Origin: Faecalibacillus intestinalis
GTDB taxonomy: Bacteria; Bacillota_I; Bacilli_A; Erysipelotrichales; Coprobacillaceae
Length of the DNA: 64,000 bases
NCBI RefSeq assembly: GCF_003024685.1
Contig: NZ_PYLQ01000001.1
Location: 1 to 64,000 of the forward strand
Direction of reading: 5' to 3'
Part shown: in pieces, positions 1 through 64,000 of the stretch
Numbering within the stretch: position 1 is the stretch's first letter
Layout of the letters: each line of letters begins with the position of its first letter
The notes under the pieces: model-generated
Told to the model about the DNA's origin: nothing
Database searches by the model: none
Seen by the model: the letters and a program-made list of their open reading frames with translations, nothing else
Program-made: the position numbers and the translations under genes

Positions 1-304
1 ATTCTTGAATAATATATTAGATTATCAAGGAAAAATAAGAATCATGAAAGAATATGGATTTAAAGAAATAGAAAAGGAGGTCAGGGAAGTGTGTGATTAT
101 GCAAATATACTAGAAAAAGAATATTTAAATAAAGGAATTGGAATAGGTGTTGAAAAAGGAATAGAACAAGGAACACAAAATGAAAGAATTAAAAATATAA
201 GAAAACTAATGATAAAGCTAAAAATGTCATTTAAAGAAGCTATTCAATTTTTAGATATACCTGAAGATGAAGTGAAAGAGATAGAAAAATATTTTAAATT
301 ATAA
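1..304 (+). CDS. Rpn-family nuclease/putative transposase, C-terminal part (5' end outside window)
   Basis: The reading frame is open from the window edge to TAA at 302-304, so the start lies upstream; the TTG at position 5 is just an in-frame codon. The visible tail of about 99 residues is charged and helical. It has a glycine-spaced EKGIEQG stretch followed by a short C-terminal helix-rich segment, as in the tails of Rpn (PD-(D/E)XK) recombination-promoting nucleases of Firmicutes. The nuclease core is not visible, so the family assignment rests only on this tail. A strong hairpin terminator follows directly. It differs in its C-terminus from the other Rpn-like gene at 19.6-20.3 kb. Confidence 0.55.
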   Translation, partial: FLNNILDYQGKIRIMKEYGFKEIEKEVREVCDYANILEKEYLNKGIGIGVEKGIEQGTQNERIKNIRKLMIKLKMSFKEAIQFLDIPEDEVKEIEKYFKL

Positions 305-311
305 TGTTTAT

Positions 312-340
312 AAGGATAATGGTTCAACATTATCCTTTTT
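312..340 (+). terminator. Rho-independent terminator after the Rpn tail
   Basis: A perfect 10-bp stem (312-321 with 328-337) with a 6-nt loop is followed by a run of T. It ends the upstream transcription unit before the SulP promoter. Confidence 0.85.
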
Positions 341-354
341 ATATCGATACATTC

Positions 355-383
355 TTAACAAATGTTCTTTAAATGTGTATAAT
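355..383 (+). promoter_or_regulatory. Sigma-A promoter of the SulP transporter gene
   Basis: TTAACA (355-360), a 17-nt spacer and an extended TGTATAAT -10 (TATAAT at 378-383) lie 27 nt before the start codon. Confidence 0.7.
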
Positions 384-409
384 GACACGGGGTAAAAAAG
401 GGGGATTTT

Positions 410-2047
410 ATGTTTAAAGATTATATAAGAGACTTGAAAAATGAGTTTAAAGGTTATAACATGCAAACTCTTTTACAAGATATCTTAGCAGGTTTAACAG
501 TAGCTGCTGTTGCTTTACCACTTGCCTTAGCGTTTGGTGTAAGTAGTGGGGCTGATGCAGGTGCTGGGTTAATTACAGCGATTATTGCTGGTTTAGTGAT
601 TGGTGTTTTATCGGGAGCAAGTTACCAAATCTCTGGACCAACAGGTGCTATGTCAGCTATTTTAATTGGACTTTCAACAACATATGGTTTACAAGGTGTC
701 TTCATCGCAAGCTTTTTATCTGGATGTATGTTGATTATTGCTTCATTATTTAAGTTTGGAAAAATTGTTTCTTTTATTCCAACTAGTGTTATTACTGGTT
801 TTACAAGTGGAATCGCAATCATTATTGCATTAGGACAAATTGATAATTTCTTTGGGACAACATCTGTTGGTTCAAGTGCTTTAGAAAAACTGTTTTCATA
901 TTTAAAATTAGGTTTTCCTGTATCACTTCCAACTGTTTTCTTTGGAATTTTAGTTGTTGTGATCATGCTTATTTGGCCTAAAAAATGGGGAGAATATTGT
1001 CCTTCCTCACTAGCTGGAATTATCATTGCTTTAATTTGTCAATTATGTATGAATTTACCAGTTCATGAAGTTGGTACAATTCCAAGTACTTTATTTCCAG
1101 AAGCAAGATTATCTTTTTCTTCACTTCAACTTGGAACAATTACACAATTAATGTTACCTGCTTTAAGTATTGCTGCACTTGGAATGATTGAATCACTTTT
1201 ATGTGGAGCAAGTGCTGGTAAAATGAAAAATGAAAAACTAAATGCTGATCGTGAATTAATGGCTCAAGGTATTGGAAATATGTTGATTCCTTTATTTGGT
1301 GGCGTTCCTGCTACAGCTGCAATTGCTAGAACATCTGTAGCTATTAAAGCAGGTGGAAAAACAAGATTAGTCAGTGTTTTTCATTCAGTTGTTATTTTAA
1401 TTTCAATGTTTTTACTTGGATCTTTAATGTCGCGTATTCCATTATCTGCACTAGCGGGTGTTTTAATGGTTACTGCTTGGCGTATGAATGATTGGCAAGA
1501 AATTAAAACATTATTTCATAATAAAGTTAAAACAAATATTTCACAATATTTAATTACAATGTGTGCGACAGTTGTTTTTGATTTAACTGTTGCGATTGTT
1601 ATTGGAGTCATGGTTTCAATTATTTTATTTGTTTTAAATAATTCTCATTTACATATAGAAGTACGTGATATTGATAAAGATCGTGTAGGAAAAGATTTAA
1701 AACATCATCATCAAAAAACAAGAATTATGTATTTAAGTGGTCCTATTTTCTTTGGAACACAAGAACAAATGACACAAGTTCTAGATAGTTTAGATAATTC
1801 TTTAGAAGCAATTATTTTTTCTATGAGGGGAGTTCCTTCAATAGATGATTCAGGTATTCATGAATTCTTTGAAATTGTTGATCGTTTAAAAGAACAAAAT
1901 TGTAAAATTAAATTTAGTGGTATTCAAGAAGAAGTTATGATTCAATTTAAACGTAATCATTTTGATGAATATGTTGGAAAAGATAGTTTTTGTTGGGATG
2001 CTATTATGGCTTTAGAAGCTTTGGATCAAGAATTAATTTTTGCATAA
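410..2047 (+). CDS. SulP-family inorganic anion transporter with STAS domain
   Basis: This 545-residue integral membrane protein has SulP/SLC26 architecture: a long hydrophobic N-terminal transport domain (about residues 20-420, with many glycine/alanine-rich helices) and a cytoplasmic STAS domain (about 430-540) with the IDDSG motif. Family members carry sulfate, bicarbonate or other anions in symport or exchange. The substrate cannot be read from the sequence, and no carbonic anhydrase or sulfate-assimilation genes are adjacent. The start ATG at 410 follows a GGGGGA ribosome site. The gene is monocistronic, with its own promoter before it and the MATE promoter immediately after it. Confidence 0.9.
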   Translation: MFKDYIRDLKNEFKGYNMQTLLQDILAGLTVAAVALPLALAFGVSSGADAGAGLITAIIAGLVIGVLSGASYQISGPTGAMSAILIGLSTTYGLQGVFIASFLSGCMLIIASLFKFGKIVSFIPTSVITGFTSGIAIIIALGQIDNFFGTTSVGSSALEKLFSYLKLGFPVSLPTVFFGILVVVIMLIWPKKWGEYCPSSLAGIIIALICQLCMNLPVHEVGTIPSTLFPEARLSFSSLQLGTITQLMLPALSIAALGMIESLLCGASAGKMKNEKLNADRELMAQGIGNMLIPLFGGVPATAAIARTSVAIKAGGKTRLVSVFHSVVILISMFLLGSLMSRIPLSALAGVLMVTAWRMNDWQEIKTLFHNKVKTNISQYLITMCATVVFDLTVAIVIGVMVSIILFVLNNSHLHIEVRDIDKDRVGKDLKHHHQKTRIMYLSGPIFFGTQEQMTQVLDSLDNSLEAIIFSMRGVPSIDDSGIHEFFEIVDRLKEQNCKIKFSGIQEEVMIQFKRNHFDEYVGKDSFCWDAIMALEALDQELIFA

Positions 2048-2052
2048 AAGAA

Positions 2053-2081
2053 TTGACAAAAAATTAAATATTTATTAATAT
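2053..2081 (+). promoter_or_regulatory. Sigma-A promoter of the MATE exporter gene
   Basis: A consensus TTGACA (2053-2058), a 17-nt spacer and TAATAT (2076-2081) lie just after the SulP stop codon. Transcription should begin near 2088, so the terminator at 2110-2162 falls inside the MATE 5' leader. Confidence 0.75.
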
Positions 2082-2109
2082 AAACAAGCAAATTAAATAT
2101 TGCTTAGGT

Positions 2110-2162
2110 AAGCTATAGATTTCTCTATTTCTGATCATAAATAGACATCTATAGCTTTTTTT
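2110..2162 (+). terminator. Intrinsic terminator within the MATE leader (probable attenuator)
   Basis: An 11-bp perfect stem (2110-2120 with 2147-2157) encloses a smaller AT-rich inner helix and is followed by seven T. The ribosome-binding site of the MATE gene follows the T run within a few bases. Because a good promoter lies upstream at 2053-2081, most transcripts of the exporter would have to read through it. A small hairpin (2086-2091 with 2100-2105) precedes it. It could also terminate SulP read-through. Confidence 0.75.
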
Positions 2163-2179
2163 ATGGAAAGGAGACTTAT

Positions 2180-3514
2180 ATGGAAAATAGAAACCCAATG
2201 GAATACAAGCCTGTATTTCCTTTATTAATGTCAATGGCGATTCCGCCAATGATTTCAATGTTGATTCAATCATTATACAATATTATAGATAGTATATTTG
2301 TTTCTCAACTTGGAGAAGAAGCTTTAACAGCAGTATCATTGATTTTCCCTTTACAAAATTTATCATTAGCCATTTCTTGTGGAATAGGGATTGCGATGAA
2401 TGCCTTTATTGCAAGACATTTAGGAGCTAAAGATGATAATAAGGCATCTTATTATGCAACTCAAGGAATTGTGATGTCACTTGCACATTCTTTATTATTT
2501 TTAATTATTGGTTTATTTTTTATTCGACCATTTTTAAATATGTTTACAACAAATCAAAATGTAATTAACTATGGAATGCAATATGGAATGATTGTTGTCT
2601 CATTAGTTATTGGTCAATTTATTCATCTAGCTATTGAAAAGATGTTTCAAGCAACTGGAAACATGATGATGCCCATGATCATGCAAATCTTTGGAGCTGT
2701 TATTAATATTATTTTAGATCCAATCTTGATTTTTGGTTATTTTGGATTACCTGCTTTTGGTGTTGCTGGAGCAGCTATTGCGACAGTAATTGGTCAATTT
2801 TCAGCAGCTTCTTTATCATTTGTCTTATTTAAAAAATACAATACACATCTTCATATTTCATTTAAGAAATTCAGAGTAGATTTTCATGTTATTTCTCAAC
2901 TTTATAGTATAGCTATTCCTTCAAGTGTGATGATGTGCTTACCATCTGTTCTTGTTTCTTTATTAAATGGTATACTTTCATCTATTTCACAAAGTGCAGT
3001 TGCTTTCTTCGGGGTTTATTATAAGTTACAAACATTTATTTATATGCCAACATCAGGAATTGTACAAGGAATGAGACCTTTAATGAGTTATAATTATGGA
3101 GCTAAGTTAAAAGAAAGAATGCATCAAATTTTAAAAGTATCTGGTTTGGTCATTGCTGCTATTTTAGGAGCAGGAACATTACTATTCTTTATAGTTCCAA
3201 ATGTTTTACTTTCTTTATTTAATGCAAGTAGTGGCATGTTAGAAATAGGAGAAACAGGGCTTAGAATTTTATCTTTAAGTTTTATTGTTTCATCTTTTGG
3301 AGTTTTAATGTCAGGTGTTTTTGAAGCTCTAGGTTTAGGAAAATATTCTTTAACAGTTTCTTTACTTAGACAATTATTGATTACAGTACCATTAGCATAC
3401 ATTTTATTAAATGTCATGGGGATTGAAGGTATTTGGTTATCATTTGTTATTGCTGAAGCAATTGCAAGTATTGTAGCTTATATCTTATATCGTAAAAAAT
3501 TTAAAACCATATAA
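2180..3514 (+). CDS. MATE-family multidrug/cation exporter
   Basis: This 444-residue protein has the twelve-helix MATE layout in two similar halves. The N-terminal segment (PLLMSMAIPPMISMLIQSLY) and the downstream region with glycine-rich helices are typical of the DinF/NorM-type bacterial MATE proteins. The family exports cationic drugs, dyes or metabolites in exchange for Na+ or H+; the substrate is not predictable here. Translation starts at ATG 2180 behind AAAGGAG. The gene is preceded by its own promoter and a terminator-bearing leader, suggesting induction by antitermination. It is followed by a strong terminator, so it is a single-gene unit. Confidence 0.92.
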   Translation: MENRNPMEYKPVFPLLMSMAIPPMISMLIQSLYNIIDSIFVSQLGEEALTAVSLIFPLQNLSLAISCGIGIAMNAFIARHLGAKDDNKASYYATQGIVMSLAHSLLFLIIGLFFIRPFLNMFTTNQNVINYGMQYGMIVVSLVIGQFIHLAIEKMFQATGNMMMPMIMQIFGAVINIILDPILIFGYFGLPAFGVAGAAIATVIGQFSAASLSFVLFKKYNTHLHISFKKFRVDFHVISQLYSIAIPSSVMMCLPSVLVSLLNGILSSISQSAVAFFGVYYKLQTFIYMPTSGIVQGMRPLMSYNYGAKLKERMHQILKVSGLVIAAILGAGTLLFFIVPNVLLSLFNASSGMLEIGETGLRILSLSFIVSSFGVLMSGVFEALGLGKYSLTVSLLRQLLITVPLAYILLNVMGIEGIWLSFVIAEAIASIVAYILYRKKFKTI

Positions 3515-3522
3515 AAAAGAGA

Positions 3523-3562
3523 CTGTATGAAATTAAATAATTAATTTCATACAGCCTTTTCT
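3523..3562 (+). terminator. Terminator of the MATE gene
   Basis: A perfect 13-bp stem (3523-3535 with 3542-3554) with a 6-nt loop is followed by a T-rich tract. Confidence 0.9.
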
Positions 3563-3625
3563 TTTGTAAAATAAAAATATATTAAAATTATTTTACTATA
3601 AGAAGCAATTGTTTCTAATTACAAT

Positions 3626-3703
3626 AATTCCTCAAACGTTATCGTTGAGAAATTAATTAGTAGGAAATAAATATCATGGGTATGATATCAATATCCTATT
3701 TTT
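3626..3703. other. Two consecutive AT-rich inverted repeats downstream of the prepilin gene
   Basis: Arms 3626-3635 and 3645-3654 form a 10-bp stem with one mismatch. Arms near 3661-3677 and 3682-3698 form a second imperfect stem followed by five T on the + strand. They occupy the gap between the convergent MATE and prepilin genes and may act as bidirectional terminators. Neither has a clean T run on the minus strand, so termination of the prepilin transcript here is uncertain. Confidence 0.4.
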
Positions 3704-3738
3704 AGTTAGAAATTATAACAAAAAAATTATTTTTTATA

Positions 3739-4407
3739 CTATTTCTTTTCTATTGATTTTATTGATTTACCACCTTTAACACAATTTAATTTTCCATTAT
3801 AAATAGTAACCATATAATTATCTCTCGCAAAATTTATAGCTTCTATCTTACCTTGTTGGTTATAGAATATATTAATAGCAAATCCATTGAATTTACTAGG
3901 CTTATAATCGTTAAGGGATTGACCGTTGAGGCAGTCAGTTTGTACTTTGTATTTATAAATAGCTGAATTTTTATTTTCACTTTGTAAAAAATGTAATACA
4001 TTTTTTACAATTTCTTTATCGATATATGATGCGCCAGAATAGCTATCACTAAGATACTTGTCAGGCTCTTTTTGTCCATAACTCATTAAAGAATCAGACA
4101 CTCTTCCAACTGGATTTGTTGTTGTCTTTTTATAAGGAAAATCTGCAGGTAATGTGTAGTTATATTTAAAAATTGATTGTTTTTTAAATTCATCTTCATC
4201 TGTTGCATAGCATTTTGTAGCAGCAATTTGCGCTGCTTCATAAATCCCATGTGCTTCTTGTATAATACCTGCTTTTTTTGCTTCATCTACATATCCTAAA
4301 ACGGATGGAATAGCCACAGCAGCTAAAATTGCAAGAATGACAAGAACAACTATTATTTCAACAAGCGTAAAACCATGTTTATTTCTAATTTTTTTAGTAT
4401 CTATCAT
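3739..4407 (-). CDS. Type IV prepilin-like protein (orphan pseudopilin)
   Basis: This 222-residue protein begins with a short charged leader. The prepilin-peptidase signature follows (G at about residue 12, then FTLVEIIVVLVILAILAAVA) with the conserved Glu at position 5 after cleavage. The single N-terminal helix would act as membrane anchor and assembly spine. The C-terminal globular part has two cysteines near the end (in TDCLNG and NCVKGG), possibly a disulfide. No pilus ATPase, platform protein, prepilin peptidase or other pilins lie nearby, so it is an orphan whose machinery must be elsewhere. The start ATG at 4407 follows an AGGAG site on the minus strand. Confidence 0.85.
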   Translation of the reverse strand: MIDTKKIRNKHGFTLVEIIVVLVILAILAAVAIPSVLGYVDEAKKAGIIQEAHGIYEAAQIAATKCYATDEDEFKKQSIFKYNYTLPADFPYKKTTTNPVGRVSDSLMSYGQKEPDKYLSDSYSGASYIDKEIVKNVLHFLQSENKNSAIYKYKVQTDCLNGQSLNDYKPSKFNGFAINIFYNQQGKIEAINFARDNYMVTIYNGKLNCVKGGKSIKSIEKK

Positions 4408-4611
4408 TTCTTTTCTCCTAATTATTTGATTAAGTAAGATAATATTTTTATTACTATTTTAATATGTTAATCTTTATTTAGCAATGATTAAAAGTAGATT
4501 GTCATGATACTTTTTGTATTTGATCATGTTTTCTATTTTTTATATTTTATCCAATAAAACCTTGAAATAGGTTTCTACTAAAAAAAATAGAAAAGAAAAA
4601 ATATAAATTTA

Positions 4612-4620
4612 TGATATACT
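4612..4620 (+). promoter_or_regulatory. Extended -10 element before the nuclease lipoprotein gene
   Basis: TGATATACT lies 20 nt before the start codon; a -35 element is not obvious. Confidence 0.4.
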
Positions 4621-4639
4621 TGTACTCCAAGGAGGAACT

Positions 4640-5827
4640 ATGATGAAAAAACTCTATTTATTATTACTTTCATTATTGATGACATTTACTTTAACAGGAT
4701 GTAATCAACAAGTAGAAAAAGCATCTTCTAAGCAAAGTGTAATACTTTCTTTAGAACAAACAAGTAGCCAGGATGTAGATGTTTATGTTGATCAAGATCA
4801 AATTGATACTTTAAAAAGTCAAGGTGCAGGAACTTATGAGCTAAAGTTAACTAAAGGAAATCATGAGTTAAAAGTTGTACAAGATGGTGAAGAAACTCAA
4901 AAATCGTTTTATGTAGACTCTAAAGAAACCTTATATTATCAAATTACAAATATAGAAAACCAATTACAAATAGAAACAGATCAGGTTTCTTTTGATGAAA
5001 ATAATGTTCAAGATATTTTAAATAAAATAGAAGAATATAGTGGACAACCATATATTGAAATCAATCACAATACTCCTACTTTTAAAGAAAATGAATATAC
5101 TACAAAAACATATATTCAATTAAATGATTTAGATGAATATGGACGTACTCAAAAAGATCAAGCTTGTTTAGGTCCTGAAACACTTCCAACAAATAAAAGG
5201 GAATCTATTGGAATGGTTAAACCGTCCGGATGGAAAATACAAAGATATGATGATTTGATTTCTACAAAATATTTATATAATCGTTGTCATCAAATTGGTT
5301 TTGCTTTAAGTGGTTTAAATGCTGAAGAAAGAAATTTAATGACGGGAACACGTTATTTTAATGTTACAGGTATGTTGCCTTTTGAAGAAGAGGTTAGAGA
5401 TTATATTAAAAATACGAATCATCATGTTTTATATGAAGCTATTCCTGTATATAAAAAAGATGAATTAGTAGCAAGAGGTTTGATCTTACAAGCAGCTTCT
5501 ATTGAAGATGAAACGATTCGTTTCTGTGTTTATATTTATAATGTACAACCGGGTGTTACTATTGATTATCAAAATGGAACTTCAAGAAAAGCCAAAGAAG
5601 GAGAACCAACTTATGGCATCAAAGAAGCAAAAGATCCATTTGGTTATCATAATAAGTCAAGTAATAAAAGTAAAAAGTATGTTATTAATATAAAAAATAA
5701 AAAATATCATGATCCAAATTGTTCAAGTGTTTCAAAAATGAGCGAACAAAATAAAGAAGTAGTTACTTCAACTTCAAAAAAATTACAACAACAAGGATAT
5801 ACTCCTTGTGGTATCTGTCAAAAATAA
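4640..5827 (+). CDS. Secreted lipoprotein with DNA/RNA non-specific endonuclease domain and Cys-rich C-terminal domain
   Basis: This 395-residue protein has a lipoprotein signal peptide with lipobox LTGC, giving lipid attachment at Cys20. A beta-rich spacer (about 30-125) follows. The central domain (about 135-310) matches the EndA-like DNA/RNA non-specific endonuclease family: the beta-beta-alpha metal motif appears as NRCH followed by a GTRYFNV segment with the metal-site Asn. The last 50 residues contain a His-x3-Cys and a terminal CGICQ, resembling an Ada-like zinc-binding module. It probably degrades extracellular nucleic acid at the cell surface. The spacing of ATG 4640 from AAGGAGG is ideal. 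Role in nutrition, competence or defence is inference. Confidence 0.85.
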   Translation: MMKKLYLLLLSLLMTFTLTGCNQQVEKASSKQSVILSLEQTSSQDVDVYVDQDQIDTLKSQGAGTYELKLTKGNHELKVVQDGEETQKSFYVDSKETLYYQITNIENQLQIETDQVSFDENNVQDILNKIEEYSGQPYIEINHNTPTFKENEYTTKTYIQLNDLDEYGRTQKDQACLGPETLPTNKRESIGMVKPSGWKIQRYDDLISTKYLYNRCHQIGFALSGLNAEERNLMTGTRYFNVTGMLPFEEEVRDYIKNTNHHVLYEAIPVYKKDELVARGLILQAASIEDETIRFCVYIYNVQPGVTIDYQNGTSRKAKEGEPTYGIKEAKDPFGYHNKSSNKSKKYVINIKNKKYHDPNCSSVSKMSEQNKEVVTSTSKKLQQQGYTPCGICQK

Positions 5828-5851
5828 AAAAGTGAGATGTTTCCATCTCAC
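5826..5851 (-). terminator. Terminator of the dUTPase-like gene
   Basis: An 8-bp perfect stem (5832-5839 with 5844-5851) is followed on the minus strand by a T-rich run. It begins 4 nt after the minus-strand stop codon. Confidence 0.85.
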
Positions 5852-5854
5852 AAA

Positions 5855-6298
5855 TTAAATATGATCAATAATTTCATCTAAATCAATACCTAATTGAAAT
5901 CCTAAAGAGAAATAGTCATCAATTGTATTTTGGTAATCTTGACTAGAATAAGTTGATGAAACATTCATCATTGATTGATAAATTTTTAAAAATAAGTCTT
6001 CTAAAGATAAACGATTAGGAATTTCAGTATGATTTTTAATAGTATCAATTCTTAATTCATAACCAATAGACATTAACATTTTTAAACCATCTAAATAATG
6101 TTCTAATAGTTCATCGTGATGAATAGCTTCTTCTTTTTCCCAAAAGATAAAACATCTTGAATCCTGACAAACTTCTCCTAAATCATGTAAGAAAGATAAT
6201 GTTTTTTGCTTAAGTCGAGCGACATTTAAAATTTCATTTTTGTTTACTTGTAATTCTTTATTTACGTAAACTTGATACATTTTAGATAAATCATTCAT
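5855..6298 (-). CDS. Dimeric dUTPase-family (MazG-like fold) protein
   Basis: The chosen start is ATG 6298, 7 nt behind AGGTG; an in-frame GTG at 6307 lies inside that ribosome site and is not a start. The 147-residue product has the helical pattern of dimeric dUTP pyrophosphatases. It has a DLGEVCQDSRCFIFW segment like the family's ELxELANE...FKFW, then LLEHYLDGLKMLMSIG like LLEEYVDCLHFLLSIG. The family hydrolyses dUTP/dUDP and keeps uracil out of DNA. By eye two of the four acidic metal ligands seem changed (first Glu to Asp, third Glu to His), so activity is not assured. Single-gene unit with its own terminator. Confidence 0.7.
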   Translation of the reverse strand: MNDLSKMYQVYVNKELQVNKNEILNVARLKQKTLSFLHDLGEVCQDSRCFIFWEKEEAIHHDELLEHYLDGLKMLMSIGYELRIDTIKNHTEIPNRLSLEDLFLKIYQSMMNVSSTYSSQDYQNTIDDYFSLGFQLGIDLDEIIDHI

Positions 6299-6348
6299 AA
6301 AAATCACCTCAATACTATTATATCACGAAATATGAACTAGGTTTGAAT

Positions 6349-6377
6349 TTGACATCAAATAACCCTCTAGATATAAT
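6349..6377 (+). promoter_or_regulatory. Sigma-A promoter of the RmlD-like/symporter operon
   Basis: Consensus TTGACA (6349-6354), 17-nt spacer and TATAAT (6372-6377). Confidence 0.8.
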
Positions 6378-6404
6378 ATTCAAGATTTAAAGGAGGATGA
6401 AATT

Positions 6405-7262
6405 ATGCGAAAAATTTGGATATGCGGTGCTAAAGGACAAATTGGACAAGCAATCAATGAAATTATTGATAAACTTGAATTCAAAGTTCTTGATACTGAC
6501 ATAGACGATTTGGATATTACAGACACAGATGAGGTCTTACGTTTTGGGGAAATGAATAGACCAGATATTATTATTAACTGTGCAGGACTTACAAATATAG
6601 AGGAATGTGAAAATGATATTTCTAAAGCTTATAAAGTTAATGCTTTAGGTGCTAGAAATTTATCTATTATTGCTAGAAAATTAGAAGCTAAATTGGTTCA
6701 TATTTCTACAGATGATGTTTTTGATGGGAAAAGTGATCAACCTTATAATGAGTTTGATGAAACAAGACCACAAACAGCTTATGGTAAATCTAAATTAGCT
6801 GGAGAACAATATGTTAAAGAATTTACTTATAAGCATTTTATTATTAGAAGTACATGGGTCTATGGTTTAGGAAATAATTTTATTAATGATTTATTAGAAA
6901 AAGTAAATAAAGGTGAAACCCTAGCAATTGCCTCTGATCAATTTGGATCACCTACAAGTGCTAAAGAACTTGCACGTTTTATTTTACATTTAATTGATAC
7001 AAATGAATATGGAACATATCATGCGACAAATAAAGGGGTATGTAGTCGATATGAATTCGCTCATGAGATTTTAAAACTTACAGGAAAAGAAGCTCAAATG
7101 AAGGCAGTACCTACTCATTTATCTGATTTTTCTAAAGTTAGACCAGCTTATTGTGTCTTAGATAATTTTATTATGTCAATGACTCCAGTTTATACTTTTC
7201 CTTCATGGAAAGAATCTTTAAAAGAATATTTTAAAGAAAGGGGTTTATATAATGAAAAATAA
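6405..7262 (+). CDS. RmlD-like sugar-nucleotide reductase (SDR superfamily)
   Basis: This 285-residue protein has an N-terminal Rossmann site (GAKGQIGQ), the STDDVFDG segment, the catalytic YGKSK (YxxxK) near residue 127 and the RSTWVYG motif characteristic of dTDP-4-dehydrorhamnose reductases. The family reduces the 4-keto sugar of dTDP-rhamnose synthesis with NAD(P)H. No rmlA, rmlB or rmlC is nearby, and the gene is co-transcribed with a symporter, so the substrate may be different. ATG 6405 follows an AAAGGAGG site and a consensus promoter. The 3' end overlaps the next gene by 11 nt, implying translational coupling. Confidence 0.85.
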   Translation: MRKIWICGAKGQIGQAINEIIDKLEFKVLDTDIDDLDITDTDEVLRFGEMNRPDIIINCAGLTNIEECENDISKAYKVNALGARNLSIIARKLEAKLVHISTDDVFDGKSDQPYNEFDETRPQTAYGKSKLAGEQYVKEFTYKHFIIRSTWVYGLGNNFINDLLEKVNKGETLAIASDQFGSPTSAKELARFILHLIDTNEYGTYHATNKGVCSRYEFAHEILKLTGKEAQMKAVPTHLSDFSKVRPAYCVLDNFIMSMTPVYTFPSWKESLKEYFKERGLYNEK

Positions 7263-8523
7263 AAAGAAGTTAGGTTTAACAACTTTGATTTTTATAGCAC
7301 TTATTTCAGGTGCAATTACCGGAATTATTATTAATTATTGTATTCCTAGTAATAAAATCGTTGATGATTTTATTGTTAGTGGTTTATTTTATGTTGTAGG
7401 ACAAGGATTTATACGTTTAATGCGTATGTTAGTTGTACCACTTGTCTTTTGTTCAATTGTTTGTGGAAGTATGGCAGTAGGAGATACTAAAAAATTAGGA
7501 GCTGTAGGACTTAAAACAATGCTTTTTTATCTATGTACGACAGCACTTGCCGTTGTTGTTGCTTTATGTATCGCTAATGTTATTAATCCAGGTATTGGTT
7601 TAGATATGTCAGCAATTAAAATCACTTCAAAAGTAACAGAGTCAACACAAGCAACAAGTGTGACAGAAACATTGTTAAATATTATTCCAACAAATATTTT
7701 TGAATCACTTGCAAATGGAACAATGTTACAAATTATCTTGTTTGCGCTTATTTTAGGTGTTATTCTTGCAAATATGTCAGATCGTGTAGATATTGTTAAA
7801 AACTTCTTTAGTCAATTTAATGATATTATGATGGAAATGACAATGGCTGTTATGAAGTTAGCACCAATAGGTGTTTTCTGTTTGATTTCTAAAACATTTG
7901 CAGAAATAGGTTTTGATGTTTTCATCCCATTATTAAAATATATGTTCTGTGTATTGCTTGCTTTAGGTGTTCAATGTTTTGGGGTTTATATGTCAATGTT
8001 AAAGATTTTTTCAGGATTAAATCCTATTATCTTTATTAAAAACTTTTTCCCAGTAATGGCTTTTGCTTTTTCAACATCAACATCCAATGCAACAATTCCA
8101 ATGAATATTGATACTTTAGCTGAAAAAATGGGTGTCTCTAAAAAGATCTCATCCTTTACAATTCCATTAGGAGCAACAATCAATATGGATGGAACATCCA
8201 TTATGCAAGGTGTTGCGGTTGTCTTTACAGCTCAAGCCTTTGGAATTCATCTATCTATGATGGATTATGCAACAGTTATTGGAACAGCAACGCTTGCTTC
8301 AATAGGAACAGCAGGGGTACCAAGTGTTGGATTAATTACACTTACCATGGTCTTTAATTCCGTTGGCTTACCAGTAGAAGGAATTGCTTTAATTATGGGA
8401 ATTGACCGTATCTTAGATATGACAAGAACAGCTGTTAATATTACTGGAGATGCAGTATGTACAACAGTTGTTGCTTCAATGAATAAAGCAGTTGATCGAG
8501 ATATTTATTATGGTAGAAAATAA
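7252..8523 (+). CDS. Dicarboxylate/amino acid:cation symporter (DAACS, GltP/GltT-like)
   Basis: This 423-residue membrane protein of the glutamate/aspartate/C4-dicarboxylate:Na+/H+ symporter family has the serine-rich reentrant loop (FSTSTSNAT, about residues 273-281) and the cation/substrate motif NMDGT (about 310). The DRILDMTRTAVNITGD motif of the last helix, including the substrate-binding Asp/Arg, is also present. It should import acidic amino acids or dicarboxylates; which one is not clear. It overlaps the RmlD-like gene in a different frame and ends at a strong terminator. Confidence 0.92.
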   Translation: MKNKKKLGLTTLIFIALISGAITGIIINYCIPSNKIVDDFIVSGLFYVVGQGFIRLMRMLVVPLVFCSIVCGSMAVGDTKKLGAVGLKTMLFYLCTTALAVVVALCIANVINPGIGLDMSAIKITSKVTESTQATSVTETLLNIIPTNIFESLANGTMLQIILFALILGVILANMSDRVDIVKNFFSQFNDIMMEMTMAVMKLAPIGVFCLISKTFAEIGFDVFIPLLKYMFCVLLALGVQCFGVYMSMLKIFSGLNPIIFIKNFFPVMAFAFSTSTSNATIPMNIDTLAEKMGVSKKISSFTIPLGATINMDGTSIMQGVAVVFTAQAFGIHLSMMDYATVIGTATLASIGTAGVPSVGLITLTMVFNSVGLPVEGIALIMGIDRILDMTRTAVNITGDAVCTTVVASMNKAVDRDIYYGRK

Positions 8524-8537
8524 TTAAAAATTAATTA

Positions 8538-8584
8538 AATGAACCAAATAGGTTAAACTAATAACTTATTTAGTTCATTTTTTT
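8538..8584 (+). terminator. Terminator of the RmlD-like/symporter operon
   Basis: A stem of about 17 bp (8538-8554 with 8563-8579), with one mismatch and one G-U pair, is followed by seven T. Confidence 0.9.
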
Positions 8585-8697
8585 GTTATAAGTTATAAAG
8601 AGTTACATTACATGAGTTATTTCAAAAATTAAATTTAAATGATAAAATATATACATATATAATAAATGTTTTGTAATTAATGAGGAAGGTGTTATTT

Positions 8698-11223
8698 ATG
8701 AAAGGATCAGAATTAAGATTAATAGAATACATGGAAGGATCTAAAAAAAGATTTATTATTCCAGTATATCAACGTAATTACGATTGGAAAATTGAAAATT
8801 GCAAGCAGCTCTATGATGATCTTATTCAAGTAATAAAAAATAATAGTAAAACACATTTTTTTGGAAGTATAGTTTCAGTATATGAACCATCGGGAAGAAA
8901 TACAGAATTTCTTATTATCGATGGGCAGCAGCGTTTAACAACAATGTCACTGCTTTTTTTGGCTTTGTATAACCTTCTTGAAGAAAAAATAATAATTTCT
9001 GAGGATGAGTCTTTAAAAGATCAGATATATGAAGATTTTCTGGTAGATAAATACCAACCTCAAGAAAAAAGAATGAAACTAAAGCCTATTAAAAATGATC
9101 AAAAAGCATTTAGTAAGCTTTTTAATAGTAAAGATGATTATATTAAAGATTCAAATTTAACGATAAATTATAGTTACTTTTACGAAAGAATTCAAAAACA
9201 AGAGATTACGATTGATGAACTTTTTGATGCAATTTGTCGCTTAGAAATTATTAATATTACATTAAATAATGAAGATAATCCACAGTTGATATTTGAAAGT
9301 TTAAACTCCACAGGGCTTGACTTAAGTGAAGGAGATAAAATTAGAAATTATATATTAATGGGTCTTCCAAAACAAAAGCAAGATGAGTATTATGAAAAAT
9401 ATTGGAATTGTATAGAAAAATGTACTAAATATGATGTTAGTTCTTTCATTAGAGATTATCTTAGTGTTAAACAACTTGTTATACCCTCGCAAAAAAAAGT
9501 TTATATAAATTTCAAAAAATATGTTGAGGATTCTTCTTTAAAAATTATTGAAATATTAGAAGATTTACTTAGTTATGCAAAAAGATATAATATTTTGTTA
9601 TGTGGGAAAACAAGTAGTAAAGAACTAAATTCTTGTATTAATAGACTAAATCGTTTGGAAACTACTGTAACGAGACCGTTTTTTCTAGAAGTATTAAGGC
9701 TTTATGATGAAAATCAAATAAATTTGAATGAAGTCACAGAAGCATTTTCTATAACAGAAAGTTATTTATTTAGAAGAACAATATGCGATTTGCCTACAAA
9801 CGCATTAAATAAAATATTTCTTTTACTTAATAGAGAAATTATGAGATATGATGGTACGGATAGTAATTACATAGAAAAACTAAAATTTGCTTTATTATCA
9901 AAAAAAGATAGAGCTAGATTTCCAAATGATGATGACTTTTCTTTAATGTTCACAGAAAAACCGATTTATCAAATGAATAGTAAAAATAAAATTTATATTT
10001 TAGAAAGATTAGAAAATTTTGGAACATTAGAAGATAAAGACATATATAGACATTATGATGAAGGAGAATATTCTATTGAACATATTATGCCACAACATCT
10101 TACACCTGCTTGGATTAAAGAATTAGGTGATAGCTATGAGGAAATTCATGATACTTGGCTTCATAGAATAGCTAATTTAACGTTAACAGCATATAATTCA
10201 AAGTACAGCAATAGTACGTTTGTAGAAAAAAAGACAATGAAGAATGGATTTGAAGATAGTGGGATTCGTCTAAATACATATGTTTCTAAAAAGGATAAAT
10301 GGACATTAGCTGAATTACGAGATAGGAATGATTATTTGTTGAAAAGAGCGCTAGATATTTGGGCATTTCCATCAACAAATTATAAACCGCAAGAAAAACA
10401 ATTGGATTCTTATACATTAGATGATGAAGCATCTTTTTTAAGTGGTAGACAGATTGCAAAATTTGTATATAAAGGAATTGAACAACCGGTTGTAAGTTGG
10501 GTTGAAATGTATACGAAAGTTTTAAGAGCTTTATATTTAGAGGATAAAACGATTATTACCAAGATTGCATTATCAACAGATGATGATTTATCTATTCATT
10601 TTTCAACTAATAAAAGGATTTTTAAAAAATGTGATGAAATAGGGGATAATGTTTATGTGCAAACTAATACAAATACACAAAGTAAATTATCTGTTCTAAA
10701 TAGATTGTATAAGTTATATGGTATGGATCCAACTGATTTAGTTTTTTATTTGCGAGATTCTAATGATAAAGAAGCTGAAAAAGGAACGAGATTTGAAATA
10801 CGTCGAAGATATTGGGGGTACGCTTTAAAATTTATAAAAGAAGAAAATTTTGATAATAAATCTTTTGATAATGTAAATACTTCAAAGGAAAATTGGATAA
10901 ATGGTACTTTTGGTATAGGTGGTTTTGCTATATGTTGTATTGCTAATTATGACTTTGCAAGAGTAGATGTATATTTTGGAAAGACTAATGCTAATGAAAA
11001 TAAAATTGCATTTGATAATGTTATGTTACATAAATTAGAAATAGAATCAAATTTAGGTGTTAATTTAGAGTGGGATAGAGGAGATGACGTAAAAAGATCA
11101 ATAATTTCGTATAGATTGGAAAATGTAAGTATTTATAATGAAAATGATTGGTTACAAATAGCTAAATTTCATGCAAAATGGAGTAAGAAATTTATAGATG
11201 CTATTGTTCCTTATTTAAAATAG
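8698..11223 (+). CDS. DUF262/DUF1524 GmrSD-like nuclease (putative type IV restriction/anti-phage protein)
   Basis: The chosen start is ATG 8698, giving 841 residues; the upstream ATG at 8680 overlaps the AGGAAGG ribosome site. Residues about 1-230 form the DUF262 ParB-like NTPase domain, with IPVYQRNYDW (21-30) and IDGQQRLTT (74-82). The DUF1524 HNH nuclease domain follows, with EHIMPQ at 461-466 and a downstream HRIANLTLT segment. The C-terminal part (about 690-841) resembles DUF4268. This is the fused GmrS-GmrD layout of enzymes that cleave phage DNA carrying modified bases. No methyltransferase or partner gene is adjacent, consistent with a stand-alone type IV system. It is flanked by terminators on both sides. 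Confidence 0.88.
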   Translation: MKGSELRLIEYMEGSKKRFIIPVYQRNYDWKIENCKQLYDDLIQVIKNNSKTHFFGSIVSVYEPSGRNTEFLIIDGQQRLTTMSLLFLALYNLLEEKIIISEDESLKDQIYEDFLVDKYQPQEKRMKLKPIKNDQKAFSKLFNSKDDYIKDSNLTINYSYFYERIQKQEITIDELFDAICRLEIINITLNNEDNPQLIFESLNSTGLDLSEGDKIRNYILMGLPKQKQDEYYEKYWNCIEKCTKYDVSSFIRDYLSVKQLVIPSQKKVYINFKKYVEDSSLKIIEILEDLLSYAKRYNILLCGKTSSKELNSCINRLNRLETTVTRPFFLEVLRLYDENQINLNEVTEAFSITESYLFRRTICDLPTNALNKIFLLLNREIMRYDGTDSNYIEKLKFALLSKKDRARFPNDDDFSLMFTEKPIYQMNSKNKIYILERLENFGTLEDKDIYRHYDEGEYSIEHIMPQHLTPAWIKELGDSYEEIHDTWLHRIANLTLTAYNSKYSNSTFVEKKTMKNGFEDSGIRLNTYVSKKDKWTLAELRDRNDYLLKRALDIWAFPSTNYKPQEKQLDSYTLDDEASFLSGRQIAKFVYKGIEQPVVSWVEMYTKVLRALYLEDKTIITKIALSTDDDLSIHFSTNKRIFKKCDEIGDNVYVQTNTNTQSKLSVLNRLYKLYGMDPTDLVFYLRDSNDKEAEKGTRFEIRRRYWGYALKFIKEENFDNKSFDNVNTSKENWINGTFGIGGFAICCIANYDFARVDVYFGKTNANENKIAFDNVMLHKLEIESNLGVNLEWDRGDDVKRSIISYRLENVSIYNENDWLQIAKFHAKWSKKFIDAIVPYLK

Positions 11224-11243
11224 GAGAGAAATATTCTAATATT

Positions 11244-11290
11244 AAGGAATAATTTATAATGATAGACTCTTTATAAATTATTCCTTTTAA
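11244..11290 (+). terminator. Terminator of the GmrSD-like gene
   Basis: A perfect 15-bp stem (11244-11258 with 11272-11286) with a short T run. Confidence 0.85.
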
Positions 11291-11346
11291 TAAAATGATA
11301 TGTTATAACAACTTTCGACAAAAGTTGATGAAAGTTAAGCGATAGT

Positions 11347-12321
11347 ATGTCAAAAGTAAATGATTTAAAACAAGAAAACGAAATAAAAATAAGAGAATGC
11401 CTTTATGATGGACGAATTTGGACAAAAAATGACTTAGCGTATAAAACAAGTCTTTCATTGGCGACAACTACTAATATTTTACAAGAAATGTTGAAAAATC
11501 ATGAAATTGAATATGTAAGTGATTCTAAGTCAACGGGTGGTAGAAAGTCTAAAGAATATCAGTTATATAAGGATTATAAGCATCTGTTAAAAATAGTTTT
11601 AAAGAAGAATAAGAAGAGTTATGAATTTATTTTTGAAATCATAGATTTATATGATCAAATTGTTTATCAAAAAAATCATTCTTCTTTAAAAGGAACAGTT
11701 GAAGAGTTTTTAAAAATAATAAAAGAGGTATTAAAGAAAGGTCAAGAAATTGCTGTCATTTGTTTATCACTGCCAGGGGTTTGTGATCAGGGAATGATTG
11801 ATTTGTGTGATTTTGAAGATTTTCAAAATAAAAATATATTAGAAATTTTAAAAAAAGAAATAAAACAAAAAATAATCATTGAAAATGATGTCAATTGTGC
11901 CAGCATTGGTTTTTATCATCAATATTCACACTATCAAAATAGTGCTTTGATTTATCAGCCTGCGGTTGATTATGTAGGCTGTGGAATGATCATTCAAGGG
12001 AAACTTTATAATGGCTTTAGTCATTTTGCGGGAGAACTTCGATGCTTACCTTTTTATGATCATTTACAACAAGAGCGCTTATTAAAAGATGCTCCTCAAG
12101 AATTATTAGAAAAACAGATTGTTACTTTATGTTGTGTCTTAAATCCAGAAGCTATTGGTATTTGTAGTGATGTTTTAAAAGACATACAAATATCTTTACC
12201 AACGATTCCTTTAAAACATCAACCTCAAATAATTAAAATTAATCAACTATATAAATTAATTAAAGAAGGACTTTTTCAAATAGGAAAGAATCAAATGATA
12301 GGAGAGATGAATAATGAATAA
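11347..12321 (+). CDS. ROK-family (NagC/XylR-like) transcriptional regulator
   Basis: The 324-residue product has an N-terminal winged-helix region (about 1-65, with a TSLSLATTTNILQ recognition helix). A ROK sugar-kinase-like domain follows, with the ENDVNCAS motif (about 178-185) and a VGCGMIIQGKLYNG segment. The family's zinc-binding CXCG cluster is absent and the protein is some 50-70 residues shorter than usual, so it looks reduced; it still most resembles sugar-responsive repressors. The ribosome site before ATG 11347 is weak. Short AACTTT/AAAGTT repeats at about 11311-11336 could be its operator. The stop overlaps the PHP remnant. Confidence 0.75.
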   Translation: MSKVNDLKQENEIKIRECLYDGRIWTKNDLAYKTSLSLATTTNILQEMLKNHEIEYVSDSKSTGGRKSKEYQLYKDYKHLLKIVLKKNKKSYEFIFEIIDLYDQIVYQKNHSSLKGTVEEFLKIIKEVLKKGQEIAVICLSLPGVCDQGMIDLCDFEDFQNKNILEILKKEIKQKIIIENDVNCASIGFYHQYSHYQNSALIYQPAVDYVGCGMIIQGKLYNGFSHFAGELRCLPFYDHLQQERLLKDAPQELLEKQIVTLCCVLNPEAIGICSDVLKDIQISLPTIPLKHQPQIIKINQLYKLIKEGLFQIGKNQMIGEMNNE

Positions 12322-12456
12322 AAGTTATATTGATTTACTTGTGGAAGTGATTTTCATGGTAAAACGAAATCAGCAATTCATCTAGGTGAAAATGGATGTG
12401 TTTCACCAGATGAAATTAAAGAACTTTTAATTAAATACCAATTAATAAGAGGCTAA
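12314..12456 (+). pseudogene. Remnant of a PHP-domain metal-dependent phosphoesterase gene (internal deletion plus frameshift)
   Basis: The ATG at 12314, well placed after GGAGAG, begins MNKSYIDL, which looks like the N-terminus of a PHP phosphoesterase just before its first metal-binding HxH. The sequence then passes, with a -1 frame change at about 12343, straight into GSDFHGKTKSAIHLGENG, the C-terminal PHP metal motif. It ends with TAA at 12454-12456. The roughly 200 codons that should lie between are missing, and one base is missing in a G run at the junction. It overlaps the ROK gene by 8 nt, so a ROK-PHP operon probably existed. Confidence 0.7.
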
Positions 12457-12467
12457 TTTAGCCTCTT
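12447..12467. terminator. Bidirectional terminator between the PHP remnant and the patatin gene
   Basis: An 8-bp stem (12447-12454 with 12460-12467) overlaps the stop codons of both converging genes. T-rich sequence follows on the + strand. Confidence 0.6.
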
Positions 12468-13306
12468 AAGTATTTTTTTAAGTTTTCTAATTGGTTATTA
12501 CAATCACTTACACCTAAGTCATACATTTGTTGAATGACTTCTTTGTCTTTTTCAAGTCGTCCAATAGGGATGAGTTGACTAGGTCTTAAAACAAAAATCT
12601 TCTTTTCTTTTTCTAATTTTGTAATCAAATCTAAAGACGCATTATAATTTAAATAACGATTATTTAAGGTTTCTACAAAATGAGGATATTGATGATAAAA
12701 GAGTTTATTAAGATGTTTATTGGATGGCTTTTTACGATAATCTAAGGGCCTTGTTAAAACGACAATGATTTTATCAACATCCATCTCTAACATTTTTTTA
12801 ATAGGAATACTATCACTACAGCCACCATCTAAATATTCATGACCATTGACTTGAATGATATGAGATACAAAAGGCATTGAACCTGATGCTCTTAAATATT
12901 CAACTTGATCATAATTATCTAAAGTATCCAACAACTTATATTCTGCTTTTCCTGTTTGTAAATTTGTCACAACGGCATAAAAATCAACAGGAGATTCTTG
13001 ATAACTTTGATAATCAATTGGATCTAAATCATCAATCAATTTTTCGAAACAAAATTCTTCATTCATGACATTTCCTGTTTTTAAAAAAGAATAAACACCC
13101 ATATAATCTTTATTTCCAGCGTAAGCTTTATTATATCTCAAAACGCGTCCTATTTGTTTTGATTTATAATTCATTCCAAATAAAGCTCCTGCTGAAACAC
13201 CAATAATTGTATCAACATCAATCTTTTCTTTTAAAAATGTATCGATGACACCCGCTGTGTATAAACCACGCATAGCGCCACCTTCTAATACTAAACCAAC
13301 TTTCAT
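12458..13306 (-). CDS. Patatin-like phospholipase
   Basis: The 282-residue product has the complete patatin signature: the oxyanion-hole motif GGAMRG (residues 9-14), nucleophile elbow GVSAG (about 37-41) with the catalytic Ser, and the DGG catalytic Asp motif (YLDGGCSDSIP, about 155). The family hydrolyses acyl groups from lipids through a Ser-Asp dyad. The protein resembles the bacterial YjjU-type stand-alone patatins, has no signal peptide and is presumably cytoplasmic or membrane-peripheral. ATG 13306 follows a GGTGAT ribosome site. It is transcribed toward the ROK/PHP genes and divergently from pulA. Confidence 0.9.
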   Translation of the reverse strand: MKVGLVLEGGAMRGLYTAGVIDTFLKEKIDVDTIIGVSAGALFGMNYKSKQIGRVLRYNKAYAGNKDYMGVYSFLKTGNVMNEEFCFEKLIDDLDPIDYQSYQESPVDFYAVVTNLQTGKAEYKLLDTLDNYDQVEYLRASGSMPFVSHIIQVNGHEYLDGGCSDSIPIKKMLEMDVDKIIVVLTRPLDYRKKPSNKHLNKLFYHQYPHFVETLNNRYLNYNASLDLITKLEKEKKIFVLRPSQLIPIGRLEKDKEVIQQMYDLGVSDCNNQLENLKKYLRG

Positions 13307-13365
13307 TTATATCACCGAGGGTATTATATCATAAAATTTGAACATCAAAGCAAAAAAGAAGATGT

Positions 13366-13394
13366 TTGAATAAAATATATATTTTGCGTATAAT
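13366..13394 (+). promoter_or_regulatory. Sigma-A promoter of pulA
   Basis: TTGAAT (13366-13371), a 17-nt spacer and TATAAT (13389-13394) lie 18 nt before the start codon. Confidence 0.75.
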
Positions 13395-13412
13395 ACGATT
13401 AGGTGATTAAAA

Positions 13413-15494
13413 ATGGAAAAAGGCAAAATACGTATGCTCGCCAATTTAATAGAGCTAAATAAAATAGAAGTAAGACTTTCAAAAAAATATTATGGGGGAA
13501 TTTCTCCAAAATTTTATTTGAGAGATTTAAATAAAGAAACACTTGTAGAAATTCCTGTTGCTGAAACATGTGAAGATGATATTTGTGTTAAATATTATTT
13601 TAAAAATGTTCATATTGATTTAACGCATCATTATGAGATGGTAGATAATTATGGTTTAAGTGCTATTTTACAATATGTAAGACTTTCTGAATTGGATGAT
13701 TTTGATGAATTATTTTATTATGATGGAAAATTAGGACCTCTTTATCAAAAAGAAAAGACAACTTTCAAAGTATGGGCGCCTACGGCTTTAGAAGTCATGG
13801 TTAAAGTAGGAAATGAAGCTTATCAAATGGAAAGAAAAGAAAAAGGGGTTTTTGAAGTAACGATCCAAGGAGATTTGGATAATCAAGAATATAATTATTT
13901 GATTCGTCATCATAAAAGTTTTCATGAAACATTAGATCTTTATGCTTATGCTTCTAATGCTAATAGTAATAGTAATATTGTCATTGATGTTGATAAAATC
14001 AATGAACCACTTTATTTAGAAAACTTACCACATATGAAAAGAAAAACAGAAGCGATCATTTATGAATTAAGTGTTCGTGATTTTACTATGTCTAAAACAA
14101 TTAACGCAACACATCCAGGAACTTTTATGTCTTTAGTAGAAAGTGGTTTAGTTACACCACAAGGTAATAAAGCAGGGTTTGATTATCTTGTAGATTTAGG
14201 TGTCACTCATGTTCAAATCATGCCAATGTATGATTTTGCGACAGTAGATGAACTTCATCCTACAGTGATGTATAACTGGGGTTATGATCCAATTCAATAC
14301 AATGTTCCTGAAGGAAGTTATGCTTTAGATCCTCAAGATGGTTATTCGCGAGTTAAAGAATGTCGTCATATGGTTTCAACATTTCATCAAAAAGGTTTAA
14401 GAGTGGTGATGGATGTTGTTTATAATCATATGTATGATTATTATACAAGTGCATTTGAAAGAACAGTACCGGGGTATTATTTTAGAAAGAATCAATATGG
14501 AGAAATGTCTAATGGTTCTTGGTGTGGGAATGATTTAGAATCAAGACATCAAATGGTAAGACGATATATTAAAGATATGTGTTTGCGTTGGCAAAAACTT
14601 TATGGAGTAGATGGTTTTAGATTTGATTTAATGGGTATTATTGATATTGAAACCTTAAATCAAGTTTATGATCAAGCTTCAAAAATAGATGATAGTTTTA
14701 TTATGTATGGCGAAGGATGGAATATGCCTACAGCTATGGATGATCATGAAAAAGGAATGCAAGATAATCATCGTAAGATGTTAAATATTGGCTTCTTTAA
14801 TGATTATTATCGTGAAACTTTAAAGGGTGGTAGTGGAGATTCTGCTTTAAAGGATAAAGGTTATTTTGCGGGGAATATGTATAATTGTGAAATTGGTGGT
14901 GAATGTATGAAAAATACAAATCGCTACAGCTATGTTGATCAAAGTATTAATTATGTTGAATGCCATGATAATGCGACAACATTTGATAAATTTGCAATTA
15001 GTAATGGAGATGAACCACTTGAAACCCGTAAGAAAAGACAATTGATGTTGAATGTTGCGCTTATTTTATCACAAGGAATTCCTTTTATTCATTGTGGTCA
15101 AGAGTTCTATCGTAGTAAAGATGGACTTGGAAATACGTATAATACATTAGATCATATTAATGCAGTCAATTGGTCTTTAGTTGATGAAAATCAAGAGGAT
15201 ATTGAAACTCTTAAACAAATGATTCAACTTAGAAAAGAAAATGGTGGATTTAAGTATGAAACAATTCAAGAAGTAAATGAATATGTAGGTACAAATCATT
15301 TTGATTATCGTATTTTAAGATATTGTGTGAAACAAAATAAAGGAAAATATCAAGAGATTGTTGCATATTTTAATCCTTCGTATTATGATTTTGAAATAAA
15401 TGATATGGATGAATATGAAGTGATTTATAATGATCATGAATCACGCACATATTTAGCTCCTATTTCGATGAAAATATTTGGATTAAAGAGGTAA
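13413..15494 (+). CDS. pulA: Type I pullulanase (glycogen/starch debranching)
   Basis: This 693-residue GH13 protein has no signal peptide and so is cytoplasmic. It has an N-terminal beta region, a CBM48-like domain (about 110-200) and the catalytic barrel with the type I pullulanase signature YNWGYDP (about 288-294). VVYNH, GFRFDLMG (nucleophile Asp) and GEGWNM (acid Glu) follow. It hydrolyses alpha-1,6 branches in glycogen, pullulan or imported maltodextrins. A short AGGTGAT ribosome site precedes ATG 13413. The stop is 4 nt from pth, so pulA, pth and mfd can be co-transcribed from the pulA promoter. Confidence 0.93.
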   Translation: MEKGKIRMLANLIELNKIEVRLSKKYYGGISPKFYLRDLNKETLVEIPVAETCEDDICVKYYFKNVHIDLTHHYEMVDNYGLSAILQYVRLSELDDFDELFYYDGKLGPLYQKEKTTFKVWAPTALEVMVKVGNEAYQMERKEKGVFEVTIQGDLDNQEYNYLIRHHKSFHETLDLYAYASNANSNSNIVIDVDKINEPLYLENLPHMKRKTEAIIYELSVRDFTMSKTINATHPGTFMSLVESGLVTPQGNKAGFDYLVDLGVTHVQIMPMYDFATVDELHPTVMYNWGYDPIQYNVPEGSYALDPQDGYSRVKECRHMVSTFHQKGLRVVMDVVYNHMYDYYTSAFERTVPGYYFRKNQYGEMSNGSWCGNDLESRHQMVRRYIKDMCLRWQKLYGVDGFRFDLMGIIDIETLNQVYDQASKIDDSFIMYGEGWNMPTAMDDHEKGMQDNHRKMLNIGFFNDYYRETLKGGSGDSALKDKGYFAGNMYNCEIGGECMKNTNRYSYVDQSINYVECHDNATTFDKFAISNGDEPLETRKKRQLMLNVALILSQGIPFIHCGQEFYRSKDGLGNTYNTLDHINAVNWSLVDENQEDIETLKQMIQLRKENGGFKYETIQEVNEYVGTNHFDYRILRYCVKQNKGKYQEIVAYFNPSYYDFEINDMDEYEVIYNDHESRTYLAPISMKIFGLKR

Positions 15495-15497
15495 AAA

Positions 15498-16052
15498 ATG
15501 AAATTAATTATTGGTTTAGGTAATCCTGGAAAAGAATATGAAAATACAAGACATAATACAGGATTTATGGTATTAGATCGTTTAAGTGAAAAATTAAATA
15601 TTGAAATGACACAAAACAAATTTAAAGGACTTTATGGAAAAAGTAAATATAAAGGTGAAGATGTGATTTTATTAAAACCACAAACTTATATGAATTTATC
15701 TGGAGAATCTGTTAGACAAGTCATGGATTTCTTTAAAATCAATCAAGAAGATATCTTAGTTATTTATGATGATTTAGATATGCCAGTAGGGAAGCTTCGT
15801 TTAAGACAAAGTGGTAGTGCTGGTGGACATAATGGTATTAAAAATATTATCTTGCATACTGGAAGTCAAAATTTCAATCGTATTCGTGTAGGTATTGATC
15901 GTAGTAAATATATAAAAGTTGTTGATTATGTTTTATCACGTTTTACAAAAGATGAACAAGATGCTATCAATCAAGGGATTGAAAATGCCAGTGATGCAGT
16001 CGTTGATTATTTGGATCATGGATTTAACCATGCAATGAATCGTTTTAATTAG
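15498..16052 (+). CDS. pth: Peptidyl-tRNA hydrolase
   Basis: The 184-residue product carries the full Pth signature: GLGNPGKEYENTRHNTGF at the N-terminus with the essential Asn and His, KPQTYMNLSG, and GSAGGHNGIK. It cleaves peptidyl-tRNA dropped from ribosomes, recycling tRNA. Length is normal for the family. It sits between pulA and mfd with gaps of only 3 and 8 nt; the pth-mfd order is the common Firmicute arrangement. Confidence 0.97.
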   Translation: MKLIIGLGNPGKEYENTRHNTGFMVLDRLSEKLNIEMTQNKFKGLYGKSKYKGEDVILLKPQTYMNLSGESVRQVMDFFKINQEDILVIYDDLDMPVGKLRLRQSGSAGGHNGIKNIILHTGSQNFNRIRVGIDRSKYIKVVDYVLSRFTKDEQDAINQGIENASDAVVDYLDHGFNHAMNRFN

Positions 16053-16060
16053 AGGCACAT

Positions 16061-19000
16061 ATGAAAAAGATACTACATTTATTAAAAGATAATAAAGCAT
16101 TTAATGCTTTATTGAATAAACAAAATATCGTTGTCAATTCTTCTAACAGCGAAGCGCTACTGATTGCTAGCGCATTTTTGACTTTAAAAAAAGATATGCT
16201 GATTGTTAAATCAAATCAATATGAAGCTAATCTTCTTTATAAACAAGTTTCTCAAATGATTGATGAAGCTCTTTATTTTCCTGTAGATGAATCTTATCGT
16301 ATTGAAAGTTTAGCTGCTTCAGGAGAATTATTAGGACAAAGATTAGGAACGATGTATCAACTTACACGACCTGGTCCACATCTTTTGATTAGTCATGGTC
16401 ATAGTGTGATGCGATATGTTCCAACTGTTGATGTTTTTAAGAAAAACTGTATGACTTTAAAAGTAGGAGATCATATTGATGTTTATGATTTACAAAGATT
16501 TTTAGCGCAAGCAGGTTATATGCATACAACACGTGTTGATCAACCTTTCTATTTTTCTAAACGTGGGGGAGTCGTTGATATTTTTTCAATGCAATATGAC
16601 CATCCTATTCGTATCGATTTCTTTGATGATGAAATTGATTATATTAAATTTTTTGATGAAAAAACACAAAGAACGATTGAAAAAGTGGATGAAATTGAAA
16701 TTATTCCAGCTACCGATCTTCTTTATTTAGATCAAGAAGTAGGTTCAGTTGTTACACAAATCAAAGATTCTTTTGAAGAACAATATCAAAAGATGGATGA
16801 TTTATTTAAAGATGATTTTGAAGAAAAAATCATGATCGATATTGAAAACTTAAAAGCACATGCTACAGATAGTAGTCAATATGCGTATTATCATCTCTTT
16901 AAAAATGTGACGAGTATTAAAGATTATTTAGATGCTCCAATTACTATTTTATGTCAAGAAGAAGATATTCATTTTCAAATCAAAAACTATATTTCAGAAA
17001 ACTTCTATTATTATCAAGAATTAAGCCAAAGTGGACGCTTTTTAAAAGATAATCAACTTTATCAAGACTTTGATAGCATTATTAAAGATAACTATCAAGC
17101 CATTAATACCTTTACAACAAATAAAGATGATGTTGTCTTTTTAAGTCACGATGTGATGTTTAATCGAGATGATGAAAAACGTGTCATCCAACAAATCAAT
17201 GATTATTTAAAGAATAGTCAAATTTTAATTTCTCTAGAAAATAAACATCAACTTCAATTGATGGTGGAACTTTTTGATCGTCATGAAATGAAATATACAC
17301 TTGTAGGAATTGATGAAGTAATTTATCCAGGTATTAATCTTTATGTAGGAAAACTTGCATCAGGATTGGAACTTATTGAAGAAAAAGTAGTTATTTTAAC
17401 AGCCCATGAATTATTTGGAGAAGTCAATGTTTCTAAAACAAAATATTTTAGATTTAAAGATGCTAAAACATTACGTAACTTCCAAGAATTAAATGTTGGT
17501 GATTATGTTGTTCATGATAGCTATGGAATAGGGCAATATTTAGGAATTAAAACACTTGATGTTAAAGGATATCATAAAGATTATTTATATGTGGCTTATG
17601 CTGGAGATGATACGCTTTATATTCCAGTTGAACAATTTAAAATGATTCGTAAGTATGCAAGTGCTGATGGTAAAGTACCAATGATCCATGCTCTTGGAAG
17701 TAGCAAATGGACAAAAGCTAAACAAAAGGCTAAAAATAAAATTGATGATATTGCTGATCGATTAATAGAATTATATGCTAAAAGAATGTCTTCACCAGGG
17801 TTTGCTTTTTCTAAGGATAATGAATTACAAATCGATTTTGAAAATCAATTTGGTTATGCTTTAACTGCTGATCAACAAAGAAGTGTTGATGAGATTAAAT
17901 TGGATATGGAAAAACCTCAACCAATGGATCGCCTTTTATGTGGAGATGTTGGTTTTGGTAAAACCGAAGTGGCCTTACGTGGTGCTTTTAAAGCAATTTT
18001 AGATCATAAACAAGTAGCTTTTCTTTGTCCAACAACTATTTTATCAATGCAACATTTTAAAACAGCCACCGAACGTTTTAAAAATTTCCCTGTAGAAATT
18101 GCTTTACTCAATCGTTTTACTTCATCTAAAGAAAAGAAACGTATTTTAAAAGAAGTTAAAGAAGGTAAAATTGATTTATTAATAGGAACACATCGTATTT
18201 TATCAAAAGATGTCGCGTTTAATGATTTAGGGTTACTTGTTATCGATGAAGAACAACGTTTTGGTGTTAAACAAAAAGAAAAAATCAAAGAATACCGTGA
18301 AACCATTGATGTTCTTTCTCTTTCAGCTACACCAATTCCTCGTACATTACAAATGTCTTTAATGGGAATTAGAGGATTATCGAAAATCGATACACCACCT
18401 AAAAATAGATTACCTGTACAAACTTATGTTGTTGAAAAAAATAATACGTTAATTAAACAAGTTATTGAAAGAGAACTCGCTAGGGATGGACAAGTTTTCT
18501 ATCTTTATAATCGAACAGATCAAATCGCTAATGTCGCTTATAAAATTTCTTCTACTGTTCCTAATGCAAAAGTAGCTATAGGACATGGTCAAATGGATAA
18601 AAATGAACTAGAAGATGTTATGCTTCGTTTTATGAATAAAGAATTTAATGTTCTTATTTGTACAACAATTATTGAAACAGGAATTGATATTCCTAATGCT
18701 AATACGATGATTGTTGAAGATGCTGATAAATTTGGTTTAGCCCAACTTTATCAAATTAGAGGACGTGTAGGTCGTAGTGAAAGAGGCGCTTATGCTTATC
18801 TTCTTTATAAAAAGGATAAGTCTATTCAAGATGATGCATTAAAACGTTTAAAAGCGATTAAAGAATTTACTGAACTTGGTAGTGGTTATAAAATTGCCAT
18901 GCGTGATTTATCAATTCGTGGTTCAGGAGATATTCTTGGGGGTAAACAAGCTGGGTTTATTGATGATATTGGTTTTGAAATGTATATGAAAATCTTACAA

Positions 19001-19489
19001 GATGCCATCAATGTAAGAATGCATAAAGATGAAAAGCCTGAAGAAGAGGTTAAAAACTTAAATGTGAGTGTAGATGGTTATATTCCTGATGACTATGTAG
19101 AAAGTGATTATGAAAAACTTGAATTGTATCAAAGTTTAGATAAAGCAAAAACAATGAGTGAACTTAATAGTTTAAAAGCGGAATTTGATGATTATTATGG
19201 AAATTTACCGGAAGCTATTTTAACATTGATTGAAAAGAGAAAACTTGAAATTCTTTCACATTATTCTATTATTGAAGATATTAAAGATTCTGGTAAACAA
19301 CTAGAAATTATCTTTTCACCAAACGCTTTTGAAACAATTTCAGGTGATAAATTATTCTTGCTTGCTAATCAACTTTTTACAAAGCCAGCCTTTAAATCTT
19401 TAGATAATAAAATAACAATTAAAATCAATAAACATGATCAATGGCTTAATCGTTTAAATGAGTTTATTGAAACGTTATCAAAAAAATAA
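16061..19489 (+). CDS. mfd: Transcription-repair coupling factor
   Basis: This 1142-residue protein has the complete Mfd domain order. A UvrB-homology region (about 1-330) comes first, then the RNA-polymerase-interacting CarD/TRCF domain starting near YVVHDSYGIGQYLGI (about 485). The superfamily 2 translocase motifs follow (GDVGFGKTE Walker A near 630 and DEEQRFG Walker B near 730), then GRVGRS and the C-terminal TRCF domain. It removes stalled RNA polymerase and recruits UvrA for strand-specific repair. It ends at a strong terminator and likely belongs to the pulA-pth-mfd unit. Confidence 0.97.
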   Translation: MKKILHLLKDNKAFNALLNKQNIVVNSSNSEALLIASAFLTLKKDMLIVKSNQYEANLLYKQVSQMIDEALYFPVDESYRIESLAASGELLGQRLGTMYQLTRPGPHLLISHGHSVMRYVPTVDVFKKNCMTLKVGDHIDVYDLQRFLAQAGYMHTTRVDQPFYFSKRGGVVDIFSMQYDHPIRIDFFDDEIDYIKFFDEKTQRTIEKVDEIEIIPATDLLYLDQEVGSVVTQIKDSFEEQYQKMDDLFKDDFEEKIMIDIENLKAHATDSSQYAYYHLFKNVTSIKDYLDAPITILCQEEDIHFQIKNYISENFYYYQELSQSGRFLKDNQLYQDFDSIIKDNYQAINTFTTNKDDVVFLSHDVMFNRDDEKRVIQQINDYLKNSQILISLENKHQLQLMVELFDRHEMKYTLVGIDEVIYPGINLYVGKLASGLELIEEKVVILTAHELFGEVNVSKTKYFRFKDAKTLRNFQELNVGDYVVHDSYGIGQYLGIKTLDVKGYHKDYLYVAYAGDDTLYIPVEQFKMIRKYASADGKVPMIHALGSSKWTKAKQKAKNKIDDIADRLIELYAKRMSSPGFAFSKDNELQIDFENQFGYALTADQQRSVDEIKLDMEKPQPMDRLLCGDVGFGKTEVALRGAFKAILDHKQVAFLCPTTILSMQHFKTATERFKNFPVEIALLNRFTSSKEKKRILKEVKEGKIDLLIGTHRILSKDVAFNDLGLLVIDEEQRFGVKQKEKIKEYRETIDVLSLSATPIPRTLQMSLMGIRGLSKIDTPPKNRLPVQTYVVEKNNTLIKQVIERELARDGQVFYLYNRTDQIANVAYKISSTVPNAKVAIGHGQMDKNELEDVMLRFMNKEFNVLICTTIIETGIDIPNANTMIVEDADKFGLAQLYQIRGRVGRSERGAYAYLLYKKDKSIQDDALKRLKAIKEFTELGSGYKIAMRDLSIRGSGDILGGKQAGFIDDIGFEMYMKILQDAINVRMHKDEKPEEEVKNLNVSVDGYIPDDYVESDYEKLELYQSLDKAKTMSELNSLKAEFDDYYGNLPEAILTLIEKRKLEILSHYSIIEDIKDSGKQLEIIFSPNAFETISGDKLFLLANQLFTKPAFKSLDNKITIKINKHDQWLNRLNEFIETLSKK

Positions 19490-19494
19490 ACGAA

Positions 19495-19530
19495 AGAAAA
19501 GTACGACAAAACCGTACTTTTCTTTTTTAT
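19495..19530 (+). terminator. Terminator of the pulA-pth-mfd unit
   Basis: A perfect 11-bp stem (19495-19505 with 19513-19523) is followed by six T. Confidence 0.9.
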
Positions 19531-19535
19531 AAAAA

Positions 19536-19562
19536 AAGCAAGCCAAATAAAATGCCTTGCTT
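19536..19562 (-). terminator. Hairpin downstream of the minus-strand Rpn gene
   Basis: A 7-bp stem (19536-19542 with 19556-19562) is followed on the minus strand by a long T run, 24 nt after the Rpn stop codon. Confidence 0.65.
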
Positions 19563-19585
19563 TTTCTTGTTTATATATTAACTTA

Positions 19586-20338
19586 TTAATTAATGATTTT
19601 TAAAACGTCATCTTCGTTTGTGATATCAAAAATTGAAAGTGTTAATGTATTGAGTTTTTCTATTGAGCTATTTTGTATCGCTTGTTCGAGTTGATTTGAT
19701 ACATTTCCTAATTTTACTTTCAATAATGATAATACAGTTTTCTTTTCTCGTTTTTCACCTTCTTTTCTTCCTTCATTTCTAAATCCTTCTGCCATTCTTT
19801 CCATTCCTTCACACATATCGATTTCATCTCCTTCTGGTAAATCTCTAATTAAATCTAAACTTCCTGTAATGATGGCTGCATAAATAAAGTTATCTCTATT
19901 CATCTTTATTCTTCGGTGTAATCCTTCAAAGTTTCCTTTATACATCTCTTGGATAGCTTCTATAAAATATCTTGTTTGTTCATCTTTGATCTTACTGGTA
20001 TCTATTTCTTTGACATCAACAAATATAAATTTCCATTCATTTATATACGCTTTTAATTCTTCTGGTATATCAAAGTAATCATTTAATTCTAAAGGGGTAT
20101 TCCATTTCTTATCTCCTGTATAGAACACAAAACTTCCTACTGGATGGACTTCTTTTTTACTTTCAACTTGATTGATATAAGTTGTCGCATCATAGTTGAG
20201 TATGCGAAAGATCATATTTTTATCAAAAGTGCTTTGGTGTTCAATTCCGATAATCACATAATCTCCATGGATACCTGCTTTTCTTACGACATCCCGATAT
20301 CTTTTGATCTCTGTTGGATCATCTACATTTCCTATCAA
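19586..20338 (-). pseudogene. N-terminally truncated Rpn-family recombination-promoting nuclease
   Basis: The readable frame gives 250 residues beginning at TTG 20338. It contains the Rpn core GIHGDYVIIGIEHQS and RILNYDATTYINQV, part of the PD-(D/E)XK-type nuclease fold, and a basic, helical EGRKEGEKREKK tail region. Upstream in the same frame a TAA stands at 20354-20356, and further upstream codons continue coherently (ERRKKES, then stop, then NDLSTLIGN). The original start region, about 50-60 residues, is therefore missing and the frame carries a nonsense codon. There is no ribosome site before the TTG. Intact relatives act as DNA endonucleases promoting RecA-independent recombination; this copy is probably inactive. 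Confidence 0.7.
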
Positions 20339-20422
20339 GGTCGACAGATCATTTTAGCTTTCCTTTTTCCTTCTTTCAATGGACGGATAGTCCAATGAAT
20401 AATTGTTTCTTATACAATAAAG

Positions 20423-20452
20423 GCCTGTCAACAAATTATTTTGTCAACAGGC
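20423..20452 (-). terminator. Terminator of the YigZ-family gene
   Basis: A 13-bp stem (20440-20452 with 20423-20435, read on the minus strand), including two G-U pairs, is followed by a T-rich stretch. It lies 11 nt after the yigZ-like stop codon. Confidence 0.7.
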
Positions 20453-20463
20453 TAAATACATAT

Positions 20464-21063
20464 TTATTTTACAGGAACATATTCTTTTTTTATAAATTCT
20501 TTACTGTAACGATTACTTGTTAAATCTTGAATTGTATCAAAGAAAGATAAATCATCAATATAAAGACGATAAGTGACTTGTTCATCGTATTCTTTATTTA
20601 TACAATCAATGTCATTTACTTTTAATAGATGCTCAAATTTTTTAGTAAAACTATAATCAAGAGAAACATCATAGACATCGATTAAATGTTTTTCAACAAT
20701 ATTAGCTTCTTTTAAAGCATCAGCCACAGCTTGACTATAGGCGCGTGTTAAACCTCCAGCCCCTAATTTAATGCCTCCAAAATATCTTGTAACAATTGCA
20801 ATGATATTACTGAGTTCTTGTTTTTTTAAAACATTGAGCATTGGAAGACCTGCAGTACCTGATGGTTCTCCATCATCATTGGCTCTTTCTTTTGTACCTA
20901 CAAGATAGGCAACACAATTATGTGTAGCATCTTTATATTTTTCTTTATAATAATCAATAATTTCATTGATTTTTTCTTCATCATTTAAAGGAATGAGCGT
21001 ACAAATAAACTCTGATTTTTTAATGACTAATGTGTGTTCAGTTATTTTTTCAATAGATTTCAT
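20464..21063 (-). CDS. YigZ/IMPACT-family protein
   Basis: The 199-residue product matches the bacterial YigZ (UPF0029/IMPACT N-terminal) family: KKSEFICTLIP near the start, then THNCVAYLVG, the signature DDGEPSGTAGLPML (about 67-80), and TRYFGGIKLGAGGLTRAYS (about 95-113). The C-terminal half is a ferredoxin-like DUF1949 region. The biochemical role is not established; eukaryotic IMPACT proteins affect translational control. Start ATG 21063 follows AAGGTG. It is a single-gene unit with a terminator, divergent from degV. Confidence 0.9.
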   Translation of the reverse strand: MKSIEKITEHTLVIKKSEFICTLIPLNDEEKINEIIDYYKEKYKDATHNCVAYLVGTKERANDDGEPSGTAGLPMLNVLKKQELSNIIAIVTRYFGGIKLGAGGLTRAYSQAVADALKEANIVEKHLIDVYDVSLDYSFTKKFEHLLKVNDIDCINKEYDEQVTYRLYIDDLSFFDTIQDLTSNRYSKEFIKKEYVPVK

Positions 21064-21149
21064 TTTTTCACCTTCCGACTTTTATGATAACATAAAACTT
21101 TAAAAATAATCCATAATTTGTTATATTATATGAGGAAGAGGTGGAGAGT

Positions 21150-22016
21150 ATGGAAAAAATTGCTATATTAGCGGATAGTGGATGTCAAATTCCTGTAGGT
21201 TCAAGAGAAAATGAAGGAATATTTATTGCACCACTAACAATCACTATGGAAGGTAAAAGTTATTTAGATGATATTGAAATTCATAGTATAGATGTTTTTG
21301 AACGTATGGAAAAAGACGATATTATGGTGATGACTTCTCAACCATCAACAGGTTCACTGCAAGAAGCAGTTCAAAAAATCAAAGATCAAGGATATAGTCA
21401 TGTTATTGGTTTACCTATCGCTACAGGACTTTCTTCAACCATGAATGGAATGAAGCTTGCGTGTGATATGTTAGAAATGCCAGTAACATTAGTGGATACA
21501 AAAGGAACAGCAAGTAATCAAAAATATCTTGTAGAAGTAGCAGCAAAACTTGCTCATGAGGGAAAATCACCAGAAGAAATAAAAGATATTCTAGAAAAAC
21601 TTGTAGAAGATTCAGCAACGATTATTATGGTTCCTAATTTAGAGCATTTAAAAAAGGGAGGACGTATTACTCCTGCTGTTGCAGCGCTAGCTGGACTTTT
21701 AAAAATTGTGCCAATTATGAAATTAAACTATAGTTTAGGTGGTAAAATTGATAGTTTTGGTAAAGTAAGAACAGCTAAAAAAGCAAATTTAAAAATTATT
21801 GATCACATGGTCAATGAATGTAAGGTTAACAATAAGAATTATGTTTTTGCAATCGAACATGTTTTAAGTGAAGATCTAGCATTAGAAATGAAACAAAAAT
21901 TGATTGAACAAATTGGAGAATGTGAAATACTTGTAAGAGAATTACCAGCTGTGGTTGGAGCTCATATGGGTATTGGTGGTATTGGTTATCAATATATTAG
22001 AAAATACGAAGAGTAA
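21150..22016 (+). CDS. DegV-family fatty-acid-binding protein
   Basis: ATG 21150 is chosen because the in-frame GTG at 21141 lies inside the AGGAAGAGGTGG ribosome site. The product, 288 residues, has DegV features: ILADSGCQIP at the start, TSQPSTG (about residues 63-69), GLSSTMNG, the LKKGGRI motif and a C-terminal GAHMGIGGIG. DegV/FakB-type proteins carry fatty acids to the FakA kinase for phospholipid synthesis. FakA is not in this window. A MarR regulator follows after 13 nt and is probably co-transcribed, hinting at lipid-linked regulation. Confidence 0.9.
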   Translation: MEKIAILADSGCQIPVGSRENEGIFIAPLTITMEGKSYLDDIEIHSIDVFERMEKDDIMVMTSQPSTGSLQEAVQKIKDQGYSHVIGLPIATGLSSTMNGMKLACDMLEMPVTLVDTKGTASNQKYLVEVAAKLAHEGKSPEEIKDILEKLVEDSATIIMVPNLEHLKKGGRITPAVAALAGLLKIVPIMKLNYSLGGKIDSFGKVRTAKKANLKIIDHMVNECKVNNKNYVFAIEHVLSEDLALEMKQKLIEQIGECEILVRELPAVVGAHMGIGGIGYQYIRKYEE

Positions 22017-22029
22017 TAAGGAGAAAAAG

Positions 22030-22500
22030 ATGATACAAAGAGTAGATACGATAGAAACAGTTGTTGATGTTTTTAATATTGCGATGGATATACAGGAATT
22101 ATATTTAAAACAAGGGCCTTTTAAACAACTTTCGATGTCTGAAATGCATGTTTTAGAAGCTGTTGATAAAGAATCAAGTCCCTCAATGTCAGCTGTTGCA
22201 AATCATTTGAATGTAACACTTGGAACTCTTACGACAGCTGTTAAAAAAATTGTAGAAAAAGGTTTTCTTATTAAAGAAAAATCTACTCAAGATCAACGTA
22301 TTTATTACTTAAGATTAACAAATCAAGGAAAAGAAGCTTTGAAAGTTCATGAACAATTTCATCATGAATTAGACTCTATTTATAGAAATCGTATTCCTGA
22401 TGAAAGAGTAGAATGGGTTTTTTCAACATTAAGTGATATTTATAAAGATCTCGTTGTTTATCGAAATGAATTATTAAGAAGAAAAGATCAAAATAAGTAA
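22030..22500 (+). CDS. MarR-family transcriptional regulator
   Basis: The 156-residue product starts at ATG 22030 behind AAGGAG; an in-frame ATG at 21955 lies inside degV without a ribosome site. It shows the MarR winged helix: LSMSEMHVLEAV, then SMSAVANHLNVTLGTLTTAVKKIVEKGFL as helix-turn-helix, then the DQRIYYLRLTNQGKEAL wing. Pairing with a DegV protein suggests a FabT-like role in fatty-acid gene control, but this is inference. Ends at a clear terminator. Confidence 0.88.
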   Translation: MIQRVDTIETVVDVFNIAMDIQELYLKQGPFKQLSMSEMHVLEAVDKESSPSMSAVANHLNVTLGTLTTAVKKIVEKGFLIKEKSTQDQRIYYLRLTNQGKEALKVHEQFHHELDSIYRNRIPDERVEWVFSTLSDIYKDLVVYRNELLRRKDQNK

Positions 22501-22526
22501 AGTCAACATTACAAGTTGACTTTTTT
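22500..22526 (+). terminator. Terminator of the degV-marR unit
   Basis: An 8-bp stem (22500-22507 with 22515-22522) is followed by six T, starting at the marR stop codon. Confidence 0.85.
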
Positions 22527-22562
22527 GATGTTATAAAAAGATTGGATCATAAAATTCTATAC

Positions 22563-22589
22563 ATAATGAAAAGGAAATATCATAGCTTA
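22563..22589 (+). promoter_or_regulatory. Putative sporulation (sigma-E/K type) promoter of yqfC
   Basis: ATAAT (22563-22567), a 13-nt gap and CATAGCTTA (22581-22589) fit the ATA / CATANNNTA form of mother-cell sigma factors. The box starts 23 nt before the yqfC start codon, as in three other genes of this window. Confidence 0.6.
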
Positions 22590-22603
22590 TAATAGGTGAT
22601 AGA

Positions 22604-22795
22604 ATGCTTTGTATACAAAAAAATAGAATTTTAATTAAACATTATCAGTTGATTATTACATTAGAATCAACGATTTTTGAATGTAAAATGAATCAACAAA
22701 TTATTTCAATAAAAGGAAAAAATATTGAAATACGTTACTATAGTCAAGATGAAATTATGTTAATGGGTGAGTTTACATCAATTATATTTTCATGA
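22604..22795 (+). CDS. yqfC: YabP/YqfC-family sporulation protein
   Basis: The 63-residue product, all beta-type sequence, matches the YabP/YqfC fold: LESTIFECKMNQQIISIKGKNIEIRYYSQDEI followed by IMLMGEFTSIIFS. It is shorter than Bacillus YqfC (about 90 residues), lacking an N-terminal extension. The family is made in the mother cell under sigma-E; its molecular role is unknown. It is followed with a 4-nt overlap by yqfD, the order conserved in spore formers. GGTGAT lies before ATG 22604. The adjacent yqfD and phoH make the identification firm despite the small size. Confidence 0.75.
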   Translation: MLCIQKNRILIKHYQLIITLESTIFECKMNQQIISIKGKNIEIRYYSQDEIMLMGEFTSIIFS

Positions 22796-23700
22796 ATTTA
22801 GGCTATGATTATATTGTTATTGAAACAAATGATATTGTTTCATTTTTAAAAGAAACCAAAAAACATCAGCTCACACTTTTCCATTTACATCAACTTGATG
22901 CATTACGTTATTCATTTTACGTTCCTATTTATCAAAGATATATCACATCTTCTATGCATTTACCCATTCAAAAAAGTATAGGCCTACTTCATTATTTATT
23001 TCTTATCTTTAAATTTCCACAAATCATTTTTACACTCGCTTTTATAAGCACACTTTTTATTTTACCACATTATATTTATGACTATAAAATAACAGGCTCT
23101 CTTTCTATCGTGAACAATCAACTTCAAAAAGACCTCAATAAACAAATACAAATGATGCATCCTAAATTGACTTATCCTCAAATCAATAAACTTTATGATC
23201 ATTTAAAAAGAAAATATCAAAGCGAAATTGATTATTTAAATGTTTATCAAAAGGGAAGTGTTTTACATGTTGAATATACACCCGCTAGTCATAATCAAAA
23301 GACGGTCTTAAAATATCAAGATTATATCGCTAAAAAAGATGGGATTATTCGTCAATTGGATGTCAAACAAGGAAATGTTTTAGTTAAAGTGAATCAGTAT
23401 GTAAAAAAAGGAGATGTTTTGATTTCACATCAAATTGAAGATACGAAACAACAAATAAAAATGATTCCCACTTTAGGAAGTGTAGAAGCTTATACTTATC
23501 AATATATAGAGGCTTCATCATCAAATGTTAAAGATAAAGATATATTTGCGTATTTGCTTTTTAAAATAAGAAGTCAATTACCAAAGGATGTAAAAATTGA
23601 CAGGGAAAAAGTACTATCATATGATATAATAGAGAAGAAATATGTATTAAAGATGCAATATGTTTTTATAGAGAATATTGCAATTAGGGAGGATTCATGA
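22792..23700 (+). CDS. yqfD: Sporulation protein YqfD
   Basis: The 302-residue protein has one clear membrane segment (about 75-95, FKFPQIIFTLAFISTLFILP) and an extracytoplasmic-type region. That region includes a stretch with repeated turns (KKDGIIRQLDVKQGNVLVKVNQYVKKGDVLIS) typical of YqfD. Bacillus YqfD is near 400 residues, so this version is reduced. The family is required for normal sporulation in some species; its mechanism is unknown. It overlaps yqfC and phoH by 4 nt each (ATGA type), so the three are translated as a unit. Confidence 0.85.
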   Translation: MNLGYDYIVIETNDIVSFLKETKKHQLTLFHLHQLDALRYSFYVPIYQRYITSSMHLPIQKSIGLLHYLFLIFKFPQIIFTLAFISTLFILPHYIYDYKITGSLSIVNNQLQKDLNKQIQMMHPKLTYPQINKLYDHLKRKYQSEIDYLNVYQKGSVLHVEYTPASHNQKTVLKYQDYIAKKDGIIRQLDVKQGNVLVKVNQYVKKGDVLISHQIEDTKQQIKMIPTLGSVEAYTYQYIEASSSNVKDKDIFAYLLFKIRSQLPKDVKIDREKVLSYDIIEKKYVLKMQYVFIENIAIREDS

Positions 23701-24650
23701 AAGAAATTGTTAAGTTAGAAGCTTATAACATTGAACAACTTGTTAATTTATCTGGAGTAAAAGATGAAAATTTAGAAGTTTTAGAAGATCTTTTTCAAGT
23801 TGAAATTTCTTTAAGAGGAGATGAAATGTCAATTGTTGGAAGTCAACAACAAATTGAAAAAACTAAAAAAGTCATTTATTCTTTGTTAAAACTGATTGTT
23901 TCAGGGGTTTCTATTTCAAGAAGAGATGTTATCTATGCTCAAAAACTTGTAGAAAAAGATAAGTTGGATCAATTATCTGAACTTTATCATATAAAAATAG
24001 CTAGAACATATAATGGAAAACTTATTTATCCTAAAACATTAGGACAAAAGAGTTATTATTATGCTTTAAAAAATAACGATGTGGTTTTTGGGATAGGACC
24101 TGCGGGAACAGGAAAAACTTATTTAGCTGTTGTTTTTGCAGTAGCAGCTTTAAAAAATAATGAAGTAAAAAAAATAATTTTAACAAGACCAGCTGTTGAG
24201 GCAGGAGAAAATTTGGGATTTTTACCAGGAGATTTAAAAGAAAAAGTAGATCCTTATTTACGCCCTTTATATGATGCTTTATACGATATGTTAGGTGTTG
24301 AACAAACTGAAAAGCTTATGGAAAAAGGCGTTATTGAAATTGCACCTCTTGCTTATATGAGAGGTCGTACTTTAGAAGATGCTTATGTTATTTTAGATGA
24401 AGCGCAAAATACAACAGATAATCAAATGAAAATGTTTTTAACACGTTTAGGATTCAGATCAAAAATGATTGTAACAGGAGATATTTCACAAATCGATTTA
24501 CCAAGAAATACAACTTCTGGACTTATTCGTGCATTAGATATTTTAGAAGGGGTTAAAGGGATTTCATTTATTCATTTATCAGCGATGGATGTCGTAAGAC
24601 ACCCTGTTGTTCAAAGAATAATAGAAAGATACGATGGGAATAATGAATAA
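23697..24650 (+). CDS. phoH: PhoH-family ATPase (PhoL-type)
   Basis: The 317-residue product has an N-terminal KH-like region (about 1-110) and a PhoH ATPase domain with Walker A GPAGTGKTYLA (about 133-143). RPAVEAGENLGFLPGD and the Walker B segment AYVILDEAQNTT (about 231-242) follow. These are RNA-associated P-loop ATPases; the cellular function is unsettled, but in many Firmicutes the gene follows yqfD, as here. The usual partner ybeY is not downstream; a two-component pair follows instead. The end overlaps the response regulator by 8 nt. Confidence 0.93.
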   Translation: MKEIVKLEAYNIEQLVNLSGVKDENLEVLEDLFQVEISLRGDEMSIVGSQQQIEKTKKVIYSLLKLIVSGVSISRRDVIYAQKLVEKDKLDQLSELYHIKIARTYNGKLIYPKTLGQKSYYYALKNNDVVFGIGPAGTGKTYLAVVFAVAALKNNEVKKIILTRPAVEAGENLGFLPGDLKEKVDPYLRPLYDALYDMLGVEQTEKLMEKGVIEIAPLAYMRGRTLEDAYVILDEAQNTTDNQMKMFLTRLGFRSKMIVTGDISQIDLPRNTTSGLIRALDILEGVKGISFIHLSAMDVVRHPVVQRIIERYDGNNE

Positions 24651-25317
24651 TATATTATTAATTGAAGATGATATGTCCATCAATAAGATACTTGCCTATG
24701 AACTTAGAAAAAAAGGTTATTTAGTAGATAGTTTATATGATGGAAAAGAGGCTGTTTCGAAGATTTTAGAAAATGATTATGATCTTGTTTTGATTGATTG
24801 GATGCTTCCATATAAAGATGGTGTCTCTATTATTAAAGAAGTAAGACAAAATGATTATGTTAAACCACTTATTTTATTAACGGCACGCAGTGAACAAGAA
24901 GATATTATTAAAGGATTAGAAGCAGGAGCAGATGATTATTTAACAAAACCATTTCAATCAGCAGTTTTAATAGCGCGAATTGAAGCACATTTAAGAAGAC
25001 ATCATAAACATTTTTTAGATGAAATTAAATTTGAAGATGTTATGATGAATACTAAAAATCGAGAAGTGACAATTGATGATCATGTTATTGTTCTAACAAA
25101 AGTAGAATATGATTTATTAAAAATGTTTATGGAACATCCTAAAGAAGCTGTTTCTCGAGAAACTTTATTACAGTCTATATGGGGATTTCAATATGATGGA
25201 GATACACGTATTGTTGATGTTCATGTTTTTAAATTAAAAGGAAAGTTAAAAGAAAGTCGAGTTTCTTTTAAATCTGTAAGGGGAGTTGGATATAAGTTGG
25301 TGAAAAAAGATGACTAA
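24643..25317 (+). CDS. OmpR/PhoB-family response regulator
   Basis: ATG 24643 is preferred (MNNILLIEDD); an in-frame ATG three codons earlier is also possible. The 224-residue product has a receiver domain with acidic pocket D9-D10, phospho-acceptor D52 (LIDWMLPY), the conserved T (LLTARS) and K (LTKPF). A C-terminal winged helix (about 130-224, ending VRGVGYKLVKK) follows. It should be phosphorylated by the downstream kinase, which overlaps by 8 nt. The gene pair plus htrA suggests an envelope or phosphate stress response; the signal is not readable from sequence. Confidence 0.93.
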   Translation: MNNILLIEDDMSINKILAYELRKKGYLVDSLYDGKEAVSKILENDYDLVLIDWMLPYKDGVSIIKEVRQNDYVKPLILLTARSEQEDIIKGLEAGADDYLTKPFQSAVLIARIEAHLRRHHKHFLDEIKFEDVMMNTKNREVTIDDHVIVLTKVEYDLLKMFMEHPKEAVSRETLLQSIWGFQYDGDTRIVDVHVFKLKGKLKESRVSFKSVRGVGYKLVKKDD

Positions 25318-26563
25318 AAGTTATTTGAAAGTTGTATTGATGGGAGTTGTTACTTTATTACTTTGTTATTTTAATAAGGCTTACAGTCTTTATATTATGC
25401 TTCTTTTTATCTTTGTATGTGCAATCAATGCTTATCAATTAGAAAGTCATTATCAACGAATGGGACGTTTTTTTCAAAGAGAAAAGGATAATGAAATAAA
25501 GGAAGTAGAAATTGAAAATAAATATCATGAAAAGATATTAAGTCAATTGATTCGATCAATGAATTTACCGATGTTATTTATTGATAAAGAAGGGAAAATA
25601 GCTTTTACCAATCAAAGTTTTAGAAAAGGCTTTGAAATACCACATTTAAAAGGAAGATATTATAAAGATATATTTGTAGGTGAGATGCTTGATTTAGTAG
25701 ATCAATGCTATGTTTTTGAAAGACCATTATCGTCGGTTGTAAAAATACAGTCGAGATATTATCAAGTAGAATCTTCACCTGTTTTTTCTGATAAAGAACA
25801 TCTTATTTTTGATGGAACGATTGTTTTATTTACAGACGTTTCTAAAATGAAAGAAATTGAAGATATGCAAAAACAATTTTTATCAGATGTTTCTCATGAA
25901 CTTAAAACACCGATGTCAGCTATTATTGGAAGTGTAGAAATATTAAAAAGGGATGGTTTAGATTCACCAGAAATATTTCAAGAGTTTATGGATATCTTGT
26001 TGAAAGAAAGTTATCGTATGCAAAATATCATTAATGATATTTTAGAATTATCACGATTAGATCAAACAAGAGTTAAATTGGATTTTAAAGAATTAGATGT
26101 CAAAGCTGTTGTCAAAGAAAGTATTGATTTATTTGAGCCAATGGCTAAAGAAAAACATATTTCTCTTATTTATCATAATAAAATAGAAAAACCTGTTATT
26201 TTAGATTATTCAACGGTTAAAACAATTTTAAGTAATTTTATTTCTAATGCAATTAAATACTCTAATGATGGTGTTATTACAATTAAAACTAAAAAAGAAA
26301 ATAATATGTTTGTTTTAAGTGTACAAGATGAAGGAATGGGTATACCTAAAAATAAGCTGAATTATATTTATGATCGTTTTTATCAAGTAGATAAATCAAG
26401 AAGTTCAAAGATATCAACGGGACTTGGTTTAAGTATTGTTAAAAAAATCGTCGAATTGAATCAAGGAACGATCGATGTTGAAAGTACTTTAGGGCTAGGT
26501 TCGACTTTTACTGTCAAGTTGCCTATAAATCCCAAAGTTTCCCACAATGAGGATATAATTTAG
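25310..26563 (+). CDS. PhoR-like membrane sensor histidine kinase
   Basis: The 417-residue kinase has two close N-terminal membrane helices (about 5-22 and 26-42) with almost no external loop. A coiled linker and a PAS domain (about 84-185, MLFIDKEGKIAFTNQSF) come next. HisKA follows with phospho-His196 in FLSDVSHELKTP, then HATPase with N (SNFISNAIKY), DEGMGIP and GLGLSIV boxes. The lack of an extracellular sensor domain implies sensing in the membrane or through the PAS domain. It is translationally coupled with the regulator upstream; htrA follows 45 nt downstream. Confidence 0.93.
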   Translation: MTKSYLKVVLMGVVTLLLCYFNKAYSLYIMLLFIFVCAINAYQLESHYQRMGRFFQREKDNEIKEVEIENKYHEKILSQLIRSMNLPMLFIDKEGKIAFTNQSFRKGFEIPHLKGRYYKDIFVGEMLDLVDQCYVFERPLSSVVKIQSRYYQVESSPVFSDKEHLIFDGTIVLFTDVSKMKEIEDMQKQFLSDVSHELKTPMSAIIGSVEILKRDGLDSPEIFQEFMDILLKESYRMQNIINDILELSRLDQTRVKLDFKELDVKAVVKESIDLFEPMAKEKHISLIYHNKIEKPVILDYSTVKTILSNFISNAIKYSNDGVITIKTKKENNMFVLSVQDEGMGIPKNKLNYIYDRFYQVDKSRSSKISTGLGLSIVKKIVELNQGTIDVESTLGLGSTFTVKLPINPKVSHNEDII

Positions 26564-26608
26564 ACATATTTATTATTTATGATAATAGCATCAAAAGGAG
26601 GAAATATT

Positions 26609-27817
26609 ATGAACGAAGATAATAAAAATAATTTTATATTAGTTGATGAAGATAAACCTAAAGAAAAGAAATGGAAAAAAATAGTAAAAATTTTATTAGT
26701 AGTTGCTATTGTCTGTTCCTTTGCAATGAATGGCTATGTTTTTTATAATATGATGTCATCATCGAGTGATAGTACAACGACCGTTACAAATAAAGGAACT
26801 GTAAAACAAGTCAATTATGATGTTAAAACAGATACAACAAGTGTTGTAGAAAAAGCGAGTGATAGTGTTGTAGGAGTTGTTGTTTATAAAAATACAACAA
26901 ATAATGCTTTTGGATTTGGTGATAATTCAAGTTCTTCGAGTGAAACACAATCTGGAAGTGGTAGTGGGGTCGTTTATGATAAAACTGGTAAATATACCTA
27001 TATTATTACGAACCACCATGTTATTGATGGTGCAAACAAAGTACAAGTTGTCTTTTCAAATAATGAATATGTAGATGCAGAAGTTGTAGGTAGTGATGAA
27101 TATAGTGATGTCGCTATTTTAAGATGTCAACCAAGCTTTGATGTAAGTGTTATTGATTTAGGAGATTCTAATTTATTAGATAAAGGAGAAACAGTTTTAG
27201 CGATTGGTTCACCATTAGGAATTCAATATTCAGGAACTGTTACTCAAGGTATTGTTTCAGCAACAGATCGTACAGTTTCTGTTGATTTAAATGATGATAA
27301 AGTTGATGATTGGGATATGAATGTTATCCAAACAGATGCAGCTATCAATCCAGGTAATAGTGGTGGAGCGCTTGTTAATATGAAAGGTGAACTTGTAGGT
27401 ATTACGAACATGAAGTTCTCTGATGAAAGCGTTGAAGGTATGGGATTTGCGATTCCTATTAATGATGTTATTACAGTTGCAGAACAAATTCGTACAAATG
27501 GTAAAGTATCTCATCCAGTTATCGGTATTTCAGGTGTTTCTTTAAATGATTATTCTTCATATGAACTTCAAAGATATGGTGTTAAAGTATCTGTTGATGA
27601 AGGTATCTATGTTGTTAAACTAACAAGTGATGGTGCTGCAAGTAAAGCTGGAATCCAACAAGGTGATGTTATTGTTAAATTAGATGGTAAAGATATTACT
27701 ACTTATAAATCGTTCTTAACAGCACTTTACTCGCATAAAGCAGGAGATAAAGTAAAAGTTGTTGTTAATCGTAGTGGCACAGAAAAAACAATTGAAGTTA
27801 CGCTTCAAGAAAAATAG
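26609..27817 (+). CDS. htrA: HtrA/DegP-like membrane-anchored serine protease
   Basis: ATG 26609 is chosen for its AAAGGAGG site; the earlier in-frame ATG at 26579 has none. The 402-residue protein has one N-terminal membrane anchor (about 24-44) and a low-complexity Ser/Thr linker. The trypsin-like domain has the triad His (TNHHVIDG), Asp (YSDVAILR) and Ser (NPGNSGGALV). A C-terminal PDZ domain (about 300-400, with AGIQQGDVIVKLDG) completes it. It degrades misfolded proteins outside the membrane. Its location after a PhoBR-like two-component pair recalls the walRK-htrA arrangement. Confidence 0.93.
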   Translation: MNEDNKNNFILVDEDKPKEKKWKKIVKILLVVAIVCSFAMNGYVFYNMMSSSSDSTTTVTNKGTVKQVNYDVKTDTTSVVEKASDSVVGVVVYKNTTNNAFGFGDNSSSSSETQSGSGSGVVYDKTGKYTYIITNHHVIDGANKVQVVFSNNEYVDAEVVGSDEYSDVAILRCQPSFDVSVIDLGDSNLLDKGETVLAIGSPLGIQYSGTVTQGIVSATDRTVSVDLNDDKVDDWDMNVIQTDAAINPGNSGGALVNMKGELVGITNMKFSDESVEGMGFAIPINDVITVAEQIRTNGKVSHPVIGISGVSLNDYSSYELQRYGVKVSVDEGIYVVKLTSDGAASKAGIQQGDVIVKLDGKDITTYKSFLTALYSHKAGDKVKVVVNRSGTEKTIEVTLQEK

Positions 27818-27845
27818 ATATTGCTTAACGCAATATCTTTTTTTA
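27816..27845 (+). terminator. Terminator after htrA
   Basis: A perfect 9-bp stem (27816-27824 with 27830-27838), starting in the stop codon, is followed by eight T. Confidence 0.88.
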
Positions 27846-27878
27846 TAATTAATGTAGAATGATTGAAAGAGGAATTAT

Positions 27879-28646
27879 ATGAAAATAGGTATTTTTGATT
27901 CGGGAATAGGTGGCTTATCAGTATTATATGAAGCAATGCAACTTTTACCTCATGAACAATTTATATATTATGCTGATGAAAAACATGTTCCTTATGGGGA
28001 AAAAACAAGAGAAGAGATCATTGGCTATGTAGATGAAATTATTCAATTTATGATTGATCATAATTGTAAGGCCATTGTCATTGCTTGTAATACAGCAACC
28101 AGTGCAGCAGTTGCTTTAATGAGGAAAAAATATGATATTCCTATCATTGGAATGGAACCTGCAGTAAAAAAAGCAGTTGATTTATATGGGAATCAAAAGG
28201 TATTGGTGTGTGCGACACCAATTACAGTTAAAGGTAAAAAGATGTTGGACTTGGTAGAAAGAGTTGATAAAGATCATTTAGTTGATTTGGTTGCTTTACC
28301 AAAACTTGTCCGCTTTGCTGAAAAACAAGAGTTTAATAGTGATGAAGTGCTTGCTTATTTAAAAGAGGCACTTTCGAAATTTGATTTTAAAGAGTATGGT
28401 TCTCTTGTTTTAGGATGTACACATTTTAATTATTTTAAAGATAGTTTTCATCAATTATTACCGCATGTCCATTTATTAGATGGTAATAGAGGAACAATTA
28501 ATTACTTAATGAAAAATATTGAATTAGAAAATTTGGAAAGTTCTGTTGAATATTATTATTCTGCTAAAAGAGTAAGCGGTGAAGAATTAAAACGTATTGA
28601 ACGCTATTTAGAACGTTTAAAAAATATGAAAGATATAGGTATATAA
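27879..28646 (+). CDS. murI: Glutamate racemase
   Basis: The 255-residue product has the racemase signature IGIFDSGIGGLSVL at the N-terminus, the first catalytic Cys in VIACNTATS (about residue 70) and the second in LVLGCTHF (about 180). It makes D-glutamate for peptidoglycan precursors. Spacing to the following HAD gene is 1 nt, indicating one transcript. ATG 27879 follows GAGG. Confidence 0.96.
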   Translation: MKIGIFDSGIGGLSVLYEAMQLLPHEQFIYYADEKHVPYGEKTREEIIGYVDEIIQFMIDHNCKAIVIACNTATSAAVALMRKKYDIPIIGMEPAVKKAVDLYGNQKVLVCATPITVKGKKMLDLVERVDKDHLVDLVALPKLVRFAEKQEFNSDEVLAYLKEALSKFDFKEYGSLVLGCTHFNYFKDSFHQLLPHVHLLDGNRGTINYLMKNIELENLESSVEYYYSAKRVSGEELKRIERYLERLKNMKDIGI

Positions 28647-28647
28647 T

Positions 28648-29418
28648 ATGGTAAAAGCAATTTTTTTTGATATCGATGGAACACTTGTTAGTTTTAAAAA
28701 TCATCAGATTCCTAAATCTACATTTGATGCTTTATATAAGTTAAAAGAAAAGGGAATCAAGCTTTTTATAGCAACAGGAAGAGGAAAAGATGGATTAGAT
28801 GTTTTAAATGATTTTCCTTTTGATGGTTATATTACGTTAAATGGACAATATTGTTATACAAATAATCAAATTATTTATTCAAATACAATCAAAAAAGAAG
28901 ATCTACAAGCTTTATTAGATTATTTAAAAGATCATCAAGTTCCTTGTGGCTTTACAGAAGAAAATACAAAATACTTCAACTATCGTGATGAGCGTGTTGA
29001 TGCAATTCACGCTATTACTCATAATGATGATCATCCTGCCGGAGATTGTAGTCATGTCATTGATAAATCGATTTATCAAATTATGTGTTTTGTTGATGAA
29101 AATGAAGAAAAAGAAATCTTAAGTCATATGCCTCATTGTATTTCAGCAAGATGGCATCCAACTTTTTGTGATATTTCACCAATAGGTGGAACAAAACAAT
29201 TAGGAATTGATAAATTTTTAGAATATTATGGTCTTGATTTAAAAGATACGATGGCTTTTGGTGATGGGGGAAATGACATGCAAATGTTAAAGCATGTAAA
29301 TACTGCTATAGCAATGGGAAATGCGGGAGATGAGTTAAAAAGCATTGCTGATTTTGTGACAAAAGATGTGGATGATGAAGGTATTGCCTATGCATTAAAA
29401 TATTATGGTTTGATCTAG
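28648..29418 (+). CDS. Cof-type HAD-IIB phosphatase
   Basis: This 256-residue protein has all HAD motifs: FFDIDGTLV (nucleophile Asp), ATGR, a Lys in GGTKQLGI and GDGGNDMQML. The large alpha/beta cap between motifs II and III marks the Cof (IIB) subclass, which dephosphorylates sugar phosphates, FMN or pyridoxal phosphate; the substrate is unknown. The last 28 nt of its coding region (29387-29414) recur, with two mismatches, at 33909-33936, where a decayed copy of its C-terminus is found. Co-transcribed with murI. Confidence 0.93.
   Translation: MVKAIFFDIDGTLVSFKNHQIPKSTFDALYKLKEKGIKLFIATGRGKDGLDVLNDFPFDGYITLNGQYCYTNNQIIYSNTIKKEDLQALLDYLKDHQVPCGFTEENTKYFNYRDERVDAIHAITHNDDHPAGDCSHVIDKSIYQIMCFVDENEEKEILSHMPHCISARWHPTFCDISPIGGTKQLGIDKFLEYYGLDLKDTMAFGDGGNDMQMLKHVNTAIAMGNAGDELKSIADFVTKDVDDEGIAYALKYYGLI
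29387..29414 (+). repeat. Left copy of a 28-bp imperfect direct repeat (inside the HAD gene 3' end)
   Basis: It matches 33909-33936 at 26 of 28 positions in the same orientation. The two copies bracket the 4.5-kb accessory island. Confidence 0.75.
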
Positions 29419-29419
29419 G

Positions 29420-29447
29420 AAGACTTGGCTAACAAGTCTTTTTTTAT
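29420..29447 (+). terminator. Terminator of the murI-HAD unit
   Basis: An 8-bp stem (29420-29427 with 29433-29440) is followed by seven T. Confidence 0.88.
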
Positions 29448-29472
29448 AAATGGATATTTTTTCATTATTTTT

Positions 29473-29500
29473 TTGAAAAAATAAAATTCAGTGATAAAGT
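29473..29500 (+). promoter_or_regulatory. Promoter of the PLD-like/thioredoxin-like pair
   Basis: TTGAAA (29473-29478), a 16-nt spacer and extended -10 TGATAAAGT (TAAAGT at 29495-29500). A related sequence, TGATACAGT followed by AATAG, occurs at 31606-31620. Confidence 0.6.
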
Positions 29501-29539
29501 AATAGTATAGATAGTAAAAAATAAATAGAGGTGATTTAT

Positions 29540-30154
29540 ATGCAAGTGTATTCAATTTTTTTAGATAAAGATGTTTATTTTTTTAATGGACCATGTTACT
29601 TGAATGGGATTCCATTTAAAAATTTGGCAGAATTTGTTAATGCATATTTAACATGTAATAAAGAAATAAATAACATCTATATAGCTGGGGCGTGTTATAG
29701 TTCATCAAAGGACACAGCAGAGAAAATAGTAAGCGCATGCTTTGGTACAGTAAGAAAATATAATATTGGGACTATAAGCGAATATACAAAAGGCGGAAGA
29801 AGTGCAGTTGATGATGCAATAAAAAAATATCAAACATCTATAAATTTGAATCCAAAGGATAAAAAAGACCATAGAAAGATGGTATATTTTTTAGTTGATG
29901 AAGAAGTTGTTGCAATTTTAATTGGTTCAAGTAATTTTTCTAAAAATACATACTTAACGAAATATTCATCAGAAGCAGATTTAATGTTGTTAAAATATGA
30001 AAAAGGGAATAGCAATGAAAAACTTGTTAAATCGTTAGAAAATGATATTCAAGCAAATCCAAATGGTTTGTTAGTATCAAAATCTCTTAGAACGGTTGAT
30101 GCTTCTTTTTTACAAAAAATTTTTGAAGAAAATATGGGACAATTGAAGAAATAA
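29540..30154 (+). CDS. Phospholipase-D-like (HKD superfamily) protein, function unknown
   Basis: ATG 29540 is used, with GAGGTG before it; the in-frame GTG 29531 is part of that site. The 204-residue protein has one PLD-like half-site: DHRKMVYFLVDEE (HxK) followed by VAILIGSSNFS, the GSxN motif. PLD-fold proteins with a single motif act as dimers and include nucleases and phospholipases. The Asp spacing in the HKD motif is not canonical, so activity is uncertain. There is no signal peptide or membrane helix. It abuts the thioredoxin-like gene with no gap, so they form a pair. Possibly a defence or DNA-processing nuclease; I do not recognise a closer family. Confidence 0.7.
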   Translation: MQVYSIFLDKDVYFFNGPCYLNGIPFKNLAEFVNAYLTCNKEINNIYIAGACYSSSKDTAEKIVSACFGTVRKYNIGTISEYTKGGRSAVDDAIKKYQTSINLNPKDKKDHRKMVYFLVDEEVVAILIGSSNFSKNTYLTKYSSEADLMLLKYEKGNSNEKLVKSLENDIQANPNGLLVSKSLRTVDASFLQKIFEENMGQLKK

Positions 30155-30745
30155 ATGAAAAAAAGTGAAAGATATATAAAAAAGATTAAATTATTTGTAT
30201 TAGTAATCTTATGTTGTTTTATTATATTTAGTATGTTTCAAAAAAAGAATGATTATGTCAATATAAATATATTAAATAACATAAACATGAAAGTTCCAAA
30301 TAGAGCTAATATGAATGAGTATAAAAGATTAAATGATAAAAAACCTGCTTTTTCAAAAATGAAATTATTAGATTTTATCAATATGACAAAGAATAACAAA
30401 GTAAAAAATGGAGTGTATTATATAGGAAATCCCACATGCTATAGTTGTCAAAATGTTGTTCCAATTCTTAATTATGTATTAAAAGAAAAGAAACTATATG
30501 CATATTACATAAATGTACATGATTCAAAATATAATGGCAAAGACAATTTAAATGATGAACTTAAATATTATTTAAGGAATTTTTTAGAAGATAAAACAGT
30601 AATGTATATACCTGTAGTTTTTATTATTGATAATAACAAAGTTGTAAAATATTGTGATAATATAGATCAAAGATTATTACAAGGAAAAATTACACAACAA
30701 ACTTTAAATTCATATAGGAACATAGTAAGTATAAAAAATGATTAG
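30155..30745 (+). CDS. Membrane-anchored thioredoxin-fold protein
   Basis: The 196-residue product has an N-terminal membrane helix (about residues 10-27) followed by a thioredoxin-like domain. YYIGNPTCYSCQNVVPIL carries a CxxC (CYSC, about residues 94-97), and a cis-Pro-like YIPVVFII stretch lies further on. Such proteins resemble bacteriocin-transport accessory thioredoxins that form or reduce disulfides outside the membrane. The start ATG is immediately after the PLD-like stop codon, so translation is coupled. No bacteriocin or ABC exporter gene is adjacent. A function in maturation of the neighbouring lipoproteins is conceivable but unproven. Confidence 0.7.
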   Translation: MKKSERYIKKIKLFVLVILCCFIIFSMFQKKNDYVNINILNNINMKVPNRANMNEYKRLNDKKPAFSKMKLLDFINMTKNNKVKNGVYYIGNPTCYSCQNVVPILNYVLKEKKLYAYYINVHDSKYNGKDNLNDELKYYLRNFLEDKTVMYIPVVFIIDNNKVVKYCDNIDQRLLQGKITQQTLNSYRNIVSIKND

Positions 30746-30764
30746 AATAAAGCAAATATTTGAT

Positions 30765-30827
30765 AAATGTAGAATTATAAATAAATATGTTTTATAATAG
30801 TTATACGTTTAAATATTAATAAAAAAT
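30765..30827 (+). repeat. 5' flank repeat, copy 1 (upstream of the first island lipoprotein)
   Basis: Two 19-nt blocks (30765-30783 and about 30809-30827) recur at 32797-32837 with one mismatch each and a shorter gap. The AT-rich intervening part contains TATAAT (30793-30798), a likely -10 element. Confidence 0.55.
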
Positions 30828-30840
30828 GGGAGAGAAAATT

Positions 30841-31392
30841 ATGCAATTAAAAAAAATAATTCCAGTATGTCTTGTATTAGTAATGCTATGTGGATGTTCA
30901 AGTAGTTCTACAAGTTCTAAAAATGATAAAAAAGTAGATGATAATACAACTTCAACTTCTGAAACAGTAGATACTAAAGATTTAATTACTGTTAAGGGAA
31001 CTATGAATGTTCCAGAAGATTTCAAAAGTTCTAATTTAGAAGGTACAACAATTGAGTATACTGTTGATAAAGAAGGATATGTTTATACACTTAATTTCCA
31101 TAAAGTGAGTGGCGAAACACCTATTGATGGAGATAAAACAGCAGATGCTAATGATGGAAAAGTATACTACATAAGTGAATCTGAAATTCCTAATTGGAAA
31201 ACAAAAAGAGAAAAAGAAGAAAAAATTTCTAAAAAAGGATATTCGGTTACTTTAACAATGGGAGACGAATTAACAAAAGAACAAGCTATGGCTGCAAACG
31301 GTGAAGAAACCGCATATTCTGCCATTTATGATTATTCTTTAGACTCATTTAAAGCAACCAACAAAACAATTAAGGATTGCGCTGATACATAA
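30841..31392 (+). CDS. Lipoprotein of unknown function, apparently shortened by an in-frame stop
   Basis: Starts at ATG 30841 behind GGGAGAG (an earlier in-frame ATG at 30826 has no site). The 183-residue product has a signal peptide ending in lipobox LCGC and a Ser-rich linker. A single domain rich in beta-type sequence follows (TMNVPEDFKSS, VYTLNFHKVSG, YSVTLTMGDEL). No family is recognised. After the TAA at 31390-31392 the same frame stays open for 28 codons (ending YYYMVYTNE) to TAA 31477-31479. The ancestral protein was probably about 212 residues and this allele carries a nonsense change near its end. Confidence 0.7.
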   Translation: MQLKKIIPVCLVLVMLCGCSSSSTSSKNDKKVDDNTTSTSETVDTKDLITVKGTMNVPEDFKSSNLEGTTIEYTVDKEGYVYTLNFHKVSGETPIDGDKTADANDGKVYYISESEIPNWKTKREKEEKISKKGYSVTLTMGDELTKEQAMAANGEETAYSAIYDYSLDSFKATNKTIKDCADT

Positions 31393-31480
31393 GATGTAAA
31401 AACTAAAAACAATAAAATTACAGAAAAATCTTTAAAGAAAATGTTAGAATATTATTATATGGTATACACAAACGAATAAG

Positions 31481-31508
31481 AAAAGATCTCTAAAGAGGTC
31501 TTTTCATT
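31481..31508 (+). terminator. Terminator of the first island lipoprotein gene
   Basis: An 11-bp complementary pair of arms (31481-31491 with 31494-31504), which cannot all pair because the loop is short, followed by T-rich sequence. It lies right after the second in-frame stop codon. Confidence 0.65.
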
Positions 31509-31605
31509 TGCAATCTTTTTTATAAAAATCTCTTATAACATAAAAAACAAACATTTTTAATAAAATTATAACTTTTTATTAATTTTTTTGTTTTTTCAAA
31601 ACTCT

Positions 31606-31661
31606 ATGATACAGTAATAGTGTAGAGGAGGAAATTTATGCTCCTCTTTTGTCTTTTTTAG
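31606..31661 (+). other. Promoter-like box with micro-ORF and ribosome-site-masking hairpin
   Basis: TGATACAGT (31608-31616 region) resembles the promoter at 29492-29500. A strong GAGGAGG ribosome site and ATG (31638-31640) open a 7-codon ORF, MLLFCLF, ending at TAG 31659-31661. The site GAGGAG (31625-31630) is complementary to CTCCTC (31641-31646), followed by a T-rich run, so the RNA forms either a masked leader or a terminator. It may be a leader peptide, a type I toxin relic, or the broken start of a former lipoprotein gene. Confidence 0.4.
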
Positions 31662-31770
31662 AAAAAATTGATATATTAATGTATAGGAAGAACAGAAATG
31701 TGTGGCTAAATAACAAGGATGGTGTAAAAAAATAATCTTCGCTCATTGAGTAGCCACTTATTAAAATGTT

Positions 31771-32730
31771 ATGGAAAAGAAATTATTAACTATGATGTGC
31801 GTTATGTTTTTATTAGCAACTGCAAATGGATGCTCATCAAACTTAGATAAATCAGATTCAAATTCTAAAAATCCAATTTCATCTATCTTTTCAAAAAAAG
31901 AAGATAAATACTCTGTAGAATCAATTGAAAAAAAGAATTTCAAAGAAGCTAAAAATATTCCAAAAGATGACGATTTTAATATTAATGCTGATAAATTAAC
32001 AGGAGAATTTTGCCAAGATATTGCAGAAACCTATTATAATAAATACAATTGGTTGAATAATATTCCTAATGAACATTCATTAGATAGTACGCCTTCTGGA
32101 ATCCAAATCATTAATGATTATTATAAAAATAAAGACCAGACAGGTGGGATGTATGATGATTTACCAGCTTGTGCAAAAGTTTCGTTTATTAAAATTAAAG
32201 AAACCCTATCTTATAAAGAAGCTAAAGATGAATATGATTATTTAAAAAAGAATATAAAAAAATATTTTGGAAATGTTTTAATAGACCATTCAGCCGAAAA
32301 AAATTGGCATCCTCAATATGATAATGGAACGGAAGTATTTGGAATAAGGTTGAGTAAAGCTAATTCAACTCATTATAAAATAGAAGACGGTGACTACCAA
32401 TTAGAGTTATCATTTAGTTTGTATGCACTAACCCAAACTAATAAAAATTTAAATACTAAAAATATAAAAAACGGTTTCATCTGGTTAGGTCTAGATAAAT
32501 TTTATAATTCAGAATACAAATGTATCGATGCTTACAAAATGAATTTCAACATTCCTTTTTCTGAAGCAATTGAAAAATCTGAACACTTAGACCTTGATAA
32601 TGAAGACGAGGCTAAAGAATATGATGCTATGATCCAACGAATTGATACATTACCTATTATTTCTATTTCAAAAATGCTAAAGCAAAAAGAAGATACATAT
32701 TTTGCGACTGGGAAATGCGTGTTGTTATAA
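31771..32730 (+). CDS. Lipoprotein of unknown function
   Basis: The 319-residue product has a signal peptide with lipobox ANGC (Cys21), a Ser/Asp/Lys-rich linker, then a soluble domain containing no family motif I recognise (DDDFNINADKLTGEFCQDIAETYYNKYNW, later EIPFSEAIEKSE-like helices). Two further Cys (in FCQD and PACAKV) and one near the C-terminus (GKCVLL) are present. No ribosome site stands before ATG 31771, unusual for this genome. The upstream 100 nt hold an inverted pair (31702-31708 with 31751-31757), so expression may be weak or structured. It lies in the accessory island. Confidence 0.65.
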   Translation: MEKKLLTMMCVMFLLATANGCSSNLDKSDSNSKNPISSIFSKKEDKYSVESIEKKNFKEAKNIPKDDDFNINADKLTGEFCQDIAETYYNKYNWLNNIPNEHSLDSTPSGIQIINDYYKNKDQTGGMYDDLPACAKVSFIKIKETLSYKEAKDEYDYLKKNIKKYFGNVLIDHSAEKNWHPQYDNGTEVFGIRLSKANSTHYKIEDGDYQLELSFSLYALTQTNKNLNTKNIKNGFIWLGLDKFYNSEYKCIDAYKMNFNIPFSEAIEKSEHLDLDNEDEAKEYDAMIQRIDTLPIISISKMLKQKEDTYFATGKCVLL

Positions 32731-32796
32731 CCTGAAAATTAGTTAACAAAGTGAAAATAGTTGAATTAGAAATAAGACCTAACCTATTTATTCAAC

Positions 32797-32837
32797 AAAT
32801 GTAGAATAATAAATATATGTTTAAATATTAACAAAAA
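32797..32837 (+). repeat. 5' flank repeat, copy 2 (upstream of the zinc-finger-like gene)
   Basis: Same two 19-nt blocks as at 30765-30827, each with one mismatch, separated by only 3 nt. A TTATGATAC element follows at about 32843, similar to the boxes at 29492 and 31606. Confidence 0.55.
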
Positions 32838-32935
32838 CAGTTATGATACGGAAATAATTTTTTGATCCATTACATAACAAATAAAATTTTAAAAATTCAA
32901 ATAATATATTAGAAGAAAAAAGGAGAAAAAGGATA

Positions 32936-33706
32936 ATGAATTATGCATATAAAGATACAGGAAGAACAAAAATAATTTATGCTGATAGTTCTGATATTAT
33001 AAAATATAAAGGTGTACGTTGTTATTGTAAAAATCCAAGCTGCAATGCAAAAATGTTTATACATAATCCTGAACACCCGAATTTTGCGTATTTTCAAGCA
33101 TCGGGGAAACCATCTCATAATGGAAGTTGCGGGTCTATTTATAATCATTTTGATAATAGCAAATATGATGAAAAATTATTTAGTTTTCCAGAAGTGTTAA
33201 TGAATTTAGAATCAAAACCGTCAGGTACAAAGCCAACTGGAAAATCTTCGCCAAAAAAAGGGAAAAGCACGAGTGGTGGAGAAAAAGCATTAAAAACTAT
33301 TAAAGAAATATATAAAATGGCTACAAATACTCCACCAAATGACAGCTATAATGGAGTAAAAATAAAAAATATATTGGCAGATGTAAGAAGTTATTCAGAT
33401 TATAAAGATGGTATTGATGGGTATCATCTAGTTGAATGTAATTTCTACTGCTTTGATAAAAAAGAAAAGACAATAATAATGAATTTTCCATTTTTACCTA
33501 ATAATAAGTACTATTTGCGTTTATGTTTTAAAGATGAGGATTTATTTAAAAAAGAGTATAGTAGGTTTTATGATACGGGACATACAGGAATAATTGTTAT
33601 ATCTGGTTTATGGGAGAAAAAAGATGAAGAGTATAGAACAAAAACGATTAAGGCAGAATGTACAATCAAATCTGAAAAACAGATAGCAATTATAAAAAAG
33701 AAATAA
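32936..33706 (+). CDS. Uncharacterised protein with CoiA-like Cys/His N-terminal region
   Basis: The 256-residue cytosolic protein starts at ATG 32936 after AAAGGAGAAAAAGG. Residues about 28-66 contain a metal-finger-like pattern: RCYCKNPSC, then H near HNPEHPNFAYF, then HNGSCG. This recalls the zinc region at the N-terminus of CoiA-type and other nuclease-associated proteins. A low-complexity basic linker (about 97-120, KPTGKSSPKKGKSTSGG) joins a C-terminal alpha/beta domain with no known motif. There is no nuclease signature. Function unknown; DNA or RNA binding is a guess from the finger and the basic linker. Confidence 0.6.
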   Translation: MNYAYKDTGRTKIIYADSSDIIKYKGVRCYCKNPSCNAKMFIHNPEHPNFAYFQASGKPSHNGSCGSIYNHFDNSKYDEKLFSFPEVLMNLESKPSGTKPTGKSSPKKGKSTSGGEKALKTIKEIYKMATNTPPNDSYNGVKIKNILADVRSYSDYKDGIDGYHLVECNFYCFDKKEKTIIMNFPFLPNNKYYLRLCFKDEDLFKKEYSRFYDTGHTGIIVISGLWEKKDEEYRTKTIKAECTIKSEKQIAIIKKK

Positions 33707-33741
33707 GAAAAGAATAATAAAGAGTAACTAAATAATTCAGG

Positions 33742-33779
33742 GAACAATCATGATGATATGGTTGTTCTCATTTATTTTT
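33742..33779 (+). terminator. Terminator of the zinc-finger-like gene
   Basis: A 10-bp stem (33742-33751 with 33758-33767), with one G-U pair, is followed by a T-rich run. Confidence 0.75.
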
Positions 33780-33895
33780 GATTTGAAGACTACTAGTTTT
33801 GATTTTAAAATTAGATAGAATAGGTTTGTTTTTTTTTATTGGACTCAATTTTTTATAATTTCTTTTAAAGTCTTCAGTAGTTTTGTTATATTTCG

Positions 33896-33946
33896 CTAGA
33901 TGGCATCACCTATGCATTAAAACATTATGCTTTGATAGACCTTTAA
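33896..33946 (+). pseudogene. Remnant of the C-terminus of a Cof-type HAD phosphatase
   Basis: Seventeen codons read LDGITYALKHYALIDL and stop; the intact HAD protein at 28648-29418 ends DDEGIAYALKYYGLI. Nothing upstream of these codons can be aligned. It contains the right copy of the 28-bp repeat. Confidence 0.65.
33909..33936 (+). repeat. Right copy of the 28-bp imperfect direct repeat
   Basis: 26 of 28 bases match 29387-29414, same orientation. It ends 53 nt before the first FMN riboswitch and marks the right edge of the accessory island. Confidence 0.75.
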
Positions 33947-33989
33947 AAATAAGAAAAATTATTATATAATAAAGAAGCAATAAAATAAT

Positions 33990-34096
33990 ACTTCAGGGCA
34001 GAGTGAAATTCTCTACTGGCGGTAAACTCCGCGAGCTAAAGATGGCCGAACTGGTGAAATTCCAGTAGCAACAGTTATAGTCTGGATGAAAGAAGT
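33990..34096 (+). ncRNA. FMN riboswitch (RFN element) 1
   Basis: It contains the conserved RFN blocks: CTTCAGGGCAG at the start, GTGAAATTC, a middle region with GGCGGTAAAC and GCGAGC, and AACTGGTGAAATTCCAG. The closing GTCTGGATGAAAGAAG restores the P1 helix (33991-33994 with GAAG near 34092-34095). FMN binding should allow formation of the terminator at 34122-34160 and shut off the transporter gene downstream. Confidence 0.97.
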
Positions 34097-34121
34097 GTTT
34101 TTTGTAATACTTTTTATATAC

Positions 34122-34162
34122 AAAAACGTACCTAGAAGATTATTTTAGGTGCGTTTTCTTTG
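34122..34162 (+). terminator. Expression-platform terminator of FMN riboswitch 1
   Basis: A stem of about 13 bp with one G-U pair (arms about 34122-34134 and 34143-34155) is followed by TTTTCTTT. The ribosome site AAGGAGG of the RibU gene comes just after it. Confidence 0.85.
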
Positions 34163-34180
34163 TTAAAGGAGGTATATAAA

Positions 34181-34822
34181 ATGAGTACAAAGAAAATAAC
34201 AACAGTAGGGATGCTTTGTGCCATGGCAATGATTGTTAATGTATTTATTTCATTTCCAATTGTTCCAGCGGTATCTTTTTTAAGGTATGATCCCAAGGAT
34301 ATTTTAATTGTTATTGGCGGATTTATTTATGGACCAATGACATCATTATTAATGAGTTTTATTTGTTCGATTTTTGAAATCATGTTAAAGGGAGGCAATA
34401 TTTTAGATGTCTTGATGAACATGGTTTCAACGTGTTCTTTTGCTTGTATGGCTGCTTTTGTATATAAAAAAGTACATAATCAAAAAGGAGCTATTTTAGG
34501 ACTTGTTCTAGGTGTTATGTGTACAACAATATCTATGCTTATTTGGAATTATATCATTACACCTATTTATTATGGAATGCCAAGAAGTGCTATTGTACCA
34601 ATGTTGCTTCCAGGAATATTACCTTTTAATTTAATTAAAGCAACGATGAATGCTGCCATTGTCTTTTTCTTATATAAACCAGTGGTTCAAATATTAAGAA
34701 GAAGTCATTTAGTGGAGAAAGCTGATCGACAAGGAAGTGTTTATAAAGGTTATGTCTTTGTCGTAGGTGTTGTTTTAGTGACAATGATTTTGTTTGTTTT
34801 AGGATATCAAGGAATTATATAG
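34181..34822 (+). CDS. ribU: ECF transporter S component, RibU-type riboflavin uptake protein
   Basis: ATG 34181 is used; the TTG at 34160 lies before the AAGGAGG ribosome site. The 213-residue protein is almost entirely hydrophobic, with about six helices. It shows RibU/ECF S-component features: an N-terminal helix ending in small residues, the FLRYDPKDILIVIGGFIYGP segment that contributes to the riboflavin pocket, and a long C-terminal helix. Together with shared EcfA/EcfT modules (not in this window) it imports riboflavin. Control by an FMN riboswitch directly upstream makes the substrate assignment strong. It is followed after 12 nt by a flavin-binding split-barrel gene. Confidence 0.9.
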   Translation: MSTKKITTVGMLCAMAMIVNVFISFPIVPAVSFLRYDPKDILIVIGGFIYGPMTSLLMSFICSIFEIMLKGGNILDVLMNMVSTCSFACMAAFVYKKVHNQKGAILGLVLGVMCTTISMLIWNYIITPIYYGMPRSAIVPMLLPGILPFNLIKATMNAAIVFFLYKPVVQILRRSHLVEKADRQGSVYKGYVFVVGVVLVTMILFVLGYQGII

Positions 34823-34834
34823 GGAGGAAATAAG

Positions 34835-35290
34835 ATGGAATTTTTAGAAGCTAAAGAAATCATGAAACAAAAAATGGGAGATTGGAAAATTATGGCACTT
34901 GCCAGTTGCGAGGATAATTATCCGATGGTGAGAAATGTCAGTTGTCTTTTTTATAATGATAAAATCTATTTTAAGACAGATAAGAACTTTAGAAAGACAC
35001 AGCAGTTGTTTAAAAATAATCGTGTTGCAATGTGTTTTAATGGAACACAAGTTGAAGGGATTGCTGTTAATAAAGGATTGGTCGTTGATGAACCAGGAAG
35101 AGTTTTTGAAAAGAAATATAAAGAGTATTTATGGCAAAGTTATAATGCTTATTCTCACGTTGATAGTGAAATTTTAATAGAAGTGACTCCTGAGTTTGTG
35201 GAAATTTGGGATGAAGATGAAGATCGAAAGGCTTTTCAATTGTTTATTGATTTTAAAAAGAAAACAGTTGAATATAAACCTTACGATTAA
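34835..35290 (+). CDS. Pyridoxamine 5'-phosphate oxidase-like FMN-binding split-barrel protein
   Basis: The 151-residue product has the split-barrel pattern: WKIMALASCEDNYPMVRNVSCLF (alternating strand with substrate-facing residues), then KIYFKTDKNFRKTQQLFKNNRVAMCF, where the basic residues would contact the FMN phosphate. Members are FMN- or F420-dependent oxidoreductases of broad substrates. It lacks the C-terminal part of true PdxH, so a role in vitamin B6 synthesis is unlikely. Co-transcription with ribU under an FMN riboswitch suggests a flavoprotein linked to flavin supply. A terminator follows directly. Confidence 0.85.
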   Translation: MEFLEAKEIMKQKMGDWKIMALASCEDNYPMVRNVSCLFYNDKIYFKTDKNFRKTQQLFKNNRVAMCFNGTQVEGIAVNKGLVVDEPGRVFEKKYKEYLWQSYNAYSHVDSEILIEVTPEFVEIWDEDEDRKAFQLFIDFKKKTVEYKPYD

Positions 35291-35320
35291 AGAAATCATA
35301 TGATTTGATTTCTTTTTTTT
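35290..35320 (+). terminator. Terminator of the ribU-flavoprotein unit
   Basis: A 9-bp stem (35290-35298 with about 35306-35314) is followed by eight T. Confidence 0.85.
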
Positions 35321-35348
35321 GAAGTGCTAATATATATACGAAAAGAAA

Positions 35349-35455
35349 GTCTTCAGGGCAGGGTGAAATTCCCGACCGGTGGTGATAGTCCACGAGCAGA
35401 TGCAGAAAAGGTGCAATTCCTTTACCGATAGTGAGAGTCTAGATGGAAGAAAGAC
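35349..35455 (+). ncRNA. FMN riboswitch (RFN element) 2
   Basis: It has the same conserved blocks as the first copy, here closer to consensus: CTTCAGGGCAGGGTGAAATTC, CCGACCGGTGGT, GTCCACGAGC, GGTGCAATTCC and the closing GTCTAGATGGAAGAAAG. The second RibU paralogue follows. Confidence 0.97.
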
Positions 35456-35479
35456 ATTTTTTTAATATAATGTTTTTAG

Positions 35480-35512
35480 TCATGGAGATTAGTATTTTCA
35501 TGATATTTTTTA
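35480..35512 (+). terminator. Expression-platform terminator of FMN riboswitch 2
   Basis: A 10-bp stem (35480-35489 with 35494-35503), with two G-U pairs, is followed by a T-rich run; the ribosome site of the second RibU gene comes 8 nt later. Confidence 0.75.
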
Positions 35513-35530
35513 TTTTAAAGGAGAATTATT

Positions 35531-36190
35531 ATGGAAAGTACTAAGACACAAAAAATGGTTTTAGCAGCAATGCTGGCTGCACTTGGGATGATTTTAAATC
35601 TCATTGAGATTCCTTATCCCTTTGCTCCTTGGTTAAATCTTGATTTATCAGAAATTGTTGTTCTTGTAGCGATTTCTACTTTAGGATTTATACCAGCGTT
35701 GTTTGTCTGTATTTGTAAATTTGTTGTTTCTATTTTGTTTAAAGGACCTGTAGGACCAATGGCTATTGGGCAAATTGCAGCATTGATTGCATCGTTATCA
35801 ATTTGTGTAACATATTCATTGCTTGCTCGAAAAATTGATCCAGAAAAGAATTTAAAGAATTATTTTTTAGATATGGTTTTAACGATGCTTGTTTTTGCTT
35901 TTATTATGTTTGTCATCAATTATTTCTTTGTGACACCTACTTATTTAATGCAAAAACCGACATGGTATACAAATCTACCTTTTGCAGTTGATATTCAAGC
36001 ATTTAATCAACAATATGGTTCAAATATTTCAATTCCGAAATTTTTATCTTTTTTATCACCTTATGGACAAGCTATTTTTATTATTTATTTTCCTTTTAAT
36101 TTTATTAAAGGAATTATTACAGGAATTGTTTATTATCTTGTAAGACCGGTTGAAAAAAGATTTAAAAGTAAATATATTAAAGAAGCTTAG
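35531..36190 (+). CDS. Second ECF transporter S component, RibU-like
   Basis: The 219-residue membrane protein has about six helices. The N-terminal MVLAAMLAALGMILNLIEIP, the LNLDLSEIVVLVAISTLGFIPAL segment and a central loop before the fifth helix are typical of RibU/ECF S components. It is a paralogue, not a copy, of the protein at 34181-34822. Its own FMN riboswitch indicates riboflavin or a flavin-related compound as substrate. The two may differ in affinity or ligand (for example riboflavin versus roseoflavin or FMN precursor), which sequence cannot decide. AAGGAG lies before ATG 35531. Confidence 0.88.
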   Translation: MESTKTQKMVLAAMLAALGMILNLIEIPYPFAPWLNLDLSEIVVLVAISTLGFIPALFVCICKFVVSILFKGPVGPMAIGQIAALIASLSICVTYSLLARKIDPEKNLKNYFLDMVLTMLVFAFIMFVINYFFVTPTYLMQKPTWYTNLPFAVDIQAFNQQYGSNISIPKFLSFLSPYGQAIFIIYFPFNFIKGIITGIVYYLVRPVEKRFKSKYIKEA

Positions 36191-36207
36191 GCTTCTTTTA
36201 TTTTTTT
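36179..36207 (+). terminator. Terminator of the second RibU gene
   Basis: An 8-bp stem (36179-36186 with 36191-36198) overlaps the stop codon and is followed by a long T run. Confidence 0.85.
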
Positions 36208-36248
36208 ATAGTGATTATTATGTTATAATGGCGAGGGATGGTGGGAAA

Positions 36249-36989
36249 ATGACGTATTCAAGAGTAAAAAAATACCAAGAATTAAGAGATGGACTTAAGG
36301 AAGAAGTTGGCATTTCTAAAGAAAAGTATGTAGAACCAGTTCAAAATGATGATGACGATGATGATTTTTTGTCATTTATGAAAAAGGATAAAGAAGAAAA
36401 AGAAGTAAATTTAGAAGATACTTTAACAGAAACTAAAACATTTGAACAAATGAGAGAAGAAGGCTCAGCTGAACTTGATAAAGCTCTTAAAAGTGCGAAA
36501 GAAAGTGTTGGTAAACAAGATCAATATAATACAAGAATGGATATTTTAAGTAAAATTAGAGAACCTGAAAAAAATACAATTAAGATAGATTCAGTTGAAA
36601 GCTATTCTACACAAGAATTTGCTAAAGGAATGTTTGTAAATAATGAAGTTGAAGAAGAGTCAAAAGAAAAAATGACTTTTATGGAAAAATTAGCTGCGAT
36701 GTCACCAGAAGAAGATGTGAAAAAAGCAGAAGAATTTTTACAACAAGAATCTGAAGAAGTAGAAGAAAAACAAGCTGAAGAAATCACAGAGACGAAAGAA
36801 ATCGTTGAAACGATAGAAGAAAATCCAGTAGAAGATATTGAAGAAAATGATACTTTTATTGAAGATGAAGAGATTATTGAAAATAAAGGTGAAAGTAAAG
36901 CTGTTAAGGTCATGAATGTCATTATTGTTATTTTAGTCATTATTTTCATTGCTTTACTTGGAGTTATCTTATATCAAAGTTTTTTTTAA
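36249..36989 (+). CDS. Acidic tail-anchored membrane protein of unknown function
   Basis: ATG 36249 is chosen for its GGTGGGA site; the frame extends upstream to 36150 inside ribU without a site. The 246-residue product is strongly acidic, with long Glu-rich, low-complexity stretches (about 145-215, EEVEEKQAEEITETKE). It ends in one membrane helix (about 223-243) at the C-terminus, so the bulk stays in the cytoplasm. No enzyme motif is seen. A -10-like TATAAT (36223-36228) lies upstream. Position before cmk and der does not define the role; a scaffold or division-related function would be speculation. Confidence 0.7.
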   Translation: MTYSRVKKYQELRDGLKEEVGISKEKYVEPVQNDDDDDDFLSFMKKDKEEKEVNLEDTLTETKTFEQMREEGSAELDKALKSAKESVGKQDQYNTRMDILSKIREPEKNTIKIDSVESYSTQEFAKGMFVNNEVEEESKEKMTFMEKLAAMSPEEDVKKAEEFLQQESEEVEEKQAEEITETKEIVETIEENPVEDIEENDTFIEDEEIIENKGESKAVKVMNVIIVILVIIFIALLGVILYQSFF

Positions 36990-37012
36990 CTAAGGAAGAC
37001 CTTAGTTTTTTA
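36988..37012 (+). terminator. Terminator between the acidic protein gene and cmk
   Basis: An 8-bp stem (36988-36995 with 37000-37007) is followed by six T and immediately by the cmk ribosome site, so it may also attenuate cmk. Confidence 0.75.
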
Positions 37013-37028
37013 GGAGGGTGTTTATTTT

Positions 37029-37697
37029 ATGAAGAAAAAAATTTCAATTGCAATAGATGGGCCTAGTGCTGCAGGAAAAAGTACAATTGCAAAAATGGTT
37101 GCTAAAAAGGAAAATTTCATTTATATTGATACGGGTGCAATGTATCGATCTGTTGCATTTTATTGTATAAAAAATCACATTGACTTAAATGATGAACAAG
37201 CTGTTGAACAAGCAATTTCAAATATTCAAATACGTCTTACAGCTGATAATAAAGTTTATTTAAATGATGAAGATGTTAGCCTTCAAATTAGAACAGATGA
37301 AGTTTCACTTGGAGCTAGCTGTGTTTCTAAATATCAAGCGGTAAGAACATTTTTAGTTGATGAGCAAAGAAAAGTGGCTGAAACTGGGAATGTTATTTTA
37401 GATGGAAGAGATATTGGAACAGTTGTTTTACCACATGCAGATTTAAAAATTTATCAAATAGCAAGTGTAGAAACACGTGCGAAGAGACGTTATTTAGAAA
37501 ATAAAGAAAGAGGCTTAGAGGCTGATTTAGAAACAATCAAAAAAGAAATTGAACAAAGAGATTATCAAGATATGCATCGTGCTATTTCGCCACTTAAAAA
37601 AGCGGATGATGCAATTGAACTTGATACGTCGAATATGACGTTAGAAGAAGTTGTTGATCAAGTGTTAACTTTAATTAATAAAACAAGGGAGGAATAA
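37029..37697 (+). CDS. cmk: Cytidylate kinase
   Basis: The 222-residue product has P-loop [12 protein letters not shown] near the start, the DTGAMYR motif (about 36-42), [12 protein letters not shown] and the [11 protein letters not shown] lid. It phosphorylates CMP and dCMP. One base separates it from der, the classic neighbour order (cmk-der) after loss of rpsA/plsC. ATG 37029 follows AGGAGGG. Confidence 0.97.
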
Positions 37698-37698
37698 T

Positions 37699-39003
37699 AT
37701 GGCAGGTGTAGTTGCAATTGTTGGTCGTGCTAATGTTGGAAAATCAACAATCTTTAACCGTATGGTTGGAGAAAGAATTTCAATTGTTGAAGATGTTGCA
37801 GGTGTAACAAGAGACCGTATCTATGCTAAAGCTTCATGGCTTACAAAAGAGTTTAGTGTAATTGATACAGGAGGTATTGAATTAGAAAATGCTTCTTTTA
37901 CAACACAAATTAAAATGCAAGCAGAAATTGCAATTGAAGAAGCAGATGTTATTGTATTTGTTGTTAATGGTCGAGAAGGTATTACTAAAGAAGATGAGTA
38001 TGTAGCGCGTCTTTTACAAAAATCAAGAAAACCAATTATTTTAGTTGTTAATAAAATTGATGATAATCAATTTAGAGATTATATATATGAATTTTATGCA
38101 TTAGGTGTTGGTGATCCTATTCCTGTTTCTGGTTCACATGGGATTGGAATTGGAGATTTATTAGATCAAATTATTAATCAATTAGATTTACAAGATGAAG
38201 AAACTAATGAAGATGAAATCAGTTTTTCAATTATTGGAAGACCAAATGTTGGCAAATCATCTCTTACAAATGCTATTTTAGGGGAAGAACGTGTTATTGT
38301 TTCTAATATTGAAGGAACAACACGTGATGCCATTGATACACCTTTTGTGAAAGATGGACAAAAATATCGTGTTGTAGATACAGCGGGAATGAGAAAAAAA
38401 GGTAAAGTTTATGAAAATATTGAAAAATATTCAATTTTAAGAGCTTTGACATCAATTGAAAAAAGTGATGTTATTCTTGTTGTCATTGATGGTGAAACAG
38501 GAATTAGAGAACAAGATAAGCATGTTGCTGGATATGCCCATGAAGCAGGTAAAGGCGTTGTCATTGTTTATAATAAATGGGACCTAGTTGATAAAGATGA
38601 AAAAACAATGCAAAAGAAACAAAAAGAAATCTATGAACAATTTAAATATTTAGATTATGCACGTATTGTTTTTACTTCAGCTAAAACAGGTCAAAGAGTG
38701 GATCAAATTTTCCCATTAATTCAAGAATCTTATGAAAATTCAAGAAAACGAGTGCAAACGAGCGTTTTAAATGATGTTTTAGTGGATGCACAATTAATGA
38801 ATCCAACAACGACATTTAATGGTGGAAGATTAAAAATCTTCTATGCTAATCAAGTAGCGGTTTGCCCACCGACATTTGTTTTATTTTCAAATGATCCACA
38901 ATATTTACACTTTAGTTATAAACGTTACTTAGAAAATAGATTAAGAGAAGCATTTGGGTTTGAAGGAACACCAATTCATATCATTTGTAGAAAAAGAGAC
39001 TAA
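37699..39003 (+). CDS. der: Ribosome-associated GTPase Der (EngA)
   Basis: The 434-residue product has two tandem GTPase domains. Each has a G1 motif (GRANVGKST near 8; GRPNVGKSS near 180), DTGG/DTAG G3 and NKxD G4 (NKID, NKWD). A KH-like domain (about 350-434) ends with [12 protein letters not shown]. Der is needed for 50S subunit maturation. Length and order are standard. Confidence 0.97.
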
Positions 39004-39034
39004 GTCTCTTTTTTTAACATTTATTTATTTTTTT

Positions 39035-39043
39035 CATAGTATA
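39035..39043 (+). promoter_or_regulatory. Putative sporulation (sigma-E/K type) -10 element of spoVIF
   Basis: CATAGTATA fits CATANNNTA and begins 22 nt before the start codon. A -35 element is not clear. Confidence 0.55.
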
Positions 39044-39056
39044 TAGTGGTGATATT

Positions 39057-39299
39057 ATGAAAGATAAAGATTTACTCGTAGATCGTGTATCTAAAAAAAC
39101 AAATGTGAAAAAAGAAGATATTTTTAAATTAGCAAATGATTTACAAAGAAAAGATTTAAATAATGAAAAAGATATGAGAGATTTTATTCAAACGGTTGCA
39201 AAAGTAACAAATCAATCTTTAGATCAAAGAAAGATTGATAAATTGATTAAAATTATGCAAAATAAAGATGTTTTAAATGATGTTGAAAAAATGATTTAA
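39057..39299 (+). CDS. spoVIF: Stage VI sporulation protein F-like
   Basis: The 80-residue helical protein reads DKDLLVDRVSKKTNVKKEDIFKLANDLQ, then RDFIQTVAKVTNQSLDQRKIDKLI. This matches the SpoVIF/YjcC pattern of a lysine-rich helix, KEDIxxLA, then DxRDxIxxVAxxxN. In Bacillus SpoVIF helps coat assembly late in sporulation. A sporulation-type promoter box 22 nt upstream supports this. ATG 39057 follows GGTGAT. The gene is monocistronic. Confidence 0.75.
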   Translation: MKDKDLLVDRVSKKTNVKKEDIFKLANDLQRKDLNNEKDMRDFIQTVAKVTNQSLDQRKIDKLIKIMQNKDVLNDVEKMI

Positions 39300-39306
39300 A
39301 ATAGTG

Positions 39307-39334
39307 TTGATTTAGTTAAAGTTTTTGTTATAAT
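39307..39334 (+). promoter_or_regulatory. Possible sigma-A promoter upstream of yceD (distal)
   Basis: TTGATT (39307-39312), a 16-nt spacer and extended TGTTATAAT (-10 at 39329-39334). A second promoter lies nearer the gene. Confidence 0.55.
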
Positions 39335-39386
39335 GGAGAAGAACTTCATTAAAAAGTGAAAAATGTTGTTTTAGGCCATTTTTAGA

Positions 39387-39415
39387 TTGACTTATGATGT
39401 GAGTTTCTATATAAT
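39387..39415 (+). promoter_or_regulatory. Sigma-A promoter of yceD-rpmF
   Basis: TTGACT (39387-39392), a 17-nt spacer and TATAAT (39410-39415) lie 30 nt before the yceD start. Confidence 0.8.
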
Positions 39416-39445
39416 AGATTTTGCGGTTATGGAAAGGTGATTAAT

Positions 39446-39946
39446 ATGAAGTATAGTTTGCAGTGGATTATTAAACACAAAGGAACATTTGATTTTGAAG
39501 AAGAAATAACTTTTCCATGTGAAATGTTTGAAAAGTATGCCCATATTAACGGCCTTAAAGACGTCATCGTCTCAGGTACCGGGAATCTTGATACAAGAGA
39601 TAAACGATTATATGTTGATTTAAATATTAAGGGAACAATGATTCTTCCGTGTGCGTTAACGTTGGAAGATGTTGATTATCCATTTGATATCGATTCGACG
39701 GAAGTATTTTCATTTGAAAAGCCTGATCCGCTTGAAGACGTTCATGAAGCAAAGAAAGATGTTGTTGATTTTACGCCTGTCGTATTTTCAAATATCATGT
39801 TAGAAGTGCCTATGAGGGTCGTAAAAGATGATGCTAACATCAAGGAATCAGGTAAGGGTTGGAAGATACTCGATGGTCAAGAGGATAATGATGAAGAATA
39901 CATTGATCCAAGGTTAGCAAAATTGAAAGATTATTTTAAACAATAG
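39446..39946 (+). CDS. yceD: YceD/DUF177-family protein, probable 23S rRNA accumulation factor
   Basis: ATG 39446 follows AAAGGTGAT; the in-frame GTG at 39437 is part of that site. The 166-residue product has the DUF177 pattern: SGTGNLDTRDKRLYVDLNIKGTMILPCALTLEDVDYPF, then an acidic linker and GWKILDGQEDNDEEYIDPRLAKLKDYF. Pairing with rpmF is the universal arrangement for this family. Its C-terminal IDPRLAKL motif is diagnostic. It functions in 23S rRNA processing in some bacteria and plants. Confidence 0.93.
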   Translation: MKYSLQWIIKHKGTFDFEEEITFPCEMFEKYAHINGLKDVIVSGTGNLDTRDKRLYVDLNIKGTMILPCALTLEDVDYPFDIDSTEVFSFEKPDPLEDVHEAKKDVVDFTPVVFSNIMLEVPMRVVKDDANIKESGKGWKILDGQEDNDEEYIDPRLAKLKDYFKQ

Positions 39947-39958
39947 GAGGATATAAAG

Positions 39959-40126
39959 ATGGCAGTACCATTTAGAAGAGTTTCTAGTACAAGAAGAAAT
40001 AAAAGAAGAACACATGATAAATTATCTGCACCAACTTTAGTTGTATGTCCAGAATGTGGAGAATACAAAATGTCTCATAGAGTTTGTAAACATTGTGGAA
40101 CTTACAAAGGTGTAAAAGTAAAATAA
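39959..40126 (+). CDS. rpmF: 50S ribosomal protein L32
   Basis: The 55-residue product reads [20 protein letters not shown], then [20 protein letters not shown], the zinc-binding CxxC...CxxC form of L32. A perfect AGGAGG ribosome site precedes ATG 39959, 12 nt after yceD, and a strong terminator follows. Confidence 0.97.
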
Positions 40127-40130
40127 GAAG

Positions 40131-40156
40131 ATCACCCCAAAGGGTGATTTTTTTTT
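40131..40156 (+). terminator. Terminator of yceD-rpmF
   Basis: A perfect 7-bp GC-rich stem (40131-40137 with 40142-40148) is followed by nine T. Confidence 0.9.
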
Positions 40157-40211
40157 ACCTTTTTTAGTTCACAAGAAATGTGAACTTCCATATTTTATTC
40201 ACATCTATTTA

Positions 40212-40240
40212 TTGAACAAGTGATTTAAAAAGTATATAAT
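40212..40240 (+). promoter_or_regulatory. Sigma-A promoter of the mraZ operon
   Basis: TTGAAC (40212-40217), a 17-nt spacer and TATAAT (40235-40240). Confidence 0.85.
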
Positions 40241-40241
40241 G

Positions 40242-40288
40242 GTGGTATAAAGTGGTAAAAATGAATATAAAAGTGGTAAAAAGTGGGT
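40242..40288 (+). promoter_or_regulatory. MraZ operator: four GTGG repeats
   Basis: GTGGTA at 40242, 40252 and 40273 and GTGGGT at 40283 stand at 10-, 21- and 10-nt steps between the -10 box and the mraZ start. This is the helical-phase repeat array bound by MraZ rings in other bacteria, so the operon should repress itself. Confidence 0.85.
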
Positions 40289-40295
40289 GATAGTG

Positions 40296-40727
40296 ATGTT
40301 CATGGGTGAATTTAAGCATTCGATTGATGCAAAAGGACGTTTGACGATTCCATCTAAAATTAGGAATCAATGTCAAGGTTCTGTTTATGTTGCCCGTGGA
40401 TTTGATGGATGCCTTGCTTTTTATACAAAAGAAGAATGGGATCCGTTTTGTGCGAAACTCCTTTCTTTACCTTCTAATAAAAAAGAAGTTCGAAAAGCAA
40501 TTCGTTTTACCATTTCAAGTGCATGTGAGTGCGAATTTGATAAATTAGGAAGAATTAACATTCCTACAAATTTACGCACTTTAGCACGCTTAGAAAAAGA
40601 ATGTGTCATTATTGGGGCAGGAAACCATGGTGAAATATGGTCACAAGAAAAATGGAATCAATACTATAATGACAATCAGGATAGTTATGACGATATTTTA
40701 GAATCTTTAGATGATTTTAGTTTATAG
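40296..40727 (+). CDS. mraZ: Transcriptional regulator MraZ
   Basis: ATG 40296 (MFMGEFKHSID) is preferred over the in-frame GTG at 40287, which overlaps the ribosome site. The 143-residue product has two AbrB-like repeats, each with a DxKGRxxIP-type motif (DAKGRLTIPSKIR and DKLGRINIPTNLR). MraZ is a ring-forming DNA-binding repressor of the division and cell-wall cluster. It heads the rsmH-ftsL-pbpB operon here. Confidence 0.96.
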   Translation: MFMGEFKHSIDAKGRLTIPSKIRNQCQGSVYVARGFDGCLAFYTKEEWDPFCAKLLSLPSNKKEVRKAIRFTISSACECEFDKLGRINIPTNLRTLARLEKECVIIGAGNHGEIWSQEKWNQYYNDNQDSYDDILESLDDFSL

Positions 40728-40738
40728 GAGGATTTTGA

Positions 40739-41674
40739 ATGTTCAACCATGTTACAGTTTTATTAAATGAAGCAGTTGAAGGATTGAATGTCAAACCAGA
40801 TGGTATCTATGTAGACTGTACACTTGGAGGAGCTGGTCATTCAAGTTTGATTTTAAAACAGTTAACAACCGGCCATTTATATTGTTTTGATCAAGATATT
40901 CATGCGATTGAAGCTGCAAGAGAAAGGTTGGAGAAAATTGGTAATCAATTTACAATTATCCAATCCAATTTTAAGAATTTAAAAAGTGAACTCCATCTTC
41001 GTGGTGTAGAACATGTAGATGGAATTTTATTTGATTTGGGTGTTTCATCACCTCAATTTGATGATGGGGATCGAGGTTTTAGTTATAACTATGATGCTCG
41101 ATTAGATATGAGAATGAACCAAGAGGCATCTTTGGATGCACATTATATTGTTAATCATTATAGTTATGAACAACTTGTAGAAATTTTATATAAATATGCG
41201 GATGAAAAATTTGCAAAACAGATTGCTCGAAAAATTGAAAAGGAAAGAGAAATACATCCTATTGATACAACTTTTCAACTTGTAGATATTATTAAAGAAG
41301 CAATTCCTGCTTATGCTAGAAGAAAAGGTGGACATCCAGCAAAACGTACTTTTCAAGCACTTCGAATTGCGGTTAATGATGAATTAAATGTTTTTGATAT
41401 TGCTTTAAAAGATGCATTGGATCTTTTAAATTTAAATGGAAGAATCTCGGTTATTACTTTCCATAGTTTAGAAGATAAAATATGTAAATATACATTTAAT
41501 GAAGTTTCAAAATTAAAAGATGTTCCTAAAGGATTACCAGTTATTCCTTTAGAAATGCAACCTAAATTTAAATTGGTTAATAGAAAACCGATTATAGCAT
41601 CGGATGATGAATTAACTCATAATCATCGTGCACATTCAGCTAAATTAAGAGTTATAGAGAGGGTTATTTTATGA
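40739..41674 (+). CDS. rsmH: 16S rRNA (cytosine-1402-N4) methyltransferase RsmH
   Basis: The 311-residue protein has [13 protein letters not shown] at the start, [10 protein letters not shown] (SAM site) near 32-41, [19 protein letters not shown], and [19 protein letters not shown]. The C-terminal KLRVIER is usual. It follows mraZ by 11 nt, behind AGGAGG, and overlaps ftsL by 4 nt. Confidence 0.97.
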
Positions 41675-41958
41675 AAAAGAGAAAGACAGGATTTGAATCT
41701 TTTGCACAAGTGTTTTTAATTGTAACAATTGTTGTTTTTGTTTTTGGAATTATTATGGTTAAATCAGTTGAATCTTCATATAATAGAACCATTCAAAAAT
41801 TACAAAATGAAATAGACACACTTGAATCAGATATAGATAGTTTACAAATGCAAAAACAAGAATTAGTTTCATTCAATCGTGTTGCTGAAGTTGCAACTTC
41901 TAAAGGATATACTTATCAAAATGATGCAACAGCATCAACAACAGGAGCTCAGCAATAA
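41671..41958 (+). CDS. ftsL: FtsL-like cell-division protein
   Basis: The 95-residue bitopic protein has a short cytoplasmic N-terminus, one membrane helix (about 13-31) and a heptad-patterned coiled coil (about 36-70, [18 protein letters not shown] type). Sequence identity to known FtsL is low, as is normal for the family. Length, topology and position between rsmH and the PBP gene (4-nt and 1-nt overlaps) identify it. It forms part of the septal FtsQLB complex activating the transpeptidase. Confidence 0.8.
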
Positions 41959-44108
41959 TGAAGAAATACAAAAGTGCAAAGGTAACGGGTATTATTTTTG
42001 CAGTTCTTATTTTTTCATTGGTAGTTAATATTTTATACTTGGGGGCAACGGGAAAACACTTGATCAGTGGAGAGAACATTGCCTCTTTTGCGAAAAATAG
42101 AAGTAAGAAAGAAGTTGTTGAATATGCTCAAAGAGGGCAAATTTATACATGTGACCATGAAAAAGTAGCTATTAATGTTAAAAAGTATAAAATTATTTTG
42201 GTGCTTTCATCTCAAAGAACAGGCTATGGTAAAAAGCTTGCTTATGTTAAAGATGTTAATAAAACAGCTAGTCAACTAGGTCCTATTTTAGGAATAGATG
42301 TCAATGAATTAACATCTAAATTACAAACAGCAAAGGATGAAGGACGTTATCAAATTGAACTTGGGACAAAAGGAAATAATTTATCAGCGTCAGTAAAAAA
42401 ACAAATAGAAGATTGTAATCTTACGGGAATAGAGTTTGTAGAGTCTAATTCGAGATATTATCCATTGGGTGATTTTTGTAGCTATGTTGTAGGGTATGCA
42501 AAAAGTTATAATGATCAAAGTGTTAAGAAAATGGTTGGAGAAATGGGACTTGAACTTTCTTATGATAAACAATTAAAAGGTAAAAATGGCTACAAGGTTT
42601 ATCAAACAGATGCTAATGGATATGCTTTAGTAGATGGAACTTTAAGAGAGAAAGATCCAACCAATGGAAATGATCTTTATTTAACGATTGATAGTGGTCT
42701 TCAAAGAAATTTAGATTATTTGATGTCTAATGCTTATAGTGAAAGTGGTGCTGAAGTTGTGACTGCTGGAGTGATGGAAATTAAAACAGGAAAGATTCTA
42801 GCAATGTCAACCTATCCATCTTTTAATCCTAATGAAAGAAATATATCAACATTCAACAATTATTTTTTAGAAGGAACAATTGAATGTGGATCTGTTTTTA
42901 AACCATTTATTTATGCTGATTCTATTGAAGAAGGTAAATATGATCATAATGCTTATTATAATTCAGGAAGTTATAATGTTTATTATGGAAATAAATTAGT
43001 TGCTACAATTAAAGATCATAATGGTGGTCAAGGTTGGGGTACAATTACTTATGATCAAGGATTGTATCATTCAAGTAACGTAGCTATTTGTAATTTATTG
43101 GATCAAGGTTATGTTACAAAAGATGTTTTAACAGAGAAATTAAATGATTTAGGCTTTTTCCAAGGTGATACAGTGGATGGACTTACATGTTCATCATCAA
43201 TCAATGCTTATACAAGAAAAAATGCTGGAAGACTTGAATATTTAACGACAGGATTTGGTCAAGGTTCTACGGTCACTCCTTATCAACTTTTAAAAGCATA
43301 TAGTGTTTTTGGAAATGATGGGAAAACGGTTCAACCACATATTGTAGATAAAGTTGTCAATCCTAAAACAAATAAAGTTGTCTATCAAGCAACACCGAAA
43401 TATTCAAAACAAATCTTTTCAACAAATACAATCAGTCAAGTAAAAGATTTAATGTTAGGTGTTATTGAAGATGAACAAGGGACAGGGAAGACTTATCGTT
43501 TAGATAATGATGTTCGTATGATTGGTAAAACAGGGACAGGACAAGTTGTTGAAAATGGTGGTTATAGTACAACTTTATATATGCATTCATTTGTAGGGAT
43601 TGCTCCTTATGATGATCCTCAAGTCGTGATGTTTTTAACTTTTAAATCAGGAGATTCATATGCTCAATATATGCCAAATATTGTTAAACAAACAATGAAT
43701 GAAGCACTTCAAGTAGTAAATCGCTATAATGCTAAAAATACGACAGCAGTTGATCAAAGCTATACTTTAGATTCCTATACAAATCAATCTGTTAATTATG
43801 TAAAATCTAAATTAGAATCAAAATCATTAAGTGTTCAAATTATCGGTAATGGAAGTTCTGTTATTGAACAATATCCACTTGCTAAAAGCAAAGTGACAAG
43901 TGGTGATAAAGTATTTATCAAAACAGAAGGAAAAGATATAACACTTCCTAATTTAATAGGATGGTCTAAAAAAGAAGTACAAACTTACGCTTCACTTGCT
44001 GGTATTCAATTAACGATTGATGGCACAAGTGGACATGTAACTGCTCAAAGTGTTGGCGAGAATACAGTTGTTCATAGCGGTGATAGTTTAACTGTAGTAA
44101 TATCTTAA
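41958..44108 (+). CDS. pbpB: Division transpeptidase (class B PBP, PBP2B/FtsI-type) with PASTA domains
   Basis: The 716-residue class B penicillin-binding protein has an N-terminal anchor (about 8-28) and a dimerisation region. The transpeptidase domain has active-site SVFK (in ECGSVFKPF), SSN (YHSSNVAIC) and KTG (IGKTGTGQ). Two C-terminal PASTA repeats follow (about 595-716, LPNLIGWSKKEVQ). It cross-links septal peptidoglycan. The position right after ftsL marks it as the division enzyme. The active-site tetrad has V instead of the usual T (SxxK kept). A terminator and a new promoter separate it from spoVD. Confidence 0.93.
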   Translation: MKKYKSAKVTGIIFAVLIFSLVVNILYLGATGKHLISGENIASFAKNRSKKEVVEYAQRGQIYTCDHEKVAINVKKYKIILVLSSQRTGYGKKLAYVKDVNKTASQLGPILGIDVNELTSKLQTAKDEGRYQIELGTKGNNLSASVKKQIEDCNLTGIEFVESNSRYYPLGDFCSYVVGYAKSYNDQSVKKMVGEMGLELSYDKQLKGKNGYKVYQTDANGYALVDGTLREKDPTNGNDLYLTIDSGLQRNLDYLMSNAYSESGAEVVTAGVMEIKTGKILAMSTYPSFNPNERNISTFNNYFLEGTIECGSVFKPFIYADSIEEGKYDHNAYYNSGSYNVYYGNKLVATIKDHNGGQGWGTITYDQGLYHSSNVAICNLLDQGYVTKDVLTEKLNDLGFFQGDTVDGLTCSSSINAYTRKNAGRLEYLTTGFGQGSTVTPYQLLKAYSVFGNDGKTVQPHIVDKVVNPKTNKVVYQATPKYSKQIFSTNTISQVKDLMLGVIEDEQGTGKTYRLDNDVRMIGKTGTGQVVENGGYSTTLYMHSFVGIAPYDDPQVVMFLTFKSGDSYAQYMPNIVKQTMNEALQVVNRYNAKNTTAVDQSYTLDSYTNQSVNYVKSKLESKSLSVQIIGNGSSVIEQYPLAKSKVTSGDKVFIKTEGKDITLPNLIGWSKKEVQTYASLAGIQLTIDGTSGHVTAQSVGENTVVHSGDSLTVVIS

Positions 44109-44134
44109 AAGAGGAATGATTCCTCTTTTTTTTC
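44106..44134 (+). terminator. Terminator after pbpB
   Basis: A stem of about 9 bp (about 44106-44114 with 44119-44127) is followed by eight T; it overlaps the promoter of the next gene. Confidence 0.85.
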
Positions 44135-44141
44135 ATAGTTT
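44115..44141 (+). promoter_or_regulatory. Putative sporulation (sigma-E/K type) promoter of spoVD
   Basis: ATGATT (44115-44120), a 12-nt gap and CATAGTTTA (44133-44141), with the box 24 nt before the start codon. It lies inside the pbpB terminator, so spoVD can be expressed independently of the division operon. Confidence 0.6.
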
Positions 44142-44156
44142 ATAATGGTGAGATTT

Positions 44157-46061
44157 ATGTTGTTTCAACAATCTGTTAATAAGATCAAAATCATTAAAAT
44201 ATGTATTTATCTCATTGTTTTAGCGCTTATTTTTAAAGTGGGGTATATTCAAATCATTGATCGTAAAAAAATTTATGATAAAGCATTAGAGTCTTGGCAA
44301 AGGTCTTTTCCTGTACAAGCTAATAGAGGGAAAATATATGATCGAAGTGGAAATGTACTGGCAACAGATCTTACAACGGCTTCTTTGGTTGTTGTACCGA
44401 GTCAAATAAAGGATCAAGCAACAACAGCTTTAGAATTAAGTAAAATTTTAAATGTAGATGTCAATGTTTTGAAAGAAAAATTAAATAAAAAGGTGTCGAT
44501 TCAAAGAATTTCTCCAGAAGGAAGACAACTTGATAATCAAGTTGCAAGTAAAATACAAAGATTGCATTTATCAGGTGTTTATTTGATTAAAGATACAAAA
44601 AGATATTATCCGGGAAATAATTATTTAAGTCATTGTTTAGGCTTTGTTGGAATTGATAATCAAGGATTATTAGGATTGGAGTTAGAATATGATTCGTTTT
44701 TAAAAGGAAAAAACGGTTCGATTGATTATTATATGGATGCTAAAAGTCATAATTTAAAAATGTATCCAAGTCATTATACGTATAGTCAAAGTGGAATGAA
44801 TATCACTTTGACCATAGATAAAAGAATTCAAGATGTCCTTGAAAGAGAATTATCAAATGCTTATGATACGTATCATCCAGATGGTATTTGGGCACTAGCG
44901 ATGAATCCTAAAAATGGAGAGATTTTAGGAATCGCCAGTTATCCTAACTTTAATCCTAATGATTATCAAAATGAGGATAAAGATATTTATAATCAAAATA
45001 TTCCTATTTGGAAAACTTATGAACCAGGATCAACCTTTAAAATCATAACTTTTTCAAGTGCTTTAAATGAAAATTTATTTGATATGGATAAAGATACTTA
45101 TTATGATAAAGGATATGAATATGTTTCAGGTGCAAGAATCAAATCATGGAAAAAAGGAGGGCATGGACTACAGACTTTTAGAGAAGTTTTACAAAATTCA
45201 TCCAATCCAGGATTTGTAGAAATTGGTAGGAGATTAGGAAAAAAGAGATTGTATCAATATGTTCAAAATTTTGGCTTAACTGAAAAAACGGGAATTGATT
45301 TACCTGGAGAATCATGTGGGATTATGTTTGATTATAAAAACTTTCATGAACTTGAACAAGCGACCGTTGCTTTTGGACAAGGCATATCTGTAACGCCCTT
45401 ACAATTGGTAACTGCTATTTGTGCTTGTGTCAATGGTGGCTATTTGTTACAACCGCATATTTTAAAAGAAATCAGTAACAGTTCAAATAATGAAATTGTT
45501 GAACAAGTTAAAAAGAAAGTAAAAAGACAGGTTATTAAAGAAGAAACATCTAAAAAAGTAAGAGATGCGCTAGAAAGTGTCGTGACTGATGGTGGAGGTA
45601 GAAATGCTTATATAAACGGTTATCGTATTGGTGGTAAAACAGGAACGGCGCAAAAGGCGGTTAATGGAAGCTATGTTGGAAGTGGTTATATTCTCTCTTT
45701 TGTTGGCGTTGTTCCTATTGATGATCCACAAATTGTTTTGTATGTGGCAATGGATAATCCAAAAAACTGTATTCAATATGGTGGAACAACAGTTGCTCCT
45801 ATCGCTAGAAAGATGTTTGTTGATATTTTACCTGCTTTAAATGTCAAAAAAGTAAAATCTCAAAGACAAAAATCATATTCTATAATGGATAAAAGAACAA
45901 TCAAAGTAGAAAATTATATAGGTAAAAAAAGAAGTGAAGTTCAAAATATTTCTTTACGTATTACTTTTGTTGGTAAAGGAAATAAGGTCATTGATCAATT
46001 ACCAAGAAAAGGTGAGTATGTTGAAGAAGGAGATACGATTGTTATTATGTTAGGGGAATAA
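44157..46061 (+). CDS. spoVD: Sporulation-specific class B penicillin-binding protein SpoVD
   Basis: ATG 44157 follows GGTGAG; the in-frame ATG at 44145 lies at the -10 box. The 634-residue protein has one membrane anchor and the class B motifs STFK (GSTFKIITF), SSN (NSSNPGF) and KTG (GGKTGTAQ). A single C-terminal PASTA-type repeat (about 575-634) follows. Tandem location after the division PBP is the Bacillus pbpB-spoVD order, and a sporulation promoter box supports the spore-cortex role. In Bacillus murE, mraY, murD and spoVE follow; here the cluster ends and a manA-like pseudogene comes next. Confidence 0.9.
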   Translation: MLFQQSVNKIKIIKICIYLIVLALIFKVGYIQIIDRKKIYDKALESWQRSFPVQANRGKIYDRSGNVLATDLTTASLVVVPSQIKDQATTALELSKILNVDVNVLKEKLNKKVSIQRISPEGRQLDNQVASKIQRLHLSGVYLIKDTKRYYPGNNYLSHCLGFVGIDNQGLLGLELEYDSFLKGKNGSIDYYMDAKSHNLKMYPSHYTYSQSGMNITLTIDKRIQDVLERELSNAYDTYHPDGIWALAMNPKNGEILGIASYPNFNPNDYQNEDKDIYNQNIPIWKTYEPGSTFKIITFSSALNENLFDMDKDTYYDKGYEYVSGARIKSWKKGGHGLQTFREVLQNSSNPGFVEIGRRLGKKRLYQYVQNFGLTEKTGIDLPGESCGIMFDYKNFHELEQATVAFGQGISVTPLQLVTAICACVNGGYLLQPHILKEISNSSNNEIVEQVKKKVKRQVIKEETSKKVRDALESVVTDGGGRNAYINGYRIGGKTGTAQKAVNGSYVGSGYILSFVGVVPIDDPQIVLYVAMDNPKNCIQYGGTTVAPIARKMFVDILPALNVKKVKSQRQKSYSIMDKRTIKVENYIGKKRSEVQNISLRITFVGKGNKVIDQLPRKGEYVEEGDTIVIMLGE

Positions 46062-46149
46062 TATGTTTTGAGATTTGTAGATTCATATGATGATATGGGA
46101 TATAATTTAAATATAAAATAACAAGTGTAAAGGAATTTAGGTGATAGTA

Positions 46150-46962
46150 ATGAATTATGATAAATTTCCAGAAATAAATATAAGTGGATATAAAAATGAA
46201 GCTTGTACAGGCAAAACAGAAATAAAAAATATTTAGAAAATCTAGGACAAGAAGAAAATTATTGTTTAACTGTAGATTGTTATCCTGGCGTCGATGACGA
46301 AATCTTTGATTTAATTAAAGAAATTTATAAACCTGATTTCGTGATTAAAAGTGAAGATGTATTTTATGAAAAAGATGAGCTTAATAAAATGATGAAGCCT
46401 TTTTTAACAGAAAATCGTGTAAGAGGAGTCATATATTATGGAAAGATGGATGATTTTATTGATGATATAAAATTGGCTCAATATCAATCACACTTGCTAG
46501 TCATAAAGTCAGGGCTTTGATTTATGGTATTGGAGCGAGTTACATTCATAAAGGTGATACTTTGATTTATTATGATCTTGCTCGTTGGGAAATTCAATTA
46601 AGATATCGAAAAGGGATGCCTAATTTTAAACAAGATAATGATGATGAAGATGTTTTAAAGAAGATAAAGAGAGGTTTCTTTATTGAACAAAAACAGGAGC
46701 GCAATCCCCTTCCTCTAAGCGAAGCGTAGGGAGGGGTCTAGCTCCACGATAAAGACCATGTTCATGTACTGTTCAGAGGACAGCCTAATAGTGAGATTTC
46801 TAAATTTATCAATGCTTATAAATCAGCAAGCAGTAGACTTATAAAAAAAGAATATCCAGAAATCAAGAAACATTTATTGTTCCTGCAAATGTTAAAGAAT
46901 ATACAATTAGACCTTTAAATGATGAAACAATAAAAGTTATTAAAGCATATGTTAGAAATTAA
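46150..46962 (+). pseudogene. Decayed class I mannose-6-phosphate isomerase-like gene, interrupted by an IS200/IS605 remnant
   Basis: A good start (ATG 46150, GGTGAT) opens YDKFPEINISGYKNEACTG but stops after 28 codons. The continuation is in another frame at 46203-46520 (DCYPGVDDEIFD, NRVRGVIYYGKMDDFIDD) and a third frame at 46517-46700 (IYGIGASYIHKGD, YDLARWEIQLRYRKGMPNFK, KRGFFIEQK). The C-terminal end is found at 46868-46962 (FIVPANVKEYTIRPLND, stop at 46960-46962). These blocks match the large Firmicute ManA-like isomerases. At least two frameshifts, a large internal loss and an IS fragment disrupt it; no functional enzyme can be made. Confidence 0.75.
46700..46873 (+). mobile_element. 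IS200/IS605-family TnpA (Y1 transposase) remnant
   Basis: A GC-rich hairpin (46706-46736, arms CCCCTTCCT and AGGGAGGGG) precedes a fragment from 46745 reading HDKDHVHVLFRGQPNSEISK, then INAYKSASSRLIKKEYPEIKKH. This is the HUH (HVH) region of IS200-type transposases. N- and C-terminal parts, including the catalytic Tyr, are missing. Local base composition is clearly richer in G+C than its surroundings. It sits inside the manA-like pseudogene. Confidence 0.8.
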
Positions 46963-46985
46963 GCGGGCAAAAGTTCGCTTTTATA
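46961..46985 (+). terminator. Terminator after the manA-like pseudogene
   Basis: A 7-bp stem of GC and G-U pairs is followed by a T-rich tract; it lies immediately after the pseudogene's last stop codon. Confidence 0.65.
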
Positions 46986-47043
46986 TTGCTTTTATTATCG
47001 AATATCGATATAATGGGATTGAAATATTTATCGATATTCGATA
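46986..47043 (+). promoter_or_regulatory. PadR promoter overlapped by a perfect 15-bp inverted repeat (operator)
   Basis: TTGCTT (46986-46991), a 17-nt spacer and TATAAT (47009-47014) form the promoter. TATCGAATATCGATA (46996-47010) is exactly complementary to 47029-47043, separated by 18 nt. The arms cover the spacer/-10 region and the expected transcription start, ideal for repression by the PadR protein encoded next. Confidence 0.8.
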
Positions 47044-47057
47044 AAAGAGGTGAGAAA

Positions 47058-47378
47058 ATGGCGAGAAAAGAATTTGAAACATTAACTCCACAAATGTTTT
47101 ATATTTTACTTTCATTATATGAGCCCATATGTGGTTTAGAAATTATGGAAAAAGTAAATGAAATGACGGAAGGTGATGTTAGAGTTGGTGCTGGAACACT
47201 TTATGCATTGTTACCACGTTTTGAAAATATAGGATATATTCAATTATTAAAAGAAGAAAATAAAAGAAAAATATACATAATTACTCAAAAAGGAAAAGAA
47301 AGACTTGAATTAGAAAAGGAAAGGATGCAAAAACAAATTATTTTGTTTATGAAAAAGGATTATGAAGATGAAATATAA
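47058..47378 (+). CDS. PadR-family transcriptional regulator
   Basis: ATG 47058 follows AAAGAGGTGAG. The 106-residue protein has the PadR winged helix: TPQMFYILLSLYEPICGLEIMEKV, GAGTLYALLPRFENIGYIQLL and KIYIITQKGKERLE. Family members usually repress their own operon and a downstream membrane protein or transporter. The operator at 46996-47043 and the overlapping DUF2812 gene fit this. Confidence 0.93.
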   Translation: MARKEFETLTPQMFYILLSLYEPICGLEIMEKVNEMTEGDVRVGAGTLYALLPRFENIGYIQLLKEENKRKIYIITQKGKERLELEKERMQKQIILFMKKDYEDEI

Positions 47379-48654
47379 GTATACATTTTTAAAAAATAGA
47401 TTGTTTTATGATGAAATATTAATTCCTTATCTAGATAGAATGTCTAAAAAAGGATGGAATCTTGTATCAGTTAATTCATTTTTTAAGTTTGAAAAATCCT
47501 CACAAGTTTATAAATATCAAGTTGACTATAATCTATTAACGGATGACTATTTAGAAACTTTAGACCATTTAGGATATGAACATGTTTGTTGTATGCAAGA
47601 TATGCATATTTATCGAAATGTTAATTTAGATGCGGAAGATTTATCAAGTGATGAAGATGTTTTATGTGAGGCAAAATTAAAAATGTTTAAACCATGGGCA
47701 ATTGCTATGTGCATTCTTGCAACTATGATCTTTTATGGTTTTACAAGTTTCTTTTCTTGGTTGTATCGTTTTTCTTGGGGTTCGATATTTTTAAATTTAA
47801 ATGTTTGTTTCATTTTTTTTCTTATTTATGTAGGCTGTTTTTTATGGCTATTTGCAGCATTGTTTATTTATTTAAAGAGACGTGCTTTAAAGAAAAGAAC
47901 GTATTCTTATCAAAAGTTTAAATATTTAGATGGTTTTGTTCGCATTGTTATAGATATTTTAGCTATTTTGATGATTGGAATGTTATTTGTTTTAAAAATG
48001 AATAACTTAAGTTCACTTTTAAGCTTTTTGGGTTATTTTATATTAATTACATTATTTGCGACAATTATTAATACAAAAATTCCTTTAATTAAAAATCCAA
48101 TCAAAAAGAAAATAGCAGTGATTGTTTCTGTTGCTGTTTTTGTAGGTGTTTACTTTTTGTATAATGAAATTGATTTTTCAAAATTAGATAAACAAGAAAT
48201 GACGATCACTTTGCCAAAAAATAAAAGGATAGATGAAAATAATTCAAATCTACTTGTTGATACGACAACTTTTATTCAAAAAATAGGTAAAGATAAAGAT
48301 GATGGAGAAGCAATTTATTCTTTTGAAGGTTATTATCAATGTTTAAATACTTTTGTTTCAAAAAATATTTTTAAAGAATTGGTTCTTGAACGTGAAAGAC
48401 AAACAAGAATGCCAAGTGATAAAGAGATTGACCAAATCGTTGAAGAAAAAGGTTCATGGCGTAGTGATGAAATTGGATATAATACATATCAAAATGTTTT
48501 AAAGAAATTTAAAAAAAGAAAATCAATGTATTTTGACCAAGTTGTTGAAATTGACCATTATCAATTAGGAATCAAAGGTAAAAAAGTGTTAGTTGTATAT
48601 GATGAAGATATTGATGATTTTTATCATCATTACATAAACTTTATACAAAAATAA
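47362..48654 (+). CDS. DUF2812-domain membrane protein
   Basis: The 430-residue protein starts at ATG 47362, overlapping padR by 17 nt (ATG 47368 is an alternative). Residues 1-90 form the DUF2812 domain (MSKKGWNLVSVNSFFKFEKSSQVYKYQVDYN). Several membrane helices follow (about 110-130, 145-170, 190-215 and 220-255). A soluble C-terminal region (about 270-430) shows no known motif. PadR-DUF2812 pairs are common in Firmicutes and are thought to respond to membrane stress, but the function of DUF2812 is unknown. Confidence 0.85.
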   Translation: MKMKYKYTFLKNRLFYDEILIPYLDRMSKKGWNLVSVNSFFKFEKSSQVYKYQVDYNLLTDDYLETLDHLGYEHVCCMQDMHIYRNVNLDAEDLSSDEDVLCEAKLKMFKPWAIAMCILATMIFYGFTSFFSWLYRFSWGSIFLNLNVCFIFFLIYVGCFLWLFAALFIYLKRRALKKRTYSYQKFKYLDGFVRIVIDILAILMIGMLFVLKMNNLSSLLSFLGYFILITLFATIINTKIPLIKNPIKKKIAVIVSVAVFVGVYFLYNEIDFSKLDKQEMTITLPKNKRIDENNSNLLVDTTTFIQKIGKDKDDGEAIYSFEGYYQCLNTFVSKNIFKELVLERERQTRMPSDKEIDQIVEEKGSWRSDEIGYNTYQNVLKKFKKRKSMYFDQVVEIDHYQLGIKGKKVLVVYDEDIDDFYHHYINFIQK

Positions 48655-48661
48655 TGGAATA

Positions 48662-48690
48662 TTGACAAATTTTTGTAATTATACTATTAT
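48662..48690 (+). promoter_or_regulatory. Promoter of the CNNM/CorC-type gene
   Basis: TTGACA (48662-48667), a 17-nt spacer and TATTAT (48685-48690). Confidence 0.6.
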
Positions 48691-48726
48691 AATTTTCAAT
48701 AATAGAATCAAAGGAGAAATGTAAAA

Positions 48727-50016
48727 GTGGATTCTGCCCAGATAATGAATATCATATCATTAATCATTTTATTAATTTTATCATCGTTGTTTTCTTGTAG
48801 TGAAACAGCTTTTTTATCGGTAAGTAAAATTAAAATACGTACACTTGCTGAAGAAGGAAATAAAAAAGCAAAATTAGTAGAGTCTTTATTAGATAATCAA
48901 GATCGTTTATTAAGTGCTATTTTAGTAGGAAACAACCTAGTAAATATCGGTGCTTCGTCACTTACAACAGCAACGATTATGGCTATTTTTGGAGATGGTG
49001 CACAAACAGTTGCAATCGCAACAGGTGTTGTAACATTGTGTATTTTGATTTTTGGTGAAATCACACCTAAATCTCTTGCTACTCAAAACGCTGATAAATT
49101 AGTTTTTGCTTTAGCACCATTTATTCGTTTTGTTTGTATAATTACTAAACCAGTTGTTTTTGTGTTGAATATTATTACAGGATTTATTATTAAACTTTTA
49201 GGTGGTAATCAAGAACATGGCCCTAGTTTAACTGAAGAAGAATTGAAAACAATTGTAACAGTTGGACATGAAGAAGGTGTTCTAGAAAAAGAAGAAAAAG
49301 AAATGATACATAATGTTTTTGAATTTGGTGAAACTGAAATCAAAGAGATTATGACACCACGTATTCATGTTGAAAGTTTACCGGATGATTGTACATATGA
49401 TGAATTAATGAATGTTTATCATGATGCACAGTATTCTAGATATCCTATTCATGATGAGTCTTTTGATGAAATTATAGGTGTTTTAAATATGAAAGATTTG
49501 TTGTTTATCGATATTGATAAAGAACATTTTGATGTTAAAAAGTATATGAGAGAGACTTTTGTGGTCTATGAATTCAATCAAGTCAATGATGTTTTTGCTT
49601 CAATGAGAAAGGAACATGCAACACTTGCTATTGTATTAGATGAATATGGTGTTATGAGTGGAATTGTTACTTTTGAGGATATTGTTGAAGAAATCGTTGG
49701 TGAAATTGATGATGAATATGATGATACAAGTGATGATATTGTTAAAATCAATGATCATGAGTATTTAGTAGATGGTAGTTTAAATTTAAATGAGGTCAAT
49801 GATGAAATTGATACTCATTTTGAATCGGAAGATTTTGAATCAATCGGTGGTCTTGTTTTAGGAGAGTTTAGTGGTGTTCCTAAAATAAAAGATAAAATTG
49901 AATTTCCAGGAGTTACAATTATTATCGAAAAGATGCATAAGAATCGAATTGAACTTCTTAGATTAATAATACATGAAATGAAAGAAGAGGAAGAAGGAGA
50001 GGAAAAACATCAATAA
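48727..50016 (+). CDS. CNNM/CorC-type (HlyC family) transporter-associated membrane protein
   Basis: The 429-residue protein has a DUF21 (CNNM) membrane domain (about 5-190, FSCSETAFLSVSKIKIRTLAEEG and FGEITPKSLA), then a CBS pair (about 205-330). A CorC_HlyC transporter-associated domain follows (about 340-425, HEYLVDGSLNLNEVND). Homologues extrude or sense Mg2+. The start is taken at GTG 48727, 10 nt after AAAGGAG; ATG 48745 is possible but would cut the N-terminus by six residues. The downstream RumA-like gene follows after 28 nt. Confidence 0.9.
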   Translation: MDSAQIMNIISLIILLILSSLFSCSETAFLSVSKIKIRTLAEEGNKKAKLVESLLDNQDRLLSAILVGNNLVNIGASSLTTATIMAIFGDGAQTVAIATGVVTLCILIFGEITPKSLATQNADKLVFALAPFIRFVCIITKPVVFVLNIITGFIIKLLGGNQEHGPSLTEEELKTIVTVGHEEGVLEKEEKEMIHNVFEFGETEIKEIMTPRIHVESLPDDCTYDELMNVYHDAQYSRYPIHDESFDEIIGVLNMKDLLFIDIDKEHFDVKKYMRETFVVYEFNQVNDVFASMRKEHATLAIVLDEYGVMSGIVTFEDIVEEIVGEIDDEYDDTSDDIVKINDHEYLVDGSLNLNEVNDEIDTHFESEDFESIGGLVLGEFSGVPKIKDKIEFPGVTIIIEKMHKNRIELLRLIIHEMKEEEEGEEKHQ

Positions 50017-50044
50017 GATGCTTTTCCTTTTTTAAGGAGGCTAT

Positions 50045-51352
50045 ATGAAAACAACAGTTGAAATTAAAAAAATGGGAATCAATGGAGAAGGTATTGGTTA
50101 CATTAATCGTAAAATTGTCTTTATTAAAGGGGCATTATTAAATGAAGAAGTAGAAATTGATGCCAAACAATACAATAATAAAAATTATTATTTTGGTGAT
50201 TTAATTAGAGTCATTAAACCTTCACCAATGCGTGTTAAAAATCCATGTCGTGCGAATAAAGAATGTATGGGGTGTAATTTATTACATTATGCTTACCCAG
50301 CACAATTAAAACATAAAAAAGATTTAATTAAAGAATCTTTAAAGAAGTATACAGAATTAGATCGTTCACAAATTAAGATTGATCAAATTATTGGGATGAA
50401 TCAAAAAAATGGTTTCCTTACACAAGCTAATTTACCAATTGTAGATTTTAAAGGAAAAGTTACTTTTGGGATTTATCAAAGAGAAACAAAATATTTAACA
50501 GTGATGACAGGGTGTATGAAACAACATCCATTAATTAATCAAACATTATTACAATTGGAAGAAGTTTTTAATAATCATCAATGCAAAACATATAATGATA
50601 AATTTAGAACAGGTTTAAGATTTATTAAATTACGTGTTTTCCAAGATAAAGTACAAGTCATCATTATTACAGGGAAAGACGGTTTAAAAGATGAAGTGGT
50701 AAGTGATATTAAAAAATTAAAACAAGTCAATGGTTTATTTATGTCAATTAATACTTCTAAATATCAAGATTTTGAAAGTCAAGGTTATAAGAAGATTTTT
50801 GGAAATACGAAAGAAGAATTTATTTGTGATGGTAAAAAATATATTATGTCTGTTAAAACAACTTTACCAGATCATTTAGAATCTTTTGAAATTAGAAATA
50901 AGATTGTTAAAACAATGGTCAAAGGAAGTAAAAAGATTATTTCTATTAATTGTGAAAATGGTATTTTAGAAATGAATTTAGATCAAGAAGTTGTTGCTAT
51001 TGATGAAAAGAAAGATAATATTGAAAGTGCTACTTATAATGCTAAATTATTAGGAAAAGAAAATATTAAATTTGTTTATGGTCAACCAATTAAAAAAATG
51101 GTTACTTTTGCAAAAAAGAAAGTGTATGATACAGTGATTATTCAAGGAGTCAATGGGATTTCTAATGAATTAAAGGATACTTTAAGACTTGGAAAAGTAC
51201 AAACAGTCATTTATATGAATTCTTCAACATCTATGCTTGCAAAAGATTTGCAAGAATTATCAAAATATTATAAAGTAGAAGAGATTAAAGCAGTAGATAG
51301 TCATATGTATCAATCATATGTGACATCAATTGCTAAACTTACAAAAAAATAG
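50045..51352 (+). CDS. TrmA/RumA-family RNA methyltransferase-like protein with missing catalytic residues
   Basis: The 435-residue protein keeps the family N-terminus. A TRAM domain (1-58, KKMGINGEGIGYINRKIVFIKGALLNEEVE) and the iron-sulfur ligands C68, C74 and C77 (with C in MTGCMKQHP as fourth) are intact. The C-terminal half is degenerate: DLYCGxGT is SINCENGI, DPPRxG is IQGVNGI, and the catalytic SCNPxTLARD segment reads NSSTSMLAKD with Ser in place of the nucleophile Cys. It likely cannot transfer methyl groups by the usual route. RNA binding through TRAM and the cluster may remain. ATG 50045 follows AAGGAGG. Confidence 0.85.
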   Translation: MKTTVEIKKMGINGEGIGYINRKIVFIKGALLNEEVEIDAKQYNNKNYYFGDLIRVIKPSPMRVKNPCRANKECMGCNLLHYAYPAQLKHKKDLIKESLKKYTELDRSQIKIDQIIGMNQKNGFLTQANLPIVDFKGKVTFGIYQRETKYLTVMTGCMKQHPLINQTLLQLEEVFNNHQCKTYNDKFRTGLRFIKLRVFQDKVQVIIITGKDGLKDEVVSDIKKLKQVNGLFMSINTSKYQDFESQGYKKIFGNTKEEFICDGKKYIMSVKTTLPDHLESFEIRNKIVKTMVKGSKKIISINCENGILEMNLDQEVVAIDEKKDNIESATYNAKLLGKENIKFVYGQPIKKMVTFAKKKVYDTVIIQGVNGISNELKDTLRLGKVQTVIYMNSSTSMLAKDLQELSKYYKVEEIKAVDSHMYQSYVTSIAKLTKK

Positions 51353-51367
51353 GAGGAAGGAATAAAA

Positions 51368-51613
51368 ATGGAATACGATTATACACCAAGAGGTGTCTGT
51401 TCAAGAAATATCCATGTAGAAGTTGAAGATGGGATTGTTAAAAATGTTATCTTTACAGGTGGATGTTCAGGAAATACTCAAGGAGTTGCTGCACTAGCAA
51501 AGGGTATGAAAGTTGATGAAGTTATTGAACGTTTAAAAGACATCAAATGTGGAGCAAAACCAACAAGTTGTCCAGCACAGCTTGCAAAAAGTTTACAAGA
51601 GCATGCTAAATAA
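51368..51613 (+). CDS. TSCPD-domain (TIGR03905-type) protein
   Basis: The 81-residue product has YTPRGVCSRNIHVEVEDGIVKNVIFTGGCSGNTQGVAALAKGM and ends with CGAKPTSCPAQLAKSL. This is the TSCPD fold also seen at the C-terminus of vitamin B12-dependent ribonucleotide reductases, where its Cys residues bind metal. As a stand-alone protein its function is unknown. A perfect AGGAGG is 8 nt upstream; it lies 15 nt after the RumA-like gene in one transcript. Confidence 0.92.
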   Translation: MEYDYTPRGVCSRNIHVEVEDGIVKNVIFTGGCSGNTQGVAALAKGMKVDEVIERLKDIKCGAKPTSCPAQLAKSLQEHAK

Positions 51614-51627
51614 GTGCTCTTTTTTTG
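51597..51627 (+). terminator. Terminator of the CNNM-RumA-TSCPD unit
   Basis: A 7-bp stem (51597-51603 with 51615-51621) overlaps the stop codon and is followed by seven T. Confidence 0.8.
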
Positions 51628-51634
51628 TTTCTTT

Positions 51635-51643
51635 CATAAAATA
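51635..51643 (+). promoter_or_regulatory. Putative sporulation (sigma-E/K type) -10 element of the small membrane protein gene
   Basis: CATAAAATA fits CATANNNTA and begins 22 nt before the start codon. No clear -35 is visible. Confidence 0.45.
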
Positions 51644-51656
51644 AAATGGTGGTGTT

Positions 51657-51962
51657 ATGTTAATTAGAATCAAAAAAATGCAGTTTCTAGTAGGGATTTG
51701 TTTGATTTTGCAAATTATTTTGTCTTCGTTATTTTTACCTTTTCATTTTATAGCGATGTTTTTATCTATTGTCATTATCATTTGGCAAAGAAGATTTTGT
51801 GTTTTACAGATTCGTTATCATTACTATACAGTTATTTTATATATCTATAGGTTGTTTGTTATGCTTGTTTTAACGTATTCTTTTTTTGAAATGCTGTATT
51901 TATTTTTAACTTTATATGTTGGTTTGATTTTAATTTTATTATCTTTGAAAACATTTTTGTAA
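51657..51962 (+). CDS. Small hydrophobic membrane protein, possibly sporulation-specific
   Basis: The 101-residue product is almost entirely hydrophobic, with three or four predicted membrane helices (about 8-28, 30-45, 58-75 and 78-98) and short basic loops. No family is recognised. ATG 51657 follows GGTGGTG. A CATANNNTA box at the same distance as for yqfC, spoVIF and spoVD points to expression in the mother cell during sporulation. It is followed by dnaE, which has its own promoter. Confidence 0.6.
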   Translation: MLIRIKKMQFLVGICLILQIILSSLFLPFHFIAMFLSIVIIIWQRRFCVLQIRYHYYTVILYIYRLFVMLVLTYSFFEMLYLFLTLYVGLILILLSLKTFL

Positions 51963-51988
51963 TTCTTTTAATCAAGGATGATTTAGCG

Positions 51989-51994
51989 TATAAT
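51989..51994 (+). promoter_or_regulatory. -10 element of the dnaE operon
   Basis: TATAAT (51989-51994) sits so that transcription begins near 52001, which excludes the in-frame ATG at 51995 as start. A -35 is not clear. Confidence 0.5.
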
Positions 51995-52015
51995 ATGGAA
52001 AAAGGTGGTGGCAAC

Positions 52016-55000
52016 ATGATTGGTGAATTGAATATCTATAGTTGTTATAGTTTTCAAAATAGTACGATTTTGATTCAAGATTTATGTAAAAGAGCGAAAG
52101 AATTGCATATGGAAGCATTGGCTTTAACAGATATCAATAATATGTATGGTGCGATTGAATTTTCTAATGCTTGTCATCATTATGACATCAAACCTATTTT
52201 TGGAATGCAAGGGGATGTACTTATTGATCAAGAAGTTTATCCTTTTTTATTCTATGCAAAAGATCAAATTGGTTATCATGATTTAATGAAAATATGTAGT
52301 GATATTAATTTAAGTGAACATAAAGCGATTGAATTAGAAAGATTATTTTTATATCGTGAACATCTTTTTATTCTTTCTGGATGTAAAGAAGGAATTGTTG
52401 AAAGGCTTGTTTTAAAAGAGTTAGAATCTGAGGCTTTAAAATATATTGCATTGTTTAAAAAGATGTTTAAAGATAATTATTATATTTGTATTCAAGATCA
52501 TCATTTAAAAATGCAATCATTTTTAAATGAACGTTTAAAAGCACTTGCCACTTTACAAGAAGTGAAGGTTTGTGCTTCGAATGAAGTACGTTATTTATAT
52601 CCACAAGATGCTATAGCGGTTGATTTAATGCAAGCAAGTATCCATGGCGAAAAAATTGATCGAAATTATAAAGTACAAACAAATCAGATGTATTTAAAAG
52701 ATGCTTATGAGATGTCTTTATTGTTTGATCGCGAAATTATAGAAAATACAAATGATTTGTTAAGAAGATGCAATGTCACTATTGAAACCAATCAAATGCA
52801 TTTACCACACTATCCTTTACCTGAAAATGTGACGAGCCAAAATTATTTACAGCAACTTTGTATTGTTGGTTTAAAGAAAAGATTTAAAGGAAAAGAAGTT
52901 CCTAGATCTTATATAGAACGTTTAAAAAAAGAATTAAAAGTCATTGCTAAAATGGGCTTCAATGATTATTTTTTGATTGTTTTTGATTATGTAAGATTTG
53001 CGAAAACACATGATATTCAAGTCGGTCCAGGAAGAGGAAGTGCTGCTGGAAGTTTAGTGAGTTATGTTTTAGGAATCACGAATATTGATCCTTTAAAATA
53101 TGATTTATTATTTGAACGTTTTTTAAATGAAGAGCGTGTTTCAATGCCTGATATTGATATTGATTTTCAAGATGATAAAAGAGATGAAGTTGTTAAATAT
53201 GTTACAGAAAAGTATGGACAAGAACATGTTGGACAAATTGTTACTTTTGCCACCTATGGGCCTAAGGTTGCTTTAAGAGATTTAGGAAAAGTCGTTTCAG
53301 TTTCTTTACCTAAATTAGAAATGATGTCAAAGTATATTCCAACACAAGGAAAAAATCGAAAAACAGTAAAAGAAGTTTATGAATCTTCCTATGCTTTTGC
53401 AAGTATGGTCAATCAAGAAGAAATGTTACGAAAGATTTTACCGGCAATCTATCTTGTAGAACGTTTACCACGTAATATTTCAATGCATGCTGCAGGGGTC
53501 GTTTTATCAGGAGATTGTTTAAATGAAGTGGTTCCTCTAACAAAAGGTCCTAATCAAAATGTATTGACACAGTATTCTAAAAATTATATTGAAAGTGTTG
53601 GTTTATTAAAAATGGATTTTTTAGGATTGAAGAATTTAACTGTAATTTCTGATATTTTAAAAAATATTGAAAAGTATGAAGGTGTTCATTTAAATTTAAA
53701 TACGATTCCTTTAAATGATGAAAAAACATTTAAGATGTTATCAAATGGAGATACGTTAGGTGTTTTTCAATTAGAATCACCAGGGATGAAGAATTTATTT
53801 AGAAAATTAAAGCCAAGCAGTATTGAAGATATTGGAGCTGCCAATGCTTTATATAGACCAGGACCTATGTCACAAATTCCTCATTATATTGCTCGAAAAT
53901 TTCATCAAGAAAAAGTGGAATACCCACATGATGATTTAAAAGATATTTTAAAATCAACGTATGGTATTATTATTTATCAAGAACAATTAATGCAAGTAGC
54001 ACAAAAAATTGCTGGTTTTTCACTTGCCAAAGCAGATATATTAAGACAAGCAACTTCTAAAAAGACACTTGGGTTAATGGAATCAATGAAAGAGGAATTT
54101 ATAAGTGGGGCTTTAAAAAAGGGTTATGAAAAAAATCAGGCAGAATATATCTTTGGATTAATTGAAAAGTTTGCAGATTATGGCTTTAATAAAGCTCATG
54201 CAATTGCCTATGGTTTAATTGGTTATCAACTTGCGTATTTAAAAGCTAATTATCCCTTATCTTTTTATGGAGCAATTCTTTCTAATGAACAAAATAGTGA
54301 TGTTCATAAAATGGAATATATTGCAGAAGCTAAAAAATATCAAATTAGAATTTTACCGCCATCCATTAATTATTCTGAACATTATTTTAAACAAGTAGAA
54401 GGTGATTTACGTTTTTCTTTATTAGCTATTAAAAATGTAGGACAGGCAGGTTATCTAGCAATTGTTGAAGAAAGACAAAAGAATGGCTTGTTTAAAGATA
54501 TTTTTGATTTTGTTTCGCGAATGGAAGGAAAGAAAATCACGAGTTTAATGTTAGAAAGTTTAATTGATGCGGGTACTTTTGATGAATTTGGACTTAATCG
54601 TGCGACTTTAAAAGCTAATTTAGAAAAGATTACAGAGTATGCACATTTAAAAAATATGATTGGTATTGATGAACCACCTATTTTAGAAATTATTAAAGAA
54701 AATAAAATGGTGCGTTTAGAATTAGAAAAGAAAGCGTTAGGTGTGTATTTAACACAACATCCTTTAGCTTATATGAAACAAAAAATCAATCAACCAATTC
54801 TTGCAGTCGCAAATTTAAATGAGTATGTCTCAAAAAATGTGAGAGTATTATTATCTTTATTAAGGGTCAAAGTGATCGTTGATAAAAAAGGAAATGAAAT
54901 GTGTTTTATTGAAGGATTTGATGAAACAGGAAATGTTGAGGGAGTCGTTTTTTCTTCAACGTATCAAAGATATAAGACATTGTTAGAAAAAAATAAGATT

Positions 55001-55081
55001 GTATGTATTGAAGGAAAGATGAATTATCGAGATAAGCTTTCTTTAGTGGTACAAAATGTTAAAGAAGTAAATGAGGTATAA
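52016..55081 (+). CDS. dnaE: DNA polymerase III alpha subunit, DnaE type
   Basis: ATG 52016 is used (GGTGGTGG before it). The product is 1021 residues: PHP domain (1-195), polymerase core with GPGRGSAAGSL (about 336) and PDIDIDF (aspartates about 375-379), later the third Asp region, fingers and tandem helix-hairpin-helix, and a C-terminal OB domain. In the PHP domain the metal histidines are gone (ELNIYSCYSF where others have HLHxHxxYS), so no proofreading metal site. In Firmicutes DnaE extends RNA primers and hands over to PolC. First gene of a replication/repair operon. Confidence 0.95.
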   Translation: MIGELNIYSCYSFQNSTILIQDLCKRAKELHMEALALTDINNMYGAIEFSNACHHYDIKPIFGMQGDVLIDQEVYPFLFYAKDQIGYHDLMKICSDINLSEHKAIELERLFLYREHLFILSGCKEGIVERLVLKELESEALKYIALFKKMFKDNYYICIQDHHLKMQSFLNERLKALATLQEVKVCASNEVRYLYPQDAIAVDLMQASIHGEKIDRNYKVQTNQMYLKDAYEMSLLFDREIIENTNDLLRRCNVTIETNQMHLPHYPLPENVTSQNYLQQLCIVGLKKRFKGKEVPRSYIERLKKELKVIAKMGFNDYFLIVFDYVRFAKTHDIQVGPGRGSAAGSLVSYVLGITNIDPLKYDLLFERFLNEERVSMPDIDIDFQDDKRDEVVKYVTEKYGQEHVGQIVTFATYGPKVALRDLGKVVSVSLPKLEMMSKYIPTQGKNRKTVKEVYESSYAFASMVNQEEMLRKILPAIYLVERLPRNISMHAAGVVLSGDCLNEVVPLTKGPNQNVLTQYSKNYIESVGLLKMDFLGLKNLTVISDILKNIEKYEGVHLNLNTIPLNDEKTFKMLSNGDTLGVFQLESPGMKNLFRKLKPSSIEDIGAANALYRPGPMSQIPHYIARKFHQEKVEYPHDDLKDILKSTYGIIIYQEQLMQVAQKIAGFSLAKADILRQATSKKTLGLMESMKEEFISGALKKGYEKNQAEYIFGLIEKFADYGFNKAHAIAYGLIGYQLAYLKANYPLSFYGAILSNEQNSDVHKMEYIAEAKKYQIRILPPSINYSEHYFKQVEGDLRFSLLAIKNVGQAGYLAIVEERQKNGLFKDIFDFVSRMEGKKITSLMLESLIDAGTFDEFGLNRATLKANLEKITEYAHLKNMIGIDEPPILEIIKENKMVRLELEKKALGVYLTQHPLAYMKQKINQPILAVANLNEYVSKNVRVLLSLLRVKVIVDKKGNEMCFIEGFDETGNVEGVVFSSTYQRYKTLLEKNKIVCIEGKMNYRDKLSLVVQNVKEVNEV

Positions 55082-55082
55082 A

Positions 55083-57695
55083 ATGGAAAAATTAGTTGTA
55101 ATAGATGGGAATTTTTGGTTATTTAGTTGTTATTATGCAACAGCTGCTATGGGAAATTTAATGGTCAATAAAGATGGTGTACCAACCAATGCAGTTTATG
55201 GTTTTGCTAATAGATTAGAAAGTTTATTGAAACAAAATCCTGAGTATATTGTGGTTGCTTTTGATGCAAAAGGGAAGACTTTTAGAAGTGAGCTATTGGA
55301 AGAATATAAAGGGACAAGAAAGCCAACACCGGATGAACTTGTTTGTCAGTTTTCAATGGTTAGAGAATATTTAGAAGCTCATCATATTCCTTATATTGAA
55401 AAAGAAGGATATGAAGGTGATGATATTATTGGAACGATTTCTAAAAAAGCGTCAAATCAAGGCATGGAAGTAGCTGTTTATACAAATGATAAAGATATGA
55501 TGCAGTTGATTGATTCAAATGTTAAACAATACAAAAAGCCTCAAAAGACCAATGATTATGAAGTTATTACAGTTGAAAGTTTTAAAGAAAAATATAATTT
55601 AGAACCTGATCAAATGAGAGATCTTTTAGGTCTTATGGGAGACAGTGCTGATAATATTCCAGGAATTCCAGGAATTGGTGAAAAAACGGCTTTGAAGTTA
55701 TTAAATCAATATGGGACAATAGAAAATCTAAAGGAACATATGGATGAATTAAAAGGTAAAATGGGTGAGAAAGTTAGAACGAATATTGAATTGGGCCTTT
55801 TATCTAAAAAGATTGCCACAATTATAACAGATGCACCTGTTGAATTAGATTTAGATGCTTGGAAATATGAAGGACAAGAATATAATGATGATCTTGCGGA
55901 GTTTTACAGACGTTATGATATGAACTCTTTACTTAAAAGAATGTCTCTTTCTACAGAAACAAAGCAAAGTAAACCTTTAGAATATAAAATTGTTGAAACT
56001 TTACCAAATATTAAAAAGAATACAGCTTTAATTGCAGGAGTCTATGATACGAATTATCATAAATCGGCTATTTTGGGATTTGGTCTTTATAATAAAGACG
56101 AAGCCTATTATATTTCTTTAGAAAATGCTATGCATGATGAAAACTTTAAGGCTTTCTTAAAAGATGAAAAGATTGAAAAATATGGTTATGATATAAAAAA
56201 ATGTATCAATGCTTGTCGTTGGCATGGATTAGAAGTTAAAGGGTATACTTTTGATTTACAGCTTGCTTCTTATATTTTAAATTCTTCTTTAAAAGATGAA
56301 ATTAAAATCGTTTGTGATTATTATCAATATTTTGATTTACAATTTGATGAGGAAGTTTTTGGAAAAGGTGCTAAAAAACATGTTCCTGAAGAAGATGTCT
56401 TATCGAAACATTATGTTTTACAAGCTAAAGCAATTTATGAATTAAAAAATGAAGCAGAACAAAGATTGAAAAAAGATCAACAATTTGATTTATACAAAAA
56501 TGTTGAAATGCCTGTAGCGTATATTTTAGCGGATATGGAATTTCAAGGAGCTAAAATGGATAAAGATGTTTTAAAACAATTAGGAGATACTTTTAAAGGA
56601 CAAATTGATCAATTAGAAAAAGAAATTTATTTATTGGCACATAAAGAATTTAATATTTCATCTCCTAAACAATTAGGAGAAGTTCTTTTTGAGGATTTAG
56701 GATTACCTAATGGTAAGAAAACAAAAACAGGTTATTCCACATCAGTAGATGTTTTAAATAAATTAAAAAATGTTCATCCAATTATTGATAAAGTTCTAAA
56801 TTATCGTACATTAAGTAAACTTTATTCAACTTATATTATTGGGTTACAAGAACAAATCTTTATTGATGGAAAGACACATACTATTTATAATCAAGCTTTA
56901 ACTCAAACAGGACGTTTATCATCAACAGATCCTAACTTACAAAATATACCAGTCAAAACAGAAGAAGGAAAACTTATTAGAAAAGCGTTTGTTCCTGAAT
57001 ATGATTATTTAATATCTTTTGATTATTCGCAAATTGAATTACGTGTACTTGCTCATCTAGCCAATGTCACAAGTTTAATAGATGCCTTTAATCATGATAA
57101 AGATATTCATCGTCATACCGCAAGTGTTGTTTTTGGTGTAAGTGAAGAAGAGGTTACATCAACAATGAGACGAAATGCAAAAGCTGTTAACTTTGGAATT
57201 ATTTATGGAATGTCTGATTATGGTTTGGCTGAACAATTAGGTGTCACTGTTAAAGAAGCTAAATCATTTATTGAAAAATATTTTGAAAAATATGCTGAGA
57301 TTAAAGACTATATGAATAAAAGCATTGCTTTTGGAAAAGAAAATGGTTATGTTTCAACTGTCTTAAATAGAAAAAGATATATTCCAGAAATCAATGAAAA
57401 GAATTATATGAGACAAGAATTTGGAAAAAGATTAGCGATGAATTCTCCAATTCAAGGATCAGCCGCTGATATTATCAAGCTTGCAATGATCAAAGTGGAT
57501 CAATTATTAAAAGAAAATCATATGAAATCAAAAATGATTTTACAAGTACACGATGAGTTGATTTTTGATGTTTATCAAGATGAATTGGATAAAATGATGA
57601 AACTTGTAAAAGAAGGAATGGAAAGTGCTTATCAAATGAAAGTGGAATTAAAAGCGGAAGGAACTTACGCTAAAAATTGGTATGAGTTAAAGTAG
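55083..57695 (+). CDS. polA: DNA polymerase I
   Basis: ATG 55083 follows GAGG; the in-frame ATG 55071 lies in dnaE. The 870-residue product has a 5'-3' exonuclease domain (1-290, VIDGNFWLFSCYYA, GDSADNIPGIPGIGEKTA) and a 3'-5' exonuclease-like domain without the catalytic acidic residues (LIAGVYDTNYHKS). The polymerase domain has DYSQIELRVLAHLA, the RRNAKAVNFGIIYGMSDYGL O-helix and VHDELIFDV. It fills gaps and removes RNA primers; loss of proofreading residues is common in Firmicute PolA. The gene follows dnaE by 1 nt. Confidence 0.95.
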   Translation: MEKLVVIDGNFWLFSCYYATAAMGNLMVNKDGVPTNAVYGFANRLESLLKQNPEYIVVAFDAKGKTFRSELLEEYKGTRKPTPDELVCQFSMVREYLEAHHIPYIEKEGYEGDDIIGTISKKASNQGMEVAVYTNDKDMMQLIDSNVKQYKKPQKTNDYEVITVESFKEKYNLEPDQMRDLLGLMGDSADNIPGIPGIGEKTALKLLNQYGTIENLKEHMDELKGKMGEKVRTNIELGLLSKKIATIITDAPVELDLDAWKYEGQEYNDDLAEFYRRYDMNSLLKRMSLSTETKQSKPLEYKIVETLPNIKKNTALIAGVYDTNYHKSAILGFGLYNKDEAYYISLENAMHDENFKAFLKDEKIEKYGYDIKKCINACRWHGLEVKGYTFDLQLASYILNSSLKDEIKIVCDYYQYFDLQFDEEVFGKGAKKHVPEEDVLSKHYVLQAKAIYELKNEAEQRLKKDQQFDLYKNVEMPVAYILADMEFQGAKMDKDVLKQLGDTFKGQIDQLEKEIYLLAHKEFNISSPKQLGEVLFEDLGLPNGKKTKTGYSTSVDVLNKLKNVHPIIDKVLNYRTLSKLYSTYIIGLQEQIFIDGKTHTIYNQALTQTGRLSSTDPNLQNIPVKTEEGKLIRKAFVPEYDYLISFDYSQIELRVLAHLANVTSLIDAFNHDKDIHRHTASVVFGVSEEEVTSTMRRNAKAVNFGIIYGMSDYGLAEQLGVTVKEAKSFIEKYFEKYAEIKDYMNKSIAFGKENGYVSTVLNRKRYIPEINEKNYMRQEFGKRLAMNSPIQGSAADIIKLAMIKVDQLLKENHMKSKMILQVHDELIFDVYQDELDKMMKLVKEGMESAYQMKVELKAEGTYAKNWYELK

Positions 57696-57703
57696 GTGAA
57701 AAA

Positions 57704-58513
57704 ATGCCAGAATTACCAGAAGTTGAAACGGTTCGACGAACATTAGAAAATTTTATTTTAAATAAAAAAATTGAAGATATAAAAATTTTATATCCTAAAA
57801 TCATTGATGATGATCAAGAAGAATTTGTACAAACTTTAAAAAATAAGACTTTTACAGAGATTGATCGTGTAGGGAAATATTTGATTTTTAAATTGGAGGA
57901 TGTTGCCTTTATTTCTCATCTTAGAATGGAAGGAAAGTATCAAATATGTAAAAAAGGGGATATACTTTCTAAACATGACCATGTTATCTTTGTATTAGAA
58001 GAGGGTATGGAGTTAAGATATAATGATGTTAGAAAGTTTGGAAGAATGAAGTTGGTGGATCATGATGATTATAAAAATCAACTGCCTTTAAGTAAATTAG
58101 GCCCTGAACCTTTTGAAATAGATTACTTAGAGCTTTATCAAAAGCTTAAAAAGAAAAATAAAGCGATTAAAACAGTTCTTCTAGATCAAAGTATTATGAC
58201 AGGGATAGGAAATATTTATGCAAATGAAATTTGTTATCAAATGCATTTAAATCCTTATACTAAAGCCAATGTTTTAAGTAAAAAGAGAGTTAAAGAATTA
58301 GTGGATGTTGCTTGTGAGATTTTAAATAAGGCTATTTTACAAGGTGGAACGACAATTCATTCTTTTAGTGCTAATGGAATTGATGGTTTGTTTCAAGTGC
58401 AATTAAAAGTGCATATGCAAAAGCATTGTCCATTAGGACATGAGATAAAAAAAGTAATGATTAATGAAAGAGGAACATATTATTGTCCAATATGTCAAAA
58501 GGCAAAACGATGA
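57704..58513 (+). CDS. mutM: Formamidopyrimidine-DNA glycosylase
   Basis: The 269-residue product starts with MPELPEVETV (catalytic Pro and Glu after Met removal) and contains LRMEGKYQI and GIGNIYANEICYQ. A C-terminal zinc finger follows with Cys, Pro and CPICQKAKR; its first pair is C-x-x-x-x-H-like (CPLGHEIKK) rather than the usual CxxC. It excises oxidised purines such as 8-oxoguanine. Overlaps coaE by an ATGA junction. Confidence 0.95.
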   Translation: MPELPEVETVRRTLENFILNKKIEDIKILYPKIIDDDQEEFVQTLKNKTFTEIDRVGKYLIFKLEDVAFISHLRMEGKYQICKKGDILSKHDHVIFVLEEGMELRYNDVRKFGRMKLVDHDDYKNQLPLSKLGPEPFEIDYLELYQKLKKKNKAIKTVLLDQSIMTGIGNIYANEICYQMHLNPYTKANVLSKKRVKELVDVACEILNKAILQGGTTIHSFSANGIDGLFQVQLKVHMQKHCPLGHEIKKVMINERGTYYCPICQKAKR

Positions 58514-59106
58514 AAGTATACGGAATAACAGGAAGTATTGCATGTGGGAAATCGACAGTCACACATTATTTAATAGAAAGAGGTTATCTTGTTGTTGATG
58601 CGGATTTGATTTCAAGAAATGCTCTAACAATTGATCAAGAATGTATTTTGAAGGTTCAAGAGTTATTTGGATGTGTTAAAGATGGAATTGTTGATCGAAA
58701 GGCATTAGGAAGAATTGTTTTTCATGATAAAAATGCTAAAAAACAGTTAGAGGCTATTATACATCCTTATGTGATTTTTAAAATGAAGGAAGAAATTGAA
58801 AAAAATAAAGAGAGAGATTGTATCTTTTTAGATATTCCTTTATTATATGAATCTCATTTAGAATATTTGTGTGATGAAATTATTGTTGTTTATTTAGATG
58901 AACAAAGACAAGTTCAAAGATTGATGGCAAGAGATCATATTGATGAAAGTTATGCTTATACAATTATCAATAACCAAATTTCTTCTTTAAAGAAAAGAAA
59001 AATGGCCGATATTGTTTTTGATAACAATCAAGGAATAGAAGAGTTATATAAACAAATTGATGAATTTATAGAAAGGATCAGTCATGAAGAAATTATTAAC
59101 GAGTGA
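58510..59106 (+). CDS. coaE: Dephospho-CoA kinase
   Basis: ATG 58510 is chosen at the ATGA overlap with mutM; the 198-residue product opens MKVYGITGSIACGKSTVTH, the P-loop kinase motif. It continues with VVDADLISR and a lid region (RLMARDHIDE), and closes coenzyme A synthesis. The earlier in-frame ATG at 58483 lies within mutM and would add nine residues before the P-loop. The 3' end overlaps dnaB by 23 nt. Confidence 0.95.
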   Translation: MKVYGITGSIACGKSTVTHYLIERGYLVVDADLISRNALTIDQECILKVQELFGCVKDGIVDRKALGRIVFHDKNAKKQLEAIIHPYVIFKMKEEIEKNKERDCIFLDIPLLYESHLEYLCDEIIVVYLDEQRQVQRLMARDHIDESYAYTIINNQISSLKKRKMADIVFDNNQGIEELYKQIDEFIERISHEEIINE

Positions 59107-60337
59107 TGTTTATCAAGTAAGAAGTAGTTATATGCTTGATTTAACTGGTTATAAAACAGTTTTACAACTTTATCAACCATTGATTGGGATGGAAGCTACT
59201 GCTCTTTATCTAACACTCAATAGTGAATTGGATCAAATGACACTTACAAAAAGTCCTTCTTTGATTTCTAGATTATGTAAATTATCAGGATTTTCATTAA
59301 ATTCTTTACAGGAATCTTTTGATAAGTTAGAAGCTGTAGGACTTGTATGTTCATATGTTAAACAAACGAATGATAATCGTTATCTTTTTGATTTGAAAAT
59401 GCCGTTATCACCTCAAGAATTTATTAATCATCAAATTCTTGATCGTTTATTGAAAGATAGATTGAAAGATGAATATGAAAAAACAATAGCGATTTTTCAA
59501 ACGTATAATGTTAATTTAAATGATTATCAAGAAATGACAGCATCGTTTACAGATGTTTTTGAAATTCATCATCATGAAAAAAATATATTAAAAGAAAAAA
59601 AATATAAACAAAAAATACAAAATTCTATTGAAAATAGTTACGATCTAACGTTGTTTTATCAAGGCATTGAAAATTTACAATTATCTAAGAAAATGTTTGA
59701 TCAAGAAGATGAAAAAATAATTCAACAATTAGGAATTTTATATCATATCAATGCTTTAGATATGCAAGATCTTGTCAAACAATCAATGATTGAAAATCAT
59801 TTAAATAGTCGGTTATTGGCTCAAAACTGCCGAAACTATTATGATTTAAAAATGCCGGAAAAATTTACAGAGGTATTTCATAAGCAATCCCCTTTGCTTC
59901 AAAGTGAAAAACAGGGAGAATCTTCTTTACAAAAACATATTTATTATTTAGAAAATATTTCACCTTATGATTTATTAAAAGATAAAACGGGTGGTAAAGA
60001 ACCATTAAAAAGAGATCTTCAAGTTGTCGAATCTGTTTTAACAACGTTACAATTAGAGCCAGGAGTTGTCAATGTTTTAATAGAAACAACACTTCAAAAG
60101 TGTAATCAATCATTACCTAAAAATTTTATAGAAGCTTTAGGAAGTCAATGGAAAAGAAAAAAAATAAAAACGGTTCAAGAAGCGATAGAAGAAGGAAAAG
60201 CTTATTTGAAATATCAAAATCAACAACATCATGACTGGGATGATTTTACAAAAGATATTCAAATTGTTTCTCAAGAAAAATCAACAGCAGATAATATTGA
60301 TGAAGATGCTCTTGCAATGTTAGAAAAATATGACTAG
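59084..60337 (+). CDS. dnaB: Replication initiation and membrane attachment protein DnaB (Bacillus-type)
   Basis: The 417-residue product matches the DnaB helicase-loader accessory protein: an N-terminal helical domain (KTVLQLYQPLIGMEATALYLTLNSELDQ), a middle region, and a DnaD/DnaB C-terminal domain (about 290-370, PLKRDLQVVESVLTTLQLEPGVVNVLIETTLQKC). With DnaD and DnaI it loads the DnaC helicase at the origin. Co-translated with coaE and 11 nt before dnaI, as in Bacillus. Confidence 0.92.
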   Translation: MKKLLTSDVYQVRSSYMLDLTGYKTVLQLYQPLIGMEATALYLTLNSELDQMTLTKSPSLISRLCKLSGFSLNSLQESFDKLEAVGLVCSYVKQTNDNRYLFDLKMPLSPQEFINHQILDRLLKDRLKDEYEKTIAIFQTYNVNLNDYQEMTASFTDVFEIHHHEKNILKEKKYKQKIQNSIENSYDLTLFYQGIENLQLSKKMFDQEDEKIIQQLGILYHINALDMQDLVKQSMIENHLNSRLLAQNCRNYYDLKMPEKFTEVFHKQSPLLQSEKQGESSLQKHIYYLENISPYDLLKDKTGGKEPLKRDLQVVESVLTTLQLEPGVVNVLIETTLQKCNQSLPKNFIEALGSQWKRKKIKTVQEAIEEGKAYLKYQNQQHHDWDDFTKDIQIVSQEKSTADNIDEDALAMLEKYD

Positions 60338-60348
60338 GAGGAGAAAAA

Positions 60349-61236
60349 ATGCAAAGTTTACAAGATTTACATTTATTTGATGATGATCAAAATTTTCAAA
60401 AACAAAAAGAAGAAAGTATCAATGAACTTATAAAGGATCCGTACATAATGAAAGTTTTATCTGATGGACAAGTAGGACGAGATTTTATAGAAGAAAATTG
60501 GGTTGAATTTTTAGATTTTCAAGAAGATATGCAAAAATGTAAAGATTGTAGGGGGCTTTATCAATGTCATAAAGTTTCTAAAGGAATGAAGCAAGCGGTT
60601 CATGTTGAAAATCATCATTTAAAAACAATACTTGTCCCTTGTAAGTATGGAAAAGAAATATTAGAAAAGCAAAATATTTTAAGTCATATTACTGTTTCGA
60701 ATGTGAGTGATGATTTATTATTATCTGATTTAAAATCAATTAAAGATATTATGAACAAAGAACTTGCAAGTACAATTGATCATTTTTTATCGAATACGTC
60801 AAAAAAAGGTTTATTTATTTGTGGGCCATCTGGTTGTGGAAAATCAACATTAGCTGGTTTTTTAACAAGATCACTTGCTAAACAAGGGTATCATTTAGGA
60901 TATGTGCATTTTCCTACATATTTAATCGATTTAAAGAATTCTTTTAGTGAATTTGGAAATGATAATAATATAGAGGAACTTCGTAATGTAGATTATTTAG
61001 TGATTGATGATCTAGGTGGAGAAAATGTGACAAGTTGGTCAAGAGATGAAGTTTTAGCAGCTGTATTGACATATCGTAATCAAAATAAAAAGATAACGTT
61101 ATTTACCAGTCAATACACCCAAGATGATTTAATTAAAATCTATACTTTGAAAAAAGATGCGCGTGAAAAAATAAAAGTAGAGCGCTTACTTAACACAATA
61201 TTTACAATGAGTATGCCAATTATGATAAAACAATAA
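60349..61236 (+). CDS. dnaI: Helicase loader (primosomal protein) DnaI
   Basis: The 295-residue product has an N-terminal zinc-binding region (about 60-105, KCKDCRGLYQCHK and a later CKYG) and a C-terminal AAA+ domain. That domain has Walker A CGPSGCGKSTLAG (about 157-169) and Walker B YLVIDDLGGENV. It loads the replicative helicase with DnaB. A perfect AGGAGG precedes ATG 60349. The operon dnaE-polA-mutM-coaE-dnaB-dnaI ends here. Confidence 0.94.
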   Translation: MQSLQDLHLFDDDQNFQKQKEESINELIKDPYIMKVLSDGQVGRDFIEENWVEFLDFQEDMQKCKDCRGLYQCHKVSKGMKQAVHVENHHLKTILVPCKYGKEILEKQNILSHITVSNVSDDLLLSDLKSIKDIMNKELASTIDHFLSNTSKKGLFICGPSGCGKSTLAGFLTRSLAKQGYHLGYVHFPTYLIDLKNSFSEFGNDNNIEELRNVDYLVIDDLGGENVTSWSRDEVLAAVLTYRNQNKKITLFTSQYTQDDLIKIYTLKKDAREKIKVERLLNTIFTMSMPIMIKQ

Positions 61237-61264
61237 GATTTAGCATAATAAATGTGTAAAAATT

Positions 61265-61294
61265 CTTGTAGAAAAGTCATGATTTGTGCTAAAA
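61265..61294 (+). promoter_or_regulatory. Promoter of pfkA-pyk
   Basis: TTGTAG (61265-61270), an 18-nt spacer and TAAAAT (61289-61294). Confidence 0.6.
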
Positions 61295-61334
61295 TCACTA
61301 TGTATGAAATGTTATGAAATAGGGAGTGAACATT

Positions 61335-62294
61335 ATGGTTAAATGTATAGGAGTTTTAACTTCTGGAGGAGATGCTCCAGGAATGAACGCTGCTGTAAGA
61401 GCAGTAGCGCGTACATGCTTAAATAAAGGAATTGAAGTATATGGTGTAAAACTTGGTTATAAAGGATTACACGATGGAGAATTTATTAAGTTTGATCGTC
61501 ATAGCACACGTAACATTATTAATATTGGTGGTACTATGTTAAAATCAGCAAGATTCCCTGAATTCAAAGATCCTGAAGTAAGAAAAGAAGCAATTGAAAA
61601 AATGAAAGAAGTAGGAATGGAAGCTTTAGTTGTTATCGGTGGTGACGGAAGTTACAATGGTGCATTAAAGTTAACTGAAATGGGTATCAACTGTATCGGT
61701 ATTCCAGGAACAATTGATAATGATATTCCTGATACTGATCATACAATTGGATTTGATACTGCATTAAATACAATTGTTGATGCATTAGACAAATTAAGAG
61801 ATACATCAAGTTCTCATCAAAGATGTACTATTCTTGAAGTTATGGGACGTAGATGTGGAGATTTAGCTATCAATGCTGGTATCGCTGATGGTGCTGAAAT
61901 GGTAATCACTAGTGAAATTGGTTTTGATGAAAATAAAGTGATTGAAGTATTAAAAGCTTCAAAAGCATCTGATAAAAAACATGCAATCGTGGTTATTACA
62001 GAACATATTACAGATGTACATGAATTAGCTAAAAAAGTTGAAGCTGCAACTGGGTTTGAAACTCGTGCAAACGTTTTAGGACATATGCAACGTGGTGGTA
62101 GACCATCAGCAAGAGATAGAGTTCTTGCTTCAAGAATGGGTGTTTATGCCGTTGAATTACTTGAAGCTGGAAAAGGTGGTTTATGTGTAAGTGAAGTAAA
62201 TGGTCAAATCAAAGGATTACCAATTACTGAAGTATTAGGACATAAACGTGAAACTGATTTTAGTATTTACGAAGATGCTATTAAACTTCGTTAA
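61335..62294 (+). CDS. pfkA: ATP-dependent 6-phosphofructokinase
   Basis: ATG 61335 is used; GTG 61326 lies within the GGGAGTG ribosome site. The 319-residue bacterial PFK has ATP-site [27 protein letters not shown], the catalytic GTIDNDI (Asp in [13 protein letters not shown]) and [14 protein letters not shown]. Length and motifs are those of the allosteric tetrameric enzyme. It is co-transcribed with pyk 39 nt downstream, the common Firmicute glycolytic pair. Codon choice is more biased (AAC, ATC, GGT) than in neighbours, as expected for high expression. Confidence 0.97.
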
Positions 62295-62333
62295 TATAAA
62301 CTTAAATGAAAATATGATTGTGAGGATATTAGG

Positions 62334-63767
62334 ATGGTATTAGAAAAAGAAAGAAAAAAGAAAACACGTATTGTGTGTACAATTGGGCCAGCTTCTGAAG
62401 ACAAAAAAGTCTTAACTAAATTAGTTCAAGCTGGAATGAACGTAATGAGATTAAACTTCTCTCATGGTGATTTCGAAGAACATGGGGGAAGAATTAAAAC
62501 TTTAAGAGAAATCAACAAAGAATTAAACAAAAACGTAGCTATCTTATTAGATACTAAAGGACCTGAAATTAGAACTGGTGATTTCGTTGGTGGGAAAACT
62601 GAATTCAAAAAAGGTCAAGTTTCTACTATCTGTGTAGAAGATATTGAAGGAACAAGTGAAAGATTTACAATCACTTATAAAGATTTATATAAAGATGTTA
62701 AACCAGGTGGTTTCATCTTAGTAAACGATGGTCAAGTAGAATTATTAGTTGATCATGTTGATGGTACTGATATCGTATGTATCTGTGCTAACGATGGTGT
62801 TGTTAAAAACAAACGTGGAATCAACGTTCCAGGAATCAAATTAGGATTCGATTACTTATCAGAAAAAGATATCGGAGATTTAACTTTTGGTTGTCAACAA
62901 GGTGTTGATTTCATCGCTGCATCTTTCGTAAGACGTCCACAAGATGTTTTAGATGTTAAAAAATTATTAATTGAAAACGGTCGTCCTGAAATTCAAATCA
63001 TCGCTAAAATTGAAAACAGCGAAGGTGTTGAAAACATGGATGATATCTTAAAAGTTGCTGATGGTATCATGGTTGCTCGTGGTGACTTAGGTGTAGAAAT
63101 TCCTGCTGAAGATGTACCATTAATTCAAAAAGAATTAATCAATAAATGTCGTGCTGCAGGTAAAATCGTTATCACTGCTACTCAAATGTTAGATAGTATG
63201 CAAGAAAACCCAAGACCAACACGTGCTGAAGTATCTGACGTTGCTAACGCAATCTATGATGGTACTGATGCAATCATGTTATCTGGTGAATCTGCTCAAG
63301 GTAAATATCCAGTAGAAGCTGTTGAAACTATGACTAAAATTGCTTTAAAAACTGAAGGAACTTTAGATTATGCTTCATTACAAAGAAAAGCAATCAGAAC
63401 TGCTCCATTAGATCAAAGTGAAGCTATCTGTATGTCAGTTGCTGAAATCGCATCTAAATTCAACGTTGCTGCAATCGTTGCATTCACTGATTCAGGATTT
63501 ACAGCTAGAAAAATGTCTAGATATCGTACTAAATCTATGATTATTGCTGCTACTCCAAATGAACAAACTACAAGAGCATTAGCTATCAACTGGGGTGTTA
63601 AATCAGTATTATGTAAACAAATGGATACAAGAGCTGCTATGATTGAATATGCTCAAGTTATCGCTAAAGAAAACTTAGTTGAACCAGGTGAACAAATCAT
63701 TGTTACTGCTGGTACACCAGGTGTTGCTGGAACTACTTCTTATTTAGAATTAATTACAGTAAAATAA
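62334..63767 (+). CDS. pyk: Pyruvate kinase
   Basis: The 477-residue product has RIVCTIGPAS at the start, MRLNFSHG, the ARGDLGVEIP metal/phosphate site, ATQMLDSM and the C-terminal allosteric domain. It has no extra C-terminal PEP-utiliser-like domain of the Bacillus enzyme, which is longer. It makes pyruvate and ATP at the end of glycolysis. GAGG-type site (GTGAGGATATTAGG) before ATG 62334. Strong codon bias, like pfkA. Ends at a bidirectional terminator. Confidence 0.97.
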   Translation: MVLEKERKKKTRIVCTIGPASEDKKVLTKLVQAGMNVMRLNFSHGDFEEHGGRIKTLREINKELNKNVAILLDTKGPEIRTGDFVGGKTEFKKGQVSTICVEDIEGTSERFTITYKDLYKDVKPGGFILVNDGQVELLVDHVDGTDIVCICANDGVVKNKRGINVPGIKLGFDYLSEKDIGDLTFGCQQGVDFIAASFVRRPQDVLDVKKLLIENGRPEIQIIAKIENSEGVENMDDILKVADGIMVARGDLGVEIPAEDVPLIQKELINKCRAAGKIVITATQMLDSMQENPRPTRAEVSDVANAIYDGTDAIMLSGESAQGKYPVEAVETMTKIALKTEGTLDYASLQRKAIRTAPLDQSEAICMSVAEIASKFNVAAIVAFTDSGFTARKMSRYRTKSMIIAATPNEQTTRALAINWGVKSVLCKQMDTRAAMIEYAQVIAKENLVEPGEQIIVTAGTPGVAGTTSYLELITVK

Positions 63768-63785
63768 TTAAAATTAATAAAAAAA

Positions 63786-63818
63786 GCTCCGTTTCATTTG
63801 AAACGGAGTTTTAATTTT
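63786..63818. terminator. Bidirectional terminator between pyk and the LexA-like gene
   Basis: A perfect 10-bp stem (63787-63796 with 63799-63808) has T-rich sequence on both sides, serving both converging genes. Confidence 0.9.
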
Positions 63819-64000
63819 AGTTTCTTTTAGAAATAACAAGGGCAAGTTTTCCAATGATTTTAAATTCATGATAATTATATTCATTAATAATAATTGGAGA
63901 ATATTTATCATTTGCAGGTTGTAAAATAATACAGTTTTGTTTAGAATCATTAAAATATTTTTTACATGTTGCAATATTATCTTCAATGCCAAAACATCCC
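63817..64000 (-). CDS. LexA/S24-family repressor, C-terminal part (5' end outside window)
   Basis: The minus-strand frame ending at TAA 63819-63817 is open to the window edge. It reads GCFGIEDNIATCKKYFNDSK, then LQPANDKYSPIIINEYNYHEFKIIGKLALVISKRN. This is the end of the S24 peptidase/LexA self-cleavage domain. The Lys in ATCKKYF occupies the catalytic lysine position, then the Q-P-x-N-x-x-Y-x-P-I segment and IIGKLALVISKR follow. Full length would be near 200 residues. Whether it is the SOS repressor LexA or a prophage-type CI cannot be told from this part. Confidence 0.75.
   Translation of the reverse strand, partial: GCFGIEDNIATCKKYFNDSKQNCIILQPANDKYSPIIINEYNYHEFKIIGKLALVISKRN

Follow-up and report, generated by a model that had tools for sequence, protein, structure and literature searches.

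An RlmD/RlmCD/TrmA-type protein that appears to have lost its m5U chemistry and is retained under selection throughout the Coprobacillaceae

The window analysed here, a 64,000-nucleotide stretch of contig NZ_PYLQ01000001.1 from Faecalibacillus intestinalis, encodes a protein of the RNA m5U methyltransferase type in which, judged by alignment to active enzymes, the m5U chemistry is almost certainly lost. An orthologue is present in all 43 genomes of the family that were examined, sampled as one per species, and in all 20 genera. Purifying selection on the protein is well supported, and it has probably taken on a new, non-enzymatic job. From its sequence and predicted structure we lean towards a methylation-independent, RNA-binding pseudo-methyltransferase re-purposed from an m5U enzyme of the third COG2265 group of the Bacilli. 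A preliminary description made from the window's letters had proposed that catalysis was lost and that the protein is kept under selection, and both proposals stand; it missed the fourth iron-sulfur ligand, the family-wide scale of the loss, the central-domain signature and the link to YihY, all of which are described below.

The gene product and its active site

The open reading frame has a clean start and stop, with a ribosome-binding site (aaggagg) immediately 5' of position 50045, in agreement with the earlier reading of an intact frame. The gene, its domains and the altered catalytic positions are as follows.

50045..51352, + strand: RlmD/RlmCD/TrmA-type protein of 435 aa, apparently inactive, orthologue of the third Bacilli COG2265 group
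50054..50203, + strand: TRAM domain, residues 4-53 (Pfam PF01938, 25.1 bits against a cut-off of 21)
50345..50839, + strand: central (RNA-contacting) domain, residues 101-265, with higher conservation among inactive-clade members than among active orthologues
50840..51349, + strand: Rossmann methyltransferase domain, residues 266-435, fold retained and catalytic motifs gone
50861..50875, + strand: degenerate motif X (FxQxN to TLPDH), residues 273-277, by alignment
50942..50962, + strand: altered glycine-rich SAM loop SINCENG, residues 300-306, by alignment
51137..51157, + strand: degenerate motif IV (DPPR to IIQGVNG), about residues 365-371, by alignment
51221..51223, + strand: Ser393 replacing the catalytic Cys (RlmCD C408), by alignment to RlmCD
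51323..51325, + strand: Thr427 replacing the general-base Glu (RlmCD E443), by alignment to RlmCD

The closest relatives of the window protein in the PDB are E. coli RlmD/RumA (1UWV, 2BH2), an m5U1939 methyltransferase, and S. pneumoniae RlmCD (5ZQ0/5XJ2). With RumA it shares the TRAM domain, the four-Cys Fe-S site and the fold; RumA is an active enzyme, whereas the window protein has lost the catalytic motifs and scores 159.8 bits against TIGR00479, the NCBIfam RlmD equivalog, under the curated cut-off of 183.55. RlmCD is the 23S rRNA m5U747/m5U1939 methyltransferase. The likeness to RlmCD covers the whole fold, the order TRAM-central-methyltransferase and the acid at the ribose position, but RlmCD has Cys408, Glu443, Asp381, Phe281 and Gln283 and no Fe-S cluster, whereas the window protein lacks all five residues and has the four Cys.

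An AlphaFold2 model of the window protein built from 34 family sequences (mean pLDDT 92.3, pTM 0.89) matched RlmCD in a Foldseek search (5zq0_A, E 6.7e-42). It aligned with RNA-bound RlmCD at Z 41.4 over 432 residues (18% identity) and with RNA-bound RumA at Z 37.8 over 406 residues (Z 37.6-37.8 across RumA structures). The TRAM-central-Rossmann fold typical of active m5U RNA methyltransferases is present in the model, and the predicted fold gives no sign of a collapsing protein, though a common fold says nothing of function. The TRAM domain named in the preliminary description is confirmed by the Pfam score, and its KxxGINGEG motif is near-invariant across the family. Pfam matches to Ogg-HhH and Methyltransf_31 lay under their cut-offs and were disregarded.

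Catalytic residues were mapped by residue-by-residue alignment of the window protein to S. pneumoniae RlmCD, in which C408 bonds covalently with the target uridine (U747 or U1939), E443 acts as general base and the base to be methylated is held by F281, Q283 and D381 (PMC6235398). Besides the Ser and Thr replacements listed above, D381 is changed to Q367, F281 to T273, Q283 to P275 and Y293 to N285; the ribose-binding acid (E333, here D320) is the only RlmCD active-site position kept. The alignment thus agrees with the earlier calls that the catalytic Cys is Ser (within NSSTSMLAKD, where C408 aligns with S393) and that DPPR is replaced, and in the window protein it revealed no motif that was shifted but present. 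A shifted catalytic Cys was considered for this protein and ruled out: LAKD/LARD anchors motif VI, and the nearest Cys of the methyltransferase domain is C303, in motif I. The claim of an altered glycine loop holds for the window species but not for most family members, whose motif I reads SLNCGxG.

The same losses extend across the clade. The motif VI catalytic Cys was found in none of the 26 inactive-clade members tested, against 15 of 15 active proteins. Equivalents of F281, Q283 and D381 are lost in nearly all inactive members and that of E443 in most. Nor is there conservation at the acids of motifs I and III, at Y293 or in motifs IV and X; the ribose-binding position is D or E in 24 of 26. 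In Thomasclavelia alone, a Cys precedes the catalytic position by one residue (YSCQSYST); the remaining catalytic motifs are gone there.

Phylogeny, paralogues and selection

We built a tree of 81 proteins comprising the inactive clade, Erysipelotrichaceae and Bacillales orthologues, an RlmCD-like group and a short group. The inactive proteins form one clade (support 100/100) within the third paralogue group, and the RlmCD-like and short paralogues split off (100/99) from it and from the Erysipelotrichaceae and Bacillales members. All groups besides the inactive clade look active. Because the inactive proteins are a single clade, the simplest history is one loss of catalysis at the root of the family. 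The orthologue in G057 (L048:4020-5336, - strand), which lies deep within the Erysipelotrichaceae and beside YihY, has Cys to Ser and Glu to Gln changes with DPPR and FFQLN intact, in what appears from its residues to be an independent, earlier-stage loss of catalysis.

The third group is probably that of YfjO, so that B. subtilis YfjO and S. pneumoniae SP_1901 (COG2265) would belong to the same orthologous group as the window protein; the B. subtilis YfjO sequence itself is outside the tree. One Bacillales member of the tree (L146) is adjoined by an HhH-GPD glycosylase gene, and we take yfjO to have such a gene beside it as well (yfjP-yfjO); the group name leans on this. Bacillales members of the group have their active-site residues intact, unlike the window protein. 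The YfjO-like paralogues of Acholeplasma, a lineage-specific expansion of the YfjO type, likewise differ from the inactive clade in that their active sites are reported to show no major changes (PMC7226160). Open-licence papers searched for an inactive COG2265 protein, YihY with RumA, or a Faecalibacillus RNA methyltransferase yielded nothing on the inactive family.

The preliminary description had raised an active paralogue elsewhere in the genome, and two intact ones were found, each with DPPR, the motif VI Cys and HVE: an RlmCD-like protein with a TRAM domain (C1:181998-183299) and a 378-aa protein without one (C17:32535-33671). Stops that had been reported for the C17 copy fall outside its ORF. 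The same genome also encodes TrmFO and an RlmA-like gene. Compensation for absent m5U enzymes was considered and set aside, there being no sign of a need for it with TrmFO, RlmA and the two RumA-type paralogues present.

Genera with the orthologue include Faecalibacillus, Thomasclavelia, Longibaculum, Stoquefichus, Massilimicrobiota, Beduini, Sharpea, Kandleria and Eggerthia. The gene is full length except in G036 and in a few copies cut by contig ends (e.g. G001, G018). The G036 locus reads as two overlapping ORFs (L046:3935-4930 and 4927-5331) that split near the central/methyltransferase boundary, through either a frameshift or a true split.

Over 34 family sequences, with identity down to 30%, 27 alignment columns are invariant. 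dN/dS (Nei-Gojobori) for congeners was 0.048 for G003/G004 and 0.22 for the window species and G003, a pair for which the active paralogues gave 0.10 and 0.09; more distant pairs were left uninterpreted because their synonymous sites are saturated. Taken together, dN/dS well below 1, presence in 43 of 43 genomes, monophyly and the two intact paralogues make loss of catalysis with retention under selection well supported. Mean pairwise identity in inactive versus active orthologues was 0.53 versus 0.49 for TRAM, 0.42 versus 0.42 for the Fe-S arm, 0.45 versus 0.37 for the central domain and 0.36 versus 0.52 for the methyltransferase domain, and the shift in central-minus-methyltransferase identity was reached by none of 20,000 column permutations. 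Constraint has shifted off the methyltransferase domain and onto the central one.

Iron-sulfur ligands, central-domain signature and gene neighbourhood

The cluster ligands, the signature and the neighbouring features of the window are as follows.

50246..50275, + strand: iron-sulfur ligands Cys68, Cys74 and Cys77, by alignment to active paralogues
50474..50506, + strand: signature [FY]QRxx[KR]xxxxM, residues 144-154, confined to the inactive clade by sequence counts
50513..50515, + strand: fourth iron-sulfur ligand Cys157, by alignment to active paralogues
48662..48690, + strand: promoter-like site of the gene cluster, TTGACA-17-TATTAT (11 of 12 sigma-70-like matches; not evidence of function)
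48727..50016, + strand: CNNM/CorC-type membrane protein (Pfam PF01595, PF03471, PF00571), the upstream neighbour in most of the family
51368..51613, + strand: TSCPD-domain protein (TIGR03905), 15 bp past the inactive gene; this neighbour is limited to Faecalibacillus, Thomasclavelia and their close relatives

The set of cluster Cys at the RumA/RlmD positions is complete in the window protein: C68, C74 and C77, which the preliminary description had recognised, were upheld by alignment, and C157 had been overlooked. All four are present in 35 of 38 inactive members and in 56 of 60 active relatives. The signature QRxx[KR]xxxxM occurs in 35 of 35 four-Cys inactive members, in 0 of the 3 Cys-less ones and in 0 of 60 active orthologues. 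The three exceptions (L043, L044, L047) have lost all four Cys and the signature while retaining the gene, and since this joint loss is confined to one clade it was counted as a single event. Four active-looking proteins of the sister family (L058, L060, L066, L067) have lost cluster Cys and kept all catalytic motifs.

We also scanned 294 genomes of the order with a degenerate DNA pattern of the signature. Matches were obtained in 35 of the family's 43 genomes, and those without one include motif losers and members whose residues lie outside the pattern; in 251 sister-family genomes it gave eight scattered single matches, about as many as a reversed control pattern, and these are put down to chance.

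Residues that are newly near-invariant lie mainly in the central domain (Q145, R146, K149, M154, N165, F193, D212, N236, Q241, F243, Y248), and K149 aligns with the RlmCD RNA contact H151 and Q241 with N249. At the position of R127, the pivotal RNA contact of RlmCD, the window protein has Leu125 and the inactive clade varies, so the ancestral contact with the RNA loop has been at least partly lost.

The preliminary description had called the gene 'well expressed in an operon'. The sequence shows a tight gene cluster, with gaps of 28 bp and 15 bp flanking 50045-51352, but expression level is unreadable from it, and the total of sigma-70-like sites in the region is not above shuffles. Upstream of the CNNM gene the window encodes a PadR-like regulator (46986-47378) followed by a 430-aa predicted membrane protein (47362-48654; DUF2812-like by eye).

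Most genera have the order CNNM - YihY/BrkB - inactive gene, with YihY overlapping or nearly overlapping the inactive gene. The order in Faecalibacillus and Thomasclavelia is CNNM - inactive gene - TSCPD - small membrane protein - dnaE - polA; YihY is non-adjacent in these two genera and in Sharpea and Eggerthia, and the sole YihY of the window genome (C24:141569-142270) lies away from the inactive gene. In five genomes (G015, G020, G022, G028, G030) a YihY/BrkB membrane domain is followed, in one fused protein, by a further RumA-like copy that is more degenerate (704-722 aa; L068:458-2572, L070:338-2506, L071:162-2279, L073:1133-3268, L053:2145-4271), and in the five aligned the four cluster Cys are retained and the QRxx[KR] signature is absent. 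YihY also lies 5' of some active orthologues (Amedibacillus, Longicatena), so the link either predates the loss of catalysis or is independent of it. Directly 3' of the inactive gene, several genera have rnfC of the Rnf electron-transport complex (L100, L102, L112 and others), and others have RmuC.

The active orthologue follows NifS - ThiI - RlmA in Holdemanella and several relatives, while the inactive gene of Beduini follows NifS - ThiI - YihY; NifS-ThiI synteny shared between an active and an inactive gene supports orthology by position. RlmA lies about 760-770 bp ahead of the active orthologue at L118, L123, L126 and L152. RlmA-type enzymes methylate a G in helix 35 beside U747 (PMC4605293), and the NifS-ThiI-RlmA cluster hints at an RNA-modification role of the ancestor near 23S rRNA helix 35. 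This is a hint and no more because the YfjO-like SP_1901 of S. pneumoniae is uninvolved in m5U747 or m5U1939 (PMC4605293).

Candidate roles of the protein

The retained TRAM domain, central domain and Fe-S ligands are compatible with an RNA-binding, redox-sensing or regulatory role, as had been suggested. In the explanation we favour, the protein would descend from an m5U RNA methyltransferase in the third COG2265 group of the Bacilli whose chemistry was lost once, in the family's ancestor. The ligands suggest a [4Fe-4S] cluster bound by the four Cys, as it is in RumA. RNA binding is suggested by the retained TRAM and central domains, and the TRAM, the central groove (with the QRxx[KR] site at the RlmCD H151 position) and the cluster may jointly bind a specific RNA, with the dead Rossmann domain as a putative scaffold. 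Gene order and the fusions of paralogous copies point to a partnership with the YihY/BrkB membrane protein in most genera. The likeliest action would be to bind or fold RNA without modifying it, like the chaperone activity of TrmA, possibly gated by the redox state of the cluster. E. coli TrmA belongs to the same superfamily but is also an active enzyme and, to our knowledge, has neither a TRAM domain nor an Fe-S site. It chaperones tRNA folding through its RNA-binding domain, independently of methylation, and in the bovine mitochondrial homologue of Trm2 a key catalytic residue is missing (PMC11301382). Against the favoured explanation stand the Leu at the R127 contact, the absence of YihY beside the gene in Faecalibacillus, and the Cys-less members L043, L044 and L047.

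It is hardly credible that the gene is a decaying pseudogene, drifting while the two intact paralogues cover methylation. The presence of those paralogues would allow it, as would evolution about twice as fast as theirs and the split frame in G036, but the reading is largely refuted by universal retention in full-length form apart from G036 and contig-edge copies, and it sits poorly with the low dN/dS, the 27 invariant columns and the rise of a conserved new signature. We think it unlikely that the Rossmann domain binds SAM or another adenosine ligand for a different reaction, one without the m5U Cys/Glu chemistry. Such an enzyme would explain the SLNCGxG of most members and the ribose-binding acid in 24 of 26, and since RlmCD F281A and D381A bind SAM at normal affinity (PMC5614603), loss of these two residues need not end binding. 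However, the other features listed above (the motif I acid, Y293, the motif III acid, motifs IV and X) are unconserved, the methyltransferase domain is the least conserved part, the loop of the window species is SINCENG, and conservation analysis found no new cluster of invariant residues in the pocket.

In IRP1, cluster loss changes RNA binding, and by the same principle loss or oxidation of the cluster here could alter RNA binding or the function of YihY, making the protein a redox or iron sensor; we consider this doubtful. The four Cys persist in 35 of 38 members despite dead catalysis, the signature was lost together with them, and rnfC is directly 3' in several genera. Moreover, the enzymes can do without a cluster: the Cys have been lost in 4 of 60 active relatives, which still look active, and S. 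pneumoniae RlmCD is cluster-free (PMC5614603). On the other hand, the Cys are kept equally often in active relatives (56 of 60), their joint loss with the signature is one event in one clade, and a structural cluster predicts the same pattern, so that a sensing and a structural cluster would fit equally well. A role in protein contacts only, in which RNA binding has been abandoned and the protein partners or regulates YihY (or CNNM) from the cytoplasm, is improbable: the conserved CNNM and YihY neighbours and the YihY fusions speak for it, and the near-invariant KxxGINGEG of the TRAM domain and the four genera in which YihY is not adjacent speak against it. The favoured RNA-binding explanation and the redox-gated, changed SAM-binding and protein-binding roles are not all mutually exclusive.

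Proteins of this kind are readily labelled 'RNA methyltransferase' on similarity, and here that label would be incorrect across an entire bacterial family. The idea that RNA-modifying enzymes are kept for RNA binding and folding, beyond modification, has so far drawn chiefly on laboratory-made TrmA and TruB mutants, and a pseudo-methyltransferase that is fixed and universal in a family offers a natural test of it. The role of the RumA-type Fe-S cluster is isolated here, the cluster ligands having outlived the chemistry, and the YihY link is a lead on the function of a widespread membrane-protein family. More speculatively, and with only a small chance of being right, this family of gut bacteria as a whole may carry a class of Fe-S-dependent, RNA-binding pseudo-methyltransferases with a YihY partner that would tie an RNA or ribosomal assembly both to the membrane and to redox or iron state.
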